DNA of 64,000 nt. It comes from Candidatus Competibacter sp. (GTDB lineage: Bacteria; Pseudomonadota; Gammaproteobacteria; Competibacterales; Competibacteraceae). Positions within the stretch are counted from its first letter, which is position 1, and the number at the start of each line of letters is the position of its first letter. A program made the position numbers and the translations under genes. The notes beneath the pieces are model-generated. The model did not search any database, had not been told where the DNA came from, and worked only from the letters and a program-made list of their open reading frames with translations. Positions 1 to 64,000 of the stretch are shown one piece after another. The stretch is taken from contig JARSSH010000048.1 in NCBI GenBank assembly GCA_029624815.1, forward strand, positions 1-64,000, given 5' to 3'.

Positions 1-99
1 CATCACCCACCGCATCCCGTCTCCTTTTTTCCAGCAACAATAAGACTTGACCAAAGTTTCGCCTGTCATCTTCCAAGGTCTCCAAAGCCGAAATGACAA

Positions 100-132
100 G
101 GGGCGGCTCCTGTTTCGCCACAGGGCCGCCCC
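100..132. terminator. Strong hairpin downstream of the toxin gene
   Basis: GGGGCGGC (100-107) pairs with GCCGCCCC (125-132), extended inward by CCTGT (109-113) and ACAGG (120-124) around a 6-nt loop. It lies 100 bp beyond the toxin stop on the minus strand. No T-run follows on either strand, so intrinsic termination is only a possibility. The rest of 1-232 shows no gene I can support. Confidence 0.4.
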
Positions 133-215
133 ACTTCGTTTCTACGGTACTGCTCTTTCCCCCCACCACCCACACCTTCACCGTGCCCGCCGCGTGCCTT
201 GTAGGGCCGCTACGG

Positions 216-235
216 GCCGAATATCGCCGCGTTCA
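216..235. repeat. 20-bp direct repeat, distal copy (R1)
   Basis: On the minus strand this reads TGAACGCGGCGATATTCGGC. Its first three bases are the toxin stop codon. The same 20 bases occur at 703-722, where they are the last codons of the integrase gene. The flanking bases differ on both sides, so the match is exactly 20 bp. Confidence 0.9.
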
Positions 236-493
236 GCGGTACACGTCGCGGCGATTGCCAACGCGGATAATCTCCACGGTCAACGTGTTCCCGATCACCT
301 TGTAGATGACGCGATAATCCCCCTCGCGAATCCGCCAAGTATCTTGCATCGCCGTCATCTTGGTGGCGCTCTGGGGGTAGGGATTGCGCCGTAGTCCCTC
401 AATCCGTTCCACCAGCCGGGCGATGATGGGCCGGGGCAGCTTGCGTAACTCCCGTTCCGCCGATGGTTTCCATGTCAGGTTATAGGAGTCCAT
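233..493 (-). CDS. RelE/ParE-family toxin of a type II toxin-antitoxin pair
   Basis: An 86-residue protein of the RelE/ParE toxin superfamily, whose characterised members are mRNA interferases or gyrase poisons. What is seen: a basic N-terminal helical part with a KxLxxLP-like stretch (RELRKLPRPI), then the family's typical sheet motif DTWRIREGDYRVIYKV and an end with IIRVGNRRDVYR. Length is normal for the family. The start overlaps the 3' end of the upstream antitoxin gene by 14 bp, as expected for a coupled antitoxin-toxin operon. The stop codon lies inside a 20-bp repeat shared with the integrase 3' end. The cassette sits at the end of an integrated element, which fits a role in element maintenance (inference). 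Whether the target is mRNA or gyrase cannot be told. Confidence 0.85.
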   Translation of the reverse strand: MDSYNLTWKPSAERELRKLPRPIIARLVERIEGLRRNPYPQSATKMTAMQDTWRIREGDYRVIYKVIGNTLTVEIIRVGNRRDVYR

Positions 494-677
494 CCGCTTT
501 CAGCCGGGCTACCACTTCGTCATGGACCATCGTCGGTTCATCGCGCCGTTCCACCAGCGCCGCCAGGTCCGCCAAATCTTCCATTAGTCCCTCAAACTCG
601 CTCACGGGCAAAATGACAGAGACTTTTTGCCCGGTATCGTCAACCACGTATTGAGCGTGGAGCGCCGTTGCCGTCAT
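480..677 (-). CDS. Antitoxin (Phd/YefM- or RelB-like)
   Basis: A 65-residue acidic protein directly upstream of, and overlapping, the toxin gene. Its sequence (YVVDDTGQKVSVILPVSEFE, then an acidic helix with EDLADLAALVERRDEPT) matches the pattern of small antitoxins paired with RelE toxins: an N-terminal DNA-binding strand-helix part and a C-terminal acidic toxin-binding tail. Order and overlap (antitoxin first) support the role. Such antitoxins usually repress their own operon; I see no clear operator in the 22 bp that separate it from the integrase stop. The subfamily is uncertain from sequence alone. Confidence 0.8.
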   Translation of the reverse strand: MTATALHAQYVVDDTGQKVSVILPVSEFEGLMEDLADLAALVERRDEPTMVHDEVVARLKADGLL

Positions 678-699
678 ACATCCATCCTCATTGGGGGGG

Positions 700-1755
700 T
701 TAGCCGAATATCGCCGCGTTCATCCGTTCCACCACGCCGGCCTTATGCGACTCCGACAGGTGGGCGTAGCGTTGCACCATGGCCAGGGTCTTATGTCCCA
801 GCACCGCCGCGATTTCGTTCAAGCTGGCGCCGTTCATGGCTAGATAGGACGCCGCTGAATGCCTCAAATCGTGAAAGCGGAAATCCTGGATGCCCGCCTG
901 TTTCAGGGTTTGTTCCCATGGCTGGCGCAAGTCCATCGGCTTGTTGGGATGGATGCCGGGCCACAACAGCGGGGTATCGACACGCCGCCGGGTCCGGGCG
1001 TGTTCCTTCATCAGTTCCAGCGCCCTACCCGTCAAGGGCACGCCGCGCATGGTTCCGTTCTTCGTTTCGCGCAAGGTGAGCCAGCCGCGCGCCAAATCCA
1101 CGTCCCGCCATTCCAGCGCCATGATTTCGCCCGAACGCATTCCGGTGCTCAGGGCGAGCACCACCACGGGGAGCAGGTAGGGGTTCGGGCTGGCTTCGCA
1201 CGCCGAGAGCAGGGCCGCCCGCTCCTCATCCGACAGGAAGCGCACCCGGCCGCGCGGTTCTTTCGGCTTGGAGACTTTCCGCATGGGCGAATCGTCCAAC
1301 CACTGGTATTCCTTCACCGCCACGGACAAGCAGTGCGAGAGCGCCGCCAGGTAGCGCACCACGGTTGCCGGGCCGCGCGGTTCGGTTCCTGGAAATCCGG
1401 CCAACAGCTTGTCCCGGTATTCCGCCAGCAACGGCGGGGTCAGGTCGGACAGAGCGAACGCGCCCAGTTGTTCGCGCCACCACTGAAGTTGCTGGCGTTG
1501 CTTGGGACCGCCCTTTTTCCGGGGGAGCGCGTCCAACGTGTAGCGGTCAATCAATTCCGCCAGGGTGTGGCGTTGTGCTTCGCGGGTCTTGAAGTAGCGC
1601 CCTTCCCGAATCGCCGCCTCGGTCTGTTGCGCCCAGCGCCGGGCATCCGTGAGCCGGTCGAAGCTGGCGGTTTGCAACGGGCAACCCTTCATGCGGATGC
1701 GGACCCGGTGCGTGATTTTGCCGTCGTTCGCTACGTGCTTGTCGAAGGTTGCCAT
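700..1755 (-). CDS. int: Tyrosine-type site-specific integrase
   Basis: A 351-residue phage-type integrase that would recombine the element with its tRNA-Asn attachment site. The N-terminal part (about 1-60) resembles an arm-type DNA-binding domain, followed by a core-binding SAM-like domain (about 60-160) and a catalytic domain. The catalytic set is visible: Arg in STGMRSGEIMALEW, His and Arg in HDLRHSAASYL, GH in VLGHKTL, and the nucleophile Tyr in VQRYAHLS. I chose the ATG at 1755; a TTG seven codons upstream (1776) is possible. The gene is transcribed away from the attachment site at 2151-2197. Its last codons are duplicated behind the toxin gene at 216-235. Confidence 0.92.
   Translation of the reverse strand: MATFDKHVANDGKITHRVRIRMKGCPLQTASFDRLTDARRWAQQTEAAIREGRYFKTREAQRHTLAELIDRYTLDALPRKKGGPKQRQQLQWWREQLGAFALSDLTPPLLAEYRDKLLAGFPGTEPRGPATVVRYLAALSHCLSVAVKEYQWLDDSPMRKVSKPKEPRGRVRFLSDEERAALLSACEASPNPYLLPVVVLALSTGMRSGEIMALEWRDVDLARGWLTLRETKNGTMRGVPLTGRALELMKEHARTRRRVDTPLLWPGIHPNKPMDLRQPWEQTLKQAGIQDFRFHDLRHSAASYLAMNGASLNEIAAVLGHKTLAMVQRYAHLSESHKAGVVERMNAAIFG
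703..722. repeat. 20-bp direct repeat, integrase copy (R2)
   Basis: The 3' end of the integrase gene on the minus strand, including the codons for its final residues NAAIFG. It is identical to 216-235. The two copies are 487 bp apart and enclose the toxin-antitoxin pair. Confidence 0.9.
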
Positions 1756-1776
1756 GCCCAAATCCCCAAGGTTCAA

Positions 1777-2150
1777 GCCATGGCAAAAGTGTACGAAAAG
1801 CGGCGATAAATGGCAACAAGTGATTACATATCACCTGTTGTTATGATAAAAAGATAATAGATTCATTTATTTGGTAAAAAGTATTTCGGTTATTGTCCAT
1901 TAAAAGTCCATTGCCACCAGCCAACGTTATTTTGAACGCTGTTCTAATAGTTTGAGCATATCGGTTTTCATGGAATTGATAGCATGACATGCCTTATGGG
2001 AAGATAGTTATATCGTTGTCCACTGGTTGTCCACTCAACCGTAAATAACGGCGTTATTTTAGGTAATTGCCATTTGTTGCTATTTGTTCAACCAATTGAT
2101 AATATTTGGAAATTGCTTGAAAAATCAAGCAAATGAAACGAATGCTTTAT
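1777..2150. other. Gene-free attachment-arm region of the integrated element
   Basis: This 374-bp AT-rich stretch between the integrase start and the tRNA-Asn remnant has no supportable gene. It contains an inverted repeat at 1814-1840 and several related TTGTCCA-type words (for example in the 1890s and twice around 2015-2035). Repeated short words between an integrase gene and its core site are typical of integrase or excisionase arm-binding sites. Assigning them that role is inference. Confidence 0.5.
1814..1840. promoter_or_regulatory. Inverted repeat upstream of the integrase gene (possible operator)
   Basis: CAACAAGTGAT and ATCACCTGTTG form 11-bp arms with one mismatch around a 5-bp spacer, about 60 bp upstream of the integrase start. 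The geometry suits a dimeric repressor or excisionase site; no regulator is identified in the window. Confidence 0.4.
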
Positions 2151-2197
2151 GACTGTTAATCACCGGGTCCGTGGTTCGAGTCCGCGCTGGGGAGCCA
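2151..2197 (+). tRNA. tRNA-Asn(GTT) 3' fragment, attachment site (attR-like)
   Basis: These 47 nt match the 3' half of a tRNA-Asn: anticodon loop with GTT, variable region, a paired T stem CGTGG/CCGCG around TTCGAGT, acceptor strand CTGGGGA, discriminator G and CCA. The 5' half (acceptor, D arm, 5' anticodon strand) is missing; upstream sequence is AT-rich element DNA. This is the expected scar at the far end of an element that recombined into the 3' end of a tRNA gene. The intact gene should lie to the left, outside the window. The fragment is not a functional tRNA. Confidence 0.85.
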
Positions 2198-2205
2198 GAT
2201 CAAGC

Positions 2206-2240
2206 AACGCCCCGCCATCCCGTGGGGCGTTTTCGTTTTT
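2206..2240 (+). terminator. Intrinsic terminator, originally of tRNA-Asn
   Basis: AACGCCCC (2206-2213) pairs with GGGGCGTT (2224-2231), followed by TTCGTTTTT. It lies 8 nt after the tRNA 3' end and is probably the native tRNA terminator left on the chromosomal side of the insertion. Confidence 0.8.
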
Positions 2241-2368
2241 GAGCCTAAATCGTTGCCCGTCGTGCTTTTTCAACGCTACCCTATAGGGACAAGCGACAAG
2301 ATGCATGGGCTTCGCGCGGCGCCGGCATCACATAACTATCATTGCAACCCATTCCCACGAGTCGAGTC

Positions 2369-3076
2369 ATGGCAAAACCGATCCCTCTCAACGAGCGCAT
2401 CATCTTCGCGCTGGACGTGGATTCGAAAGATGAAGCCGAACGCTGGCTGGACCGCTTGGGCGATCAGGTCAGGTTCTACAAAGTCGGACTGCAACTGTTC
2501 CTGGCGGGCGGCTTCCCCACGATCGATATGATCTTGCGGCGCGGTCACAAGGTCATGGTCGATCTGAAGTTCTTCGACATCCCCGAGACCGTGGCCCTGG
2601 CGGTTCGGGAACTGAAGAACAAGGGCGCAACCTTCATCACCGTGCATGGCAACGACCCAATTCTGCGCGCGGCCGTGCAGGAACGAGGCAGTGCCCAAAT
2701 CCTGGCCGTGACCGTGCTCACCAGCTTCGACGAATCCGACATGCGGGAGATGGGCATGACCGGCAGCATCGAGGATCTGGTGTACCACCGGGCCCGCAAA
2801 GCGCTCGCCCTGGGCTGCGATGGCGTGGTGTCCTCCGGTCTGGAAGTCCCCCGCTTGCGGGACGGGTTGGGCGACAAGTTCCTGATCGTAACGCCCGGCA
2901 TCCGCCCAGGAACCAACGACGCGATTCAGGACGACGATCAGAAACGGGTCGCGTCCGCCCATGCCGCCATCAGGAATGGAGCCGATTACGTGGTGGTGGG
3001 ACGCCCCATCCGTAATGCCAAGGATCCGATCAGCGTCGTCAAAGCCCTGCAAGACGAAATCGCCGCCGCACTGTAG
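2369..3076 (+). CDS. pyrF: Orotidine 5'-phosphate decarboxylase
   Basis: Catalyses OMP to UMP, the last step of pyrimidine synthesis, in the cytoplasm. The 235-residue TIM-barrel protein shows the N-terminal FALDVDS phosphate/ribose-binding strand, the catalytic Asp-Lys-Asp signature in DLKFFDIPETVA (roughly residues 58-70), and the C-terminal phosphate-binding TPGIRP and VVGRPI motifs. Length is normal for the bacterial class. The ATG at 2369 begins MAKPIPLNERIIFALD, the usual N-terminus; an in-frame ATG at 2342 lacks family similarity. It is the first chromosomal gene to the right of the tRNA-Asn scar and converges with the ATPase operon, leaving only 7 bp between stops. Confidence 0.97.
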   Translation: MAKPIPLNERIIFALDVDSKDEAERWLDRLGDQVRFYKVGLQLFLAGGFPTIDMILRRGHKVMVDLKFFDIPETVALAVRELKNKGATFITVHGNDPILRAAVQERGSAQILAVTVLTSFDESDMREMGMTGSIEDLVYHRARKALALGCDGVVSSGLEVPRLRDGLGDKFLIVTPGIRPGTNDAIQDDDQKRVASAHAAIRNGADYVVVGRPIRNAKDPISVVKALQDEIAAAL

Positions 3077-3083
3077 ACACCGC

Positions 3084-4034
3084 TCATCCTTCGCTTTCCC
3101 CCACATCGTTCCGGCGAAGTTTTTCACGGTGGTCGCCCGCCGTTACCAGCGCCTCGAAACCGGCGACCACATCCAGCAGTTCGGCGGTGATCGCCTCCTG
3201 ACGCTGCTGGCGATAGGCGGTGTTCAATTCCGCCAAACGGTCCGCGATGTTGCGCTCGGCGGCCTGCATCGCCAATAGACGGCTGGCGTGTTCGCTGGCC
3301 AACGACTCGGCGCAGGCGCGGAACAGTTCCACGAACAGCCATTCTTGCAGCAGGGCGGCCAGCAGATCGGCGCGACCGACCGCGTAACCGGGCAGGGAAC
3401 GCGACGGCACGGACGGCTCGCGGCGCAGGGCATCCGGGTCGAGCGGCAACAGCCGAGTACTGGCGGGTTCGTGGCTTTCGCTACCCCGATGGCGGTTGTG
3501 GAATAGCAATACCTGGGTCACACCCTCCGTGCGCCATTGCTCCAGTAACGGCAGTATCGGCCGCATGGTCTGGTGGATGGCGCTGGCGGCGGCCGGCGTA
3601 TAAAACCGCTGCTCGGGGGCCAAACCCTGCTCTTCCAGCGCCGCTACCTGGCGCACCCCGACCGCCAGCACCCGACAGATCCCCGCCGATTCGCGCAGCG
3701 TTTCGGCCACATACGCCGCGAGCACTTCGTTAAACCGGCCGCACAAACCGTGATCAGAGCCGAACACGACGGCGCCGGTGACCGGCTTGTCGCCGGGTGG
3801 CGCGTCGTCCAGCGGCCCCACCAATCCGACGCCGCGCGCTCCGGCCTCCGCCGCCAGATCCTCCAATACCACCGCCAACCCGCGCCGCACCGCACGATCG
3901 TAGTCGATCAGCGCCACGCCCGCCCGCTCGTACTGATGGATGCTCACCGCCGCCAGCGCCTTCATGGTCCGCACGATGGATCGCAACTCCCCGACCGTGG
4001 CGAGGGTATGACGTAGCGCCTCCAAAGCCGGCAT
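3084..4034 (-). CDS. atpG: N-ATPase gamma subunit
   Basis: Central rotor stalk of the N-type F1Fo ATPase, coupling catalysis in alpha3beta3 to the c ring. The 316-residue protein has the two terminal coiled-coil helices typical of gamma: an N-terminal helix with ELRSIVRTMKALAAVSIHQY and a C-terminal helix containing AAERNIADRLAELNTAYRQQ. The central Rossmann-like part holds FGSDHGLCGRFNE, the conserved gamma motif. It is the last gene of the operon, starting 4 bp after atpA, which is the usual N-ATPase order. The ATG at 4034 (MPALEALRHTLA) is preferred over one 14 codons upstream that would overlap atpA. Confidence 0.93.
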   Translation of the reverse strand: MPALEALRHTLATVGELRSIVRTMKALAAVSIHQYERAGVALIDYDRAVRRGLAVVLEDLAAEAGARGVGLVGPLDDAPPGDKPVTGAVVFGSDHGLCGRFNEVLAAYVAETLRESAGICRVLAVGVRQVAALEEQGLAPEQRFYTPAAASAIHQTMRPILPLLEQWRTEGVTQVLLFHNRHRGSESHEPASTRLLPLDPDALRREPSVPSRSLPGYAVGRADLLAALLQEWLFVELFRACAESLASEHASRLLAMQAAERNIADRLAELNTAYRQQRQEAITAELLDVVAGFEALVTAGDHREKLRRNDVGESEG

Positions 4035-4038
4035 GGAA

Positions 4039-5559
4039 TCACTCGGGTCGAGCAGCGGCGAGACCGCCGACCGCATGCCGCGCTACCGTCAGCAGCGCCT
4101 CCCGGTCGGCGTCGCTCAGCGGCTCCCCAGCGACGATCCGCTGGCCAATGTCGGAACAGCGGACGGCGACCTGCTCCCGCACCGCCCGTTCCGCCGCCGC
4201 CACCCGCTCCAGCGGAATCCGGTCGAACACGCCCTCGGTCACCGCCAGCAGCGCGGCGATCTGATCAACGACCGGCAGCGGCTGGTACTGCGGCTGCTTC
4301 AGCACTTCCCGTACCCGATGGCCGCGTTCGATGGTTCGGCGGGTGGCCGCATCCAAGCGGGTACCGAAACGAGCAAAGCTTTCCAACTCCTCGAACTGGG
4401 AATAGGCCAACCGCAGTTCGGCGGCAATGGCGCGATAGGCCGGCAATTGGGTTTTGCCGCCCACTCGCGATACCGACTGACCGACATCGACCGCCGGCAG
4501 AATGCCTTTTCGGGCCAAGTCCGGGGACAGGACAATCTGGCCGTCGGTGATCGAAATCAGGTTGGTGGGAATATAGGCGGCGACGTTTTGCGCCTCGGTC
4601 TCGACGATCGGCAGCGCCGACAGCGAACCGCCGCCCTGCTCCGGGCGTAGCCGGGTGGCTCGTTCCAACAGTCGTGAGTGCAGATAGAACACATCGCCGG
4701 GATAGGCTTCCCGCCCCGGCGGACGGCGCAGCAACAACGACAGTTCCCGGTATGCTTGGGCGTGCCGGGTCAAATCGTCGTAGACGATCAACACGTCGCG
4801 GCCCTGGGCCATGAACCATTCCGCCATGCTGGTGGCGGCGTAGGGGGTGAGCACTTGCAGGCCGGGCGGATCCTCGCCGGCGGCCACCACCAGAAAAGTG
4901 TAGCGCAAGGCATCGCGCCGCCGCAGATCGTCGAGCACTCGCGCCACCGCCGTGCCGCGCTGGCCGATGCCGCAGTAGACGCAGATCACGTTCTGATCGG
5001 CTTGGTTGAGGATGGCATCCACGGCGAGCGCGGTCTTGCCGGTCTGCCGGTCTCCCAGGATCAATTCCCGCTGGCCCCGACCGACCGGGATGGCGGCATC
5101 GATCACCTTGATGCCGGTGGCCAGGGGCACGCTGACCGGCGCCCGGTGCATGATGGCCGGCGCCGCCCGTTCCAGCGGCCAGCGTTCGGCCGTAATGACC
5201 GGACCGGCTTCGTCCAACGGTTCGCCCAAGGCATTGACCACCCGCCCCAGCAGAGCGGAACCGACCGGCGTATCCACCACCCGCCCGGTACGCTCGACCA
5301 GATCGCCGGCCTTGAGGCCGCTGCTGTCGCCGAGCAGCACCACGCCGACCTCATCGGGGTCCAGGTTGAAGGCGATGCCGAGAATACCGTTGGGGAAACG
5401 CACCAGTTCCATGGCCTCGACGCCCGGCAAGCCGTTGACCTGGGCAATGCCATGGCCGAGCCGCTCCACCACCCCGGTTTCCACCACATTGACCGCTGGC
5501 CGATAGGCGGCCAGCACCGTATCAAAGGGCGTGAACAGTTCAGGATCGGGCATGGTCAT
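4039..5559 (-). CDS. atpA: N-ATPase alpha subunit
   Basis: Non-catalytic nucleotide-binding subunit of the F1 head (about 506 residues). Seen: N-terminal beta-barrel (about 20-90), nucleotide domain with Walker A GDRQTGKT near residue 170, the [12 protein letters not shown] and [12 protein letters not shown] segments, Walker B region VLIVYDDL, and the helical C-terminus. The motif [20 protein letters not shown] with the following [20 protein letters not shown] is classic alpha. The proposed ATG at 5559 overlaps the end of atpF by 20 bp; ATG 5553 is an equally usable start. The overlap indicates translational coupling within the operon. Confidence 0.96.
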
Positions 5560-6322
5560 TGGCCACGATGGCTGCTTGGGCATTCAACACTTGGGCGAGC
5601 GCTTCGCCGAAACCGTCGAGATAGCTGTCCAGGGTCCAAGCCAGACGGTGACCGGGCATCTCCAGGATGATGCCGCAAGCGGCGTTCGGATCGTGATGGA
5701 AGTCGAGCGATGTTTCGATACCCAGCAGTGAGTGCAGCACCGCCCGCCAGTCTTGTTGTAGCGCCGTGTCCAGAGGAAAGGCGGTGGTGACGGTGCAGCC
5801 GCCCAATGCGGCCTGCGCCAGCGCCGCGCGTTCGCTCGCATCCAGGGCGCGCAGCCGCGTCAGCAGCGGTTCGAGCATCCGTCGCTCCAGATCGGCGTCC
5901 GCCAGTTCGCGCAAGGCGTGGCGGAGGGCTTCGGTCAAGCGGCGGACGGCTTCCCGTTGCAGCGCGCGCTGGCCTTCCGCCTGCTCCCGCCGCCAGGTCG
6001 CCAACCAGTCGGCGCGCTGGATCTCCACCTCGCGCCGCGCCGCCGACAGCCACTCCTCGCGCCGCGCCGCGACATCCTGACGAGCCTCGGCCAACCATGC
6101 CTCGCGTTGGGCTTCCAGCGCGGCCTGTCGCTCTCGACAAGCTTGCGCCGCGACTTCGGCCTGCTGGGTCTTGGCCTGAGCCGCTTCCAGAGCCGCCGCG
6201 ATGTTCTGTTGGCGGGCGGCCATGGCATCGAGCACCGGACGATACAAAAACCGCTTCAGCAGCCACACCAGCAGCAGGAAATTGACGATCTGGGCGGCGA
6301 CGGTGAACCAGTCGATCTGCAT
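5540..6322 (-). CDS. atpF: N-ATPase b subunit with a delta/OSCP-like C-terminal part
   Basis: Peripheral-stalk subunit, 260 residues, clearly longer than a standard b subunit (about 156). It begins with one membrane helix ([20 protein letters not shown]), continues as a long charged coiled coil (about 30-150), and ends with a segment (about 185-255) with [20 protein letters not shown] and later [12 protein letters not shown] that resembles the C-terminal domain of the delta subunit. The operon has no separate delta gene, so this tail may provide the link to the F1 head; that is inference from resemblance and gene content. The gene starts just after atpE (2-bp gap). Confidence 0.9.
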
Positions 6323-6324
6323 GG

Positions 6325-6603
6325 CTACTGGCCGGCGGCGGCGATGAAGTGGTTCCAGAACGGGTTGGCGAAAATCAGGATCATCGATACCACGAAGCAA
6401 TAGATGGCGGTGGATTCAATCATCGCCAGACCGACGAACAGGCTGCGGCTCAAGGTCGCGGCTTCGTCCGGCTGCTGGGCGATGGCGGCCAGGGCTTGGA
6501 CCACCGCCCGACCTTCCGCCAGGGCGGGGCCGATGGTGCCGATGGCGATGGTGAAGCCAGCGGTGACAATCGAAACAAGGCCAATGAGAAGGGCGGCATC
6601 CAT
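6325..6603 (-). CDS. atpE: N-ATPase c subunit (ion-binding rotor ring)
   Basis: A 92-residue two-helix hairpin that forms the membrane rotor ring. Helix 1 runs about 4-43, the polar loop is AQQPDEAA, and helix 2 runs about 52-80. Ion-site residues are visible: Glu30 in helix 1 (GPALAEGRAV) and Glu63-Ser64-Thr65 with Tyr68 in helix 2 (MIESTAIYCF). ES/T plus Tyr is the signature of Na+-type sites, and a carboxylate in both helices is a hallmark of the N-ATPase family. Whether the ion is Na+ or H+ cannot be settled from sequence. The ATG at 6603 is used; the longer frame to 6687 runs into atpB. Confidence 0.95.
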   Translation of the reverse strand: MDAALLIGLVSIVTAGFTIAIGTIGPALAEGRAVVQALAAIAQQPDEAATLSRSLFVGLAMIESTAIYCFVVSMILIFANPFWNHFIAAAGQ

Positions 6604-6619
6604 GGGGAAAGATCCTCCG

Positions 6620-7354
6620 TCAGGGTTCGTTGATTTTCCTCTCGCCTCCAGAGGGCGAGGAGTCGGGGGTGCGGGATGAAGTCTCATGCGCCGCCGTGGC
6701 CGCCGCCAGATAGACCGTGGCGAGCACCGCGAAGATATAGGCCTGGATGATTCCGGTCAGCAGCTCCAGCGCGTGCATCAACACCGGGAAGAACAGCGGC
6801 GTAATGATTAGCAGAATCGCTCCCACCACGGCGCCACTCATCACGTTACCGTAAAGCCGGACCGCCAGCGCCAAGGTGCGGGCCAGCTCGCCGATCAGAT
6901 TCAAGGGCAGCATGATCGGGGTCGGCTCCAGGTAGTCTTTCAGATAAGCGCGCCACCCCCGCCGTCGGATACCGAACAGCGGCACCGCGACCAAGACGCA
7001 TAGCGCCAGCGCGGTGGTGGTGGACAATGAGCCGGTGGGTGGTTCGAAACCAGGGACGATGGCCAACAAGTTGCAGGTGGCGATGAAAACGAACAAGGTG
7101 CCCACGAACGGCAGATAGGGCACGAAGTCCCGCCGGGCGATATCGCGGATTTGGCCCTGGATACCCTCGACCAGCACCTCCAGCAGGTTCTGCCAGGGCG
7201 ACAGCGTGGCGTCAGTGGCCAGCCGGCGGGTGATCCACCGGGCCAACAGCACCAGCAGCGCCATGACCAGCCAGGTAAACAGCAAGGTGGCGCTGATGCG
7301 GATGAAGCCAAATTCGAACCAGACGGTTTGATCGGGGCTGATGGTCATGCTCAT
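6620..7354 (-). CDS. atpB: N-ATPase a subunit
   Basis: Membrane stator subunit that forms the ion half-channels beside the c ring. The 244-residue protein has about five hydrophobic helices. The essential stator Arg is in LAVRLYGNVMSG within GELARTLALAVR, and the following helix is rich in hydrophobics (GAILLIITPLFFPVLM). The start overlaps the end of atpR by 4 bp (ATGA). The last roughly 18 residues (SSRTPDSSPSGGERKINEP) do not look like a subunit: they are encoded by a GC-rich palindromic repeat at 6638-6660, so the reading frame was probably extended by insertion of that repeat. Confidence 0.95.
   Translation of the reverse strand: MSMTISPDQTVWFEFGFIRISATLLFTWLVMALLVLLARWITRRLATDATLSPWQNLLEVLVEGIQGQIRDIARRDFVPYLPFVGTLFVFIATCNLLAIVPGFEPPTGSLSTTTALALCVLVAVPLFGIRRRGWRAYLKDYLEPTPIMLPLNLIGELARTLALAVRLYGNVMSGAVVGAILLIITPLFFPVLMHALELLTGIIQAYIFAVLATVYLAAATAAHETSSRTPDSSPSGGERKINEP
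6638..6660. repeat. REP-like palindrome inside the 3' end of atpB
   Basis: CCTCTCGCC and GGGCGAGG are nearly complementary and enclose a short loop; the flanks TTTT... and ...AGTCGGGGGTGCGGG resemble dispersed repetitive palindromes common in GC-rich gammaproteobacteria. It forms the atpB/atpE junction and codes the aberrant AtpB tail. No second copy was noticed in this window. Confidence 0.5.
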
Positions 7355-7635
7355 GACTCCGGCGTCGGTCGCAAATAGCGTGTCAGCACGACTCGCGCCG
7401 CAATGAAGGTCAGCAGCGCGATCCCCAGCCGGATCAGGTTGCGATCCGGGCCGAGAATCAAATAGAACCCGGTCAGACTGACGGCCAGCCGCAGGACGAA
7501 ACTACCGGTCACCCACAAGGCGGGATGAGGATGACCGGGCAATTGTCGCAGGGTGAACCACAGCCCGGCGAAATAGAACAGGCCCAGCAGCCATCCACCC
7601 AACGCGGCCAACAACCCCAGCCCATTCTCAATCAT
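7351..7635 (-). CDS. atpR: N-ATPase-specific membrane protein AtpR
   Basis: A 94-residue protein with three hydrophobic helices (about 5-28, 36-62, 68-88). Helix 2 carries a conserved-type Arg (GSFVLRLAVSLTGFY), proposed in the literature on N-ATPases to face the c-ring carboxylates. AtpR occurs only in N-ATPase operons, so its presence between atpQ and atpB is diagnostic of the family. It overlaps atpQ by 8 bp and atpB by 4 bp. The precise role, probably assembly of the rotor ring, is not established by anything visible here. Confidence 0.88.
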   Translation of the reverse strand: MIENGLGLLAALGGWLLGLFYFAGLWFTLRQLPGHPHPALWVTGSFVLRLAVSLTGFYLILGPDRNLIRLGIALLTFIAARVVLTRYLRPTPES

Positions 7636-7989
7636 GGGGTTCCTGTTTTTTCAACCATTGCCAGGCGGCGGTGCAGCCAAGCACCAGCCCCGCGACCAGC
7701 AGCGTCAAGGTCCAGGAATGCCGGCCGGCCCAGTTCCGGTCGAGCCACAGCCCCAGCAGCGCGCCCAAAACAGCCGGCAGCGCCACCGTCCAGCCGACGA
7801 TGCCGAACAGGCCCAGGCCGAACCAGACGCTGGGCCGATCCGTCTCGCGCGCGCGCAGCTTACGCGCCGCCTTGCGTCCCACCTGTTCCGGCAGCGAATC
7901 GGGTAGCGGGGATGAAGCGGTCGGCAGGCTTTTGACGTTGCCACTTTCCTCTTTTTTTCCCTCGGAAGGATCAAGGCTGTGAGGTTGAG

Positions 7990-7993
<4 letters not shown>
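7628..7993 (-). CDS. atpQ: N-ATPase accessory membrane protein AtpQ (AtpI-like)
   Basis: A 121-residue protein with a polar, charged N-terminus (about 1-55) and two hydrophobic helices (GLGLFGIVGWTVALPAVLGA and a second near 92-112). This is the arrangement of the AtpI/AtpQ family, which in F-type operons helps assemble the c ring and may bind Mg2+. The position after atpC and before atpR is the standard N-ATPase order. It overlaps atpC by 4 bp. The N-terminal extension is low in similarity to anything I recognise. Confidence 0.85.
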
Positions 7994-10264
<2,271 letters not shown>

Positions 10265-10339
10265 GGCAAGCTTCCGGCGGTGAAGGTGTGAGGGATGGCC
10301 GGTTCGACCGCTCTGCCGGACAGCATAACGCAATCCCGA

Positions 10340-10371
10340 AAAAAGCGGGGCGGCCCGAAGGCCGCCCCGCT
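10340..10371 (-). terminator. Intrinsic terminator of the pnt operon
   Basis: A 12-bp perfect stem (AGCGGGGCGGCC / GGCCGCCCCGCT) with a CGAA loop. On the minus strand it is followed by a run of T, and it lies 26 bp after the pntB stop. Confidence 0.9.
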
Positions 10372-10396
10372 GGCTTGGGTGCGAATCCGATAAAGG

Positions 10397-11800
10397 TTAG
10401 CCGAGATCCTTGATGCCCTGGATCAGTCCCGCCGTGACTTTCTGCGCATCGCCGTACACCATCCGGGTGTTGTCGGCGAAGAACAGCGCGTTCTCGATGC
10501 CCGCGAAGCCCACGCCCTTGCCGCGTTTGATCACCTGCACGTTCTTGGCGTAATCCACGTTCAGGATCGGCATCCCGTAGATCGGGCTGGACTTATCGGT
10601 GCGCGCCGCCGGATTCACGACGTCGTTGGCGCCGATGACCAGCGCCACGTCGGCGGTGGAAAACTCTTCGTTGATCTCGTCCATGTCGAAGATCAGATCG
10701 TAGGGAACGCCCGCTTCCGCCAGCAACACGTTCATGTGGCCCGGCATCCGGCCCGCGACCGGGTGAATGGCGAACTTGACGACCACATCACGCTCGATCA
10801 GCAGCTTGCACATTTCCCAAATCTTGTGCTGCGCCTGGGCCACCGCCATGCCGTAACCGGGCACGATGATGACCTTGCTCGCATACGCCATCTGAATCGC
10901 GGCATCCGGCGGCTCCATCGCCTTGAGGCTGCCGGTCACCGCCTGCGCCTCGCCACTGGCCAGCGCCGCCCAGTTGCTGAACAGCACGTTCGACACCGAG
11001 CGGTTCATGGCCTTGGCCATCATCAGGGTCAACAAGGTACCCGACGAGCCGACGATGATACCGGCAATGATCATCGCCGAGTTGCCCAGCACAAAGCCTT
11101 CCAGCGCCACCGCCAAACCGGTGAAGGCGTTGAACAGCGAGATGACCACCGGCATATCCGCGCCGCCGATCGGCAGGGCCATCATCGCGCCAAACGCCAA
11201 CGCCAGCAGGAAGAACACCGAGATCAGGGCGCCGTTGGAGCTGTGAGTGAGCGCAATGACCAAACCGAGCACGACCGCCGTGCCGAACACCGCCGCATTG
11301 AACTTCTGCTGCCCAGTGAAACGAAACTTGGCGTCATCCTTGAAAAATTTCAGTTCCTGCAGCTTGCCGAAAGCGATCACCGAACCGGAGAAGGCCACCG
11401 CGCCAATCAGCGCGCCGGCCACCGCCATGATCAGAACATGGGTTTCCGGTCCGCCGCCGCCATGATCCTTGAGCAACTCCACGGCGGCAATCGCCGCCGC
11501 CGCGCCGCCGCCCATGCCATTGTAAATGGCGATCATCTGCGGCATGGCGGTCATCTCTACTTTCTTGGCGCCCCACCAGGCGATGACGCCGCCAATGGCG
11601 ATGGCGATGACCATCAGGACGTAATTACCCGGTCCGGCCTGGATTTGCGGGTGGGCAAAGCTGAACAGCGTCGCCAGCACCATCCCATAGCCCGCCCAGA
11701 CGATGCCGCTACGGGCGGTCGTCGGATGCGACATCCGCTTGAGGCCGACGATGAACACCACCGCCGTCAGGAAATAAACCGTTTCAATCAGATAACCCAT
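10397..11800 (-). CDS. pntB: NAD(P) transhydrogenase beta subunit
   Basis: Carries part of the proton channel (domain II) and the NADP(H)-binding domain III of the membrane transhydrogenase, which makes NADPH from NADH using the proton gradient. The 467-residue protein has about nine hydrophobic helices in the first 280 residues and a C-terminal Rossmann domain with VPGYGMAVAQAQHKI, HPVAGRMPGHMNVLLAEA and LVIGANDVVNPAART, all diagnostic of domain III. It is the third gene of pntA1-pntA2-pntB, with 3 bp after pntA2. Three-gene organisation is typical of many proteobacteria outside the enterics. Confidence 0.96.
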   Translation of the reverse strand: MGYLIETVYFLTAVVFIVGLKRMSHPTTARSGIVWAGYGMVLATLFSFAHPQIQAGPGNYVLMVIAIAIGGVIAWWGAKKVEMTAMPQMIAIYNGMGGGAAAAIAAVELLKDHGGGGPETHVLIMAVAGALIGAVAFSGSVIAFGKLQELKFFKDDAKFRFTGQQKFNAAVFGTAVVLGLVIALTHSSNGALISVFFLLALAFGAMMALPIGGADMPVVISLFNAFTGLAVALEGFVLGNSAMIIAGIIVGSSGTLLTLMMAKAMNRSVSNVLFSNWAALASGEAQAVTGSLKAMEPPDAAIQMAYASKVIIVPGYGMAVAQAQHKIWEMCKLLIERDVVVKFAIHPVAGRMPGHMNVLLAEAGVPYDLIFDMDEINEEFSTADVALVIGANDVVNPAARTDKSSPIYGMPILNVDYAKNVQVIKRGKGVGFAGIENALFFADNTRMVYGDAQKVTAGLIQGIKDLG

Positions 11801-11803
11801 GAC

Positions 11804-12106
11804 TTACTTCTCCTGACCCTTGCTGCTCTTGAACATTTCCAGCATCCGCTCGGTGACGAAGTAGCCGCCGACCGCATTACCCGCGCCCAGCAATACGGCC
11901 AGGAACCCAATCGCCTGTTCCAGCGGGGTCACGGCCTGGCCCAGGGCCACCATGGCGCCGACCAGCACGATGCCGTGAACGAAGTTGGTGCCGGACATCA
12001 GCGGAGTATGCAGAATCACCGGCACCTTGCCGATAATTTCATAGCCAAGAATGGCGGCCAGCATCAGGATGTAGATGGGAGAAAAAAAGCTAACCACTGC
12101 TTCCAT
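11804..12106 (-). CDS. pntAB: NAD(P) transhydrogenase alpha subunit, membrane part
   Basis: A 100-residue protein of three to four hydrophobic helices (first about 7-29, then 37-57 and 61-80) that supplies the remaining domain II helices. LHTPLMSGTNFVHGIVLVG is the family signature. It corresponds to the C-terminal part of the enteric PntA, encoded separately here. It sits 14 bp after pntA1. Confidence 0.93.
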   Translation of the reverse strand: MEAVVSFFSPIYILMLAAILGYEIIGKVPVILHTPLMSGTNFVHGIVLVGAMVALGQAVTPLEQAIGFLAVLLGAGNAVGGYFVTERMLEMFKSSKGQEK

Positions 12107-12120
12107 CGTGCGTCTCCGGG

Positions 12121-13248
12121 TTATTGTTCGAGCAGTTTGCGGGTCGGTTCATGGACGACCTGCCCATCGCGGGTCAAGGCGCTCTTGGCGATCACCTCGT
12201 CGTCCCAGTCCAGATTCAGCGCGCCATCCTTGATCATCGGCGACAGGAAGTTGTACAGATTCTTGGCGTACATTTCGCTGGCCGGGACCGGGAAGTTGCT
12301 GGGAATGTTGAGCGGACCGTCAATCACCACGCCGTTGTGCTCGTAGGTTTCGCCAGGGCGGGTCAAGTCGCAGTTGCCGCCGGATTCCGCGGCCAGATCG
12401 ACGATGACCGCGCCACGCTTCATGTTTTCCACCATGGCCGTGGTGACGATCTTCGGCGCGGGCCGCCCAGGAATGGCGGCGGTGGTGATGACCGCATGAG
12501 CGGCGGCAATGTGTTTGGCCAGCACATCGGCCTGCTTCTGCTTTTCCTCCGCTGTCAGTTCGCGCGCATAACCGCCTTCGGCAGCCGCGTTGACGCCGGT
12601 GTCGATCATCTTCGCGCCCAGCGATTCGATCTCCTGCCGGGCCGCTGGGCGGATATCGTAGGCTTCCACCATCGCGCCCAGCCGCTTGGCGGTGGCGATG
12701 GACTGCAATCCGGCCACGCCGGCGCCGACAATGACCACCTTGGACGGGCGGATGGTGCCGGCGGCGGTGGTGAGCATCGGAAAAAACCCACTGGCCAGGC
12801 TGGCGGCGCGCAGCGCCACGAAGTAGCCGGCCACGGCGGCCTGGGAGGACAGCACGTCCATCGACTGAGCGCGGGAGATGCGTGGAATCAGCTCCATGGC
12901 GAAGCTGGTGATCTTCTTGTCGCGCAAGCGCTTGACCACGTCCGGGTTGCGATGCGGCGACAGCACGGCCAGCAGAACCGAACCGTCCTTGAGCGACTCC
13001 ACCTCTTCCAGAGTCGGTCCTTGGACCTTGAAGACCACATCGGCCTCGGCATACAACGCCTGAGCGCCATCCACCAGTCGGCTGCTTTTACCATAAGCTT
13101 CATCGGTGAAGAAAGCGCTGAGACCCGCGCCTTTTTCCACCAGGATCTCCACGCCGAGCTTGGTGAAACGCTCGGCCATCGTCGGGTCCAGCGCGACCCG
13201 CTGTTCGCCCGAAACGGTTTCCTTCGGGACGGCCATACGAACAGGCAT
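12121..13248 (-). CDS. pntAA: NAD(P) transhydrogenase alpha subunit, NAD(H)-binding part
   Basis: Domain I of the transhydrogenase (375 residues), which binds NAD(H) on the cytoplasmic side. It belongs to the alanine dehydrogenase/PNT family: N-terminal MAVPKETVSGEQRVALDP and a Rossmann segment with VIVGAGVAGLQSIATAKRLGA (about residues 172-192), then IPGRPAPKIVT and DLAAESGGNCDLT. The start is preceded by an AGGAGG site at good spacing. It is the first gene of the operon. Its 5' leader contains a terminator-like hairpin (13307-13330). Confidence 0.95.
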   Translation of the reverse strand: MPVRMAVPKETVSGEQRVALDPTMAERFTKLGVEILVEKGAGLSAFFTDEAYGKSSRLVDGAQALYAEADVVFKVQGPTLEEVESLKDGSVLLAVLSPHRNPDVVKRLRDKKITSFAMELIPRISRAQSMDVLSSQAAVAGYFVALRAASLASGFFPMLTTAAGTIRPSKVVIVGAGVAGLQSIATAKRLGAMVEAYDIRPAARQEIESLGAKMIDTGVNAAAEGGYARELTAEEKQKQADVLAKHIAAAHAVITTAAIPGRPAPKIVTTAMVENMKRGAVIVDLAAESGGNCDLTRPGETYEHNGVVIDGPLNIPSNFPVPASEMYAKNLYNFLSPMIKDGALNLDWDDEVIAKSALTRDGQVVHEPTRKLLEQ

Positions 13249-13306
13249 GATGTTGTCCTCCTGATTGTGATTTTCACCGGGCTCCCGCCCGCCCGGAAAT
13301 TGACAC

Positions 13307-13330
13307 GAAAAAAAGGCTTTATTAAAGCCT
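13307..13330 (-). promoter_or_regulatory. Terminator-like hairpin in the pntA leader (possible attenuator)
   Basis: On the minus strand AGGCTTT-AAT-AAAGCCT forms a 7-bp stem followed by seven T. This is a proper intrinsic terminator oriented with pntA and located about 60 bp before its start codon, downstream of the candidate promoter. It may attenuate the pnt operon or end a short leader RNA; both are inference. Confidence 0.5.
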
Positions 13331-13397
13331 CTTTGGAGTGCCGGGGTGCTAAGGTGGGCATGCGCGCCGTCAGCGGGTAACGCGCGATACTCGTAGA

Positions 13398-13425
13398 ATA
13401 GTAGCCTAGACTTTCAACATCACAA
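13398..13425 (-). promoter_or_regulatory. Candidate sigma70 promoter for the pnt operon
   Basis: On the minus strand TTGTGA (13420-13425) and TACTAT (13398-13403) are separated by 16 bp, about 150 bp upstream of pntA. The remainder of the 321-bp gap 13249-13569, which must also hold the promoter of the divergent HNH gene, shows no other clear site. Confidence 0.4.
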
Positions 13426-13569
13426 ATGGGCAGAGTTCGAAATATGTCCAATACTCCGGGCGTCGCCCCTGCAACCCGACACCGGGTTTCGTGTCCATGG
13501 AGTGTCAACGCGGATTCATGTTGGCTGGCGACAATGGGATGGCGACACGGATACAGGCACAGGTGAAGC

Positions 13570-14169
13570 ATGTACGGATTGGAGCAGCAGGTTCTGCACA
13601 CGGATGTGACAGGAATGCCGTTGGAATGGATTAACTACCAGCAAGCGGTGCGCTTGTACCACGCCGAGCAGGTCGCCTACACCTGCGGCATGGCGCTCTA
13701 CACGGTGCGCGGTGGCACCAACACCCTGAGCGGCCGGCGCAGCGCCATTACGGTGAACTCCATTGTCGCCACGCAGGGCGGCGCCTACGCCCGTCTGCGC
13801 GCTCGCCATGACTATGTGCCACCCCTCTCGAACGCCTCGCTGTTCCGCCGCGACTGCAATACCTGCCTGTACTGCGGCGGGACTTTCACGATTCGCGACC
13901 TGTCCCGCGATCATGTCAGGCCACTCGTGCAAGGCGGCGCCGATCACTGGAACAACGTAGTCACGGCGTGCAAGCCCTGCAACCACCACAAGGGCGGCAA
14001 GACGCCGGAGCAGGCCAGAATGCAGTTGCTGGCGATCCCATTCACCCCCAATCACGCGGAATACGTGTATTTACAGGGCAAGCGGGTGCTGGCCGATCAG
14101 ATGGATTTTCTTCGCGCTCACTTTCCCCGGTCCAGCCCGCTGCATCAACGGCTGGCGCGGCTGTCCTGA
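13570..14169 (+). CDS. HNH endonuclease family protein
   Basis: A 199-residue protein with a C-terminal zinc-bound HNH module: CLYCGG (first Cys pair, about residue 97), the catalytic stretch LSRDHVRPLVQGGADHWNNV with DH and N, then ACKPCNHHKGGKTPEQA (second Cys pair). The N-terminal half (LHTDVTGMPLEWINYQQAVR, then GRRSAITVNSIVA) is the conserved companion region of a chromosomal HNH family common in proteobacteria and cyanobacteria; its function is not established. The start has an AGGTG site 5 bp upstream. It is followed after 17 bp by a coiled-coil gene on the same strand, so the two may form an operon. Confidence 0.85.
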   Translation: MYGLEQQVLHTDVTGMPLEWINYQQAVRLYHAEQVAYTCGMALYTVRGGTNTLSGRRSAITVNSIVATQGGAYARLRARHDYVPPLSNASLFRRDCNTCLYCGGTFTIRDLSRDHVRPLVQGGADHWNNVVTACKPCNHHKGGKTPEQARMQLLAIPFTPNHAEYVYLQGKRVLADQMDFLRAHFPRSSPLHQRLARLS

Positions 14170-14186
14170 TCCGGCCAAGATGCACA

Positions 14187-15221
14187 ATGACGGACGATCA
14201 GGGTTTTTTACACGAGGTTTACAGCGCTTTCGGCGGCATCGCCGCCTTCGCCCAGCACCACTTGGCCGAGCATCGCTTGCGCCAGGAGCGGTTGGCGCTG
14301 CTGCGGGATTCCATCGAGCAAGTGGTGGACGCCAGCGAACCGCGAATCCGGCTCGTGGGCAACTACGCCGAAAAACTGCTGGACGCTGTGGAAATCGGGC
14401 AGCGCCATTGCGACGGCATACTGCGGCGTTTGCCGCCGGCGCTGACACTCGGCGGTCGCGCCTGGGCCATGGACCCGCGCGTCAACGCCTTTTTCGCCAC
14501 GACGGACAGCCTGCGCGCGACCCTGGACCTCGATCCTCAGGTGCGGGTCTTTTTCAAGGAGAGCGGGCAGGCGGAGTGTTTCGCCCTGCTGCTCATGGTC
14601 AAGCGTGAAACCGAGACTTTCGGCGCGGCATTGGAAAGTGGCCTGCTGGTCCGCGACGTCCGCCAAATCCGGGTCAGTTTCTCGGAGCACCAGTTCTTTT
14701 TTCTCGTCGCCAGCGAATCCGAACTGCGCAAGGAACTGCGGCGGCGGATGCTGGTGTTTCTCGCCTCGCGGGCTTTGGAGCGCATCAACGAACTGCGCGA
14801 GCGGCGCGGAACCTTGGAGGAGCAACGACGGCAACTGCAAGCGCAATTGCGCGCGCTGCGAGGCCACGCGCAGGGCTTGCGGCCGTTGCTGTCCGCCACC
14901 GATACCGACGAGCGTCGGCTGGCGACGCTGGAGCAGCGACTGTCCCAGGCCGAGAGCGAAGTGATCGTCGCCCGTAAACAGTTGGGCACGCTGGACGATT
15001 ACCTGGAGCAAGTGCGGCAGGTGCTCGGCCACCCGGAAACCTATCTGCAACTCCACCCGTTGACTCTGCGGCTCAACCGGCTTGGCGTCAAACTCGATCC
15101 GGACTCGCCGGAGCCGGGGGAAACCATCACCCTGATCGAACTGGCCTCCCTGGACGAACAACGGATCGGCGCGCTGGTTCGTTTCACCCGCGACGAACTG
15201 CCGCCGGCCGAGGCTGCTTAG
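14187..15221 (+). CDS. Conserved-looking protein with central coiled coil, function unknown
   Basis: I do not recognise a named family. The 344-residue protein is soluble (no signal peptide or membrane helix). About residues 1-175 look alpha/beta; about 185-290 is a charged coiled coil (HPxxx-free, rich in Arg/Glu/Leu, e.g. RINELRERRGTLEEQRRQLQ); the end is short and mixed. The start ATG at 14187 lies 17 bp after the HNH stop with a weak ribosome site. Codon use matches its neighbours. Genes to the right are convergent. It may act with the HNH protein, but only adjacency suggests that. Confidence 0.75.
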   Translation: MTDDQGFLHEVYSAFGGIAAFAQHHLAEHRLRQERLALLRDSIEQVVDASEPRIRLVGNYAEKLLDAVEIGQRHCDGILRRLPPALTLGGRAWAMDPRVNAFFATTDSLRATLDLDPQVRVFFKESGQAECFALLLMVKRETETFGAALESGLLVRDVRQIRVSFSEHQFFFLVASESELRKELRRRMLVFLASRALERINELRERRGTLEEQRRQLQAQLRALRGHAQGLRPLLSATDTDERRLATLEQRLSQAESEVIVARKQLGTLDDYLEQVRQVLGHPETYLQLHPLTLRLNRLGVKLDPDSPEPGETITLIELASLDEQRIGALVRFTRDELPPAEAA

Positions 15222-15280
15222 GCACGCGCGCCAGCCGACCCGGAACCGATGCCGACCGATCTCCAGCATCCAATGGCCAC

Positions 15281-16351
15281 TCACTCTCCGCCCAGCGGCA
15301 CCGAGAAAGCGACCTGATAGCGGTCCGGAGCTTCCACGATCTCCAACTGGCAGGCGGCGCCGAAGGCCAGCAGCAGGCGCTGGCGGATATTGTCCTGAGC
15401 CAGGCGCTGGCCCGACCCGCCGGCTGGCCCACCGGCCACGACCCGTCGAGGGTTGGCGATGGTAAAACGCAAGGTGTTGGACCGCAGGTCAATGCCGATG
15501 GTCAGCCGACCACCCTCCGGCAGAGTCTGGATACCGTGCCGGATGGCGTTTTCCACCAATGGCTGCAACAGCAGGGCCGGCAGCGGCACGGCCAGCGGCA
15601 ATCCGTCGGCCAGACGCCACTCCACTTGCAGCCGCTCGCCGAGGCGCAGTCGCTCAATGGCGATAAAGCGCCGGGTCAGTTCGAGTTCCTCCCCCAAGGT
15701 GATGCGCTCCTGATGGGCCAGCGCCGAACGCAGCAGATCGGCCAGATCGAGCACCGCCTGTTCCGCCTGTTCCGGTCGAGCGGGAATCAGACCGGCGATG
15801 GTGTTGAGGGTGTTGAACAGGAAGTGCGGGTGGATGCGCGCTTGCAGGGCGCGCAGCCGGGAGCGAGCCTCGGCCTCGACGTTGCGCTGCCACTGATGGC
15901 GGACATAAAAATAGCGCAGCGCCAACAGAGTAACGATACCGCCAATGGCGAGATTGCGAGCGATCAGACCGACCGGTGGCGCGGCGAACCCGGTCGGTTC
16001 CTGCCCCGGCGCCAGAAACCACCAACCGAGAGCCGAGAAGAGCAAGGTGACCAGTTGGGTCAGGCCGAACACGGCCCAGGTGGCCGCGCTTACCCCGAGC
16101 CGATTGAGCCAGCGCCGGCTCAGACACAAGGCGGCGGCGGCGCCCAGCACCACCCACTGTACGAACAGCGAGATCAGCGCCAACCGGTTCCAGAAATCGC
16201 CCAAGCGGTCGGCTTCACTCAGCGCCAGCACCAGGGCAAACAACTCGGCCAGCAAAATGGTCAGGAAGACGGTGGGGTTCGCACAAAAATCGGGCAGAAA
16301 GCCGGATGCGGGCTCTCGGGTACGGGAAACTCGGTGTGGCGCTTGTCGCAT
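15281..16351 (-). CDS. LytS/AlgZ-type sensor histidine kinase
   Basis: A membrane sensor kinase of the His_kinase (LytS/YehU/AlgZ) group, which phosphorylates a LytTR-type response regulator. Four hydrophobic helices occupy about residues 25-155. The phospho-acceptor motif is RIHPHFLFNTLNTIAGLI (His about residue 200), followed by the N box PLVENAIRHGI and a shortened G region (GGSGQRLAQDNIRQRL) in a C-terminal HATPase domain. The ATG at 16351 has a GAAGG site; a further ATG 13 codons upstream is possible. No response regulator is adjacent, so its partner is elsewhere. hemE is divergent; in several gammaproteobacteria algZ/algR lie next to heme genes, but hemC/hemD are absent here. Confidence 0.85.
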   Translation of the reverse strand: MRQAPHRVSRTREPASGFLPDFCANPTVFLTILLAELFALVLALSEADRLGDFWNRLALISLFVQWVVLGAAAALCLSRRWLNRLGVSAATWAVFGLTQLVTLLFSALGWWFLAPGQEPTGFAAPPVGLIARNLAIGGIVTLLALRYFYVRHQWQRNVEAEARSRLRALQARIHPHFLFNTLNTIAGLIPARPEQAEQAVLDLADLLRSALAHQERITLGEELELTRRFIAIERLRLGERLQVEWRLADGLPLAVPLPALLLQPLVENAIRHGIQTLPEGGRLTIGIDLRSNTLRFTIANPRRVVAGGPAGGSGQRLAQDNIRQRLLLAFGAACQLEIVEAPDRYQVAFSVPLGGE

Positions 16352-16429
16352 GGGCGCCTTCAGCAAATTCCATGGGTGAAGCGCCGCCACCGTCTTATCG
16401 CGGCTGCGTCAAAAAACAGCTTTGGCTTG

Positions 16430-16513
16430 GATGACAACGCCACCCTCCCCTCAACCGCGCCGATACGACAGGATGACAACGCCACCATCCCCTCAAGCAC
16501 GCCGATACGACAA
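16430..16513. repeat. Two tandem copies of a 42-bp repeat
   Basis: GATGACAACGCCACC starts each unit (16430 and 16472) and GCCGATACGACA ends each. The units differ at only a few positions. They lie between the divergent kinase and hemE genes (gap 16352-16680), so they may influence either promoter. No gene is supported in this gap. Confidence 0.85.
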
Positions 16514-16680
16514 TTGCCCAAGAACCGGCGATCTCCACATTGTCGCGCATGGACGCCACCACCGAACCTTGGCACACTATTAATAATAACGTAGCCGGGA
16601 ACCGCGGGCAGTGTCGAACGGCCTCATGCTCAGGCAACCGACCCATCCGAAGTTCAACCAGGACCGCCGTTCCGCCACGC

Positions 16681-17769
16681 ATGATCGCCACCCTCCATAA
16701 CGACCGGCTGCTGCGCGCCCTCCTGCGGCAGCCGGTGGACCGCACCCCGATCTGGCTGATGCGCCAGGCGGGTCGCTATTTACCGGAATACCGAGCCACC
16801 CGCGCCCGCGCCGGCAGCTTTCTGACGCTGTGCCAAACTCCGGAGCTGGCCTGCGAAGTCACTCTGCAGCCACTGGAACGGTTTCCGCTGGACGCGGCGA
16901 TTCTATTCTCCGACATCCTGACCGTGCCCGACGCCATGGGGCTGGGGCTGTCGTTCAGCGAAGGGGAAGGCCCGCGGTTCGCCCGGCCGCTGCGCGCGGC
17001 GGCCGATATCGTCCGCTTGAGCGTACCCGATCCAGAGATCGAGCTGCGTTACGTGATCGACGCGGTGCAACTGATCCGCCGCGAACTGGCCGGCCGAGTT
17101 CCGCTGATCGGCTTTGCCGGCAGCCCGTGGACGCTGGCGACCTACATGGTCGAGGGCGGCTCTAGCAAGGACTATGCCCGCATCAAGGGACTGCTGTACG
17201 ACCAGCCGGAACTGTTGCACCGACTGCTGGACGTGACCACTCGGGCGGTGACCGCTTACCTCAACGCCCAGATCGCCGCCGGCGCGCAGGCGGTGATGGT
17301 GTTCGATACTTGGGGCGGCATCCTGGCCCCGCGCACCTACCGGGAATTTTCGCTGGCCCACATGAACCATATCGTCGCCGGGCTGACCCGCCAGGCCGAG
17401 GGGCGGCCGGTGCCGATCATCCTGTTCACCAAAGGTGGCGGCGCCTGGCTGGAAGACATCGCCGCCAGCGGTTGCGACGCGGTGGGGGTGGACTGGACCG
17501 TGGATTTGGGCGACGCCCGCCGCCGGGTCGGAGCGCGGGTGGCGCTGCAGGGCAACCTTGACCCGGCCGCCCTGTACGCCGCTCCCGAGCGTATCCGCCG
17601 GCAAACGGCCCAAGTACTGGCCGATTACGGCGCTGGGCCTGGTCATGTTTTCAACCTCGGCCACGGCATCCAGCCGGGGATCGATCCCGAACATGTCCGA
17701 GTGCTGGTCGAGGCAACGCAGCAATTGAGTGTTCCCTATCACAATCGCGCCGGCACGAGCGGCGTGTGA
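16681..17769 (+). CDS. hemE: Uroporphyrinogen decarboxylase
   Basis: Converts uroporphyrinogen III to coproporphyrinogen III in heme synthesis. The 362-residue protein shows the family signature [16 protein letters not shown] with substrate-contacting Arg residues, the catalytic-loop Asp in [32 protein letters not shown] and the C-terminal [16 protein letters not shown]. Length is normal. I use the ATG at 16681; the frame is open further upstream but without family similarity. Its stop overlaps the start of the Nudix gene (TGATG), indicating coupled translation. Confidence 0.96.
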
Positions 17770-18230
17770 TGACCTCGATGCCGAATCCCAGGCCAGCCAG
17801 CACCCGAATTCTGTCATCCGGCGTGGTGGTGGTGCATTGGAACGACGATCATTACGACTATCTTTTACTAAGAGCCTACAATTACTGGGACTTTCCAAAA
17901 GGGGTGGTGGAATTGGCCGAATCGCCGCTGCAAGCGGCCGTTCGCGAGGTCGAGGAAGAAACCACGCTGACCGGACTGCGGTTCCGCTGGGGCGATCTCT
18001 ACCGGGAAACCCACCCTTACAACCAGGGCCGCAAAGTGGCCCGTTACTACATTGCTGAATCGGCGAGCACCGAGGTCAGATTGATGCCCAATCCCGATCT
18101 GGGACGGCCGGAGCACAACGAATACCGCTGGGTCGACCGCGCCGAAGCCTGGAACCTGCTGACGCCGCGAGTGCGGGCGATCTTGGAATGGGCCGACGGT
18201 GTCATGGCTCGATCCGGCCGGCGCCGCTGA
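17769..18230 (+). CDS. Nudix hydrolase (Ap4A hydrolase-like)
   Basis: A 153-residue Nudix protein. The Nudix box is GVVELAESPLQAAVREVEEE, with the usual final Gly replaced by Thr; the Glu residues for divalent-metal binding are kept. The preceding NYWDFPKG stretch and the short length resemble asymmetric diadenosine tetraphosphate hydrolases (eukaryote/archaeal NUDT2-like class). The substrate is inferred. The ATG at 17769 overlaps the hemE stop; GTG 17766 is an alternative. Coupling to hemE probably reflects only shared transcription. Confidence 0.88.
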   Translation: MTSMPNPRPASTRILSSGVVVVHWNDDHYDYLLLRAYNYWDFPKGVVELAESPLQAAVREVEEETTLTGLRFRWGDLYRETHPYNQGRKVARYYIAESASTEVRLMPNPDLGRPEHNEYRWVDRAEAWNLLTPRVRAILEWADGVMARSGRRR

Positions 18231-18311
18231 GCCCCCGCGCTGGCGTTTTCGATCGACCCCCTTTATAAAACGCCTCAAAGTCAACCGCGCAATTCCATGG
18301 AGGCCACTCCG

Positions 18312-18938
18312 ATGACCCCTAGCTACCAACCGCTCCCGTTTCACCATTTGGAAGCCGGCGCCGGTTATTTCCGGCCAAAGCAGCACCTGCCCGACCACGT
18401 CTCCGCCGACGACCCGGCCGTGCAGGTCATGACCGACCTCAGCCAGGTCACCGCCTACACCACCGAACTGGACGCACCGCTCAGCAAGGCGCTGGAAACC
18501 ATGGTCAAGCGTGGGGTGCGCATGTTGCTGGTGCGCGACGGCGACGGCCGAATCGTCGGGCTGGTGACCAGCCGTGACATCGATGGCGAAAAGCCGGGCC
18601 GTATCCTGGCCAAGGCCGGCGGCGACTGGGAAGACCTGCGAGTCGCCGACATCATGACGCTCAAGCCCAAGCTGGAAGTACTGCTGATGGACGATGTGCG
18701 GAACGCGCGAGTGGGCGACATCATCTCCACTCTGCGGCGGATGAACCGCCAACACGCGATGGTGGTGGACACCGATCCCGCCACTGGCAAGCCGGCGGTG
18801 CGCGGTATTTTCTCGATGTCGCAAATCGGTCTGCTGCTCGGGCTGGACATCGATCCCGCGCAGCAGCCGACCACGTTCGCCCAACTGGAGCGGGCTGGCA
18901 TCGATTATCCGATCGCCAACACCGACCCGCTGCCCTGA
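18312..18938 (+). CDS. CBS-domain protein
   Basis: A 208-residue soluble protein made mostly of a CBS pair, a module that often senses adenine nucleotides. The first CBS motif (about 55-110) contains KALETMVKRGVRMLLVRD and GLVTSRDIDGE; the second (about 118-180) has IMTLKPKLEVLLMDDVRNA and ends with RGIFSMSQIGLLLGL. No catalytic domain is attached. The ATG at 18312 is preceded by GGAGG at 8-bp spacing and is preferred to the ATG at 18297. It converges with aroB. The function is unknown. Confidence 0.88.
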   Translation: MTPSYQPLPFHHLEAGAGYFRPKQHLPDHVSADDPAVQVMTDLSQVTAYTTELDAPLSKALETMVKRGVRMLLVRDGDGRIVGLVTSRDIDGEKPGRILAKAGGDWEDLRVADIMTLKPKLEVLLMDDVRNARVGDIISTLRRMNRQHAMVVDTDPATGKPAVRGIFSMSQIGLLLGLDIDPAQQPTTFAQLERAGIDYPIANTDPLP

Positions 18939-18956
18939 CTTCGAGGCGGCGGCTCT

Positions 18957-20033
18957 CTAGCGCCGCACCTCCAGGGTTGCCCGCAAGCGGACCGGATCGA
19001 CGTCGTCGGCGATGACGCCCTGCCCCAACCCGCGCAGCAGGATCAAGCGCAAGCGGCCATCCTGGACTTTCTTGTCCACCGCCATCAGCCGCAGGAAATC
19101 GTCGGCGGTCAGATCCGGCGGCGGCGCTGACGGCAGGCGGGCGCGGCCCAGCAAGACCAGTATCCGTCCGACCGACTCCTCGCTCAGCCAGCCCAACCGC
19201 GCCGAGAGATCGGCCGCCAGCGCCATCCCCGCCGCCACCGCCTCGCCGTGCAACCACGCACCGTAACCGGCGCCGGTCTCGATGGCGTGGCCGAAGGTGT
19301 GGCCGAGGTTGAGCAAGGCGCGCTCGCCGGTTTCGCGCTCGTCGGCGGCGACGATCTCGGCTTTGTTGCGGCAAGAGCGCTCGATGGCTTCGCTTAAAGC
19401 GCCGGCCTCGCGCGCCAGCAACGCGTCCAGATTCGCCTCCAGCCACTCCAAAAAGGGTAAATCGCGGATCAGGCCGTACTTGATGACCTCGGCCAAACCG
19501 GCGCTCAGCTCGCGATCCGGCAGGGTGGCGAGCGTATCGGTATCGGCCAGCACGCAGCGCGGCTGGTAAAAAGCGCCGATCATGTTCTTGCCGAGCGGAT
19601 GGTTGACCGCGGTCTTGCCGCCTACCGAGGAATCCACCTGCGCCAGCAGCGTGGTGGGAATCTGGATGAAATGCACGCCGCGCTGGTAACAGGCCGCCGC
19701 GAAACCGGCCATATCGCCGACCACCCCGCCGCCGAGCGCCAGAATCGTACAGTTGCGATCGAAGCGATGCCGCAGCAGGGCGGTAAACACCTCATCGAGC
19801 ACCGTCAGCATTTTATATTGTTCGCCGTCGGGCAGGATCGCCGCTTCATGGCGCAACCCGGTCAGCGCGGTGCGGACCCGTTCAAGATACAGCGGCGCGA
19901 CCGTGGCGTTGCTGACCACCAGCACCTGCCGGCCGGGAATATGAGGTCGCAGCAGATCGGGCCTACCGAGCAGGCCGGGACCGATGTGAATGGGATAGCG
20001 GCGGTCGCCGAGTTCGACGTGCAGGGTTTTCAT
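18957..20033 (-). CDS. aroB: 3-dehydroquinate synthase
   Basis: Second enzyme of the shikimate pathway (358 residues), NAD- and metal-dependent. Diagnostic parts: [17 protein letters not shown], the NAD-binding [38 protein letters not shown], Glu/His metal ligands in [21 protein letters not shown] and GEAVAAGM. The ATG at 20033 begins [15 protein letters not shown]. It follows aroK by 43 bp in the conserved aroK-aroB order. Confidence 0.97.
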
Positions 20034-20076
20034 AGAGCGTTTCCAATCGGAGATCAAGCGGGATCGGCGGATTTGG

Positions 20077-20610
20077 TCAGCGCGGGCTGCCCTGGCGGTT
20101 GAGGGCGCCGAGAATTCGCCCCACCACCTTTCTCACCGCTTGACCGTCGCTCTGAATCACGAGATCGGCGGTGGCGCGGTAGAGCGGATCGCGCTGTTCG
20201 AACAGTTGCGCCAAGCGAGCGCGAGGATCGGCGGTCTGCAACAACGGGCGGTTGCCATCCAGGCGGGTGCGCTGGAGTTGTTCGTCCACCGTGGCCCACA
20301 GATAGATGACAAAACCGCGCTCGCGCAAGCGGTTGCGATTGTCGGGGTCGAGCACGGCGCCGCCGCCGGTGGCGAGGATGAGGTTGGAGCGTTGAGTCAG
20401 TTCGGCGATGACGGTCTTTTCGCGGGCGCGAAAGCCGGCTTCGCCTTCCAGTTCGAAGATAAGGGGGATGCTGGCCCCGGCGCGCTGCTCGATTTCCTGA
20501 TCGCTGTCCACGAACTCGCGGTTCAGCACCTGCGCCAACCGGCGGCCGACGGTGGTCTTACCGGCGCCCATCGGGCCGATCAGGAACAGGCGGGAGATGG
20601 TGGGATTCAT
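20077..20610 (-). CDS. aroK: Shikimate kinase
   Basis: Phosphorylates shikimate at the 3-OH (177 residues). The P-loop is [16 protein letters not shown] (about residues 8-23), followed by the shikimate-binding DSDQEIE and [11 protein letters not shown], and the lid region NRPLLQ. The ATG at 20610 is preferred over one four codons upstream. In most gammaproteobacteria aroK follows pilQ directly; here about 7 kb separates them. Confidence 0.95.
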
Positions 20611-21124
20611 GGCGGCGGACACCGGTCAACTCCACTCAACGGGTCGCATCGCCACCACACTCTCCGACGCGCCTGCTCCAACAGGTCCGAATAGGCATAA
20701 GCGGTCACCGGCGGTGGCGCCAAAGGCAAAGCGCTGACTATCCACTTCACGGAGCTGGGCGACACTGAGGGACATGGAGCGGTTTCCTGATTCGATGCCG
20801 TGGCAAAACAGGTACGGCGATTCGCTGAAGTCGAGTTTTCGCCAGTATAAACACCGAAGGAGGCTTCCCGCATCCACAATCCGGCCCGCATCCCGAGATC
20901 CATGCGCCGACCGCGGCGAACCGATCAAATCACCCAATTCGAACCACCGTACCCAAATTCGGGCGTGCATCGATGTTTGCCAGCGTCATAAAAAGGCTAT
21001 ACTTGCTTATCTATAAGGAAAGGGCGTTGTAAGGGAGGGCGGCACGGTTTCCAAAACGGTGTCTTCCTGCAAAGAGAGCGAATGCACCTGTGCTGTAATG
21101 CCTTGAAGCGTGGAGCTTTTTATC
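20611..21124. other. Divergent intergenic region between aroK and the PASTA gene
   Basis: About 514 bp without a supportable gene. It must hold the aroKB promoter (minus strand) and the promoter and leader of the PASTA protein gene (plus strand). A roughly 120-nt leader precedes the PASTA gene and includes an imperfect hairpin around CACGGTTT...AAACGGTG (about 21040-21060). Composition is less GC-rich than the neighbouring aro genes. Confidence 0.5.
20977..21003 (+). promoter_or_regulatory. Candidate promoter of the PASTA protein gene
   Basis: TTGCCA (20977-20982) and TATACT (20998-21003) are 15 bp apart, slightly short for sigma70. The predicted transcript would have a leader of about 115 nt. 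Confidence 0.35.
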
Positions 21125-24100
21125 ATGAGATCAAAAACCGGTTTTTTTTCCACGTCGTTCCTGCTGATTTTTCTAGGCTTTTTTCTCATTTATCCACGGA
21201 TCGGCGCGGCGGCGAATGTTGCTGTCCCGAACGTGGTCGGCCAGACCGAGGCGACCGCCAAGGCTACAATCACGGGAACGTGTGATCTCAGCCCTGACGA
21301 CGATGGATGCCTATCGGTTGCCGTCACCTATGCCTTCAGCACCACCGTCCCCGCCGGCACAGTCATCAGCCAGAATCCGGGGCCAGGGCTCGCTCCCGCC
21401 GATACCACGGTCAACATCGTGGTATCCAACCGACTTACGGTGCCAGACGTGGTCGGCCAGCCCCAGCAAACCGCCACGCTGAACATCACCAATACCTGTG
21501 TGCCCGGCAATTCCGCCCAATGCCTGAAAGTCGGAACCGTCACCCAACAGGGCAGTTCCACCGTTCCCAAAGGCAACGTCATCAGCCAGGATCCAGCCGC
21601 TGGTTTTCTGACTCCCGCCGGCTCCGCCGTCAACCTGACCGTATCCTCGGGCCCCCCGTTGCTTGCCGTTCCGAACGTGGTCGGGCAAACCCAACTGGAT
21701 GCCGAAATTCAGATCAAAAACACCTGCGTGACCGGCACGACTCAGTGCCTGACCGTCGGCAACGTGATCTTCCAGACCAGCGAAACCGTCGCCGCCGGCT
21801 CCGTCATCAGCCAGGATCCTCCCGCTGGTTTCCAAGCCGCCGTTGGCGCCGCCGTTAGCCTCGTGGTGTCGTCGGGAAAGGCGCCGGTTGCAGTACCCAA
21901 CGTCGTCGGCCAAGCCCTGGCCAGCGCCAAGACCACTCTTGAGGGTGACGGCTTTAAGGTCGGCACCATCAGCTTGGTTGCCAGCGACACCGTCCCGGCT
22001 GGCATCGTCACCAGCCAGAATCCGGCCGGCGGTGCGCTGGTCGCGCCCGGCTCCACCGTTAACCTGACCATTTCCTCCGGTCCCGCGGCGCCGGAAGTGC
22101 CGCCGGTAACCCCGGGCGACATCACGGTTCCCAACGTGGTCGGGCTGACCAAGACTGGCGCCAGCACGGTCATCCGCAATTCCGGGCTCAACGTTGGGGC
22201 CACCATCCCGAAATTCGACGACAAAGTCCCTGCCGGCACGGTCATCGACCAAAGCCCGGCGGCCGGTTCCAAGGTGGCCGTCGGCACCGCCGTCAACCTG
22301 ACCGTATCCCAGGGTCCGGCCGGGGTCGTCACGGTCCCCGACGTGACCGGCCAACCGGAAAGCGTGGCGCAATCCAACCTGCAAAACGCCGGACTCACCA
22401 TCGGCGCCACCACCAAACAGCCCGATCCCACCATGCAAGCCGGCAATGTCATCCAAACCACGCCGGCGGCCGGTCAGCAGGTCGCGGTCGGCACGGCGGT
22501 CGATCTGGTGATCTCCGAGGGTTTTTCCGGACCGCAACAGTGTGTCGTGCCCGACGTGACCGGCCAAACGGTCGAGAATGCCGGCGAAATCCTGTTCGCA
22601 ACCTGTCTGTCGGGGATCGGCTCCATCACCGTGCAGCGCGACAGCACCGTGCCGGCTGGTCTAGTGGCCGCGCAGTTCCCCGCCGCCGGCTCGTTGATCG
22701 GCTACAACACCACCGTGAACGTGATCGTCTCTTCCGGCTCGCAACCGCCGGTCGTCACCCCGCGCGTGGTCGGGCTGACCCTGCCCGACGCCACCGTTCT
22801 GCTCGAAAGCGTCGGTTTAAAGGTCGGTTTCGTCTCCCACCAGACCAGCAACACCATCAAGGAAGGTCGCATTATCAGCCAAAACCCGCTGATGACGGCC
22901 TTGGCGCCGGTCGGCTGGGCGGTCAATCTGGTGGTATCGCTGGGTCCGGTGCCGGAAGATCCGGGCGCCAGCCCGCAAACCCAGGTTCCGGACGTGGCGA
23001 ATCTGACGCTGGCGGCAGCCACCGCCAAGCTGATCGCCGCCAACTTGCGGGTCGGCGTGGTCTCCAACCAGCGCAGTTCGGACGTACCCGCCGGCCAGAT
23101 CATCCGCCAAAATCCGCAGCCGGAAACGACCGTGCCGGTCAACAGCCGGGTTAATTTGGTGATCTCCTTCGGTCCCTACGCGTATGGCCTGCTCAGCGGA
23201 CCGGCCTATATCACCAACTACTACGGCAACACGGTGTCGATCCTGAATCCGGATATCAATCAAGTCGTCGATAACATGTCGGCGGGCATCAACAACAGCG
23301 GCCCCAGCGGCATCGCGGTCAGCCCGGACGGTACCCGGCTGTACGTCGCCAATCGCCCGCAGTACGGTCGGCGCGCGGGTACACTCTCGGTCATCGATCT
23401 GACCGAGCGCCGGGTGATCGCCATCATCCCGGTCGGTGTGGCGCCGCTGGGCGTTGCCGTCAACCCCACCGGCGAACGGGTGTTCGTGGCCAATGAAGGC
23501 AGCTTTAGCCTCTCGGTGATCGATGCCACCACCAATAAGCCGTTCATCGACCTGAACGTGCCCAATCTGGCGGCGAACCCCTACCCACGCGGCGTGGCGA
23601 CGCACCCCAACCCCACCATCCCGCTGGTGTACGTCACCAACCGGACGGTCAACTCGTTCTCGGACGATGCGACCAATCCTTATCCCGATCAGTGCGACGG
23701 GCTGGTATCGCGGCCCCCGGTGAACGTCAATCCGGACCAGTGCGTCGGCTCGCTGTCGATCTTCGACGCGGATCTGAAGACGCAGGTCGGCTCGGTGGCG
23801 GTCGGCTGGGCGCCGGAAGGCGTGGCGGTCCATCCCGACGGTATGCTGGTGTACGTGGCCAATTCCGGCGACCGGACCGTTTCGGTCATCGAAACCGTGT
23901 TCAACCGGGTAGTCGGCGTCATCACGCTGGACAATTTCGGCGGTGCGCCGCAACCGCTGGTGCCCCGTGGCGTCGCGGTCAGCCCGGACGGCAACCGGCT
24001 GTACGTCACCGATGGCGCCGGCAATCGCCTGTTCGTGATCGACACCACCGCCAACCATAGCGTGGTGGACATCGTGCCGGTCGGCAAGAAACCCTACGGC

Positions 24101-24619
24101 GTCGCGGTCAGCCCGGACAGCAAGCGAGTGTATGTCGCCAACTCCAACGACAATACGGTCTCGGTCGTTGAGGCGATCACCAACCGGGTAATCGCTACAG
24201 TGCCGGTGGTCTCGGGAATCAACGCCAACGGCCAATGGGCGCCGTGGGCCTTTGGTCGATTCGTGGGACCGCTGGCCACGGTGGCGACGCCGACCTTCGA
24301 TCCACCGGGCGGAAACTTGGCCGTATCCGTCAAGATCAGCTCCACAACATCGGGCGCTTCTATCCGCTACACCATGGATGGCAGCACGCCCACATCGACC
24401 CATGGGACGCTACTCAACAATGGCGGTTCCGTCTCGCTGGCTGGGCTGAACAGCACCTCCGTGGTTCTGAAGGCGATTGCTTTCAAGGACAACTGGGCGG
24501 ATTCCGCAGTTGCGGAAGCGATCTATTCCAACGACTCCACGCAGCTTTTACCCGGTGGAGGTAGCAATCCACCGGGCTTCGACCCAAGTGGGGGTGGGAA
24601 AAGCCCTGGTGAAGAATGA
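21125..24619 (+). CDS. Exported nine-PASTA-repeat protein with YVTN beta-propeller and chitobiase-C-like domain
   Basis: A 1164-residue exported protein. Residues 1-30 are a signal peptide (hydrophobic core FLLIFLGFFLIY, end GAAA). Nine PASTA-like repeats run from about 34 to 680, each starting with VPxVVGQ-type words and ending in xNLxVSxGP. Repeats 1-3 carry a Cys pair about 10 residues apart (NTCVTGTTQCLTV), suggesting disulfides; repeat 7 also has Cys. About 685-1045 is a beta-propeller with YVTN/SMP-type repeats (GIAVSPDGTRLYVAN, GVAVSPDSKRVYVANSNDN). About 1055-1135 resembles the chitobiase/hexosaminidase C-terminal domain (IRYTMDGSTPT). The tail is Gly/Pro-rich. PASTA repeats normally bind peptidoglycan-like ligands in Gram-positive kinases and PBPs; no kinase or PBP domain exists here. 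ATG 21125 has GGAG 9 bp upstream. A surface or cell-wall binding role is inferred. Confidence 0.9.
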   Translation: MRSKTGFFSTSFLLIFLGFFLIYPRIGAAANVAVPNVVGQTEATAKATITGTCDLSPDDDGCLSVAVTYAFSTTVPAGTVISQNPGPGLAPADTTVNIVVSNRLTVPDVVGQPQQTATLNITNTCVPGNSAQCLKVGTVTQQGSSTVPKGNVISQDPAAGFLTPAGSAVNLTVSSGPPLLAVPNVVGQTQLDAEIQIKNTCVTGTTQCLTVGNVIFQTSETVAAGSVISQDPPAGFQAAVGAAVSLVVSSGKAPVAVPNVVGQALASAKTTLEGDGFKVGTISLVASDTVPAGIVTSQNPAGGALVAPGSTVNLTISSGPAAPEVPPVTPGDITVPNVVGLTKTGASTVIRNSGLNVGATIPKFDDKVPAGTVIDQSPAAGSKVAVGTAVNLTVSQGPAGVVTVPDVTGQPESVAQSNLQNAGLTIGATTKQPDPTMQAGNVIQTTPAAGQQVAVGTAVDLVISEGFSGPQQCVVPDVTGQTVENAGEILFATCLSGIGSITVQRDSTVPAGLVAAQFPAAGSLIGYNTTVNVIVSSGSQPPVVTPRVVGLTLPDATVLLESVGLKVGFVSHQTSNTIKEGRIISQNPLMTALAPVGWAVNLVVSLGPVPEDPGASPQTQVPDVANLTLAAATAKLIAANLRVGVVSNQRSSDVPAGQIIRQNPQPETTVPVNSRVNLVISFGPYAYGLLSGPAYITNYYGNTVSILNPDINQVVDNMSAGINNSGPSGIAVSPDGTRLYVANRPQYGRRAGTLSVIDLTERRVIAIIPVGVAPLGVAVNPTGERVFVANEGSFSLSVIDATTNKPFIDLNVPNLAANPYPRGVATHPNPTIPLVYVTNRTVNSFSDDATNPYPDQCDGLVSRPPVNVNPDQCVGSLSIFDADLKTQVGSVAVGWAPEGVAVHPDGMLVYVANSGDRTVSVIETVFNRVVGVITLDNFGGAPQPLVPRGVAVSPDGNRLYVTDGAGNRLFVIDTTANHSVVDIVPVGKKPYGVAVSPDSKRVYVANSNDNTVSVVEAITNRVIATVPVVSGINANGQWAPWAFGRFVGPLATVATPTFDPPGGNLAVSVKISSTTSGASIRYTMDGSTPTSTHGTLLNNGGSVSLAGLNSTSVVLKAIAFKDNWADSAVAEAIYSNDSTQLLPGGGSNPPGFDPSGGGKSPGEE

Positions 24620-24640
24620 TAACGATTGAGTAGCCTGAAA

Positions 24641-24668
24641 GCCGCGATTCACATCGCGGCTTTTTTTT
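24641..24668 (+). terminator. Intrinsic terminator of the PASTA protein gene
   Basis: GCCGCGAT-TCAC-ATCGCGGC, an 8-bp perfect stem with a 4-nt loop, followed by eight T. It starts 21 bp after the stop codon. Confidence 0.95.
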
Positions 24669-25146
24669 GCCCGTTTTATAGACGGCGGCACGAAATTGTC
24701 CGGCACATACGAATGGGCGGCGGAGCTTTCCGGAAACATCCGTGTGCTGGGTTGGGTAACGGCAGGCGCGGCATCATAGCCAGTGCTTGGTGGAACCCAC
24801 TCCAGATTGTAGAGACTGCGCCATGATCGAGCTGCCGTTATGCCTCGCTCTGGTCGGGCGAAGGGGTGCGGCCCAAACAACCCGGCCTGTGAGGGTGCGA
24901 TGGAACGCTTATCCGCATCTTGAGTTTGTGGGATGGCGAGCCCGACTTTCCCAGAACCTCCCACTTTTGAATCGATAAAGTATTCCCCTGAAGCATGGGA
25001 GCGGGTGGTTCGGATGGTAAGAGTATCGCGCCAGTGCAGGGGGACACCGTCAAACTCTCCACAACTCAAGCTTCAATGAATTTTATGAGAACCCTTATGG
25101 GTGATTCATGGGATTGGGTCACACCTCACACATAACACGGCCAACG
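24669..25146. other. Gene-free spacer between the two large exported-protein genes
   Basis: No intact gene is supported. Frames on both strands here are open by chance and lack family similarity. The only recognisable piece is a decayed IS3-type transposase start (24972-25079). Confidence 0.5.
24972..25079 (+). pseudogene. Remnant of an IS3-family OrfA transposase gene
   Basis: Reading from 24972 gives SIKYSPEAWERVVRMVRV before diverging and stopping at TGA 25077-25079. This matches the start of IS3-family OrfA proteins (KYSPEVRERAVRMV). The helix-turn-helix continuation is missing. It suggests that an insertion sequence once lay between the two exported-protein genes. The match is short, so the call is tentative. 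Confidence 0.35.
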
Positions 25147-25176
25147 AAAAACCGGCGGGATCACCGCCGGTTTTAT
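25147..25176 (-). terminator. Intrinsic terminator after the Ig-like protein gene
   Basis: ACCGGCGG-GATCA-CCGCCGGT with A-run on one side and TTTTATT on the other; it can act in both directions. It lies 49 bp after the minus-strand stop codon at 25225. Confidence 0.85.
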
Positions 25177-25224
25177 TAGGTAATGGCAGGGAGGAAAGCT
25201 TACCCATCCCCCCGCATTTAAGGG

Positions 25225-27783
25225 TTACTGCGTTGGAGTCGCTTGCGGCGGCTGCGGCGGTTGCACCCTGATCTGGAGCGTTTGGCTTCGAATTTCGGGG
25301 CCAATGGTGGAGAAAAGGAAGTCAACGCTGCCATCCGTGGGCAGGTCGTTGACTTGCAGCACTAAACTGACAAATCCACCCACACCAGTAACCAATGTTG
25401 TTGGAACCACTGACGCCGTGGGCGTATGCAGGTTGGCAATTGCGCGCGCCTGAGCGGCGGCAATCCGCGCGTTCTCCAACGCAGTCGCCAGCTCCTTTTG
25501 CTTGGCGCATTTTTCCGGATCCCGTTCAACTGGGGTTTCCTGACCCTGCTCCAGGATCAAATCGCAGACCCCCGGATTGGCGGCGACGAATACATCCAAA
25601 GCAACTTGTGCCGTTACCAAAGCCTCCTCCGCCAGAATCGCCGCTGTTTCACTCGGATCATTGATGGTGATATCTACCGCGATCGGTACGCCCGGGATCG
25701 GAGTACGAATCACGCCTTCGGGAGGATCAGGAGTAGTAGGGTCTACAGGACCCGTGCAATTTCCGTTTCCAATCCCACCATCCAGCAATTGCAGAGTAAC
25801 AGCCTGAGTAATCGTTGCACCTGGCATTATCTCCAGAGTAGCCGTTGTTCCCCCGTCTACTCCCTCAAGACGACAAGCTATCTGTAGTGGAGGCATCTGC
25901 TGAGCAAGCGCCAACGGAGAGGTGATCGCAATAATACTTCCATCAGGATTTCCGAGATACCAATGCGTCATCACCGCGCCCACTTTCCCACCATTAGATT
26001 CGGCCACCAACATAAAACGTCGCCCCACTTGACTGGCCGGATAATTGATAATGGTACGGGCAATACCATTGGTATCCGTCATGACAATCATCTCGTTTAA
26101 CCCGAATACCGGGCTGTCCACGAAATTGAAATTCATGACGTTTCCCTTGTGCGGTGGGCAACCGACTGTATACCAAACATTGGCGCCAACATTCTGACTG
26201 ACTTGGTTGAACGGCGAATTAACGGTCAACATATTACCCGCCCGCCCGGTGATAAGCCGGCTACCGACATGGTATTCCAAGCGACCCTCGGAAGGTAAGG
26301 CATTGATCGTGCTTGGATTCGGGTTAATGACTTCCGGGTCTTGCAACACCAGTAAACACGGCCAATCCGCTAGGGCATACGACACACCGTTCGGTACCAC
26401 GAATGGATTGAGGGTATCACCAGTGGCCCGCGATACCGTCCGATTGGGGGCGAAAAACTCCCATCCACCCTCTTGGGGATCACCGTTGTAACCCGTAATC
26501 GCAAACTGGCCATGCCCCTGTTCGGGATAGCGGTTTACGAGCATGTCCAACGGCGAGTCGATCAGCCGGAACGTAATCGGCGTACCCGCTGGCGGTGGAT
26601 TACCATAAGGGTCGGAGGCAATCACATTGATGTAACGAATAAAAGTCCCGTCCCATAACACATCAGCCCAGCACCTAACATCAGGTGGCGGCCCTATATC
26701 CGGACAGGGATTGAGGGTGGTCGGATCAACCAACTGTGCCGCCAGCGAATTCCAACGTCCATTCACTGCGTCAGCGAATGGACCGGTAAAAGTCAGCGAC
26801 TTGATTTCGCCCGTCCCAATCGGCACCGAAGCGTAATTGGTGATCGGCATCTGAATGCCGTTATCCACATTGTTATCGGCGCGATCCGCCGTCGCGGCGA
26901 TCAGGACCGTGCCGGGCACCGTACCGCTATGCAAAGTCACGGTTGCCGCGCCACCGATGGGATCGGTCAGAATTGTCGCTCCTTGCTGGGTATTGCCGGC
27001 GGCATCGGTCGCACTCAACCATTCACCGCCGTTCGGCCGGTTCGGTAGCAACTCGATCCGCAGCATGTGACCTCCGCTGGGACTAACCGACTGAGCGAAA
27101 TCGTCCAGCACGAAAAGCTGGAACAGCTTAAAGTTCCGCTGCGGCACGGTGGTGGTGCCGTCGGGGTTGGTGCGAATATAAACCGGCGTGGGGTCCATGA
27201 CGAAATTGACCATGGCTGGTTTCCCTCCACCAACGCCACCGGTACCACCGCCAGTCACATTAATGGTCAAATTGGCGCTAATGGACTGCCCGGTATTCGG
27301 ATCGGTGGCCGTGGCCGCCAGCACCACCGTGCCCGGCGTACTGTTGGCATGGAAGTGCGCCGTGACAATCCCGTCGGTATCTTCAAACGTCAACCGGCGG
27401 AACGCCAGCGGATTGCCATTATCATCTTCGTGCTCCTCGTTGCCGTCCAGATAGAACAACGCGCCGCTGGAAAGACCCGAGACGATACTGATCGCCACGT
27501 TCGGCGCCGGGAACAAATTGCCGTTCTGTTTGACGACCACAGTGATCGTATTGGTATACGGACCGCTCGGATTGATTCCCGCATTGGTGATATTCAGCGG
27601 CAACGTGGTCTTGTCGGCGGTCATGCCGACGGTAATCGTCGCCCGGCCGGTAAATCCTCCGGTGAAACCGCCACCGCCACTACCATCAAAACGAATGGCG
27701 TCGCTGCTACCCCCCCAACCGACCAACATCGCGGCCAGCAACAACAATTCCGTAAACCCCGTCAAACGCCTCAGTAATCGCAT
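25225..27783 (-). CDS. Large exported Ig-like repeat protein downstream of pilQ
   Basis: An 852-residue exported protein. The signal sequence is MRLLRR then a hydrophobic core LLLLAAMLVGW followed by GGSSDA. In lipoproteins of this kind the residue at the W position is the lipobox Cys (LVGC-GGSS); here the codon is TGG. Bacterial Ig-like (Big-1-type) segments are recognisable by ANSTPGTVVLAATATD (about residues 148-165), HSGTVPGTVLIAATADRA (about 290-308) and a final domain near 790-840. Between about 715 and 785 lies an Ala-rich helical insert with two Cys. It starts 42 bp after the pilQ stop on the same strand, so it probably belongs to the pil operon, and ends at its own terminator. A role in pilus-related surface functions is inferred from position only. 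Confidence 0.85.
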   Translation of the reverse strand: MRLLRRLTGFTELLLLAAMLVGWGGSSDAIRFDGSGGGGFTGGFTGRATITVGMTADKTTLPLNITNAGINPSGPYTNTITVVVKQNGNLFPAPNVAISIVSGLSSGALFYLDGNEEHEDDNGNPLAFRRLTFEDTDGIVTAHFHANSTPGTVVLAATATDPNTGQSISANLTINVTGGGTGGVGGGKPAMVNFVMDPTPVYIRTNPDGTTTVPQRNFKLFQLFVLDDFAQSVSPSGGHMLRIELLPNRPNGGEWLSATDAAGNTQQGATILTDPIGGAATVTLHSGTVPGTVLIAATADRADNNVDNGIQMPITNYASVPIGTGEIKSLTFTGPFADAVNGRWNSLAAQLVDPTTLNPCPDIGPPPDVRCWADVLWDGTFIRYINVIASDPYGNPPPAGTPITFRLIDSPLDMLVNRYPEQGHGQFAITGYNGDPQEGGWEFFAPNRTVSRATGDTLNPFVVPNGVSYALADWPCLLVLQDPEVINPNPSTINALPSEGRLEYHVGSRLITGRAGNMLTVNSPFNQVSQNVGANVWYTVGCPPHKGNVMNFNFVDSPVFGLNEMIVMTDTNGIARTIINYPASQVGRRFMLVAESNGGKVGAVMTHWYLGNPDGSIIAITSPLALAQQMPPLQIACRLEGVDGGTTATLEIMPGATITQAVTLQLLDGGIGNGNCTGPVDPTTPDPPEGVIRTPIPGVPIAVDITINDPSETAAILAEEALVTAQVALDVFVAANPGVCDLILEQGQETPVERDPEKCAKQKELATALENARIAAAQARAIANLHTPTASVVPTTLVTGVGGFVSLVLQVNDLPTDGSVDFLFSTIGPEIRSQTLQIRVQPPQPPQATPTQ

Positions 27784-27825
27784 GGCTTATCTCCCCGCGA
27801 TGAAATCATGTTGTCCTTCGGATCT

Positions 27826-30060
27826 TCAACGTTCGGCCAACGCGCCGTTCTTCAAGATCTGCGGTGTCACGAAGATCAGCAGTTCGCGCTTGGTATTGTT
27901 TTTTCCCGTAGTCCGGAACAAGTACCCCAACAAAGGAATATCCCCCAGCAGAGGCACCTTGCTGACATCATCGCGCTTGGTTTGCTCGAAAACGCCGCCC
28001 AACACCACCGTTTCACCGTTGTTCACCATGACCTCCGTTTCGACTTCGCGTTTATCGATGCTGACCTGTGGCCCGGTCGCGGTCGCGACGGTGGCGCCCT
28101 GCTCATCCTTGGAAACCTTGAGATTCATACGGACGCGATCATCCGGCGTGATTTGAGGCGTCACCTCCAATTTCAGGAAAGCATCCTTGAACTCGACATT
28201 GGTTCCTTCCTGGCTGACCGTTGAGTAAGGAATTTGCCGGCCTTGTAGAACCGTCGCCTTCTTCAGGTCGGCGGTCACAACCCGGGGATTGGAAATGATT
28301 TCACCCTTGCCCTCGACTTGTAGCGCCGACAGTTCCAAATCCACCAGATAATCCGCTCCCAGAATCGACATCGCCAACCTCGGTCCACCCACTGGGAAGT
28401 CCACGCCTATCCGCTGATTGAGTTCCGGAATCGCCACCGGAAAGGGCTGGCCGGTGCTGATCAAATTATTCGCCGCGCTATCGACGATGGTATTGGTTCC
28501 CTGCAGGCTGCCGCTCAAGGCATTCACGCCACTGCCAGTTTGATTGACGCCCGTCACTCCAAAGCGGACACCCAAATCCCGGCTGAAGTCGTCGCTGGCG
28601 ATCACCACCCGCGAGTCGATCATCACCTGCCGGGTCGCTACGTCCAGCTTGCTTACTAGATCGCGGACCTCTGCAATCTTATCGGGCACATCCTTGACGA
28701 TCAGGGAATTGGTTCGCTCGTCGAACACCACATCCCCACGCGGCGACAACATGGTTTGTCCCTTTTCGCCAGCCTGCTTGAGCAGAACCGCCAGCTCCGC
28801 CGCCTTGGCATAATTCACCTGAATAATCTCGGTTCGCAACGGGATCAACTCCTGCACCGTTTTGCGCGATTCAAGATCCAGTTTTTCGCGAGCCGCAATC
28901 TCTTCGGTCGGGGCGATAAAGATCACATTGCCATTCTGGCGCATGGCCAAGCCTTTGGTGCGCAGAATGATATCCAGCGCCTGGTCCCAAGGCACGTTCT
29001 GCAAGCGCAACGTCAGGTTGCCCTTTACGCTGTCGCTGACCACGATGTTCAGCCCCGTGAAATCCGCCAGAATTTGCAGGATCGCCCGTACCTCGATATC
29101 CTGGAAATTCAGCGACAACAAGTCGCCCTTGTACTTCTTCTTGGATGGATCGAGCCTTGCTTCCTTCTCTTCCTCCTCCACGGATTTCTGCGGCGGGCGC
29201 ACCTCGATCACATATAAATCATTGGCCTGATAGGCCAGATACTCGAACGGCGGACTGGGAAGAATGCCCAAGCGGGCGCCGCCCCCCTGGTTCAACGCTT
29301 CCACGGTCGTAACCGGTGTGGCGAAGTCGGTGACGTCCAGACGCCGTTGCTGGCCTTTTTGCAAGATCGCCCCCTGAAAATCGGCGACGATCTGATTACC
29401 CTCCTGCCGCACGTCCACCGGAATTCCTGGGTTCGACAGTTTAACGGTGATCACGCCCTGCCCGCCCGGACCGCGCCGGAAGCTGACATCGCTGACATTG
29501 CGTGGCGACGCGACCGGCGCTTCGCCGCGCCGTGATGCGGCGGCTGCCGCCACCGACGCCGCCGGGGTGGGCGCCGGGGCCTTCGCGGCGCTTGCTCCCG
29601 CGTTCTCCAGCGTCAACAACACCGTGTTGCCCTGTAGTTGCACCTTGTAAGGCACCAGCCGCGCCAAATTCAGCGAGGCCCGGGTCCGGTCGGACCCCTC
29701 CAGCACACTGATCCGGTCGGCCACGCCGACGTTGATGGATTGCTGTCGTGTATTCAGGCCGTTGCGCGTGTCTAGAAAATCCAGCACGATGCGCGCTGGC
29801 TCGTTGATCGTGAACGTGCTTGGGGGCTGCGCGGGTGCTTCCGAAAGCCGGAAGCGGAGCTGCAGGCGGTTGCCAGCCAGCGGGCTAATATCCACTGCCT
29901 GTAACACCGGTTCCCGTTCGGGGACAGCCGCCAGCGCCCCGGTCCACCCCCCCCACAGCATCCCTCCAATCAAAAAAGCCGTAACCGCCAACATTGGCGG
30001 CAGCCATCCCCCGCCCGGTCGCCGGTCATGTTGGCCTTCGCTCGTGGACCTGCTCGTCAT
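27826..30060 (-). CDS. pilQ: Type IV pilus secretin PilQ
   Basis: Outer-membrane secretin channel for type IV pili (744 residues). After a signal-peptide region (about 20-50) come two AMIN domains (about 60-160 and 195-290), which bind peptidoglycan, then a secretin/TonB short N-terminal domain (LSLNFQDIEVRAILQILADF), an N1-type domain (RTEIIQVNYAKAAELAVLLK) and the secretin core ending RELLIFVTPQIL. The VGGPRLAMSILGADYLVDLELSAL-like region is typical. The ATG at 30060 has a strong GGGGGAAG site. It closes the pilMNOPQ block; aroK does not follow as usual. Confidence 0.95.
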   Translation of the reverse strand: MTSRSTSEGQHDRRPGGGWLPPMLAVTAFLIGGMLWGGWTGALAAVPEREPVLQAVDISPLAGNRLQLRFRLSEAPAQPPSTFTINEPARIVLDFLDTRNGLNTRQQSINVGVADRISVLEGSDRTRASLNLARLVPYKVQLQGNTVLLTLENAGASAAKAPAPTPAASVAAAAASRRGEAPVASPRNVSDVSFRRGPGGQGVITVKLSNPGIPVDVRQEGNQIVADFQGAILQKGQQRRLDVTDFATPVTTVEALNQGGGARLGILPSPPFEYLAYQANDLYVIEVRPPQKSVEEEEKEARLDPSKKKYKGDLLSLNFQDIEVRAILQILADFTGLNIVVSDSVKGNLTLRLQNVPWDQALDIILRTKGLAMRQNGNVIFIAPTEEIAAREKLDLESRKTVQELIPLRTEIIQVNYAKAAELAVLLKQAGEKGQTMLSPRGDVVFDERTNSLIVKDVPDKIAEVRDLVSKLDVATRQVMIDSRVVIASDDFSRDLGVRFGVTGVNQTGSGVNALSGSLQGTNTIVDSAANNLISTGQPFPVAIPELNQRIGVDFPVGGPRLAMSILGADYLVDLELSALQVEGKGEIISNPRVVTADLKKATVLQGRQIPYSTVSQEGTNVEFKDAFLKLEVTPQITPDDRVRMNLKVSKDEQGATVATATGPQVSIDKREVETEVMVNNGETVVLGGVFEQTKRDDVSKVPLLGDIPLLGYLFRTTGKNNTKRELLIFVTPQILKNGALAER

Positions 30061-30076
30061 GACACTTCCCCCTCGA

Positions 30077-30664
30077 TCATTGGGTAAGCGACAGAAACGC
30101 ATCCCGTTCCTGCCAGCGCCCGGGTCCATCCGGAACGATCTCCCGCAAATCTACTTGCTGCTCCGTGATGTCGACAATCTTGCCGTGGTTGGTCCCCAGG
30201 TAATTATTGTTCTGCACCCGGTGCACGACGCCATCGGGCGCCAGGATCAGCGCCCATAGTTCATTGTTACCCCCCATGCGAAAAGTACCCATCATCTTGA
30301 GTGAGCCTAACGAGTACTTCTCCAGTTCCTCACGCACCCGATTGGGGTCAGGCCGCACACCGGTATAGCCACCACCTTGCTGGGCCGCTAGTACCTGCGT
30401 TACCTCAAGCTCCTCCTCCTGGGCAAACGGCGCCACGATGAACGGATCCTTGATGCCCTGCGCGGTATAGGCAAACGGTGTGTAGGGCTTGATCTCCGGC
30501 GGAGGGTCTGGCTTTTTCATCGGCGTGGTGCGCTTGGTGGTCTCGACGAACTGTTGCAAGTCGGTCATATCGCGCTGCGCGCACCCCGCCAAGGCAGCCA
30601 GAACCGCGCCCAGCAGAATAGCGCGGGCGGGCACGGCGACATTCGGACGAAAGCACGGGTTCAT
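30077..30664 (-). CDS. pilP: Type IV pilus lipoprotein PilP
   Basis: A 195-residue lipoprotein that links the inner-membrane PilNO complex to PilQ. The lipobox is LAALAGC (Cys about residue 28). Family motifs seen are IKDPF, the segment RVREELEKYSLGSLKMMGTF and the HR domain with GVVHRVQNNNYLGTNHGKI. It starts within pilO's end by a 4-bp overlap and precedes pilQ by 16 bp. Confidence 0.93.
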   Translation of the reverse strand: MNPCFRPNVAVPARAILLGAVLAALAGCAQRDMTDLQQFVETTKRTTPMKKPDPPPEIKPYTPFAYTAQGIKDPFIVAPFAQEEELEVTQVLAAQQGGGYTGVRPDPNRVREELEKYSLGSLKMMGTFRMGGNNELWALILAPDGVVHRVQNNNYLGTNHGKIVDITEQQVDLREIVPDGPGRWQERDAFLSLTQ

Positions 30665-31329
30665 TTTTTGCCGGCCCCCTTGCCTTGTTGCTGGCCCGCG
30701 GACGGCGCATTGGCTTCATCCATATAGCGATACGTCTGCAAGGTGGCCTGGATATCGAGGGTTCCCACATCGTTTGCTTTCTTGCCACCTTTCGTTGCCT
30801 TATCGCTGGTAGCGGTCAGCGTCGCATTCTCCAGGGTCACAATCCGCGACAGCGCCGCAACCCCGCTGACGAACGCGCCGAACTGATGATAAGTCCCCTG
30901 CGCCTTGACGGTGATCGGTTTGGCGGCATAAAAATCCCGAGGCTGTTCGGCCTCGGGTTTGAATAGTTCGAAGTCCAAACCGTTTTTCTTGCCGGTGTTG
31001 GACACGTCCTCCAGCAGATCGGGCATCTCCGTACCGGTCGGCAACTGCCGCAACATGACTTCCAGCTCGGCCTCCATCTGCTTGAGCTGCGCCCGAAATA
31101 ATTCCAAACTGGCCGCAACCCGCTGCTTTTCAATAAACTCCTGCCGCAGTTGCTGCTCCTCGCGGGTCACCCGATCCAATTCTTCCAAGCGGTCGCTAGT
31201 GAAGAAATAATAGCCTGCTCCCAGCACGGACGCGATGACCAGAACGGACAGCACGATCTTGCCGATCCATGGCCAGTCGCCGGCTTCTCGCAGGTCGAAG
31301 TCGCTGAGGTTGATTTCCGACAGATTCAT
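30661..31329 (-). CDS. pilO: Type IV pilus assembly protein PilO
   Basis: Inner-membrane, 222-residue bitopic protein: one helix (about 22-46), a periplasmic coiled coil (about 50-110), then a ferredoxin-like domain with LLEDVSNTGKKNGLDFELFKP-type sequence and a C-terminal sheet. It pairs with PilN as the alignment complex. Overlaps with pilN (4 bp) and pilP (4 bp) indicate a tightly coupled operon. The C-terminus is extended by a Gly/Lys-rich tail. Confidence 0.92.
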   Translation of the reverse strand: MNLSEINLSDFDLREAGDWPWIGKIVLSVLVIASVLGAGYYFFTSDRLEELDRVTREEQQLRQEFIEKQRVAASLELFRAQLKQMEAELEVMLRQLPTGTEMPDLLEDVSNTGKKNGLDFELFKPEAEQPRDFYAAKPITVKAQGTYHQFGAFVSGVAALSRIVTLENATLTATSDKATKGGKKANDVGTLDIQATLQTYRYMDEANAPSAGQQQGKGAGKK

Positions 31330-31898
31330 GTTTTATCCCCCGCGCCTGCCTGCTCCGCGTCCAGTTTTAGCGGAACAAGCAGTTCGAACACTCGCGCCTG
31401 CACGTTATTCAGATTTTTGGTCTGAATCACTTGCAAGACCGGCTCGCCAAACAGCTTGGTATCTCGAATACTACGCATGAATTCGGAAATAATCAGGTCG
31501 GAGCGGGCAATGCCGTTGAGAGTCACCTGAGTATTGGTGGTCTTGAAAGCGCTCAGATAAATATCCTGCGGAACCAGCCGGACCAGCTCGTCCAACATCC
31601 GCACCATACCGGGACGGCTGGCCTGCAACTTCTGGATTACAGTCAGTCGCTCCACCAAGCGGTTTCGGGTTTGTTGTAGCGCCTGGATCTCCTCGGCGGC
31701 CTTCTTGAGCCGGGCCAGTTCGCCGCGCAGATAGTTGTTGCGCTCCTGCTGATGCTCGATGCGGTTGGCAATTTCGGTTTGCACCAAAAACACGATACCG
31801 GCGGCAAGCAATGCCGCCGCGACCAGCATCGAAAGCAACTCGCGCTGTCGCTGGGCACGGCGCGCCTCACGCCAAGGCAGCAAATTGATGCGCGTCAT
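31326..31898 (-). CDS. pilN: Type IV pilus assembly protein PilN
   Basis: A 190-residue inner-membrane protein. The conserved cytoplasmic N-terminus MTRINLLPWREARR binds PilM; one membrane helix follows (about 22-42), then a coiled coil and a ferredoxin-like periplasmic domain (LVPQDIYLSAFKTTNTQVTL). It starts 1 bp after the pilM stop and overlaps pilO. Confidence 0.94.
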   Translation of the reverse strand: MTRINLLPWREARRAQRQRELLSMLVAAALLAAGIVFLVQTEIANRIEHQQERNNYLRGELARLKKAAEEIQALQQTRNRLVERLTVIQKLQASRPGMVRMLDELVRLVPQDIYLSAFKTTNTQVTLNGIARSDLIISEFMRSIRDTKLFGEPVLQVIQTKNLNNVQARVFELLVPLKLDAEQAGAGDKT

Positions 31899-31899
31899 A

Positions 31900-33018
31900 T
31901 CAGTCGAAGCTCCTTAGGGCCAACCCACCGGCGACCGCCAGCAAGGGCGCGTCGCGCAATAAGGCGCTGCTGTTCACTTTAGCGGCGCTCCCCATGTTTT
32001 TGAAGGGATTCGCGACCACCGTGGCGATGCCCAGTACGTCCGCCACCACTCGGTCCAGACCTACGATCATGGCGCCGCCTCCCACCAAGGCGATCGTGGC
32101 TACATTATAGCGGCCCGAAGCATATTGGTCGGAGGAAAAAAAGAACTGCAAGCCGTGTCCAATCTGCTCGGCCAACATGTGCTTGAAAGGTTCCAGCACG
32201 GCCGTGGAAAAATCATCGGCCACCGAATCGGTGGCGCGCTTGGCCTGTTCGGCCTGCTCCCGTGATAGACCATAGGTCTCGGCGATCCGAAGGGTGAGTT
32301 GATCGCAGCCGAAGCCTTGCTCACGGGTAAAAATAACGCGATTCTGATGCAGGATGTACAAATTGGTGATGGTCGCTCCAATATCGACCAGCGCGGTCAG
32401 CTCTTCCCGTGGTTTGTCCAGGCTGATCGAGCCACCGCCACCAGCCTTGGGCAGACCCTCCATCAGCAGAAGAAACGAGTTTTCCAAGGCATAGGCCTCG
32501 ATATCCACGATCACCGGAATCAATCCCGCACTTTTGAGCGCGGCCTCCCGGGTGTCCACGTTTTCCTTACGGGTGGCCACCAACATAATGTCCTGCATTT
32601 CGCTGCTAGCCTGGGACAAACCCTTTATCTCAAAATCCAGATAGATTTCCTCGACGGGGTATGGAATATATTGGCCCGCCTCAATTGGAATATTGATCTC
32701 GACATCGCTTTCCTTAAATTCCGCCGGCATCGGTATGGTGCGCGTGATCACGCTGGATGTAGGCACGGCAACGGCAGCGCGGCGCAAGCGGGTGCCCGAT
32801 TTACGGCAGGCTCTCTTGATCGCCTCCCCCATCGCATCGGGATCGGCGGGGTTGCGATCCTCCATCATTCCCTCACCCAGCGGTTCGATGGCGAAGGATT
32901 CGACCCGGAACCGCGGCCCGGAACGACTCAGCTCGATCAGCTTGATCGATGAGGGGCTGATATCGATGCCCAGAATAGGTTCTTTACGCTTGAACAGAGC
33001 CAAGTTACGCTTCCTCAA
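31900..33018 (-). CDS. pilM: Type IV pilus actin-like protein PilM
   Basis: Cytoplasmic, 372-residue actin/FtsA-fold ATP-binding protein. Seen: ILGIDISPSSIKLIEL (phosphate 1), a second phosphate loop at ALVDIGATITNLYIL, and the adenosine motif ALVGGGAMIVGL. It recruits PilN to the membrane. First gene of the block; 110 bp separate it from the divergent gene at 33129, so the operon promoter lies there. The usual divergent neighbour ponA is absent. Confidence 0.95.
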   Translation of the reverse strand: MRKRNLALFKRKEPILGIDISPSSIKLIELSRSGPRFRVESFAIEPLGEGMMEDRNPADPDAMGEAIKRACRKSGTRLRRAAVAVPTSSVITRTIPMPAEFKESDVEINIPIEAGQYIPYPVEEIYLDFEIKGLSQASSEMQDIMLVATRKENVDTREAALKSAGLIPVIVDIEAYALENSFLLLMEGLPKAGGGGSISLDKPREELTALVDIGATITNLYILHQNRVIFTREQGFGCDQLTLRIAETYGLSREQAEQAKRATDSVADDFSTAVLEPFKHMLAEQIGHGLQFFFSSDQYASGRYNVATIALVGGGAMIVGLDRVVADVLGIATVVANPFKNMGSAAKVNSSALLRDAPLLAVAGGLALRSFD

Positions 33019-33128
33019 CTGATCTGATTGAACGAATCAAACCCGTACCACGGAAATATAGCAAACAAACTGGCTTGAAGTGTCGGGGAATGCCATACCC
33101 GCCGCCATCGCCCCACCGGAATCTGCTC

Positions 33129-33773
33129 ATGGCCCGACGACAACGCGACACCCCACCACGACTCAAAACCCTCGTGGCGCAGGAAAGCGCCCGGATCATG
33201 GTCGAAGAAGGAATCCAGGATTTCCGCAGCGCCAAGCGCAAGGCCGCCATCCGCCTGGCGGTGACCGACAAGTCCGCCCTGCCGAGCAACGCCGAGATCG
33301 AACAGGCACTGCTCGGCTATCAAAGGCTGTTCCATGCCAGCCGCCAGGCATCGCACTTGCGCGGCCTGCGCGAAACCGCTGTGGAAGCCATGCGGCTCCT
33401 GGCGCGTTTTCGACCGCGGTTGGTCGGCCCAGTACTGAGCGGCGGCGCCAGCCCGCATGCCGATATCCACCTGCACCTGTTTGCCGATACGCCCACGGAA
33501 ATCCTGCTGTTTTTGATGGAACACCGCATTCCCTTCGATACCACGGAACGCCGTCTCAAACTAAGCAATGGCGATCCGGCCTGCCTACCCGCCTTCCGGC
33601 TCGACGCCGACGGCAGACGCATCAATCTGACCATTTTCCCGTCGCTAGCCGAACGGGAAGCGCCACGCAGTCCGGTCGACGGACGTCCCATGCGGCGGGC
33701 GGGCTTGGCCGAGGTTCAGGCTCTGCTAGCCGAAGAGCGGCAGACGCCACCAGCCGCCGCGCCTGAGCATTGA
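33129..33773 (+). CDS. Conserved hypothetical protein, possible nucleotidyltransferase-like fold
   Basis: A 214-residue soluble protein. The N-terminal part (about 1-90) is helical and basic. The middle contains RPRLVGPVLSGGASPHADIH followed by LHLFADTPTEILLFL and FDTTERRLKL. The GG-S-x-DIH-type pattern with following sheet resembles minimal nucleotidyltransferase folds (GSxxxxxDID), but the second Asp is not clear. I do not know a function. It is divergent from pilM. The ATG at 33129 is used because it begins the similarity-looking MARRQRDTPP. Confidence 0.7.
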   Translation: MARRQRDTPPRLKTLVAQESARIMVEEGIQDFRSAKRKAAIRLAVTDKSALPSNAEIEQALLGYQRLFHASRQASHLRGLRETAVEAMRLLARFRPRLVGPVLSGGASPHADIHLHLFADTPTEILLFLMEHRIPFDTTERRLKLSNGDPACLPAFRLDADGRRINLTIFPSLAEREAPRSPVDGRPMRRAGLAEVQALLAEERQTPPAAAPEH

Positions 33774-33795
33774 GATCGGTCCGCCGCCCTGACTA

Positions 33796-34071
33796 CTATG
33801 CTTTGCTGGCGGCAGCGTTTGGATGGGTGTCGACAAAGTGCTTGAGCACCAGCTTCAACCGCAAGGCCTTTTCGGCATGCCCGCGCCGACTCGCGTCCTC
33901 GATATCTTCCAGAATGATGCGCTTGATCATCGGTATGCCTTCCGGCGTATGCACCAGATAGCTGCCCAGTTCCAAAGCCGCCATTTCCGGCAGATGCTCG
34001 TGCTGGGCGATGGCTTCGATCTCTTCCTCGGTCAGGTCACTCAACTCCAGACAGTCTTCATAAGTCAACAT
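33796..34071 (-). CDS. Small conserved hypothetical protein
   Basis: A 91-residue acidic, helical protein (MLTYEDCLELSDLTEEEIEA, then AEKALRLKLVLKHFVDTHP). No membrane segment or known catalytic motif. The ATG at 34071 follows a strong AGGAGG site, which supports it as real and fixes the start. It converges with the gene at 33129. Confidence 0.75.
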   Translation of the reverse strand: MLTYEDCLELSDLTEEEIEAIAQHEHLPEMAALELGSYLVHTPEGIPMIKRIILEDIEDASRRGHAEKALRLKLVLKHFVDTHPNAAASKA

Positions 34072-34195
34072 GGATGTTCCCTCCTGAGTTGTTATTCGAT
34101 GGATCAAACCCCGCTATCAGACCCCACCGCCAAGCAGGATCAACCCCGCTCCGATGCCAGTTATTAAAGGTTAAACCCGGCGATGCGTCCATACA

Positions 34196-34221
34196 AGTAC
34201 AAACCCTACGACTGTTGTACT
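34196..34221. promoter_or_regulatory. Inverted repeat, possible operator
   Basis: AGTACAA (34196-34202) and TTGTACT (34215-34221) are perfect 7-bp arms with a 12-bp spacer, within the 296-bp divergent gap 34072-34367. AT-rich sequence around 34220-34240 (TTAATTATATCC) could be a promoter. No regulator is assigned. Confidence 0.35.
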
Positions 34222-34367
34222 TAATTATATCCTTTTCTATCTCAAACCTTCCGTATCCGTGATTATCCATGAAAAACCTAGCTCGATAGGCCATGGATTC
34301 GAATAGACGATGCACTGTATCATCGCAGCCTGGTCCATGCCGCAAGCGATCGCCACGCAACAGCCTT

Positions 34368-34583
34368 ATGAGCCACGATCCTTCCGCCACACCCGGCGAG
34401 CCGCCGTCCCCGTGTATCGGGGTCTGCGTCATCAACCCGCGGACCCAACTGTGCGACGGCTGCTACCGTACGCTGGAGGAAATCGCTGCTTGGTGGGACT
34501 ACACGCCCGCGCAAAAGCACGCGGTGCTGACTCGGCTGGAACAGCGGCTGGCACGAATCGTGGACGGCACATTCTTCGACTAA
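34368..34583 (+). CDS. DUF1289 small Cys-rich protein
   Basis: A 71-residue protein with the DUF1289 signature: SPCIGVCVINPRTQLCDGCY, followed by RTLEEIAAWWDYTPAQKHAV. The four Cys (C-x3-C...C-x2-C) could bind a metal or cluster. The function of the family is not known. The ATG at 34368 is chosen by family length. Confidence 0.88.
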   Translation: MSHDPSATPGEPPSPCIGVCVINPRTQLCDGCYRTLEEIAAWWDYTPAQKHAVLTRLEQRLARIVDGTFFD

Positions 34584-34624
34584 CGGCGCTCGCTACCCAA
34601 CTTCTGCCCCTGTGAGGACTTCTC

Positions 34625-35227
34625 ATGCCGCTGCCCGCTCCCCGCCAATTACTGCACAAACGCGTCGTTCAATGCTGGGGCTACCGACGCGCGGATGGCT
34701 TGTGGGACATCGAAGGGCGGATGGTTGACACCAAAACCTACCCCTTTCCCAACGAAGATCGCGGAGGGGCGATTCAGGCCGGCGAACCGCTGCACGACCT
34801 GTGGCTTCGCTTGACCGTCGACAGCCAGTGCCTGATTCACGCCGTCGAAGCCCGCACCGATGGCGCGCCGTTCGCCCTGTGTCCGGTGATCGCCAGCCGC
34901 TACCAGGAATTGATCGGCGTACGGATCGGGCCGGGCTGGTCGTTAAAGTTGAAGGAATTGTTCGGCGGCACGAGTGGTTGCACGCACATGACCGAACTGT
35001 TAGGGCCCGTGGCCACCACGTTTTTTCAAACTCTCTACGGTCAGCACTACGACGAGGAAGACGCCAAGCCCGCCATCGCCCGCAAGCCACCGCCGGTTCT
35101 AAACACCTGCCACGCGCTGGCCAGCGACAGTCCGGTGGTCAGGAAGCGCTGGCCGCGAGCTTACACTGGCCCGGACCGGGAAACGGGCGATCGCAACCGC
35201 CCGTTGCTGGAAGGCTGCATCACTTAA
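34625..35227 (+). CDS. DUF2889 family protein
   Basis: A 200-residue protein of the DUF2889 family, of unknown function. Recognisable segments are QCWGYRRADGLWDIEGRMVD near residue 17, LHDLWLRLTVDSQCLI, and SGCTHMTELLGPVATTFFQT. The SGCTH-x2-EL motif looks metal-binding (Cys/His). GAGGA lies 7 bp before the start. It follows the DUF1289 gene by 41 bp, so the two may be cotranscribed. Confidence 0.85.
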   Translation: MPLPAPRQLLHKRVVQCWGYRRADGLWDIEGRMVDTKTYPFPNEDRGGAIQAGEPLHDLWLRLTVDSQCLIHAVEARTDGAPFALCPVIASRYQELIGVRIGPGWSLKLKELFGGTSGCTHMTELLGPVATTFFQTLYGQHYDEEDAKPAIARKPPPVLNTCHALASDSPVVRKRWPRAYTGPDRETGDRNRPLLEGCIT

Positions 35228-35258
35228 AGCCGCCGTTTGGCTGATGGTGGGTTTGCCC

Positions 35259-36266
35259 TCAGACCCCTTCCGGCTTTGGATCGCGCGCCAACAGATTTTC
35301 CACCGCCCGACGTGGGCTTTGGCCGTGGTATAGCACCGCATTCACTTGTTCGGTGATCGGCAATTCCACGTTATACCGCCGCGCCAGCCGCAGGGCTTCC
35401 CGCACCGTCGCGGCGCCCTCCACTACTTGGCCGATGGCCGCGCAAGCCGCCCCGACGCTATCGCCCCGGCCGATCGCCAAGCCAAACCGCCGGTTGCGCG
35501 ACTGGTCGTCGGTGCAAGTCAGCACCAAGTCGCCGATACCAGCCAGCCCCATGAAAGTTTCGCGTTGGCCACCCACCGCCACACCCAACCGCACCATCTC
35601 CGCCAACCCACGCGTGATCAGCGCCGCCCGTGCGTTGGCTCCGAAACCCAGACCGTCAGCGATGCCAGCGGCGATGGCCAGTACGTTCTTGACCGCGCCG
35701 CCTAGTTCGACACCGATCACGTCGCTGCTGGTGTAGGCGCGCATGTTGGAACCATGCAGCACGGTCGCCACCCGGCGAGCATGTGCCGCATCCCAGGAGG
35801 CGACCGTAACGGCGGTCGGCAAGCCGCGGGCCACCTCCATCGCGAAGCTGGGGCCCGAAATCACCGCCGTTGGCCAGTCCAGGCCGAGCGCCTCCAGCGT
35901 GACCTCATGCAAAAACCGGCCGCCACCATGCTCCAGGCCCTTGGTGGCCCAAGCGAAACCAGCGCCCACCGGCAACAGCGGTCGCAATTGGGCCAAAATC
36001 GCCCCGTAGGCATGGCTTGGCACCGCCACCAGCGCCAGATCGACGCCGGCGAGCGCTTCGGCCAGATCGGCGCCGGCGCTCAAGCAGGACGGGAACGGCA
36101 CACCGGGCAAATAGCGACGGCTCTCCCGCTCCCGACACAAGGGCGCGACTTCTTCCGGATCGTGCCCCCACAAGCGGACATGGTGCCCGTTGCGCGCCAG
36201 CAGCAACGCCAACGCGGTGCCCCAGCTTCCCGCTCCGAGCACGGCAACCCGCGCGGCAGCGGGCAT
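35259..36266 (-). CDS. gpsA: NAD(P)-dependent glycerol-3-phosphate dehydrogenase
   Basis: Makes sn-glycerol 3-phosphate from DHAP for phospholipids. The 335-residue protein has the Rossmann start VAVLGAGSWGTALALLLARN, the WATKGLE and ISGPSFAMEVARGLPTAV segments, and the catalytic Lys region GVELGGAVKNVLAIAAGI with GLGFGANARAALITRGL. The start is 3 bp after the secB stop, the conserved secB-gpsA order. Confidence 0.97.
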   Translation of the reverse strand: MPAAARVAVLGAGSWGTALALLLARNGHHVRLWGHDPEEVAPLCRERESRRYLPGVPFPSCLSAGADLAEALAGVDLALVAVPSHAYGAILAQLRPLLPVGAGFAWATKGLEHGGGRFLHEVTLEALGLDWPTAVISGPSFAMEVARGLPTAVTVASWDAAHARRVATVLHGSNMRAYTSSDVIGVELGGAVKNVLAIAAGIADGLGFGANARAALITRGLAEMVRLGVAVGGQRETFMGLAGIGDLVLTCTDDQSRNRRFGLAIGRGDSVGAACAAIGQVVEGAATVREALRLARRYNVELPITEQVNAVLYHGQSPRRAVENLLARDPKPEGV

Positions 36267-36269
36267 CCG

Positions 36270-36752
36270 TCAGGAAGTGGTTGGAGCGGAGGAGGACGGG
36301 GAAGCAGCAGCCTGCGCCTGCTGTTGCTGTAAACGTTGCAGGTAGAGGCTATCGAAGTTGATCGGATTGAGCAGCAGCGCCGGGAACCCGCCCTTGCCGA
36401 TCAACGAAGCCAGCTCCTCGCGGGCGAAGGGAAACAGGATATTCGGGCAGTACGCATGCAGCATGGGGCCCATTTGTTCATCACCGAAACCCCGCAGCGC
36501 GAACAAGCCACCTTGCTGCACCTCAACCAGATAAGCGGTGCGGTCGCCGAGCTTAGCGGTAACCGTCACGGTCAGCGACACTTCAAAAAAATTCTCGGCC
36601 AGCGGCTTGGCGCCGGTTTCCAGGCGCACTTCAGTCTGCGGTTGCCATTGCTCGGTAAAAATCATCGGGGAATTAGGGGTCTCCAGCGATACATCCTTCA
36701 GATAAATTTTCTGAATTTCGAACTGCTGGGGAAGCTGTTGCTGGTCGCTCAT
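36270..36752 (-). CDS. secB: Protein-export chaperone SecB
   Basis: A 160-residue tetrameric chaperone that delivers unfolded preproteins to SecA. Seen: QIQKIYLKDVSLETPNSP-like N-terminus (FEIQKIYLKDVSLE), the acidic FFEVSLTVTVTAKLGDR sheet, and YCPNILFPFAREELASLIGKGGFPALLLNPI-type C-terminal region. A Gln/Ala/Ser-rich tail follows. The ATG at 36752 (MSDQQQLPQQ) is the family start. Confidence 0.97.
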   Translation of the reverse strand: MSDQQQLPQQFEIQKIYLKDVSLETPNSPMIFTEQWQPQTEVRLETGAKPLAENFFEVSLTVTVTAKLGDRTAYLVEVQQGGLFALRGFGDEQMGPMLHAYCPNILFPFAREELASLIGKGGFPALLLNPINFDSLYLQRLQQQQAQAAASPSSSAPTTS

Positions 36753-36844
36753 GCACAATGCCTTAGTCTTGTGGGTGGGAAATATCCGGCATTCTACAGG
36801 GTCCGCGCCATACAACCCAACAATCCACCCTGAGTCGGCCGTTC

Positions 36845-37211
36845 TTACGGCGTAAAGACCGGACGCCAACGGCCTACCAGGGTATCCCCTGGAAAAGCGG
36901 CTCGCCGCCGGATCGATGGAGCAACCGCGCGGGTTCGGTTGCAGTCGCGCAACAGCCGGGCCAACTCACCGCGCCGCTCCAGCTCGAACAAATCATCGCA
37001 ACCGCCGACATGCCGGTCGCCGATGAAAATTCGCGACACGGTGTGGCGCTCGGTACGTCTGACGATTTCCTCCCACAATCGCGGGTCGCGATTTACATCC
37101 AGCAGTGTGTGAGCCGCGCCCTCGCTATCCAACAGCGCGCGCGCCGACAGTACGGACCATACTCAGAGGCGTATATCGCGATGCGCGCCGCGCCGGGTCT
37201 GGCTGGAACAT
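36845..37211 (-). pseudogene. grxC: Broken glutaredoxin-3 gene
   Basis: The remains of grxC in its conserved place between a rhodanese gene and secB. The C-terminal frame reads LLDSEGAAHTLLDVNRDPRLW and then IFIGDRHVGGCDDLFELERR, clearly glutaredoxin. The active-site part lies in another frame: IAIYASEYGPYCRRAR. The frame changes inside a GC-dinucleotide tract near 37138-37150 and again in a GC tract upstream, before the ATG (37209-37211) that overlaps the rhodanese stop. Two key residues are also gone: the catalytic CPYC is GPYC, and the cis-Pro of TVP is Ser (HTVSRIFI). The C-terminus runs on about 32 residues beyond the usual end. Repeat-tract slippage or assembly error could explain the frameshifts, but not the substitutions. 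Confidence 0.8.
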
Positions 37212-37645
37212 CAGGATTTCTTATTGCGGCTGATCGGCAAGTGGGCCTCCTGCCAGCCCGATAACCCGCCGCTCAGGCTGTGGACGTCGGCAATTCCGCT
37301 CTTTTTGAGCTGTGCGCAAGCCGCCTGGGAAGTGGCGCCGTTGCGGCAGTACACGACGATGGGCTTGTCCTTGGCCTTGGTCAGTTCGCTCAGTCTGTCG
37401 CGCAGAGCGCCGAACGGGATATGGCGCGCCTGCGGAATGTGGCCCTCCTTGTATTCGCCGCCATCGCGGACATCCAGAACCAAAGCATCCTGATCGTTGA
37501 TCAGGCGCAGAGCTTCGGCGGCACTGAGGTTGTTGACCCCGCGCATTTTGCGCAAGACCTCGCCACCGATCAGCATCCCCGCGATGGCGAACAGCGCCAA
37601 AAACAACAGCCAATTCTGTGTGGAAAATTCGATGAAATCGCTCAT
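37211..37645 (-). CDS. Membrane-anchored rhodanese-like protein
   Basis: A 144-residue protein: one membrane helix (about 11-30), then a rhodanese domain with LVLDVRDGGEYKEGHIPQAR and the active-site loop VVYCRNGATSQAA (catalytic Cys about residue 102). It corresponds to YibN-type proteins that precede grxC-secB-gpsA in gammaproteobacteria. The ATG at 37645 is chosen; the codon before it is TTG. The stop overlaps the grxC start (TGATG). Confidence 0.92.
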   Translation of the reverse strand: MSDFIEFSTQNWLLFLALFAIAGMLIGGEVLRKMRGVNNLSAAEALRLINDQDALVLDVRDGGEYKEGHIPQARHIPFGALRDRLSELTKAKDKPIVVYCRNGATSQAACAQLKKSGIADVHSLSGGLSGWQEAHLPISRNKKS

Positions 37646-37666
37646 CAATAATTGCTCGAGGTTCCG

Positions 37667-37897
37667 TTAGTTCGAACAACCGGCCGGAGCGCCGGGCTTT
37701 TTAACGCCCAGCTTCCACAGGATCTGCTCAGCCGGACAGAAGCAGGTGAAGCCGCTTTGAAAGAGGTTAAACCCGACGAAGGCGGTGAACCAGAGCCAGT
37801 AACTGCTGTGATAGAGCGGGCTGGCCGAAACCCCCAACGACAATGACAGCAGGATAAAGGAACCGGCCATGATCCGGATAATCCGCTCGCTACTCAT
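37667..37897 (-). CDS. DUF2892 (YgaP-like) small membrane protein
   Basis: A 76-residue protein with two hydrophobic helices (about 8-25 and 31-52) and a conserved Cys cluster FTCFCPAEQILWKLG. DUF2892 is the membrane part of YgaP-type rhodaneses. Strong CGGAGG site before the start. It sits 21 bp upstream of the rhodanese gene, so the pair may act together in sulfane-sulfur handling (inference). Confidence 0.85.
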   Translation of the reverse strand: MSSERIIRIMAGSFILLSLSLGVSASPLYHSSYWLWFTAFVGFNLFQSGFTCFCPAEQILWKLGVKKPGAPAGCSN

Positions 37898-37989
37898 GCT
37901 TGACCTCCGATAAGCGCTGAAAATATCGTGGCGTCAGGTTTGCCACCGGACGGTGACGATGAGGAACCATCGAACCTCGCTCCGGCGGT

Positions 37990-38280
37990 TCAAGCTCGTG
38001 CACAGAAAACATCCCGCATCATGCCGATTAGACGCAAGGTGCGGCCGTCTCCCACCTGGTAATAGACTCGGTTGGCATCCTTGCGGCAGGTCAGGATGCC
38101 CTTGTCGCGCAGGATCGCCAGGTGCTGGGAAATGTTGCTTTGCGAGGTGCCCACGCGCTCGACGATTTCCTGGACGCTAACTTCCTGATCGCCCAAGGTA
38201 CAGAGTATCTTAAGCCGCAGCGGATGCGACATCGCCTTGAGCGAACGCGAGGCTCGCTCGATATCCTCATCGCGGGTCAT
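37990..38280 (-). CDS. ArsR-family transcriptional regulator
   Basis: A 96-residue winged-helix repressor: ASRSLKAMSHPLRLKILCTL, the recognition helix VGTSQSNISQHLAILRDKG and the wing LTCRKDANRVYYQVGD. Cys residues at C-terminal FCARA and in the helices (ILCTL, LTCRKD) could sense sulfur species or metal. The neighbouring DUF2892 and rhodanese genes fit an ArsR/BigR/SqrR-type sulfur response (inference). I chose ATG 38280; the frame extends upstream to 38388 without similarity. Confidence 0.85.
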   Translation of the reverse strand: MTRDEDIERASRSLKAMSHPLRLKILCTLGDQEVSVQEIVERVGTSQSNISQHLAILRDKGILTCRKDANRVYYQVGDGRTLRLIGMMRDVFCARA

Positions 38281-38625
38281 CAGCAATTCCAGCGCCAAAC
38301 CACCGCCACCATCCCGCGCAATACCCACAACCCCATCATGCACCATAAAGCCGACAACGCCTTGTCCGGGAATCTTGCGCATTAGCATAGCTTGATATAG
38401 CGATACTGAGAAGCCACTTCACGACCAGCGGCATAAATGCCGGGTGGCGAAACCAACCGGTCCGGCGTATGATCTTTCGACAAATTTTTCATAATCGCTT
38501 CAAGGGATCGGCGCGCTGCGAACCTACGGCGCCGCCCCATCCCAGACCAGCGCGTTTCAAGCGCTGGCCGACACACCCAATCCGATGACGACCACGACCG
38601 CCCTGAACCAAGGAGGCATTTTTTC

Positions 38626-39372
38626 ATGTACAAAATCGTGCTCATCCGCCATGGCGAAAGCCAATGGAACAAGGAAAACCGTTTTACCGGTTGGCATGAC
38701 GTCGATCTGTCCGAGAAGGGCCGCGAAGAAGCCCGGAAAGGCGGACAAACCCTAAAGAAGGAGGGTTATGTTTTCGATGTTGCCTTCACCTCGGTGCTCA
38801 AGCGCGCCATCCGCACGCTGTGGACCGTGTTGGACGAAATGGACCTGATGTGGATTCCGGTGCATCGGACCTGGCGGCTCAACGAGCGCCACTACGGCGG
38901 CCTGACCGGCTTGAACAAAGCGGAGACCGCCGCCCAGCATGGCGAGGAGCAGGTCAAGATCTGGCGGCGCAGTTTCGATATTCCACCCCCGGCTCTGGAC
39001 CCGACCGACCCGCGCTTCCCCACCAACGATCCGCGCTACGTCGATCTCGACCCGCGGGTGCTGCCGGCCACCGAAAGCCTCAAGATCACCATTGATCGAG
39101 TGCTACCCTACTGGCACGACACCATCGTACCCACCATCCGCGCCGGTAAGCGCGTGGTGATCGCCGCGCATGGCAACAGCTTGCGGGCACTGATCAAATA
39201 TCTCGACGACATGTCCGACGAGGCGATCATCGCCCTGAACGTTCCGACCGGCGTGCCGCTGGTCTACGAACTCGATGCCAAGCTGCGGCCCACCAAGAGT
39301 TACTACCTCGCCGACCCCGAGGAACTCAAAAAACTGATGGATGCCGTCGCCAATCAGGGCAAGGCCAAGTAG
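38626..39372 (+). CDS. gpmA: 2,3-bisphosphoglycerate-dependent phosphoglycerate mutase
   Basis: Interconverts 3- and 2-phosphoglycerate (248 residues). Seen: catalytic [16 protein letters not shown] (phospho-His about residue 9), the [17 protein letters not shown] motif, and the second His in [13 protein letters not shown]. Length is that of the cofactor-dependent class. GGAGG lies at good spacing before the start. The upstream gap 38281-38625 (about 345 bp) has no supportable gene. Confidence 0.97.
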
Positions 39373-39397
39373 ATCCGGCCCGCTTCCTCGCTGCAAT

Positions 39398-39436
39398 CAC
39401 TCCCGACACCCGCCTCGGCGGTCGGCGTCGGGAGTG
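39398..39436 (+). terminator. Hairpin after gpmA
   Basis: CACTCCCGAC (39398-39407) pairs with GTCGGGAGTG (39427-39436), a 10-bp perfect stem with a 19-nt GC-rich loop. It lies 25 bp after gpmA. The following sequence has few T, so it may be a weak or Rho-assisted terminator. Confidence 0.55.
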
Positions 39437-39575
39437 TCTGGTCCACCCGTGTTAGAAGCCTACCGGTAAATTTTTCCTGTCCAACCCCGATACTTGAGCC
39501 TATTCGGTTGTCCTATGGCAACCACCGGTTAATTTATTTAGCATCTTCCCTGTGATAAAGATATCTGGAGCAAAG

Positions 39576-40910
39576 ATGAGTGCCGCAACCCGACACGGTC
39601 TAGCGCTGGCGCTGAGCTTTTTGGTGGGTGTTTCGCTGATGACAGTGCACGCCGTTTGGGCCGAGAAGGAAACAGCGACCGAAAACAACACGCTTCCCCT
39701 GGATGAGTTGCGCACCTTCACCGGCGTACTCGACGCCGTCAAGCAAGACTACGTGGAGCCGGTCAAGGACAAGGATCTGCTGGAAAACGCAATTCGCGGC
39801 ATGTTGAGCAACCTCGATCCCCACTCCGCCTATCTGGATGCCGAGGCGTTCCAGGACTTGCAGATCGGCACATCCGGCGAGTTTGGCGGCCTAGGCATCG
39901 AAGTCGGACAGGAAGACGGCTTTATCAAGATCATCGCCCCGATCGACGATACGCCCGCCCAACGGGCTGGTCTCCGCGCTGGCGACTTGATCATCCGTCT
40001 GGATGACACCTCGGTCAAAGGCATGCCGTTGCCCGACGCGATCCAGCGGATGCGAGGCAAGCCGAATACTTCGATCACTCTGACCATCGTCCGAGAAGGC
40101 TCGCAAAAACCATTCAAGGTCAAGCTGGTCCGGGAAGTCATTCAGGTCAGGAGTGTCAAAAGCCGCCTGTTGGAGCCGGGTTTTGGCTATCTGCGGATCA
40201 CGCAGTTCCAATCCAAGACCGCACAGAACTTGGAACAGGCACTGCAAGAACTGGAACAACAGAACAAGAAACCGCTACAGGGACTGGTGCTGGACCTGCG
40301 CAACAACCCGGGCGGAGTACTGAATGGCGCCGTGGATGTGGCGGATGATTTTCTCGAAGACGGCGCCATCGTCCAAACCAAGGGGCGCGGCAACGGCTCC
40401 GATCAAAGTTTCAAGGCCACGCCGGGTGATTTACTCGAAGGCGCGCCGCTGGTCGTACTGGTCAACGGTGGTTCCGCGTCAGCCTCGGAAATCGTCGCGG
40501 GAGCGCTACAGGATCACCGTCGGGCGCTGATTCTGGGCGAACGCACCTTCGGCAAGGGCTCGGTGCAAACCATTTTGCCCTTGGGCAACGGCACGGCGGT
40601 CAAACTGACCACGGCCCGTTACTACACACCGAACGGCCGCTCCATTCAGGCCGAGGGCATCGAACCCGACATCAAGCTCAAATCGCTAAAGATCGCCGCC
40701 GATGCCGACGCAAACTTTATCAAGGAATCCGATCTGTCGGGCCACCTGAGCAACGACCGCAATAACCGGACCGACAGTGTGCCGCCGGACGGTACCGGCT
40801 CCACCACCGCCGACGGCGAAGCCGACGCCGCCCAAGATGATTACGCGCTCTATGAAGCCCTGAATCTGCTGAGGGGGATGTCCTTGCTGCAAGCTCGTAA
40901 AAACGGCTGA
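39576..40910 (+). CDS. ctpA: C-terminal processing protease (S41)
   Basis: Periplasmic serine protease with a signal peptide (about 1-30, ALALSFLVGVSLMTVHAVWA), an N-terminal S41 part (LPLDELRTFTGVLDAVKQDY), a PDZ domain (about 95-180, GGLGIEVGQEDGFIKIIAPI) and the catalytic domain. Catalytic Ser is in NGGSASASEIVAGAL and the Lys in ERTFGKGSVQTILPL, the Ser-Lys dyad. The tail after residue about 380 is low in similarity and acidic. ATG 39576 has GGAGC(AAAG) 5 bp upstream. In gammaproteobacteria it often follows gpmA or gpmI-envC; envC is missing here. Confidence 0.95.
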   Translation: MSAATRHGLALALSFLVGVSLMTVHAVWAEKETATENNTLPLDELRTFTGVLDAVKQDYVEPVKDKDLLENAIRGMLSNLDPHSAYLDAEAFQDLQIGTSGEFGGLGIEVGQEDGFIKIIAPIDDTPAQRAGLRAGDLIIRLDDTSVKGMPLPDAIQRMRGKPNTSITLTIVREGSQKPFKVKLVREVIQVRSVKSRLLEPGFGYLRITQFQSKTAQNLEQALQELEQQNKKPLQGLVLDLRNNPGGVLNGAVDVADDFLEDGAIVQTKGRGNGSDQSFKATPGDLLEGAPLVVLVNGGSASASEIVAGALQDHRRALILGERTFGKGSVQTILPLGNGTAVKLTTARYYTPNGRSIQAEGIEPDIKLKSLKIAADADANFIKESDLSGHLSNDRNNRTDSVPPDGTGSTTADGEADAAQDDYALYEALNLLRGMSLLQARKNG

Positions 40911-40961
40911 ACGCCAGCCTACATCCCCCGAACCCGCATCCCCCCGAAAAAGGAGTTTGCC

Positions 40962-41507
40962 ATGACCACCGTACTCGTTCCGCTCGCCCAAGGCTGCGAA
41001 GAACTGGAAGCCGTCACCATCATCGACCTGCTGCGCCGTGCCGGCGTTACCGTGGTGGTCGCGGGGCTGGAAGCCGGCACGGTAACCGCGTCGCGCGGGG
41101 TCATGCTGCTCCCCGAAACCACGTTGGCCGAGATTCTGGATCAGGATTTCGACATGGTGGTGTTACCCGGTGGTTTGGGCGGCGCACAACGGCTGGAAGC
41201 CGACCGGCGGATCGCGACACTGCTGCGGCGGATGGCGGAACAGGGCCGCTACATCGCCGCCATTTGCGCCGCGCCGCGGGTGCTCGCCGGCGCCGGTTTG
41301 CTGGATAACCGCGAAGCCGCCGCTTACCCAGGCATCCTCGACGGTCAGGAAGGCATCAAGACCAGCAGCGCCGCCGTGGTGCGCGACGGTACTTTCATCA
41401 CCTCGCGCGGCCCCGGCACCGCCATGGACTTCGCCTTGACCCTGATTGAAATTTTGTGCGGACGCGGCCAACGCGACACCGTGGAAGCCGCATTGCAACG
41501 CTCCTGA
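40962..41507 (+). CDS. DJ-1/PfpI family protein (YajL-like)
   Basis: A 181-residue protein of the DJ-1 clade: N-terminal VLVPLAQGCEELEAVTIIDL with the conserved Glu, the nucleophile elbow YIAAICAAPRVLAGAG (Cys about residue 104), and SRGPGTAMDFALTLIEIL. Proposed activities in the clade are chaperone or glyoxalase/deglycase; which applies is unclear. AAAGGAG lies before the start. The stop is 7 bp from the convergent ubiB stop. Confidence 0.92.
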   Translation: MTTVLVPLAQGCEELEAVTIIDLLRRAGVTVVVAGLEAGTVTASRGVMLLPETTLAEILDQDFDMVVLPGGLGGAQRLEADRRIATLLRRMAEQGRYIAAICAAPRVLAGAGLLDNREAAAYPGILDGQEGIKTSSAAVVRDGTFITSRGPGTAMDFALTLIEILCGRGQRDTVEAALQRS

Positions 41508-41513
41508 ACGTCT

Positions 41514-43202
41514 TCAGGCATCCGTCGGCCAGGCGCCGAGCAACAAACCGATGCCGACGCCGCCCAGCAGCCAGACCAGTAACGGCGTTTGCCAAACATC
41601 GATGCTGTTTTGCGCGTTGAACCCCAGCAGCACCGCCGCACAGACGATCAGCGCGGCGCCCACCACGGAATGAAAATTGCGCCGGTTGGCACGGCGGAGA
41701 TCGCGCCGCAAATAGTCCATTTCTTGTTTATGCAGTTGTACCGTCAGCCCACCGGTACTTGCATGTCGAAGCAGAGAATAAACCAGGTTTGGCAGATCCG
41801 GCGTCTGGTCGATCCAGCGCGGTATATGGGATTTGACGCGCCTGATGAAGGATCGTGGGCCGACCCGGTCGCGCATCCAGCTTTCCAGGAACGGCTTGGC
41901 GGTCTTCCACAGATCCAGTTCAGGATCGAGCTGTCGCCCCAACCCCTCGATATTGAGCAGGGTCTTTTGCAGCAGCATCAGTTGCGGCTGCACCTCCATG
42001 TTGAAGCGGCGGGCGGTCTGGAACAGCGTCAGTAGAAAAACGCCGAAGGAAATATCCTTGAGCGGACGGTCGAAGATCGGCTCCGATACGGTGCGGATGG
42101 CCGACTCGAATTCGTCTATGCGGGTTTCCGCCGGCACCCAGCCGGATTCGATATGCAGTTCCGCCACGCGCCGGTAATCACGATGGAAAAACGCCAGAAA
42201 GTTTTCCGCCAGATACTGCTGGTCGGTGGGGCTCAAGGTACCGATGATGCCGAAGTCCACGGCGATGTAGCTGGGATTGTCCGGATGTTCGGCGTTGACG
42301 AAGATGTTGCCAGGATGCATGTCGGCGTGAAAGAAACTGTCGCGGAATACCTGGGTAAAAAAAACTTCCACCCCGCGTTCCGACAGCTTCTTCAAGTCCA
42401 CCCCGCGCCGCCGCAATTCGGCGATGTCGCCCACGGGGATACCGTGGATTTGCTCCATCACCAGCACCTCGCGGCGGGTTTCCGGCCAGAACACTTCAGG
42501 TACGTACAGGATCGGCGAATTCTGAAAATTGCGTCGCAGTTGACTGGCGTTGGCGGCCTCGCGGATCAGATCCAGTTCATCGAAAATGGTCTTCTCATAC
42601 TCGGTCACTACCTCGATCGGCCGCAGCCGACGCCCCTCTCGCCAGTAGCGCTGCGCTAGGCTGGCGATGATGTACAGCAATTCGACATCGCGGCGAATAA
42701 TCTTTTCGATGCCGGGCCGCACGACCTTGACCACCACCTGCCGACCGCTGTGCAAGCGGGCGGTATGCACTTGGGCAATCGAAGCGGAAGCCAGTGGCTC
42801 AAAGCTGAATTCTTCGAAAAACGCCTCCAGCGGTTGACCGTAGGCCTTCTCGACGATGACTCGCGCCTGTTCGCCGGGAAAGGGCGGCACCCGATCTTGC
42901 AGCTTGGCCAATTCCAGGGCGATATCGTCCGGCAGCAGGTCGCGGCGGGTGGACAGCATTTGTCCGAACTTGACAAAGATCGGCCCCAAGTCTTCCAGCG
43001 TCAGGCGGATGCGGGCGCCGCGCGGTAGATCAAGATGCTGACGAGGCACCCAGTTCCACGGCAACAGGTGCCGCAAAAAACCGATGGGCCGAAACAGATG
43101 GGTCGCCAGCACGATCTCGTCCAGACCGTGACGCACCAATACTCGGTTGATGTGCAGCAAGCGCAACAGTTGAGCAGGGCCGAACAGGCGGAGTTCGCGC
43201 AT
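41514..43202 (-). CDS. ubiB: Ubiquinone biosynthesis protein kinase-like UbiB
   Basis: ABC1/ADCK-family atypical kinase needed for ubiquinone synthesis (562 residues). Seen: the KxGQ motif in GPIFVKFGQMLSTRRDLLP, an Ala-rich loop ASASIAQVHTA replacing the Gly-rich loop, the ATP Lys in GRQVVVKVVRPGI, catalytic HADMHPGNIF and AVDFGIIG. Two C-terminal membrane helices occupy about 505-555. The ATG at 43202 gives MRELRLFGPAQ. It is third in the ubiE-ubiJ-ubiB order, 13 bp after ubiJ. Confidence 0.96.
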   Translation of the reverse strand: MRELRLFGPAQLLRLLHINRVLVRHGLDEIVLATHLFRPIGFLRHLLPWNWVPRQHLDLPRGARIRLTLEDLGPIFVKFGQMLSTRRDLLPDDIALELAKLQDRVPPFPGEQARVIVEKAYGQPLEAFFEEFSFEPLASASIAQVHTARLHSGRQVVVKVVRPGIEKIIRRDVELLYIIASLAQRYWREGRRLRPIEVVTEYEKTIFDELDLIREAANASQLRRNFQNSPILYVPEVFWPETRREVLVMEQIHGIPVGDIAELRRRGVDLKKLSERGVEVFFTQVFRDSFFHADMHPGNIFVNAEHPDNPSYIAVDFGIIGTLSPTDQQYLAENFLAFFHRDYRRVAELHIESGWVPAETRIDEFESAIRTVSEPIFDRPLKDISFGVFLLTLFQTARRFNMEVQPQLMLLQKTLLNIEGLGRQLDPELDLWKTAKPFLESWMRDRVGPRSFIRRVKSHIPRWIDQTPDLPNLVYSLLRHASTGGLTVQLHKQEMDYLRRDLRRANRRNFHSVVGAALIVCAAVLLGFNAQNSIDVWQTPLLVWLLGGVGIGLLLGAWPTDA

Positions 43203-43215
43203 TGTATGGAGGAGA

Positions 43216-43827
43216 CTAGCGCGGTTCGCCGACCATCGACCGCCGGCGCAGGCGTTCGACTCGCGCGGCCAGCCGATCGGCGTCCTCGCGCAGGAGATCC
43301 ACGGCATGCAAAAACTGCCCGATTGCCTGGCGCGGCGGCAACAAACGCAGCTCTCGTTGCACATACTCGCCGCCATCGCGCAGCAGGACATCGCCAGTTC
43401 GTCCGCTCCAAGCCCGCAGGCCACCCCACAAACCGCCGAGGCGACGAGCGACCACATCCCCAACGACTCGCGACAGATGCTCTTCCCAGTCGATGTCCAG
43501 CCGCGCCAGAACGGCTTGGAACTCCCGCCCCACTCCGGCGTTGCCCTCGATGGCGATCTCGTCGCCGCCGACGCGCTGACCACGCCATTGTCGGAACAAC
43601 GCCGCCGGCGTGGCACGAATCCGCACGCTGGGCTTGGTCTCACAACGACCGGTCACCTGAATGCCATCAGGCTTGGGCAACAGATAGAAAGTCATCGCCA
43701 TACCGCTCGGTTCGATTGCAATGACATGTCCGCTCAGTGCCCCCAAACGGGGGAACACCTCGGGATCCAGGCGCAAAGCCAGGTTGAGCACGGTCTCCAG
43801 ACTGGCGGCGATCGCGGTGGGCGTCAC
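43216..43827 (-). CDS. ubiJ: Ubiquinone biosynthesis accessory factor UbiJ
   Basis: A 203-residue protein with an SCP2 sterol-carrier-like domain (about 15-115; IEPSGMAMTFYLLPKP, then GGDEIAIEGNAGVGREFQAV) that holds ubiquinone intermediates for the Ubi complex, plus a C-terminal coiled coil (AVDLLREDADRLAARVERLR). The start is a GTG at 43827, chosen because AGGAG lies 6 bp upstream; the ATG at 43941 would overlap ubiE. Position between ubiE and ubiB is conserved. Confidence 0.92.
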   Translation of the reverse strand: MTPTAIAASLETVLNLALRLDPEVFPRLGALSGHVIAIEPSGMAMTFYLLPKPDGIQVTGRCETKPSVRIRATPAALFRQWRGQRVGGDEIAIEGNAGVGREFQAVLARLDIDWEEHLSRVVGDVVARRLGGLWGGLRAWSGRTGDVLLRDGGEYVQRELRLLPPRQAIGQFLHAVDLLREDADRLAARVERLRRRSMVGEPR

Positions 43828-43873
43828 GCGAGGCTCCTGGATAGGATGGGGTAAAAGATGGAATGAGAAAGGC

Positions 43874-44623
43874 TCAAAACTTGTAGCCGCGATGCACCGC
43901 CACAATGCCGCCGGCCAAGTTGAAATACTGGCAGCGCTCAAAGCCCGCCGCCTCCATTAGCCGCAGCAGGGTTTCCTGATCCGGATGCAGGCGAATGGAC
44001 TCGGCCAGATAACGGTAACTGGCGGCATCGCCGGCCACCAACTTACCGAGAACGGGCAGTACCGTGAAGGAATACCAGTCATAGGCCGGTTTCAGGCCCG
44101 GCGCGATCGGATGGGAGAACTCCAGGATGAGCGCACGCCCACCCGGTTTGAGCGCCCGATACATATCCGCCAGCGCCCGCTCCTTGCGGGTGACGTTGCG
44201 CAAGCCGAAACCGATGGTGATGCAATCGAAAGTCTGATCGGGAAACGGCAATTGCTCGGCATCGAGCTGGGCGTAGGCGATATTGCCGGTCACGCCCTTG
44301 TCGATCAGCCGCTTGCGTCCCTCGCCCAACATGCGGGCATTGATGTCGGACAGCACCACCAGCCCCTTCGGTCCGACCAGAGGCGACAATCGACCGGTCA
44401 GATCGCCAGTGCCGCCAGCCAGATCCAGTACTTGCTCGCCCGGCCGCACGCCGCCGACACTCACCGCGAATCGTTTCCATATGCGGTGTACGCCGAGCGA
44501 CATCAGATCGTTCATCAGATCGTATTTGCCGGCGACGGAATCGAACACGTCGGCCACCTTGCGGGCCTTCTCGGCGGTGGCCACTTTCTGGTAGCCGAAA
44601 TGCGTGGTTTCGGGGTGTTCCAT
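43874..44623 (-). CDS. ubiE: Ubiquinone/menaquinone C-methyltransferase
   Basis: SAM-dependent C-methyltransferase (249 residues). Motif I is [15 protein letters not shown], post-[12 protein letters not shown], and the family motifs [24 protein letters not shown] and [13 protein letters not shown] are clear. The ATG at 44623 ([14 protein letters not shown]) is used. Confidence 0.97.
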
Positions 44624-44651
44624 GTTCGGTGTTCCTGAGGCAAATACCGGA

Positions 44652-45008
44652 TCAGGTCGGGCGCTGGTGGCCGGCTTCGGCCAGCCGCCGCAGATAATCC
44701 CGCCAGTTGCGCTCCTGATTCGCGCCAAGATCGTACAGGATGTTCCAGGAATACAGGCCGGTCGAGTGACCGTCGTCGAAAACCAGCTTGACCGCGTAAT
44801 GGCCCACCGGTTCGATGGCGCTGATGTTGACCGTTTCCTTGTCGATCACCAGAGTGGCGCCACCGGGTCCATGGCCACGGACTTCGGCCGAGGGCGAAAA
44901 CACCCGCAGGTACTCGCAGGGCAACTGGAAACGCGCGCCGTCCTCGAACGCGACCTCCAGAACGCGGGACGCCTGGTGCAGTTTGATCTCGGTGGGATGA
45001 GTATTCAT
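44652..45008 (-). CDS. DUF971 (GBBH-like_N) protein
   Basis: A 118-residue protein of the DUF971 family, related to the N-terminal zinc-binding domain of gamma-butyrobetaine hydroxylase: [56 protein letters not shown]. No oxygenase domain follows. It stands between hslU and ubiE, the usual gammaproteobacterial location. Function unknown, possibly in iron-sulfur or quinone metabolism. Confidence 0.88.
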
Positions 45009-45017
45009 GGTCGGGCT

Positions 45018-46352
45018 TCACAGAATGTAACGAGTCAGATCTTCGTGCTTGATCAGTTCGCCCAAATGGGCATCGACATAGGCCAGGTCGACGATCACCG
45101 CCTGACCGGAACGGTCGGGCGCTTCAAAGGAAATCGTTTCCAGCAGCCGTTCCATGACGGTGTGCAGCCGACGGGCGCCGATGTTTTCGGTACGTTCGTT
45201 GACCTGGCAGGCGACTTCGGCCAGGCGGCGCACCCCATCCGCCACGAATTTCAGTTCGACGCCTTCGGTGTTCAGCAGCGCCGTGTACTGCTCGGTGAGG
45301 GAAGCATCCGGTTCGGTCAGAATCCGCACAAAATCCTCCGTGCTCAAGGCACTGAGCTCCACCCGGATCGGCAAGCGGCCTTGCAATTCGGGAATGAGAT
45401 CGGACGGCTTGGCCAAATGGAATGCACCGGAAGCGATGAAGAGAATATGATCGGTACGCACCATGCCGTATTTGGTGGAGACGGTGCAGCCTTCCACCAG
45501 CGGCAGCAGATCCCGCTGCACACCCTCGCGCGAAACGTCCGGGCCGCCGTATTCGCCACGCTTGGCGACCTTGTCGATTTCGTCGATGAAGACGATGCCG
45601 TTCTGCTCCACCGCCGCCAAGGCTCGAAGCTTGAGTTCGTCTTCGTTGACCATCTTGGCCGCTTCTTCTTCCTGTAACAGCTTGAGGGCGTCCTGCACCT
45701 TGAGCTTGCGGGCGCGGGTGCGACCGCTGCTCAGATTTTGAAACAGGCTTTGCAACTGACTGGTCATTTCCTCCATGCCGGGCGGCGCCATGATCTCCAC
45801 GCCCACCGGCCGGGCCGAAACCTCGATTTCAATTTCGCGGTCGTCCAGATCGCCCTTGAGCAGACGCTCGCGCATCTTCTGCCGGGTCGTGGAGTGATCC
45901 GCTTGCTGCGGCTCGTTGGCGAAGCCGACGCTGCGCGGCTTCGGCAACAGCGTATCCAGCACTCGCTCGCAGGCGGCTTCCTCGGCGCGGTGACGAACCT
46001 TGTGCATCTCCTCCTCGCGCACCATCTTGACCGCCCCATCCATTAGATCGCGGATAATGGACTCCACATCCCGGCCCACGTAGCCGACCTCGGTGAATTT
46101 GGTGGCCTCGACCTTGATGAAGGGCGCGCTGGCCAGTTTGGCCAACCGCCGGGCGATTTCGGTCTTGCCCACCCCGGTCGGACCGATCATCAGAATGTTT
46201 TTCGGGGTAATTTCGTTGCCCAGTTCCGGGGCGACCCGCATCCGCCGCCAACGGTTGCGCAAGGCGATGGCCACCGCCCGCTTGGCGGCATCCTGCCCGA
46301 TAATATGCTTGTCCAGTTCCTGGGCGATTTCTCGGGGGGTCATCTCCGACAT
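45018..46352 (-). CDS. hslU: ATPase subunit of the HslUV protease
   Basis: AAA+ unfoldase (444 residues) that feeds substrates to HslV. Seen: [17 protein letters not shown], Walker [17 protein letters not shown] (about residues 56-70), pore motif GYVGRDVES, Walker [11 protein letters not shown], sensor 1 [16 protein letters not shown], and the C-terminal end DLTRYIL that inserts into HslV. The I domain (about 110-240) is slightly short but intact. It follows hslV by 67 bp. Confidence 0.97.
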
Positions 46353-46419
46353 GCTGGGCTACCGTTTGGACGTGTGAGGTAAAGATAAACCGGCGGACGC
46401 ACCGATCCCCAACCGCGCA

Positions 46420-46962
46420 TCACGCGGTCGCCAGTTCTTCGAGAGTCTGATTCTCGTTGGTGTATATGCAGATACCCGCAGCGATTTTCAAGGCCCGTTC
46501 GACGATGGTCCGCGCGTCCAGTTCGGTATGCTCCAGCAGCGCTTGGGCGGCGGCCTGGGCGTAGGCGCCGCCGGAACCGATCGCCGCCAAGTCGTTTTCC
46601 GGCTCGATCACGTCGCCGTTACCGGAAAGAATCAGGGTGGCGTGGGGATCGGCGACGATCAGCAGCGCCTCCAAACGCCGCAACAAACGGTCGGTGCGCC
46701 AGTCCTTGGCCAATTCCACGGCAGCACGGGTCAGGTTACCGCCATGCTTTTCCAGCTTGCCTTCGAAACGCTCAAATAGCGTGAAGGCATCCGCGGTACC
46801 GCCCGCGAACCCCGCGATTACCTTGTTCTGATACAAACGCCGCACCTTGCGGGCGTTACCCTTCATCACGGTGTTGCCCAACGTCACCTGACCGTCACCG
46901 CCAATCACAACCCGGCCGTTGCGGCGCACGGCCAGCACCGTGGTGCCATGCAATGATTCCAT
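46420..46962 (-). CDS. hslV: Peptidase subunit of the HslUV protease
   Basis: Threonine peptidase (180 residues). The N-terminal [16 protein letters not shown] is processed so that Thr of TTVLAVRR becomes the nucleophile; [20 protein letters not shown] and [17 protein letters not shown] are diagnostic. The AGAGG site lies close before the start. TATAAT (46977-46982 on the minus strand) lies only 15 bp upstream of the ATG with CCCGCAT before it, which could be a heat-shock-like promoter; the -35 is unclear. Confidence 0.96.
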
Positions 46963-47047
46963 GCAAGTGCCTCTTGATTATATGCGGGATTGTACACGAT
47001 ATCCGGGACACGGCAGGGGGAACCAAGCCTGCCCCGACCGCCGTAAA

Positions 47048-47091
47048 ACGAAAAAAGAAGCCCCGGTTACAAGGGGGAATGGAACCGGGGC
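47048..47091 (-). terminator. Intrinsic terminator downstream of rimO
   Basis: GCCCCGGTT (47060-47068) pairs with AACCGGGGC (47083-47091). On the minus strand the stem is followed by TTCTTTTTTCG. It is about 195 bp past the rimO stop; the intervening DNA contains a smaller hairpin (TCCGGTT/AACCGGA near 47101-47119). Confidence 0.8.
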
Positions 47092-47286
47092 GAATCGATA
47101 TCCGGTTTGGCTAACCGGACATAGCCCGCTCAGGGAGGGAAGCGGACAGGCGTAAGGGCTTACGCTTACTTCATGAGATAGGGACGATTCGAGAAAGTTC
47201 AATGGCGCTCAGCACGATTTCTGGCGAATCGGGGCTCAAAACCATGGTCGTCTCCCGCGGCGACAGAAAATTTCACCGCCGTGTCG

Positions 47287-48621
47287 TCAACGGTCTAGAC
47301 GTTCTCCAAACAGATCGTGTTCGTCGGAATCCACAATCCGCACCGGGACAAACTCGCCGACTGGCAGTTCCGCGCCATCCTCGATATGGACAACCCCATC
47401 GATCTCCGGCGCATCGGCGCTGGAGCGGGCAATGGCCGTTCCTTCGTCGTCGATGGCATCCACCAAAACGGTCAAGGTACGACCGATCTTCCGCCGCAAC
47501 CGATCGGCGCTGACCGTTGCCTGCCACTCCATCAACCGGGACAGTCGTTCCTGTTTGACCTCCTCCGGCACCGGATCCGGCAACCGGTTGGCCGTGGCGC
47601 CTTCCACCGGCGAGTAGCTAAAGCAACCGACCCGATCCAACTCCGCCGCCGCCAGGAATTCCAGCAAACGCTCGAAATCATCCTCGGTCTCACCGGGAAA
47701 ACCGACGATGAAGGTGCTGCGTAGAGTGAGATCCGGACAAATTTCCCGCCAACGGCGAATTCGCCCTAAGGTGTCGCCGGTATTGGCTGGCCGCCGCATG
47801 GCCTTGAGCACACGCGGACTGGCATGCTGCAACGGCACGTCCAGATAGGGTAAGATTTTGCCTTCCGCCATCGGCGGCACCAGATCATCGACATGCGGAT
47901 ATGGGTAAACATAGTGCAGCCGCACCCAGACGCCCAATTCGCCCAATGCCGCCGCCAAACTGGTCAGACCGGTCTTGAGCGGCCGACCGTTCCAAAAATC
48001 CGTGCGGTAACGCATGTCCAAACCATAGGCGCTGGTGTCCTGAGACACGACCAGCAGTTCCCTGACTCCGGCCCGGACCAGATTTTCCGCCTCCCGCAGC
48101 ACCTCGCCGACCGGTCGGCTGACCAGATCGCCTCGCAGTTGGGGAATGATGCAAAAGGTGCAGCGATGGTTGCAACCCTCGGAAATCTTCAAGTACGCGT
48201 AATGTCGAGGGGTCAGCTTGATACCCTGCGGCGGCACCAAATCCACGAACGGATCGTGCGGCCGAGGTAGATGGGTATGGACCGCCGTCATGACGTCCTC
48301 GCAGGCGTGCGGCCCGGTCACCGCCAGCACGCTCGGATGCAGGTCGCGCACTACGTTGCCCTTCGCACCTAGGCAGCCGGTCACGATCACCCGGCCGTTT
48401 TCAGCCAGCGCCTCGCCGATGGCCTCCAGCGATTCCGCTACCGCCGCGTCGATAAAACCACAGGTATTCACCACCACCAGATCCGCCGCTTGATACGTGG
48501 GCGCCAGATCGTAACCCTCGGCGCGCAAACGGGTCAGGATTTGTTCGGAATCCACCAGCGCTTTGGGACAGCCGAGGCTGACAAAACCGATTTGAGGGGG
48601 ACGGCTCATGGGATCATGCAT
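47287..48621 (-). CDS. rimO: Ribosomal protein S12 methylthiotransferase
   Basis: Radical-SAM enzyme that methylthiolates Asp88 of ribosomal protein S12 (444 residues). UPF0004 domain with [25 protein letters not shown] and TGCLGAKG (three cluster Cys); radical-SAM motif [13 protein letters not shown] (CxxxCxxC); C-terminal TRAM domain (about 375-440). ATG 48621 or 48609 are both possible; neither has a clear ribosome site. Confidence 0.95.
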
Positions 48622-48694
48622 GCGGGTGGGTCCGAAATGGAACGGTGGCGTCGGGCCACCGGCCGGAAACCTGGGAATTTGAAGCAATGCGCTC

Positions 48695-48724
48695 TTGCGA
48701 GTCAAGCTGAAAAATAGCTATATT
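48695..48724 (+). promoter_or_regulatory. Candidate promoter of the L31 type B gene
   Basis: TTGCGA (48695-48700) and TATATT (48719-48724) with 18-bp spacing, about 95 bp upstream of the gene. I see no convincing Zur palindrome near it. Confidence 0.45.
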
Positions 48725-48819
48725 GTGAAGCTTTAATAATCCATTGGAGCATCGCTACCCGCACGTCGGCGACGATGCGTCTTGGATCGGTCAACAGCAT
48801 CCTCAAGGTTTCGGCAACC

Positions 48820-49065
48820 ATGAAAAAAGATATTCATCCCCAGTACCGCGACGTGGTGTTCCAGGACATCTCCACCGATTTCGCCTTTCTCACCCGCTCC
48901 ACCATCACCGCCAAGGACACCATCCAATGGACCGACGGCAAGGAATATCCGCTGGTGAAGGTGGAGGTCTCCAGCCAATCGCACCCCTTCTACACCGGCA
49001 AACAGAAGATCGTGGATACCGCCGGCCGGGTGGACCGCTTCCGCCGCAAGTATGGCTTGTCCTAA
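48820..49065 (+). CDS. rpmE2: 50S ribosomal protein L31 type B (zinc-free)
   Basis: An 81-residue L31 paralogue: [47 protein letters not shown]. The CxxC zinc ligands of the ordinary L31 are absent and the protein has no Cys at all, so it is the zinc-independent form. In many bacteria this form replaces zinc-L31 in zinc shortage. The first ATG at 48775 is in frame but the family starts at 48820. Confidence 0.95.
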
Positions 49066-49086
49066 AGGCTCTGGCTCAACCCGCGC

Positions 49087-49115
49087 AAGGCATCTCAAGA
49101 TGCCTTTTATTTTGC
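49087..49115 (+). terminator. Intrinsic terminator of rpmE2
   Basis: AAGGCATC-TCAA-GATGCCTT, an 8-bp perfect stem with a 4-nt loop followed by TTATTTTG, 21 bp after the stop. Confidence 0.88.
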
Positions 49116-49307
49116 CCATCGCTGGCTATTTCCCCTTCGGTTGAGAGGATTTTTCGGCAAAGCAGTACGGCTTGGGTTATCATGGCCGCTGCTTCGAAAA
49201 AAGTGCGTAAGACGCTGAATCACTGCCGGATTACCGTCGGCCAGCCAGAACGCGGCAACGGATGGCCAGACGGTTCCTGGCTCATCAACCCACTTTGGAG
49301 GTTCTAA

Positions 49308-50594
49308 ATGGCAACAATTACCTTTAAGGACGATCTCACTGGAAAGGCAGTGCAAATGCCAGTACTGGAGCCGACCTACGGCAATCCCGTGGTGGACATC
49401 GGCAAGCTGGCCAAGGAGTTCGGTTGCTTCACTTACGACCCCGGCTTCATGTCCACCGCCAGTTGCCAGAGCGCGATCACCTACCTGGACGGCGACAAGG
49501 GCGAACTGCTGTACCGCGGCTTCCCCATCGAGCAACTGGCCGAACAATGCAATTTTCTGGAAGTCTGCTATCTGCTGATTTACGGCGAGTTGCCCAACGC
49601 CGAAAAAAAGCAGGTTTTTGAAACCAGCATCGCCCGGCACAATCGGATTCGCGAAAACCTGCGGCGGTTCCTGCACGGCTTCAACCACGACGCCCACCCG
49701 ATGGCGATGATGGCGGCGGTGGTCAGTTCGCTGTCGGCTTTCTTCCACGACCGCCTCGACATCCGCGATTACGAGCACCGCATGGTCACCGCCCGCCGGC
49801 TGATCGCCAAGATGCCAACCATTGCCGCCGCCTGCTACAAGCACAGCATCGGCGATCCCACGATCTACCCTCGCGACGACCTGAGCTATACTGGCAACCT
49901 GCTTTACATGATGTTCAGCCTTCCCGGCAAACGTTACGAAGTGGACCCCGTCGCCGAGCGGGCGCTTGACATCCTGTTCACCCTGCACGCCGATCACGAA
50001 CAGAACGCTTCCACCTCGACCGTACGACTGGCCGGCTCCTCGGGAACCAATCCCTATGCCGCCATCGCCGCGGGTATCACCTGCCTGTGGGGTCCAGCGC
50101 ATGGCGGCGCCAACGAAGCCGTATTACGCATGCTGGACCAAATCGGCGACATCAAAAATGTCGACAACTACATCGCCAAGGTCAAGGACAAGAATTCCAA
50201 TGTGCGGCTCATGGGCTTTGGTCACCGCGTCTACAAAAATTTCGACCCGCGCGCCAAGATCATCAAGGAAATCTGCCATCAGATCCTGGACTCCTACGGT
50301 CACGACCCGCGGCTGGATCTGGCGATGCGCTTGGAAGAGATCGCTCTCAACGACGATTACTTTGTCGAACGCAAGCTGTACCCGAACGTCGATTTCTATT
50401 CCGGTATCATCTACAGCGCGCTGAAGATCCCGGTCGAGATGTTCACGGTCATGTTTGCCATCGCCCGTACCGCCGGTTGGATCACCCATTGGATGGAAAT
50501 GATCACCGAAAAAGACCAGAAGATCGGTCGACCGCGGCAATTGTATATCGGTGAAACACGCCGCGACGTGATCTCGCTGCAAGAGCGCGCATAA
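49308..50594 (+). CDS. gltA: Citrate synthase (type II)
   Basis: Condenses acetyl-CoA with oxaloacetate (428 residues). Catalytic residues are in [16 protein letters not shown] (His), [15 protein letters not shown] (His) and the Asp of [15 protein letters not shown]. The N-terminal domain typical of the NADH-regulated hexameric class is present ([20 protein letters not shown]). GGAGG precedes the start at good spacing. The 192-bp upstream gap (49116-49307) has no clear extra feature. Confidence 0.98.
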
Positions 50595-50618
50595 GTTGGG
50601 TTCTCGCGGTTTTTGATG

Positions 50619-50648
50619 AAAAAAGGCGATTCAAGCATCGCCTTTTTT
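50619..50648. terminator. Bidirectional terminator between gltA and the carboxypeptidase gene
   Basis: AAAAAAGGCGAT-TCAAGC-ATCGCCTTTTTT, with A/T runs on both flanks. It serves gltA (plus) and the gene ending at 50693 (minus). Confidence 0.93.
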
Positions 50649-50692
50649 CATTAGCCGTCTTGCTCGCGCCGGCCGGTGGCGAGGAATCCGGC

Positions 50693-51943
50693 TCAGATCC
50701 GCTGCTTGCCGTTCTTCTGTGGCTTGCTATTGGATTCGGCGGGAACGGTGGCAACCTTGGTTCCCGGCTTGACTGGCTTGGCCGCGACGGCACTCGCCGG
50801 TTTCTTGCCCGGATTCCCGCGCGCTACTTTACCGGATACCGGCTTGGTCACCGTTGCCTTTGCGACCGGTTTCGTCTTGGCGGCTTGCACCCTGACGGCA
50901 GTGGCTTTGAAGGATGTCGCCATTCCGCCCCTAGCGGCCACGCGCCTTCGTTCGCCCGCCCGCGCCGGTCGAATCGCGACCGCCCGCGCCGCCGTCGGCG
51001 TGATCACCGGCATACGTCGAACCATGACCGGTTCCGGCTCCACCCACGCGGGCGGCGGCGCCAAACCATATCGGGCAAATCCGAAATCGAGTAGATTACG
51101 GGCATCCTGCCATAACGAGCTTCGACTGGGGCTGTTGAAAATCGCCACAATTAACGGGATACCGCCCCGATCCACCTCGCCGACGAAGCAATGCCGGGCC
51201 TTGAAGGTAAAACCGGTTTTACCGCCGCGCGCGCCTTCGTAGGATACCAGCAACCGATTGTGATTCTGCACTGGCACCATCCGCCAGTTGCTGTATAAAC
51301 CCGGCCCCGTTTCGATTCTCAGGGCTGCATCGCGGGTGCGCACGATGTCCGCGAACAACGGATGATTCATGGCTTGGCGGAAAATCAGCGCCAGATCGTA
51401 GACGGTCGAGTAATGCTCGTCGTTCGGCAGGCCATGTGGGTTCATGAAGTGACTATCGCGAGCACCAATCCGCCAAGCCTTGGCGTTCATTAACCCGGCA
51501 AACCCGAAAATCGAACCACCCGCCGCTTCCGCGAGCGTCTCGGCGGCGTCGTTGCCGGACTTGAGCAACAATCCATACAGCAAGTCTTGGGTCATGACAG
51601 CCTCACCGGCGCGCAGGCCAACGCGGCTCGGCGCGACGCTGGCGGCCTGCGCGCTGACGGGCAATCGCATGTTCGGATCGAGCCGGTCCAACACCACCAG
51701 CGCGGTCAACACCTTGGTGGTGCTAGCCGGTGGCAGACGCAAATGTGGCTCCTTGGCGAACAGAATTTCACCGGTTGCGGAGTTCATCAGCACCGCCGCG
51801 CGCGCGGCCACTTCGGGCGCTGGCGACGAGAGCGGGACTTGCTGCGCCGACAGTGGCCCCGCCGCCATCCACAAGGCGGCGCCCAGTATCCAGAGACGAG
51901 GCGACCAAGCCCGCAATGCACGAAAGGATAATTTTGAAAACAT
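50693..51943 (-). CDS. D-alanyl-D-alanine carboxypeptidase (S11, DacA/PbpG-like)
   Basis: Periplasmic penicillin-binding protein that trims peptidoglycan stem peptides (416 residues). Signal peptide about 1-35 (LWILGAALWMAAGPLSA). Active-site motifs are SxxK in PPASTTKVLTALVVL, SGN in LLLKSGNDAAETLAEA and KTG in GARGGKTGFTFKARH. The last about 115 residues are a low-complexity Lys/Ala/Pro/Val-rich basic tail, unlike the amphipathic membrane anchor of DacA. The ATG at 51943 follows GGAG at 8 bp. Confidence 0.93.
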   Translation of the reverse strand: MFSKLSFRALRAWSPRLWILGAALWMAAGPLSAQQVPLSSPAPEVAARAAVLMNSATGEILFAKEPHLRLPPASTTKVLTALVVLDRLDPNMRLPVSAQAASVAPSRVGLRAGEAVMTQDLLYGLLLKSGNDAAETLAEAAGGSIFGFAGLMNAKAWRIGARDSHFMNPHGLPNDEHYSTVYDLALIFRQAMNHPLFADIVRTRDAALRIETGPGLYSNWRMVPVQNHNRLLVSYEGARGGKTGFTFKARHCFVGEVDRGGIPLIVAIFNSPSRSSLWQDARNLLDFGFARYGLAPPPAWVEPEPVMVRRMPVITPTAARAVAIRPARAGERRRVAARGGMATSFKATAVRVQAAKTKPVAKATVTKPVSGKVARGNPGKKPASAVAAKPVKPGTKVATVPAESNSKPQKNGKQRI

Positions 51944-52166
51944 GCGGTTAACTCCATTGCCATTTTGAGTTTGGGCCGGTCCACCCAAGGTTCCCAGCGC
52001 TAAAAGCTCTATCACCAGGCTCGCATCCAGCAGCGATTCGCATATTTTGGGCAATAATTGGACAACCGGCTAGATCTTGGCTTGAAATCCTCGGAAAAGC
52101 CAGGCGCCGCCGGCAACGGAACCCAAAAGCGAGTCACTGTTGCCGTTACCCGAAAGACGTACTGCT

Positions 52167-52922
52167 TTATGCCTCTGACTGGGATCGGGCAAACAGCATG
52201 TCCCAAACTTCATGACCCAAGCGCCGACCACGCCGTTCGAATCGAGTCAAAGGTCGGTACGCCGGGCGCGGGGCAAATCCGTCGCCATCCACCATATTTG
52301 TCAATTCGGGAGCGACACGCAACACGTTCAGGATCGAACGGGCGTAATCCTCGCAATCAGTGGCTACATGCAGTTGCCCGACCCACTTTAGCTTAGGAAT
52401 CAATAGCGCAATAAATGGCGGTTGGATCAGGCGACGCTTGTGGTGCCGTGCCTTGGGCCATGGGTCGGGAAAATAAATTTGAACGCGCTCCAAGCTTTGG
52501 TCCGGTAGCCGCCGCAATACCTCGATGGCATCGGCGCACATCACCCGAAGATTGCTCAGGCCCAAAGCCTCGGCGCGCAGCAGCACATGTCCGATTCCCG
52601 GACGATGAACCTCAACCCCCAGATAATCCATCTCGGGATGAGCCATCGCCATGGCGGCTAAGGATTCGCCATCACCGAAACCGATTTCCAACACCAATGG
52701 CGCATGGCGACCGAACAGTCGCTCGGGTTCCAGCGCCGCGCTAACGTCAGATCCGAACCGCGCCCAACATTCCGTCAGCGCCCGCCGCTGGGCGTGCGTC
52801 ATTCGGCCCTCGCGCCGGACAAAACTGCGTATCCACCGCGGCATGGCGGATCCACAGTGCTTCGAATCATCCGCAATGGGAAGGATCGACGAAGAAGATT
52901 TCATGGTATTGTCAGAATTCAT
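52167..52922 (-). CDS. trmB: tRNA (guanine-N7-)-methyltransferase
   Basis: SAM-dependent enzyme forming m7G46 in tRNA. Seen: RRALTECWARFG, motif I LVLEIGFGDGESLAAMA, YLGVEVHRPGIGHVL, and the signature IYFPDPWPKARHHKRRLIQP. The C-terminal RPLTRFERRGRRLGHEVWD completes the family. The N-terminus is uncertain: ATG 52922, 52904 or 52943; none has a clear ribosome site. The 222-bp gap after it toward 51944 has no supportable gene. Confidence 0.95.
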   Translation of the reverse strand: MNSDNTMKSSSSILPIADDSKHCGSAMPRWIRSFVRREGRMTHAQRRALTECWARFGSDVSAALEPERLFGRHAPLVLEIGFGDGESLAAMAMAHPEMDYLGVEVHRPGIGHVLLRAEALGLSNLRVMCADAIEVLRRLPDQSLERVQIYFPDPWPKARHHKRRLIQPPFIALLIPKLKWVGQLHVATDCEDYARSILNVLRVAPELTNMVDGDGFAPRPAYRPLTRFERRGRRLGHEVWDMLFARSQSEA

Positions 52923-53122
52923 TGGATTTTCAATCCATGGCACGGTGGCATTTGGAATCTTTAATGATGAGAGTGGCCAGCCATCTGAAAGATGGTCTCA
53001 CCAAACCGCCATAGGTAGAGTTAAAATCATTGCAGTCATAAAAAAAAATGCTTTACAATAATCGCGTGGTCCAAATCAAGGGCTCTATAACAGCGAACAT
53101 TAACAACGGCAAATGAGAAACC

Positions 53123-53443
53123 ATGAGCGACAACATCGAAAACCTCATCAGTTCCTACTCCGTCGAGCAACTTAAGCAGTTGATCCAAACAGCCGAGGAT
53201 GCCATTGAACAAAAAAAGACTGGTGAAATCGAGGCTCTTCGCGATCAAATGTTCAAGATGGCTGATCAATACGATATGACGCCGGAAGAGGTGATCAACT
53301 ATTCGGGTCGCCGGAAGAGAGCGCCGGGCAAACCTAAATACCGCAACCCCAATGATCCGGAGCAAACATGGACTGGGCGCGGTAAAAGGCCGGGCTGGCT
53401 GAAACAGGCGGATGACATCGAGATTTTCCGAATCCCCGAATAG
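53123..53443 (+). CDS. H-NS-family nucleoid-associated protein
   Basis: A 106-residue protein with an N-terminal helical oligomerisation part (SYSVEQLKQLIQTAEDAIEQ, about 10-50) and the C-terminal AT-hook-like H-NS DNA-binding motif: PGKPKYRNPNDPEQTWTGRG and KRPGWL. It is of the short H-NS/Bv3F type found in beta- and gammaproteobacteria. Such proteins silence AT-rich transferred DNA; the AT-rich island at 59.9-64 kb would be a natural target (inference). The local sequence 52944-53122 is more AT-rich than average. Confidence 0.9.
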   Translation: MSDNIENLISSYSVEQLKQLIQTAEDAIEQKKTGEIEALRDQMFKMADQYDMTPEEVINYSGRRKRAPGKPKYRNPNDPEQTWTGRGKRPGWLKQADDIEIFRIPE

Positions 53444-53486
53444 ATTTTGCAGATAAAACCCGCGGAGAGCATGGGCTTTATCTATC

Positions 53487-53515
53487 TTGCAACCCGCATA
53501 CTTTATCTCTATGAT
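53487..53515 (+). promoter_or_regulatory. Promoter of tRNA-Gly
   Basis: TTGCAA (53487-53492), 17-bp spacer, TATGAT (53510-53515), about 54 bp upstream of the tRNA 5' end. Confidence 0.65.
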
Positions 53516-53568
53516 CGTCGAACTATCCGCTTGATTGGGTTTAAGCAGGAAAGGCGCGAGATCATGCG

Positions 53569-53642
53569 GCGGGTGTAGTTCAATGGTAGAACCTCAGCTT
53601 CCCAAGCTGATGGCGTGGGTTCGATTCCCATCACCCGCTCCA
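53569..53642 (+). tRNA. tRNA-Gly(CCC)
   Basis: 74 nt with all arms: acceptor GCGGGTG/CACCCGC (with T discriminator), D arm TAGTTCAATGGTAGAAC, anticodon stem TCAGC/GCTGA around TTCCCAA (anticodon CCC), T arm GGGTTCGATTCCC, and encoded CCA. It matches the enteric glyU type. Confidence 0.97.
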
Positions 53643-53649
53643 AGGCCAT

Positions 53650-53681
53650 AGGGTTACGCAGTAACGCGTAACCCTTGTCTT
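53650..53681 (+). terminator. Terminator of tRNA-Gly
   Basis: A 10-bp perfect stem AGGGTTACGC / GCGTAACCCT with AGTAAC loop, followed by TGTCTT. It lies 8 nt after the tRNA. Confidence 0.8.
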
Positions 53682-53687
53682 ATATAG

Positions 53688-54587
<900 letters not shown>

Positions 54588-54747
54588 CCGTTACCCCACC
54601 GGCAGCCCGGCCCTCCAAAGCCGCCTAGAGCCGCACGGCATGATTTGCTAAACTCCGCGCCAGTCCCAGCCATGCTTTTTCCGCATCGCATCCCCGGGGG
54701 CGGCCCGTGCGCCGCTCCTCTTCTGTGTGTCCATTCTGGAGGTTCCC

Positions 54748-55887
54748 TTGAGGAAACCCGCGCTTCTGGCCTTGGAAGACGGCAGTCTGTTCCAGGGCGA
54801 ATCCATCGGCGCCGATGGCCACGCCCAAGGCGAAGTTGTTTTCAATACCTCGATCACCGGCTATCAGGAGATTTTAACCGATCCTTCCTATTGCCGGCAG
54901 ATCGTGACTTTAACTTATCCTCACATCGGTAATGTCGGCACCAACCGCGGCGACGAGGAAGCGGGCCACATTCACGCCAGCGGCCTCGTGGTGCGGGATT
55001 GTCCGCGTCGCGCCAGCAATTGGCGTAATCGGCAAGCGCTGGATAGCTACTTGCGCGAACGCGGCGTGGTCGCCATCGCCGGCATCGATACCCGTCGACT
55101 GACTCGCCTGCTGCGGGAAAAGGGCGCGCAAAACGGCTGCCTGATCGCGGGCACCGCCCCCGATGCCGACCTGGCTCTACGCCTGGCTCGCGAGTTTCCC
55201 GGATTGAAGGGCATGGATCTGGCCCAAGTGGTCAGCGCCGACACGCCCTATGAATGGCGAGAGGGAGTCTGGCGGCTGGCCGACAACGTTTTCCCAACCA
55301 TGCATGCCACCCGCCATCACATCGTCGCCTACGATTACGGTGTCAAACGCAACATCCTGCGGATGCTGGCCGAGCGGGACTGCCGGATCACCGTCGTGCC
55401 GGCACGGATGCCGGCCGCCGATGTCATGCGCCTGAATCCCGCCGGCGTGTTCCTGTCCAACGGACCGGGCGACCCCGAACCCTGCGATTACGCCATCGCC
55501 GCCATTCGCGAACTGCTGGATGCCGGAGTTCCATTGTTCGGAATCTGCCTCGGCCATCAATTGCTGGGGCTGGCCAGCGGCGCGCGCACCGTCAAGATGA
55601 AGTTTGGCCACCACGGCGGCAATCATCCGGTGCTGGATCTCGATAGCGGCCGAGTAATGATTAGCAGCCAGAACCACGGCTTCGCGGTGGACGAAACCAC
55701 GCTGCCGGCCAACTTGCGCGCGACGCACCGCTCACTGTTCGACGGCTCGCTGCAAGGTCTCACCCGCACCGATCGACCGGCCTTCAGTTTCCAGGGCCAT
55801 CCGGAAGCCAGCCCCGGCCCGCACGACGTAGCGCCGCTTTTTGATCGATTCATCGATCTGATGGCGGCGCGCCGGCCCGGTGCATGA
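54748..55887 (+). CDS. carA: Carbamoyl-phosphate synthase small subunit
   Basis: Glutamine amidotransferase subunit (379 residues) that supplies ammonia to CarB. N-terminal CPSase domain ([20 protein letters not shown]), C-terminal class I GATase with [14 protein letters not shown], nucleophile elbow [13 protein letters not shown] (Cys about residue 270) and the His/Glu pair in [13 protein letters not shown]. The start is a TTG at 54748 with GGAGG 6 bp upstream; no ATG fits, and the GTG at 54727 would bury the ribosome site. Confidence 0.96.
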
Positions 55888-55962
55888 GCCGAAGCGCCAA
55901 ACGCTCTCCCGCTACTGCCCGTACCTCGTTGTCCGACACCCGACACGCGACACCTAAGAGCC

Positions 55963-59183
<3,221 letters not shown>

Positions 59184-59187
<4 letters not shown>

Positions 59188-59663
59188 CTCAGAAGGTACC
59201 GATGACCACCACCGGCGCCGAAAAACTGCGCGAAGAGTTGCTCCAACTGAAAACGGTGGCCCGACCGCAGATTATCGCCGCCATCGCCGAAGCCCGCGCC
59301 CACGGCGATCTGAAGGAAAATGCCGAATACCACGCCGCCCGCGAGCAGCAAAGCTTTACGGAGGGTCGCATCGCCGAAATCGAAGCGAAGCTGGCTTATG
59401 CCCAAATTATCGACGCAACGGCGCTGCCGCCCTCGGACAAGGTGGTGTTCGCCTCCACCGTGCTGCTGACCGAGGAGGACAGCGAGGAAGAAAAACGCTA
59501 CCAGATCGTTGGCGAGGACGAAGCGGATATTAAAGAAGGTAAAATCTCATTCAGTTCGCCTATCGCTCGGGCGTTGATCGGCAAATTCGTTGGCGACATC
59601 GTCGACGTCCAAACGCCCGGCGGTCTGAGAACCTACGAAATCGTCGACGTGCAATACATCTGA
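59184..59663 (+). CDS. greA: Transcription elongation factor GreA
   Basis: Rescues backtracked RNA polymerase by stimulating transcript cleavage (159 residues). Coiled-coil N-terminal domain with the acidic tip [20 protein letters not shown] and C-terminal FKBP-like domain ending [19 protein letters not shown]. It overlaps carB, so translation is coupled; the carB-greA order is widespread in gammaproteobacteria. A stretch [13 protein letters not shown]-like in the middle is normal. Confidence 0.97.
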
Positions 59664-59777
59664 GTGGAAAATCGCGATGCGCGCACCGCCTCTCATTCCT
59701 ACTTACCGGAAACCGGAGGGCCGTCGGTTCGCGCTTGGGGTTCCCGCCGGAGAATCGGATAAGGATGCGGCAAGCGC

Positions 59778-59806
59778 TTGTCAGAAAGGGAGCCGCTGTT
59801 TATAAT
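59778..59806 (+). promoter_or_regulatory. Promoter of tRNA-Val
   Basis: TTGTCA (59778-59783), 17-bp spacer, perfect TATAAT (59801-59806), followed by a GC-rich discriminator TCCGACCCC typical of stringently controlled stable-RNA promoters. Confidence 0.8.
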
Positions 59807-59822
59807 TCCGACCCCGTTTAAC

Positions 59823-59897
59823 GGGCGATTAGCTCAGTGGTAGAGCACTACCTTCACACGGTAGGGGTCGCTGGTTCGAACCCAGCATCGCCCACCA
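59823..59897 (+). tRNA. tRNA-Val(CAC)
   Basis: 75 nt: acceptor GGGCGAT/ATCGCCC, D arm TAGCTCAGTGGTAGAGC, anticodon stem CTACC/GGTAG around TTCACAC (anticodon CAC), T arm CTGGTTCGAACCCAG, ending ACCA. No terminator follows; the sequence becomes AT-rich just after it, as at an element junction. Confidence 0.95.
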
Positions 59898-60404
59898 TCA
59901 ACAACCTGATTTATCTAGGATTTCTGCTCCTTCAAACCCCACCTCTTGTTTCGATTTGTCGCCTGCTAGGGTTGTTCGGGGTGACAGCAGGGTGACAAGC
60001 TGTCGGGGGGTAAGGCTATCACAGTCTTACCCTTTGCTTATCCTTGTCCCGCCAAAAACCCGCCAAATTTGGCCTTGGAGGGCTGTTACAGCCTCTTTCT
60101 CGCCTTGCTTATGGGTATCCCCCTCTTAGCCACCAAACGCCTAGATTCCTACCCGAATGGAATACCAATAGTTTTTTGCTATTTACTTATGAGTTTTGAT
60201 AGTTGCAATCAATTGCACTGAGATAGGGATGATTATTTTTCTTGCTGGTGTCTGAATCCCCGAAAAGCCACTATTTGCTTAGCTTCCTTGCTGGAAAATT
60301 CAAGATTAGAGAATCCTTCGGAACTTGACACCTAAATTCCCTATTAGTCATAATGTTTTCTGACTTCTTATCCTAGAAATTCAAGGAGCTAAAAGGTATC
60401 TGTA
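59898..60404. other. Gene-free junction between tRNA-Val and the AT-rich island
   Basis: About 507 bp without a supportable gene. It contains two direct GGGTGACA words 11 bp apart (59979-59997), an inverted pair GACAGC/GCTGTC (59983-60004) and GGGTAAG/CTTACCC (60008-60032). Short repeats one helical turn apart next to a tRNA fit integrase arm sites (inference). The AT content rises along the stretch. Confidence 0.5.
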
Positions 60405-61142
60405 ATGAAAAAAATTAAGATTACCATAGCATTAGTATTAAGCAATTTTGTTGCCATACCCGCGATTGCAGCCGACGTTTATCGGTGGACTGATCCTGAA
60501 ACGGGAAGTGTTTTAGTCATGCCTTCCCCACCCCCGTACCCGGTTAAAGAAAGCCGTAGCATTGGAAGTTTACCTAGTGGTGAAATGATAGAGTTGATAC
60601 TTGATACTAACGCCCCATCAGTGAAAGCTCTTATTGAAAAACGCAAAGTAAGGGAAGCGGAAGAAACAAAAAAGCGAGCGGCACGGGAAGCGGAAGGAAA
60701 ACGGATTGTTGCGGAAGAACCTATAAACCGGGCAACAAGTGAGGATAAACAAAAAGAAATAATAAAAAACAAGGTAGCCAGAATGAAAGAAAGCCATGAT
60801 AAAGATGTTCTTTTTATGATAAGTATAATGGGCGAATTTCTAAAATCTAATAATATAGACTTAATTGCTAGTAAAAAAGGCTTTATTATAATAGATAAAC
60901 TACAAAATATTAAAAATAAACTCGACCTTTATGAAGTGTCAAAGTGTTATAGTCTGTCAAAAAGTCAACTACAAGATTGGATGGATTATAATATTAAGTC
61001 TTCCTATAAACTGTTTGTGCAATCAAACTCGGATTCGCCAGATAATAGAGAACTCGCTAACGCCATAAAATTAAAAGAACTTGGCAAAGATATGTCTGAT
61101 CTTTTCTGGCTAACAATACCTGAGTCTTGTAGTAAATTTTGA
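60405..61142 (+). CDS. Exported protein with DUF4124-like N-terminus
   Basis: A 245-residue protein. A signal peptide (about 1-23, IALVLSNFVAIPAIAAD) is followed by VYRWTDPETGSVLVMPSPPP, similar to the DUF4124 motif of small periplasmic proteins. Then comes a charged coiled-coil part (about 75-130, rich in Lys/Glu/Arg) and a helical C-terminus with two Cys (KCYSL, PESCSKF). Codon use is AT-rich, unlike the backbone, pointing to acquisition. An AAGGAGCTAAAAGG stretch precedes the ATG. No function is assigned. Confidence 0.8.
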   Translation: MKKIKITIALVLSNFVAIPAIAADVYRWTDPETGSVLVMPSPPPYPVKESRSIGSLPSGEMIELILDTNAPSVKALIEKRKVREAEETKKRAAREAEGKRIVAEEPINRATSEDKQKEIIKNKVARMKESHDKDVLFMISIMGEFLKSNNIDLIASKKGFIIIDKLQNIKNKLDLYEVSKCYSLSKSQLQDWMDYNIKSSYKLFVQSNSDSPDNRELANAIKLKELGKDMSDLFWLTIPESCSKF

Positions 61143-61196
61143 TTACTCAGATGATTAAGGATAGCTTTTAAGATATTTTTTGGTGAAACAACCTTT

Positions 61197-61496
61197 TTAC
61201 GTGCCATACGTCAAGATGAGTTCAGCGGCTTTGATAGCGGTACGGGAATCCTTGCTGTTGAGCATGGCTTTGAGCGTTTCCAGTGCTAGAGGTTTCAATG
61301 AAAACAGGTCTTGATAAGCCTTGTTCTCGTTCAGCATGAGCAATTCATTCACGTAAGAGTTGAAGGCTGGTATGTGTTTCCACTTATAGACCACAGATAA
61401 GCTAACTCCTACCTTTTCGGATACTTGTTTGAACGGTAGACCATCCGCTAGAAGTTGAGCGGCTAGTAATTGCTTGGGAGGTAGTTGTTTTTCCAT
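61197..61496 (-). CDS. HTH protein resembling a phage terminase small subunit (phBC6A51-type)
   Basis: A 99-residue protein with an N-terminal helix-turn-helix: KQLLAAQLLADGLPFKQVSE and VGVSLSVVYKWKHIPAFNSY, as in phBC6A51-type terminase small-subunit or DNA-binding helix-turn-helix proteins. The rest is helical (LALETLKAMLNSKDSRTAIK). It lacks the acidic C-terminus of full terminase small subunits. No large terminase subunit is nearby, so it may be a stand-alone regulator. A long inverted repeat lies just upstream (61531-61601). Confidence 0.65.
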   Translation of the reverse strand: MEKQLPPKQLLAAQLLADGLPFKQVSEKVGVSLSVVYKWKHIPAFNSYVNELLMLNENKAYQDLFSLKPLALETLKAMLNSKDSRTAIKAAELILTYGT

Positions 61497-61530
61497 TGGG
61501 TATCTCTCTTACTGGGTTACTTTAGAAACC

Positions 61531-61601
61531 ATAGTCCCACGAAATTTTAGAACTAAAGGCCCATAGTATGAGACTTGATAGCACTAAAATTGTGGGACTA
61601 T
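61531..61601. repeat. Large inverted repeat upstream of the HTH gene
   Basis: ATAGTCCCACGAAATTTTAG (61531-61550) is matched by CTAAAATTGTGGGACTAT (61584-61601): 18 paired positions with a 2-nt bulge around a 33-nt loop. It lies 35 bp upstream of the HTH gene start, in the gap before the small gene at 61621. It could be an operator, a transcript processing site or the end of a small mobile element. Confidence 0.8.
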
Positions 61602-61620
61602 ATTACCTTGTGGTGAACAT

Positions 61621-61824
61621 TTAACCTTGAATACCTCTCATCCGAATGGTATGAGCATTAGGGTGGTGTGGAGATACTGGTTCAGTAGACTGAACGGGTT
61701 TATCTCGCTTAAAGATATGGGCATAACCCTTTTTCACGGTAGGACGGTCTAAACGGTCTGTATTAACAGACTTTGCTACCCGTCTATCTTTTTTCGAGAA
61801 AAGATTTGGAAAACCAAAATACAT
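61621..61824 (-). CDS. Small basic hypothetical protein
   Basis: A 67-residue protein (MYFGFPNLFSKKDRRVAKSV, then RPTVKKGYAHIFKRDKPVQS) with no recognised family. An AGGAG site 8 bp before the ATG supports translation. It is rich in Lys/Arg and Pro. It is codirectional with the HTH gene. Confidence 0.5.
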   Translation of the reverse strand: MYFGFPNLFSKKDRRVAKSVNTDRLDRPTVKKGYAHIFKRDKPVQSTEPVSPHHPNAHTIRMRGIQG

Positions 61825-61918
61825 GAGATTTACTCCTAAATGGCGAATGATTGAACTTGAAAACCAAGCCCCCCGACATTTTATAATAAAAATTCCTGAA
61901 AGTGTAATTCTCCTATTT

Positions 61919-61946
61919 GCCCCCCAACCCCACGGGGGGCTTTTTT
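61919..61946 (+). terminator. Intrinsic terminator in the island
   Basis: GCCCCCC-AACCCCAC-GGGGGGC followed by TTTTTTATT on the plus strand. No plus-strand gene ends immediately before it; the nearest is the exported protein at 61142, so a plus-strand transcript from unannotated DNA is implied. Confidence 0.8.
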
Positions 61947-62434
61947 ATTGCTTGTTGTTTGAACCCTTTCAGGGTTTGGAGAGAATTGAAAAAAAATAGT
62001 CCGGGTTTTAAAGAGGGAGGGGCGAAATTTGAAAAGACACCCCCTTAGAGATTTCGGGGAGAAAGGCAAAGCCTTTGTGGTGGTGGTGGAATAAGAATGA
62101 AAAGGTCTAGGGGTGTTAAACACAGAAGGATTGAATGGAATCAATAAGTTAGTATTTTTATGGTGGTATGGAGTCAGTACAATTGATTCCACTGACTAAT
62201 TGTTTTTCTTCTTACTCTCTATTCTAGTCTCATAGTATCTAACTTTGTTTACTGAATCATAGTCCACCGCAAGATTACGTCTTTCAGGCTAGATGTTATG
62301 CGGGTTGTATTTTTAGGTGATTCACCCTCAATCTGTATTCGATTCATACTAAAAAATCTATTTCTTTATCTCGGTAATAGACTTAATAAGTCTGCATGTT
62401 ATGAGGATACAGGTAATTGAGTACTGTATACACT

Positions 62435-62462
62435 CCCTCTTCTATATACCCTCTTCTATATA
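62435..62462. repeat. Tandem 14-bp repeat
   Basis: CCCTCTTCTATATA occurs twice head to tail, followed by degenerate TTCCCTCTCTTCTATCTCTTCTATT. A pyrimidine-rich microsatellite in non-coding DNA. Confidence 0.85.
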
Positions 62463-62610
62463 CTTCCCTCTCTTCTATCTCTTCTATTCCACAACAAGGT
62501 TATATGTTTTAACTTTTTAACTGAAATCCAGCAAAAATAGGCTCATGAAGCCTCTTATTATGCGGATTCTAATATACTCTCTATATAGCCGTTATAAAAA
62601 CAGTCCACAC

Positions 62611-62633
62611 AAAAAACCCGCTTATAGCGGGCT
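62611..62633 (-). terminator. Terminator of the minus-strand island operon
   Basis: On the minus strand AGCCCGC-TATAA-GCGGGT followed by TTTTT. It lies about 95 bp past the stop of the gene at 62727. Confidence 0.85.
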
Positions 62634-62650
62634 GTATTCGGGCTTGTAGG

Positions 62651-62726
62651 AAACCCCCCGATATTGATAACCCTACATAGGGAAAGTGCCTTAGAAGGCT
62701 TTATAGGAGGTTTGGGGGGGGGGTTT
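62651..62726 (-). ncRNA. Possible three-way-junction RNA element
   Basis: AAACCCCCC (62651-62659) pairs with GGGGGGTTT (62718-62726). Inside lie two small hairpins, CCCTACATAGGG (62671-62682) and GCCTTAGAAGGC (62688-62699). A run of ten G (62714-62723) is included. The element lies between the last gene of the minus-strand operon and its terminator, so it would be part of the 3' untranslated RNA. Only the complementary pairing is seen; existence as an RNA is inference. Confidence 0.35.
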
Positions 62727-62927
62727 TTACCAGTCCAGTTCAGTGATATAGGTTCTAGGATTCGGATTAAAGTGCTTTCGGTAGAGTTTGGAATCCGAAT
62801 ATGAAGTGGTTGCTTCTTCTTTGGAACATTGCTTTCTGGCGAAAGGTATTGTGGGATGCCTTTTCGTGTAAATGCGATCAAATTCAGACTCAAAAACCGG
62901 AGTTAATTCATAACCTTTGAAAATCAT
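62727..62927 (-). CDS. Small hypothetical protein
   Basis: A 66-residue protein (MIFKGYELTPVFESEFDRIY, ending PNPRTYITELDW) with no recognised family. The ATG at 62927 has GGAG 7 bp upstream. It follows the HNH-like gene on the same strand by 26 bp, suggesting an operon. Confidence 0.5.
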   Translation of the reverse strand: MIFKGYELTPVFESEFDRIYTKRHPTIPFARKQCSKEEATTSYSDSKLYRKHFNPNPRTYITELDW

Positions 62928-62953
62928 AGTTATCTCCACTGGAATGATGGTGG

Positions 62954-63754
62954 TTATGCAATATCACTGTTCATAAAACGAACATAGTTTTGAATCCAGC
63001 GTTTAGCATGTTTTTGGAATGATAGATATAAAATCCGTTTGGATTCTAGTTTTTCTAATCGTTGGGTTATCTCAATCGGTATTTCACACTCTATATCCGG
63101 GTCATCGGGGTAATAAGAATCGAGTAAAAAAGACACTTGAATAGAAATATCCTTAAAAACCCTATCAATCTCACTCGTTAAAAAGTTGATTCTAATTTTG
63201 GGTGTTTTGGAATTTCTATACTTCGTTTCCCACTGGCGCTTAAAAGCTTCAGGCCACGGATGATCACGGGGAATCCTGAGTTCAGGAAGTATAAAATCCG
63301 GTTTAACGCCGGTAATGATTCCCTTGGTATCCCATCCCGCCTTATGGCGCTTGAGTAACGTTGACTTATCTTGGTAAGTTGATTTTGCCCACTCAGTGAG
63401 TGTTTTCTTTTTCCCTTCGTATTCCAGCCAGATAACATTATCCCGGTTTTCGGATTGTGTCTGTTTACTAGCCCATCGGATGTTATTTGGCACATAACCG
63501 AGTTTATTCACAATTCGATCTATCGTGTGTTCTTTCGTAGGAGCTAAGCCCACATATTCCAGAAACACAGAAAAGACATTCCAATCGGGATGAAACGGAA
63601 TGTTGTGCTGTTTTGCCCATAATCGTCTGTTTCTCCAAGAATTGAATTCTTGTGGGTACTTCTTTTTCAAGGAAGCCTCAGTCTCCATTCCCGATGAAAC
63701 TAGCTCAATCGAGTTTATGGGCTTTTTAGAGACTACTAAAGTTAGATGACTCAT
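62954..63754 (-). CDS. HNH-endonuclease-like phage/island protein
   Basis: A 266-residue protein. Its middle resembles a phage-type family with HNH/His-Me-finger-like signature: FLEYVGLAPTKEHTIDRIVN, then LGYVPNNIRWASKQTQSENR and the accessory motif YEGKKKTLTEWAKS. The pattern TIDRIxNxxGYxPxNxRWA is common in homing-type phage endonucleases. The C-terminal part (about 140-266) is unique. The ATG at 63754 or a GTG at 63781 could be the start. AT-rich codon use. Confidence 0.65.
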   Translation of the reverse strand: MSHLTLVVSKKPINSIELVSSGMETEASLKKKYPQEFNSWRNRRLWAKQHNIPFHPDWNVFSVFLEYVGLAPTKEHTIDRIVNKLGYVPNNIRWASKQTQSENRDNVIWLEYEGKKKTLTEWAKSTYQDKSTLLKRHKAGWDTKGIITGVKPDFILPELRIPRDHPWPEAFKRQWETKYRNSKTPKIRINFLTSEIDRVFKDISIQVSFLLDSYYPDDPDIECEIPIEITQRLEKLESKRILYLSFQKHAKRWIQNYVRFMNSDIA

Positions 63755-63913
63755 ATAAACCCCGTACTGTTGTGGATTCACTTGCTCATTTGCTTCTTAA
63801 TTTCTTATTTGCTTAGGAAGTTGTCCGCGCACTTAGCAAATTTGTCAAACTTAAAGGATTTCCCAATAAAATCATTTGGTTACACAGCTACCAGCAATGC
63901 GGGCTTTTATTGC

Positions 63914-64000
63914 CTATAGTCCTAACGCTTCTCTCACAGTTGACGTTTTCCAGTGAATTCTTTTGGTGTTGGGTAGCTTGATCGGTTTCGGGAACAGCCC
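63914..64000 (-). CDS. Partial AlpA-like regulator, cut by the window edge
   Basis: Reading from the right edge gives GLFPKPIKLPNTKRIHWKTS then TVREALGL and a stop at 63914-63916. FPKPIKL-x-RIxW-x5-V is the C-terminal pattern of AlpA-family winged-helix proteins, which regulate excision of integrated prophage-like elements. Only the last 28 residues are visible. Upstream of the operon at 63754; the interval 63782-63913 holds no other supportable gene. Confidence 0.5.
   Translation of the reverse strand, partial: GLFPKPIKLPNTKRIHWKTSTVREALGL

Follow-up and report, generated by a model that had tools for sequence, protein, structure and literature searches.

What is a protein with nine PASTA domains doing in a Gram-negative bacterium? 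These domains are best known from the Gram-positive cell-wall sensors, that is, Ser/Thr kinases and PBPs, and the host of the gene described here lies within Ca. Competibacteraceae. The window (the whole stretch of DNA analysed, 64,000 nucleotides) contains an intact ORF at 21125..24619 (+), coding for a protein of 1164 aa (P0001) and defined by the reading frame and its Pfam matches. Translation could alternatively begin at a GTG at 21110; the ATG at 21125 is preferred because it has a better-placed GGAG. The gene is under purifying selection, with dN/dS values of 0.06-0.31 throughout in comparison with its orthologs, the propeller being lowest in four of five comparisons.

A Sec-type signal peptide (aa 1-30; 21125..21214, +), judged from the sequence (MRSK...LLIFLGFFLI...GAAA), is followed by nine PASTA domains (aa 32-682), a YVTN propeller (approximately aa 692-1030) and a CHB_HEX_C_1/Fn3-like domain (aa 1060-1130). 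Pfam matched nine PASTA stretches (E 5.9e-107), propeller families of the lactonase/YncE/NHL type, and CHB_HEX_C_1 at aa 1060-1130 (E 4.1e-10). The PF03793 profile placed nine sites in the ORF above its curated cut-off of 23.2 bits, and NCBIfam recognized six YVTN repeats (TIGR02276, 154.7 bits against a cut-off of 27.85). These profiles confirm the original prediction, which had listed nine PASTA domains, a YVTN-type propeller and a chitobiase-C-like domain; its view of the protein as a stand-alone export product is supported by the signal peptide and the lack of kinase or PBP domains. A search of the protein for a kinase, a transpeptidase/PBP domain, a lipobox or a C-terminal sorting signal found none of these, nor is there another anchor that would account for retention at the surface. 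Each of the domain types is already known; the architecture that combines nine PASTA domains, a propeller and a CHB domain looks new.

Tandem PASTA domains are typical of kinases and PBPs, and the NCBIfam model PknB_PASTA_kin is matched, through the PASTA part only. One reading would make this protein a cell-wall stress sensor in a PASTA kinase or PBP pathway, to which we attach almost no probability. The PASTA Ser/Thr kinase model NF033483 scores 361 bits, in the PASTA part only and below its cut-off of 450 bits, and the protein carries neither enzymatic domain. The reading is in fact largely refuted already, since no PASTA kinase or PASTA PBP is encoded in the genome. The only other PASTA protein there, of 339 aa and on another contig, has the order Cohesin-PASTA-PASTA-IPTL-CTERM and so leaves no kinase or PBP for the present protein to partner.

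Whether the repeats adopt the PASTA fold, with one helix packed against three strands, was a check that the original prediction had proposed. The AlphaFold2 model of repeats 1-4 (pLDDT 88.8) has as its best PDB matches the PASTA arrays of PrkC and PknB, with Foldseek E values down to 1e-14 and a VIA Z score of 14 against the kinase arrays. S. aureus PrkC (3py9/3m9g) and M. tuberculosis PknB (5e12/2kui) share with our protein the fold and the head-to-tail tandem arrangement. Unlike these, it has no kinase or membrane anchor, possesses nine repeats instead of the 3-4 in those structures, carries disulfide-type Cys loops and a C-terminal propeller, and belongs to a Gram-negative host.

The number of repeats varies. 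Five orthologs have nine, two have five, one has ten, and one is cut by a contig end. In a tree of the 70 repeats, r5, r6, r7, r8 and r9 of all nine proteins each form one group, from which we conclude that they constitute a fixed C-terminal core. In the window this core comprises repeat 5 (22121..22312), the first core repeat common to all orthologs, repeat 6 (22328..22516), repeat 7 (22547..22735), repeat 8 (22754..22939) and repeat 9 (22982..23167), all on the plus strand and placed by the PASTA profile. Between the signal peptide and the core there are 0, 4 or 5 additional repeats, which are not always orthologous. In G005 and G025 the signal peptide is joined straight to r5, and in G037 other N-terminal repeats stand ahead of the core, together with a PEBP domain. 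No recent tandem duplication at the DNA level was detectable among the PASTA repeats, which are 30-59% identical. The propeller is the most conserved part, with 77-96% identity to the window protein, compared with 48-92% for repeats 5-9 and 61-82% for the CHB domain. A varying repeat number combined with a most conserved propeller fits a head carried on a length-tolerant stalk. Comparison between orthologs supports this reading, under which the PASTA array would function as a stalk. The original prediction had left the choice between a ligand-binding and a spacer protein; for the PASTA part the spacer is favored, because copy number ranges from 5 to 10 while the propeller is the conserved part.

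Peptidoglycan binding by PASTA domains in other proteins suggests an alternative, in which the array may serve for binding and not as a stalk. It would then bind peptidoglycan or exopolysaccharide multivalently, anchoring the protein to the sacculus or matrix with the propeller as cargo. Such binding to peptidoglycan is documented for kinase PASTA domains and for those of S. aureus PBP1 (PMC9426605, PMC5786024), and nine copies would be expected to confer avidity. On the other hand, up to four repeats are absent in orthologs, and the repeats evolve faster than the propeller. A rule cited in PMC9426605 proposes that peptidoglycan-binding PASTA domains carry Arg or Glu at the position of Pro603 in S. 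aureus PBP1. Structural alignment to 7o4c maps this position to the proline in V-P-N/D-V, a motif in which each of the nine repeats does have Pro; this leans weakly against peptidoglycan binding. The argument is weak because the rule fails for PBP1 itself, as shown in the paper that cites it. Work on StkP and PrkC suggests that PASTA repeats may also serve beyond ligand binding, for example in the control of septal wall thickness (PMC5786024). We consider the binder rather unlikely, and prefer the stalk.

Several of the repeats contain paired cysteines. In the window protein these are Cys53-Cys62 in repeat 1 (21218..21430, +), Cys125-Cys133 in repeat 2 (21437..21649, +), both repeats being placed by the PASTA profile and ortholog alignment, and Cys201-Cys208 in repeat 3 (21668..21874, +; PASTA profile). 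The pairs in repeats 1-3 had been described at the outset as about 10 residues apart; the pairs themselves stand, and their spacings are 9, 8 and 7 residues. A further pair, which the original prediction had missed, is found in repeat 7, where Cys473, immediately ahead of strand 1, and Cys494, at the end of the helix, are 21 residues apart and represent a second, differently placed kind. Of all 70 repeats, 45 are free of Cys, 24 contain exactly two, and a single Cys occurs only in r7 of G037. The pairing noticed in one protein is thus borne out across the family of repeats, and it is well supported by the alignments that these cysteines are gained or lost pairwise. As the repeats are related, the events are far fewer than 24 independent ones, perhaps four to six; a random-placement null for the pairing takes no account of this kinship, and we draw no p-value from it. 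Repeat 4 (21887..22078, +; PASTA profile) has no Cys in the window protein; both residues occur in G014, G017 and G018, and neither in G000, G004 and G037. The r7 pair is present in G000, G004, G005 and G025, and the pair in r9 was gained only in G029.

The Cys pairs of r1-r4 and r9 each close off an inserted loop that lies between the end of the helix and strand 2; the Cys-Cys spacing of r1 spans 9 to 20 residues across orthologs. DSSP analysis of the model of repeats 1-4 flags both Cys of r3 as lone bridge residues; r2 is ambiguous, and the r1 loop is modelled at low confidence. Disulfide formation within the Cys-paired repeats is best described as putative. The Cys-loop PASTA variant looks new. 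In the literature covered (open-licence full texts only) we found nothing relevant on PASTA with YVTN, PASTA in Competibacter or PASTA with disulfide, and no report of the Cys-loop variant, of the PASTA-propeller combination or of its co-inheritance with the pilQ-linked Ig protein discussed below.

The propeller (aa 692-1030; 23198..24214, +) is predicted to be seven-bladed from Pfam, NCBIfam, the structural model and its match to 1l0q; the C-terminal CHB_HEX_C_1/Fn3_assoc domain (24302..24514, +) was recognized by Pfam. The head model has a mean pLDDT of 78.3, and most of the propeller part exceeds 80. Of the chains compared, the top match was 1l0q, the YVTN propeller of an archaeal surface-layer protein (Z 43.7, rmsd 1.7, 40% identity). 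Both are seven-bladed YVTN propellers joined to other extracellular domains. They differ in that our protein has a PASTA stalk in place of PKD repeats, an invariant Cys-closed insert and a CHB cap, and in that it is of bacterial origin and not known to form an S-layer; the propeller fold alone is common to the two. The insert, which contains the further Cys pair Cys857 and Cys873, is strongly conserved and the most striking feature of the head, and it is modelled at low confidence.

Weak matches to the Lactonase, L-NosZ, hydrazine synthase beta and YncE models, all of which share the seven-bladed fold, raise the question of whether the propeller is an enzyme, a lactonase or a relative of those other propellers, displayed on a PASTA rod. 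This is very unlikely. The equivalog cut-offs are far off, with 55 bits against 700 for L-NosZ (NF052460, the clade III lactonase-type NosZ), 70 against 400 for YncE and 87 against 560 for hydrazine synthase beta. The copper site of NosZ requires seven His, and the head has only three that are invariant. The nearest relative of the propeller is, moreover, the surface-layer one. We rejected a NosZ-like or lactonase identity on these grounds of scores and too few invariant His.

The gene is found in 9 of 39 Competibacteraceae genomes, and all nine orthologs are confined to that family; the named relatives of the protein (67-89% identity) are likewise all from Candidatus Competibacteraceae. In 274 gammaproteobacterial genomes outside the family, the closest propellers score below 93 bits, and all occur in genomes without PASTA. 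PASTA domains are present in 12 of these 274 genomes, several as exported multi-PASTA proteins with other partner domains. Those of G071 (7 repeats), G196 (6) and G102 (5, with RHS-like repeats) are, like ours, exported tandem arrays without a kinase; they differ in their partner domains, and their genomes encode no related propeller. Exported PASTA arrays in Gram-negatives are thus uncommon, not unique. The host had been singled out as an unusual one for such a protein, and this is supported, with the proviso that exported multi-PASTA proteins occur elsewhere in the Gammaproteobacteria.

The surroundings of the gene point to a possible partner, a co-inherited Ig-like neighbor linked to pilQ that the original prediction had overlooked. 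The type IV pilus assembly genes pilQ, pilP, pilO, pilN and pilM (27826..33018, -) were identified from their translations and an order conserved in relatives; the GspD model scores pilQ below its cut-off, as a related secretin. Some 40 bases after pilQ lies ORF852 (25225..27783, -), defined from the ORF list and ortholog alignment, which encodes an exported Ig/invasin-like protein and is convergent with the PASTA gene. Each of the two is followed by a strong hairpin with a T-run. That of the PASTA gene is at 24637..24664 (+; fold z -4.75) and is a probable terminator absent from the consensus scan; that of ORF852 is at 25145..25179 (-; fold z -4.55), likewise probable, with a scan site at 25166-25153. 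The promoter scan found no sites. The usual downstream neighbors of pilQ, aroB and aroK (18957..20622, -), are parted from it here by the inserted gene pair. Pfam and PDB searches assigned ORF852 to no family, except for a weak Invasin_D3 match in one ortholog. The idea that ORF852 is a lipoprotein whose lipobox Cys has mutated to Trp was rejected, as no aligned ortholog has Cys at that position.

The convergent arrangement after pilMNOPQ is found in the window, G004, G005, G014, G025, G029 and G037. G017 and G018 carry the PASTA gene away from the pil operon, and a full-length ORF852 still follows pilQ in both. All nine genomes with the PASTA gene, including these two unlinked cases, encode a full-length ORF852, which is found in 11 of the 39 genomes. 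The remaining two, with ORF852 and no PASTA gene, are G024, where the contig runs out some 200 bases beyond ORF852, and G002, where transposase-like ORFs lie at that point. With G002 and G024 set aside, the two traits, PASTA gene and 852-type ORF, covary in all four independent contrasts on a PilMNOPQ tree; a sign test on four contrasts gives p 0.125, the minimum possible. With these two genomes included, the joint change occurs in 3-4 of 5 contrasts, and the opposite change never.

In other genomes of the family, the gene after pilQ encodes a longer Ig protein, of 1392-1882 aa in the complete cases, with He_PIG and Big_1. In G012, G026, G028 and G030, the next large gene after it encodes a different exported propeller protein, of the DUF7948 type; in G034, the contig starts in an Ig-like ORF and the DUF7948 propeller gene is again the next large one. 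No such gene follows the longer Ig gene in G013 and G033. Where scanned, the DUF7948 proteins contain SBBP repeats and InlB-type B-repeats. They occupy the corresponding place after pilQ and an Ig-like gene, and like the PASTA-propeller protein combine an exported propeller with repeats. They differ from it in being unrelated in sequence, in lying on the same strand as pilQ, and in having InlB-type B-repeats or CARDB, not PASTA. Distant relatives of ORF852 adjoin pilQ or aroK in other gammaproteobacterial families. From these relatives and the alternative partners we surmise that the Ig gene at pilQ is the older element, and that the PASTA-propeller protein is one of at least two partners found with it.

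The PASTA-propeller and Ig proteins may share this slot only by history. If so, the link to type IV pili would be coincidental, the gene encoding an ordinary secreted matrix protein and merely occupying a slot between pilQ and aroK that is permissive. The two genomes that keep the PASTA gene away from the pil operon fit this explanation, as do the unrelated propeller proteins hosted by the slot and G012, where, unlike in G034, no pilin genes follow the DUF7948 propeller gene. Against it, co-inheritance with ORF852 persists where the genes are unlinked, the distant relatives of ORF852 stay beside pilQ or aroK in other families, and in G034, one ORF after the alternative propeller gene, FimT/PilV/PilW-like pilin genes follow. 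We regard coincidence as unlikely.

The reading that we prefer, and to which we would give about an even prospect, is a stalk-and-head protein of the surface or matrix that acts with the Ig protein and is linked to the type IV pilus locus. The Sec pathway would carry the protein across the inner membrane; type II secretion systems are present in the genome, and one of them possibly provides onward export. A rod-and-head structure would then be formed at the cell surface or in the matrix. The tandem PASTA domains would make up a semi-rigid stalk, its N-terminal Cys repeats braced by short disulfide-closed loops at the junction of helix and strand 2, and the YVTN propeller with its Fn3/chitobiase-C-like cap would be the functional head, binding a partner or polymer. 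The protein would work jointly with the exported Ig-like product of the gene immediately downstream of pilQ, and the two would then probably form an adhesin at the surface or a module of the matrix, with a link to the type IV pilus locus. The surface location, the partnership and any pilus role are what we infer from gene content and comparison.

PilY1, the type IV pilus tip adhesin, has a C-terminal propeller. It and the PASTA-propeller protein are both large exported proteins with a propeller head and a type IV pilus link; in contrast to PilY1, ours has no PF05567 match, and the genome's own PilY1 is on another contig. A further suggestion, which we offer tentatively and think unlikely to hold in full, is that PASTA was recruited in this Gram-negative family to give a surface adhesin or a matrix protein, itself tied to type IV pili, a stalk of adjustable length, the disulfide-closed variable loop of the N-terminal repeats serving as a possible diversifiable binding site.

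A paper on the granule secretome (PMC12019908) mentions no PASTA or YVTN protein. The natural variants with 5, 9 and 10 repeats permit a direct test of stalk versus binder. Competibacteraceae are common in activated-sludge granules, and to our knowledge little has been established about which proteins give such granules their cohesion. The two co-inherited genes next to pilQ are concrete candidates. PASTA domains, usually the sensor domains of Gram-positive kinases and PBPs, look here like the units from which a Gram-negative granule-former builds an exported rod.

The ortholog of the PASTA-propeller gene in G037, another Competibacteraceae genome (L037:5240-9304, + strand), encodes a PEBP domain (PF01161) at the N-terminus, together with additional N-terminal repeats that are divergent, one of which has a differently placed Cys pair.

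Other PASTA proteins were found in the family. A second one in the genome of the window (L038:9291-10307, - strand, contig C15) combines a Cohesin domain with two PASTA repeats that are almost identical to each other, and carries an IPTL-CTERM sorting signal. A further exported family (L039:7907-11230, L040, L041 and L042) carries two copies of a GLIRGWxCxAxxVEVSIDGGP domain followed by two to seven PASTA repeats. Beyond the Competibacteraceae, ORFs of approximately 650 aa with a single weak PASTA match (f199; matches in G336-G563) occur in many other Pseudomonadota, and are possibly class B PBPs. Chain J of PDB 8s7v, the complex that activates methyl-coenzyme M reductase, aligns structurally to a PASTA domain with a Z of 6.7, a likeness which may explain the PASTA matches in methanogens.

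ORF852, the convergent partner of the PASTA-propeller gene (window 25225-27783, - strand), is exported and Ig/invasin-like, with no match in Pfam. It is fixed in the slot after pilQ in many Competibacteraceae, and its distant relatives in other families are located at pilQ or aroK. In some genomes without the PASTA-propeller gene, pilQ is followed by a longer Ig-protein gene and then by one for a DUF7948 propeller protein, in which SBBP and InlB-type repeats are present where scanned (L080:13283-17845, L082:232-4815, L083:14096-17362, L084:6504-11093 and, in G034, L159:1999-6624). A short distance past the G034 gene lie genes for FimT-, PilV- and PilW-like pilins (L159:7731-9681, + strand).

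Follow-up and report, generated by a model that had tools for sequence, protein, structure and literature searches.

The grxC locus

In a Candidatus Competibacter genome, does the gene flanked by a rhodanese gene and secB still encode a glutaredoxin, or has a gene that three of its four congeners carry intact been broken there? The window analyzed here, 64,000 nucleotides of contig 48, belongs to a genome of 3.63 Mb in 70 contigs with a completeness of 99.97%. Along the minus strand, a gene for a small DUF2892-type protein is followed by the rhodanese gene, the glutaredoxin remnant, secB, and gpsA (Table 1), DUF2892 and gpsA being names that we presume from the sequences. Three-frame translation of the minus strand gives IAIYASEYGPYCRRAR in one frame and ARALLDSEGAAHTLLDVNRDPRLWEEIVRRTERHTVSRIFIGDRHVGGCDDLFELERRGELARLLRD in another, the second of which runs on to a stop at 36845–36847; a single open reading frame across the whole glutaredoxin fold is absent. 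The frame-shifted part scores 25.9 bits against PF00462, above the cut-off (stretch 37007–37144), and shares 80% identity with the congener protein across 66 residues, so the similarity is not a matter of chance. Translation, profile score, and congener identity thus agree with the sequence-only reading, which had placed a glutaredoxin-like gene between the rhodanese gene and secB.

The closest counterpart is the class 1 dithiol GrxC (PF00462) of Candidatus Competibacter phosphatis and its congeners, which shares the locus with its rhodanese and secB flanks as well as the 80% identity over the part in which the frame is kept. The window copy differs from it in having two frame changes and in lacking the CPYC motif, the cis-proline, and the stop. 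With a probability of about 0.93, we conclude that the window carries a recently inactivated class 1 (CPYC dithiol) grxC.

Table 1. Genes of the locus and lesions of the grxC remnant, in window coordinates
Feature	Position	Strand	Remark
rhodanese-domain protein, intact	37211..37648	-	upstream of the grxC remnant
grxC pseudogene	36941..37208	-	extent approximate, by homology to congener GrxC; read-through to the stop at 36845-36847
secB, intact	36270..36752	-	downstream of the grxC remnant
gpsA-type gene, intact	35259..36266	-	downstream of secB; name presumed from the sequence
first frame change, one base missing against the three congeners	37190..37191	-	alignment
first active-site Cys (Cys19) of CPYC to Gly, GGT for TGT	37156..37158	-	alignment
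GC-rich run with the second frame change, four bases missing against the three congeners	37133..37146	-	alignment
cis-proline (Pro61) of TVP to Ser, TCG for CCG	37034..37036	-	alignment
congener stop position, here a Cys codon, TGC for TGA	36941..36943	-	alignment

Elsewhere in the window, an F-type ATPase gene cluster occupies 3084–10136 and is, by its gene order, presumably an N-ATPase. A 1169-residue protein encoded at 21110–24619 comprises many VPNVVGQ-type repeat units followed by a propeller-like region that we take to be YVTN-like.

Lesions in the remnant

The lesions were defined by alignment with the intact copies of three congeners, G001, G002, and G003. Two frame changes had been read from the window by itself, and the alignment bears them out as deletions of one and of four bases, the latter at about 37138/37137 with an exact placement that is ambiguous within the GC-rich run. 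Their assignment to GC tracts stands insofar as both runs are GC-rich, but the range given for one of them, 37170–37185, misses the first indel, which lies near 37190. With one and four bases missing, neither indel amounts to a single GC unit simply gained or lost.

The three substitutions had been recognized correctly: the first active-site cysteine is a glycine, the cis-proline is a serine, and the normal C-terminal end is overrun, the congener stop codon having become a cysteine codon. The active site of the window copy reads GPYC, where all 26 intact copies in the family have CP[YF]C, and TVS replaces a TVP whose proline is likewise present in 26 of 26; directly after the lost Pro61, Gln62 is changed to arginine. 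In the alignment used for invariance (33 rows, consisting of 26 intact copies, the window genome, and six genomes without the gene), Cys19, Pro20, Cys22, Pro61, and Gln62 are invariant among the intact copies, and five of the 19 columns invariant in those copies are altered in the window genome (Cys19, Lys32, Tyr36, Pro61, and Gln62). The GGxDD motif, which has a glutathione-side role in glutaredoxins, is retained as GGCDD. A glutaredoxin does not work without its first active-site cysteine and an open frame. The remnant thus has the marks of a pseudogene, with several separate inactivating lesions and an intact orthologue at the same locus in G001, G002, and G003.

State of grxC in the Competibacteraceae

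Named records matching the window SecB are those of Candidatus Competibacter phosphatis, Candidatus Contendobacter, and Candidatus Competibacteraceae. G003 is of the same genus as the window genome, and shared 80-base probes tie it to C. phosphatis SBR_G; by this named congener, the genus is taken to be Candidatus Competibacter. The probes also tie G001 to a laboratory reactor MAG. The comparison with close relatives that the sequence-only reading had proposed turned out in its favor: in three of four congeners (G001, G002, and G003), GrxC is intact at this locus and has both CPYC and TVP. In the fourth, G004, grxC is absent from the locus; the sequence of that genome agrees with the congeners on either side of the gap, as far as roughly the gene start and then from the intergenic region onward.

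The survey covered 37 family genomes, 31 of which have the secB locus (28 of 34 plus G001 to G003). Of these 31, 25 have an intact grxC, one (the window genome) has a pseudogene, and five (G004, G005, G028, G029, and G030) have none; the gene is also absent at the locus of the named record L054 (CTSoil_131). A short recognizable stretch of grxC persists in G029 (1 of 1000 shuffles as good), and L054 gives a weak remnant signal (10 of 1000). Remnants at the loci of G004, G005, G028, and G030 are unsupported, with 104, 8, 151, and 163 of 200 shuffles, respectively, scoring as well. The other losses resemble that in the window in that the same locus is emptied, in G029 down to a short decayed stretch, and differ from it in that the gene is wholly or nearly gone, whereas decay in the window genome is at an early stage.

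In a tree built from gpsA, secB, and the rhodanese gene (33 rows, with stars on 17 of its 30 inner branches), the intact or defective state of grxC needs seven changes for seven defective rows, so that no two defective rows need share one loss. Counting on a tree cannot tell gain from loss, and we read the changes as losses because the locus is shared and the outgroups are intact. Taken together, the gene contents and the tree point to grxC having gone several separate times in the Competibacteraceae. The window gene had been described as a conserved gene in real decay; the decay is upheld by five lesions and intact congeners, but strict conservation gives way to the several losses in the family. 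The decay itself is well supported and of an ordinary kind; the family pattern is modestly interesting. No published glutaredoxin work on Competibacter was found, and among the matches listed nothing was on point regarding grxC loss or pseudogenes in gammaproteobacteria.

Several further observations were made in the course of the survey. L043 (JAAUTD010000018.1, Synechococcaceae cyanobacterium SM1_2_3; our G034) and L053 (JACSSB010000233.1, Phycisphaerales bacterium GAO1; our G004) both have the Competibacteraceae-type rhodanese–secB–gpsA locus and fall inside the family in the tree, and their record titles look wrong because locus type and tree alike place them there. In L101 (G020:C105), an intact grxC stands beside a secB and a gpsA that are both interrupted, and in L048 (G031:C147), the gpsA match falls into two parts, the stretch between them being absent. 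G013, a family member at 1.2 Mb and rated 100% complete, has no match to secB or glutathione synthetase and one Grx match; it is either a strongly reduced genome or an incomplete or mislabelled bin.

Other glutaredoxins of the window genome

One alternative is that grxC could decay because the genome had gained another dithiol glutaredoxin; G029, which lacks grxC at the locus, does have a CPFC glutaredoxin elsewhere. The sequence-only reading had suggested a search of the genome for such a replacement, and the search, which covered members of PF00462, returned no dithiol match besides the remnant. Its sole other match is a GrxD-type monothiol glutaredoxin, which shares the Pfam family with the remnant but, unlike it, is intact, carries a CGFS site, and lies on another contig. 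Furthermore, grxC is broken or missing in six genomes, of which G029 alone has a CPFC-type candidate; the CPFG domain of G005 belongs to a longer fusion protein, and the CGFC domain of G028 sits on a different protein. Replacement is accordingly very unlikely, and a PF00462 dithiol glutaredoxin in this role was not found in the window genome. Separately, L153 and L155 (G028 and G029) encode proteins that begin with YKSVGPDG and carry a CGFC glutaredoxin-like domain at the C-terminus.

Soundness of the assembly at grxC

Sequencing or assembly error, with grxC intact in the organism and the damage made up of GC-rich indel errors, is still less probable. Both indels do fall in GC-rich runs, and either of them alone could be an assembly error; the substitutions would go unexplained in that way. 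The five lesions are not all indel errors because three of them are base substitutions at otherwise conserved sites (two invariant residues and the stop) that are independent of the indels, and sequencing error as the sole cause was rejected on this ground. A frame check of the window against the three congeners, whose filter is insensitive to short genes and leaves grxC itself unflagged in all three, marked 4 of 63, 3 of 32, and 0 of 30 non-overlapping open reading frames of the congener stretches as multi-frame. At the flagged places, the window has a long open frame except at 38385–38581, between an ArsR-type gene and a phosphoglycerate mutase gene, and the places with an open window frame are taken to reflect shadow frames or breaks in the congener sequences. 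We take the assembly to be sound at grxC.

Constraint and timing of the decay

Of sites invariant in the three congeners, 8 of 56 in grxC are altered in the window, versus 27 of 546 in gpsA, secB, and the rhodanese gene together (Fisher p of about 0.011). By a simple count over 66 of the 91 grxC codons, the out-of-frame active-site part being left out, the window-specific changes amount to 6 nonsynonymous codons and 8 synonymous bases. With an assumed neutral share of 0.72, the nonsynonymous share is lower than the neutral expectation (binomial 0.02). Because nonsynonymous changes are fewer than neutrality would give, the branch appears to have been mostly under constraint with grxC decaying late on it, and by these counts the decay must be recent, with a late onset on the window branch.

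Least probable of all is that the 95-residue open frame at 36845–37132 is a new truncated glutaredoxin-derived protein without a redox site, kept by selection: although the frame stays open from a TTG at 37132 and retains GGCDD, the synonymous changes in the remnant are not outnumbered by nonsynonymous ones, and the stretch 37007–37144 is still above the PF00462 cut-off, the frame lacks the first strand, the active site, and the cis-proline, continues into what is intergenic sequence in relatives, gives no Pfam match at E 0.001 when read from its TTG, and occurs in no relative examined.

Ribonucleotide reductase and redox context

Dithiol glutaredoxins classically serve class I ribonucleotide reductase. 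In the window genome, NrdB was not found, and a search for the class III reductase (PF13597, NrdD) gave no match. The sole PF02867 match is the adenosylcobalamin-dependent reductase NrdJ (TIGR02504, 571.5 bits against a cut-off of 399.95), which is followed by a 228-residue NrdJb-like open reading frame that has a TSCPD domain and, at its C-terminus, six cysteines. By these matches, a split class II NrdJa+b is the only ribonucleotide reductase found. The genome also has glutathione synthetase, a CysH-like protein, and thioredoxin, the last with one strong and two weaker matches.

PMC5704485 states that class I reductases are reduced by thioredoxin or glutaredoxin systems, and that the class II enzyme of Stackebrandtia nassauensis, which has a six-cysteine domain equated there with NrdJb, took no electrons in vitro from that organism's own glutaredoxin or thioredoxins; the native electron donor of such a reductase is described as unknown (PMC5704485). 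Because this six-cysteine enzyme accepted no glutaredoxin electrons, grxC is plausibly dispensable in the family. In the window genome, the gene would have become dispensable because the split class II NrdJa+b stands in place of the class I enzyme that a dithiol glutaredoxin classically serves, and because thioredoxin and glutathione would cover the remaining disulfide work.

By this analogy, the class II reductase may explain why grxC can be dispensed with. As a sufficient cause of the loss, it was rejected, since 23 genomes without NrdB keep an intact grxC, which implies that most of these put the gene to some other use. Two of the 37 family genomes, G011 and G017, have class I NrdB, and grxC is intact in both.

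Whether the Competibacteraceae shed the dithiol glutaredoxin repeatedly because their zinc-finger (CRD/NrdJb) class II reductase takes no electrons from it is doubtful, though we consider it a possibility of some weight. The members without grxC appear to live without any CPYC glutaredoxin and yet carry glutathione synthetase. Alone, the window grxC would be one more bacterial pseudogene; in its family, it catches in the act a loss that appears to recur. If the link to the reductase is true, genomes with an intact, a freshly broken, and no grxC would form a natural series in which the native reductant of CRD-type class II reductases could be tested genetically.
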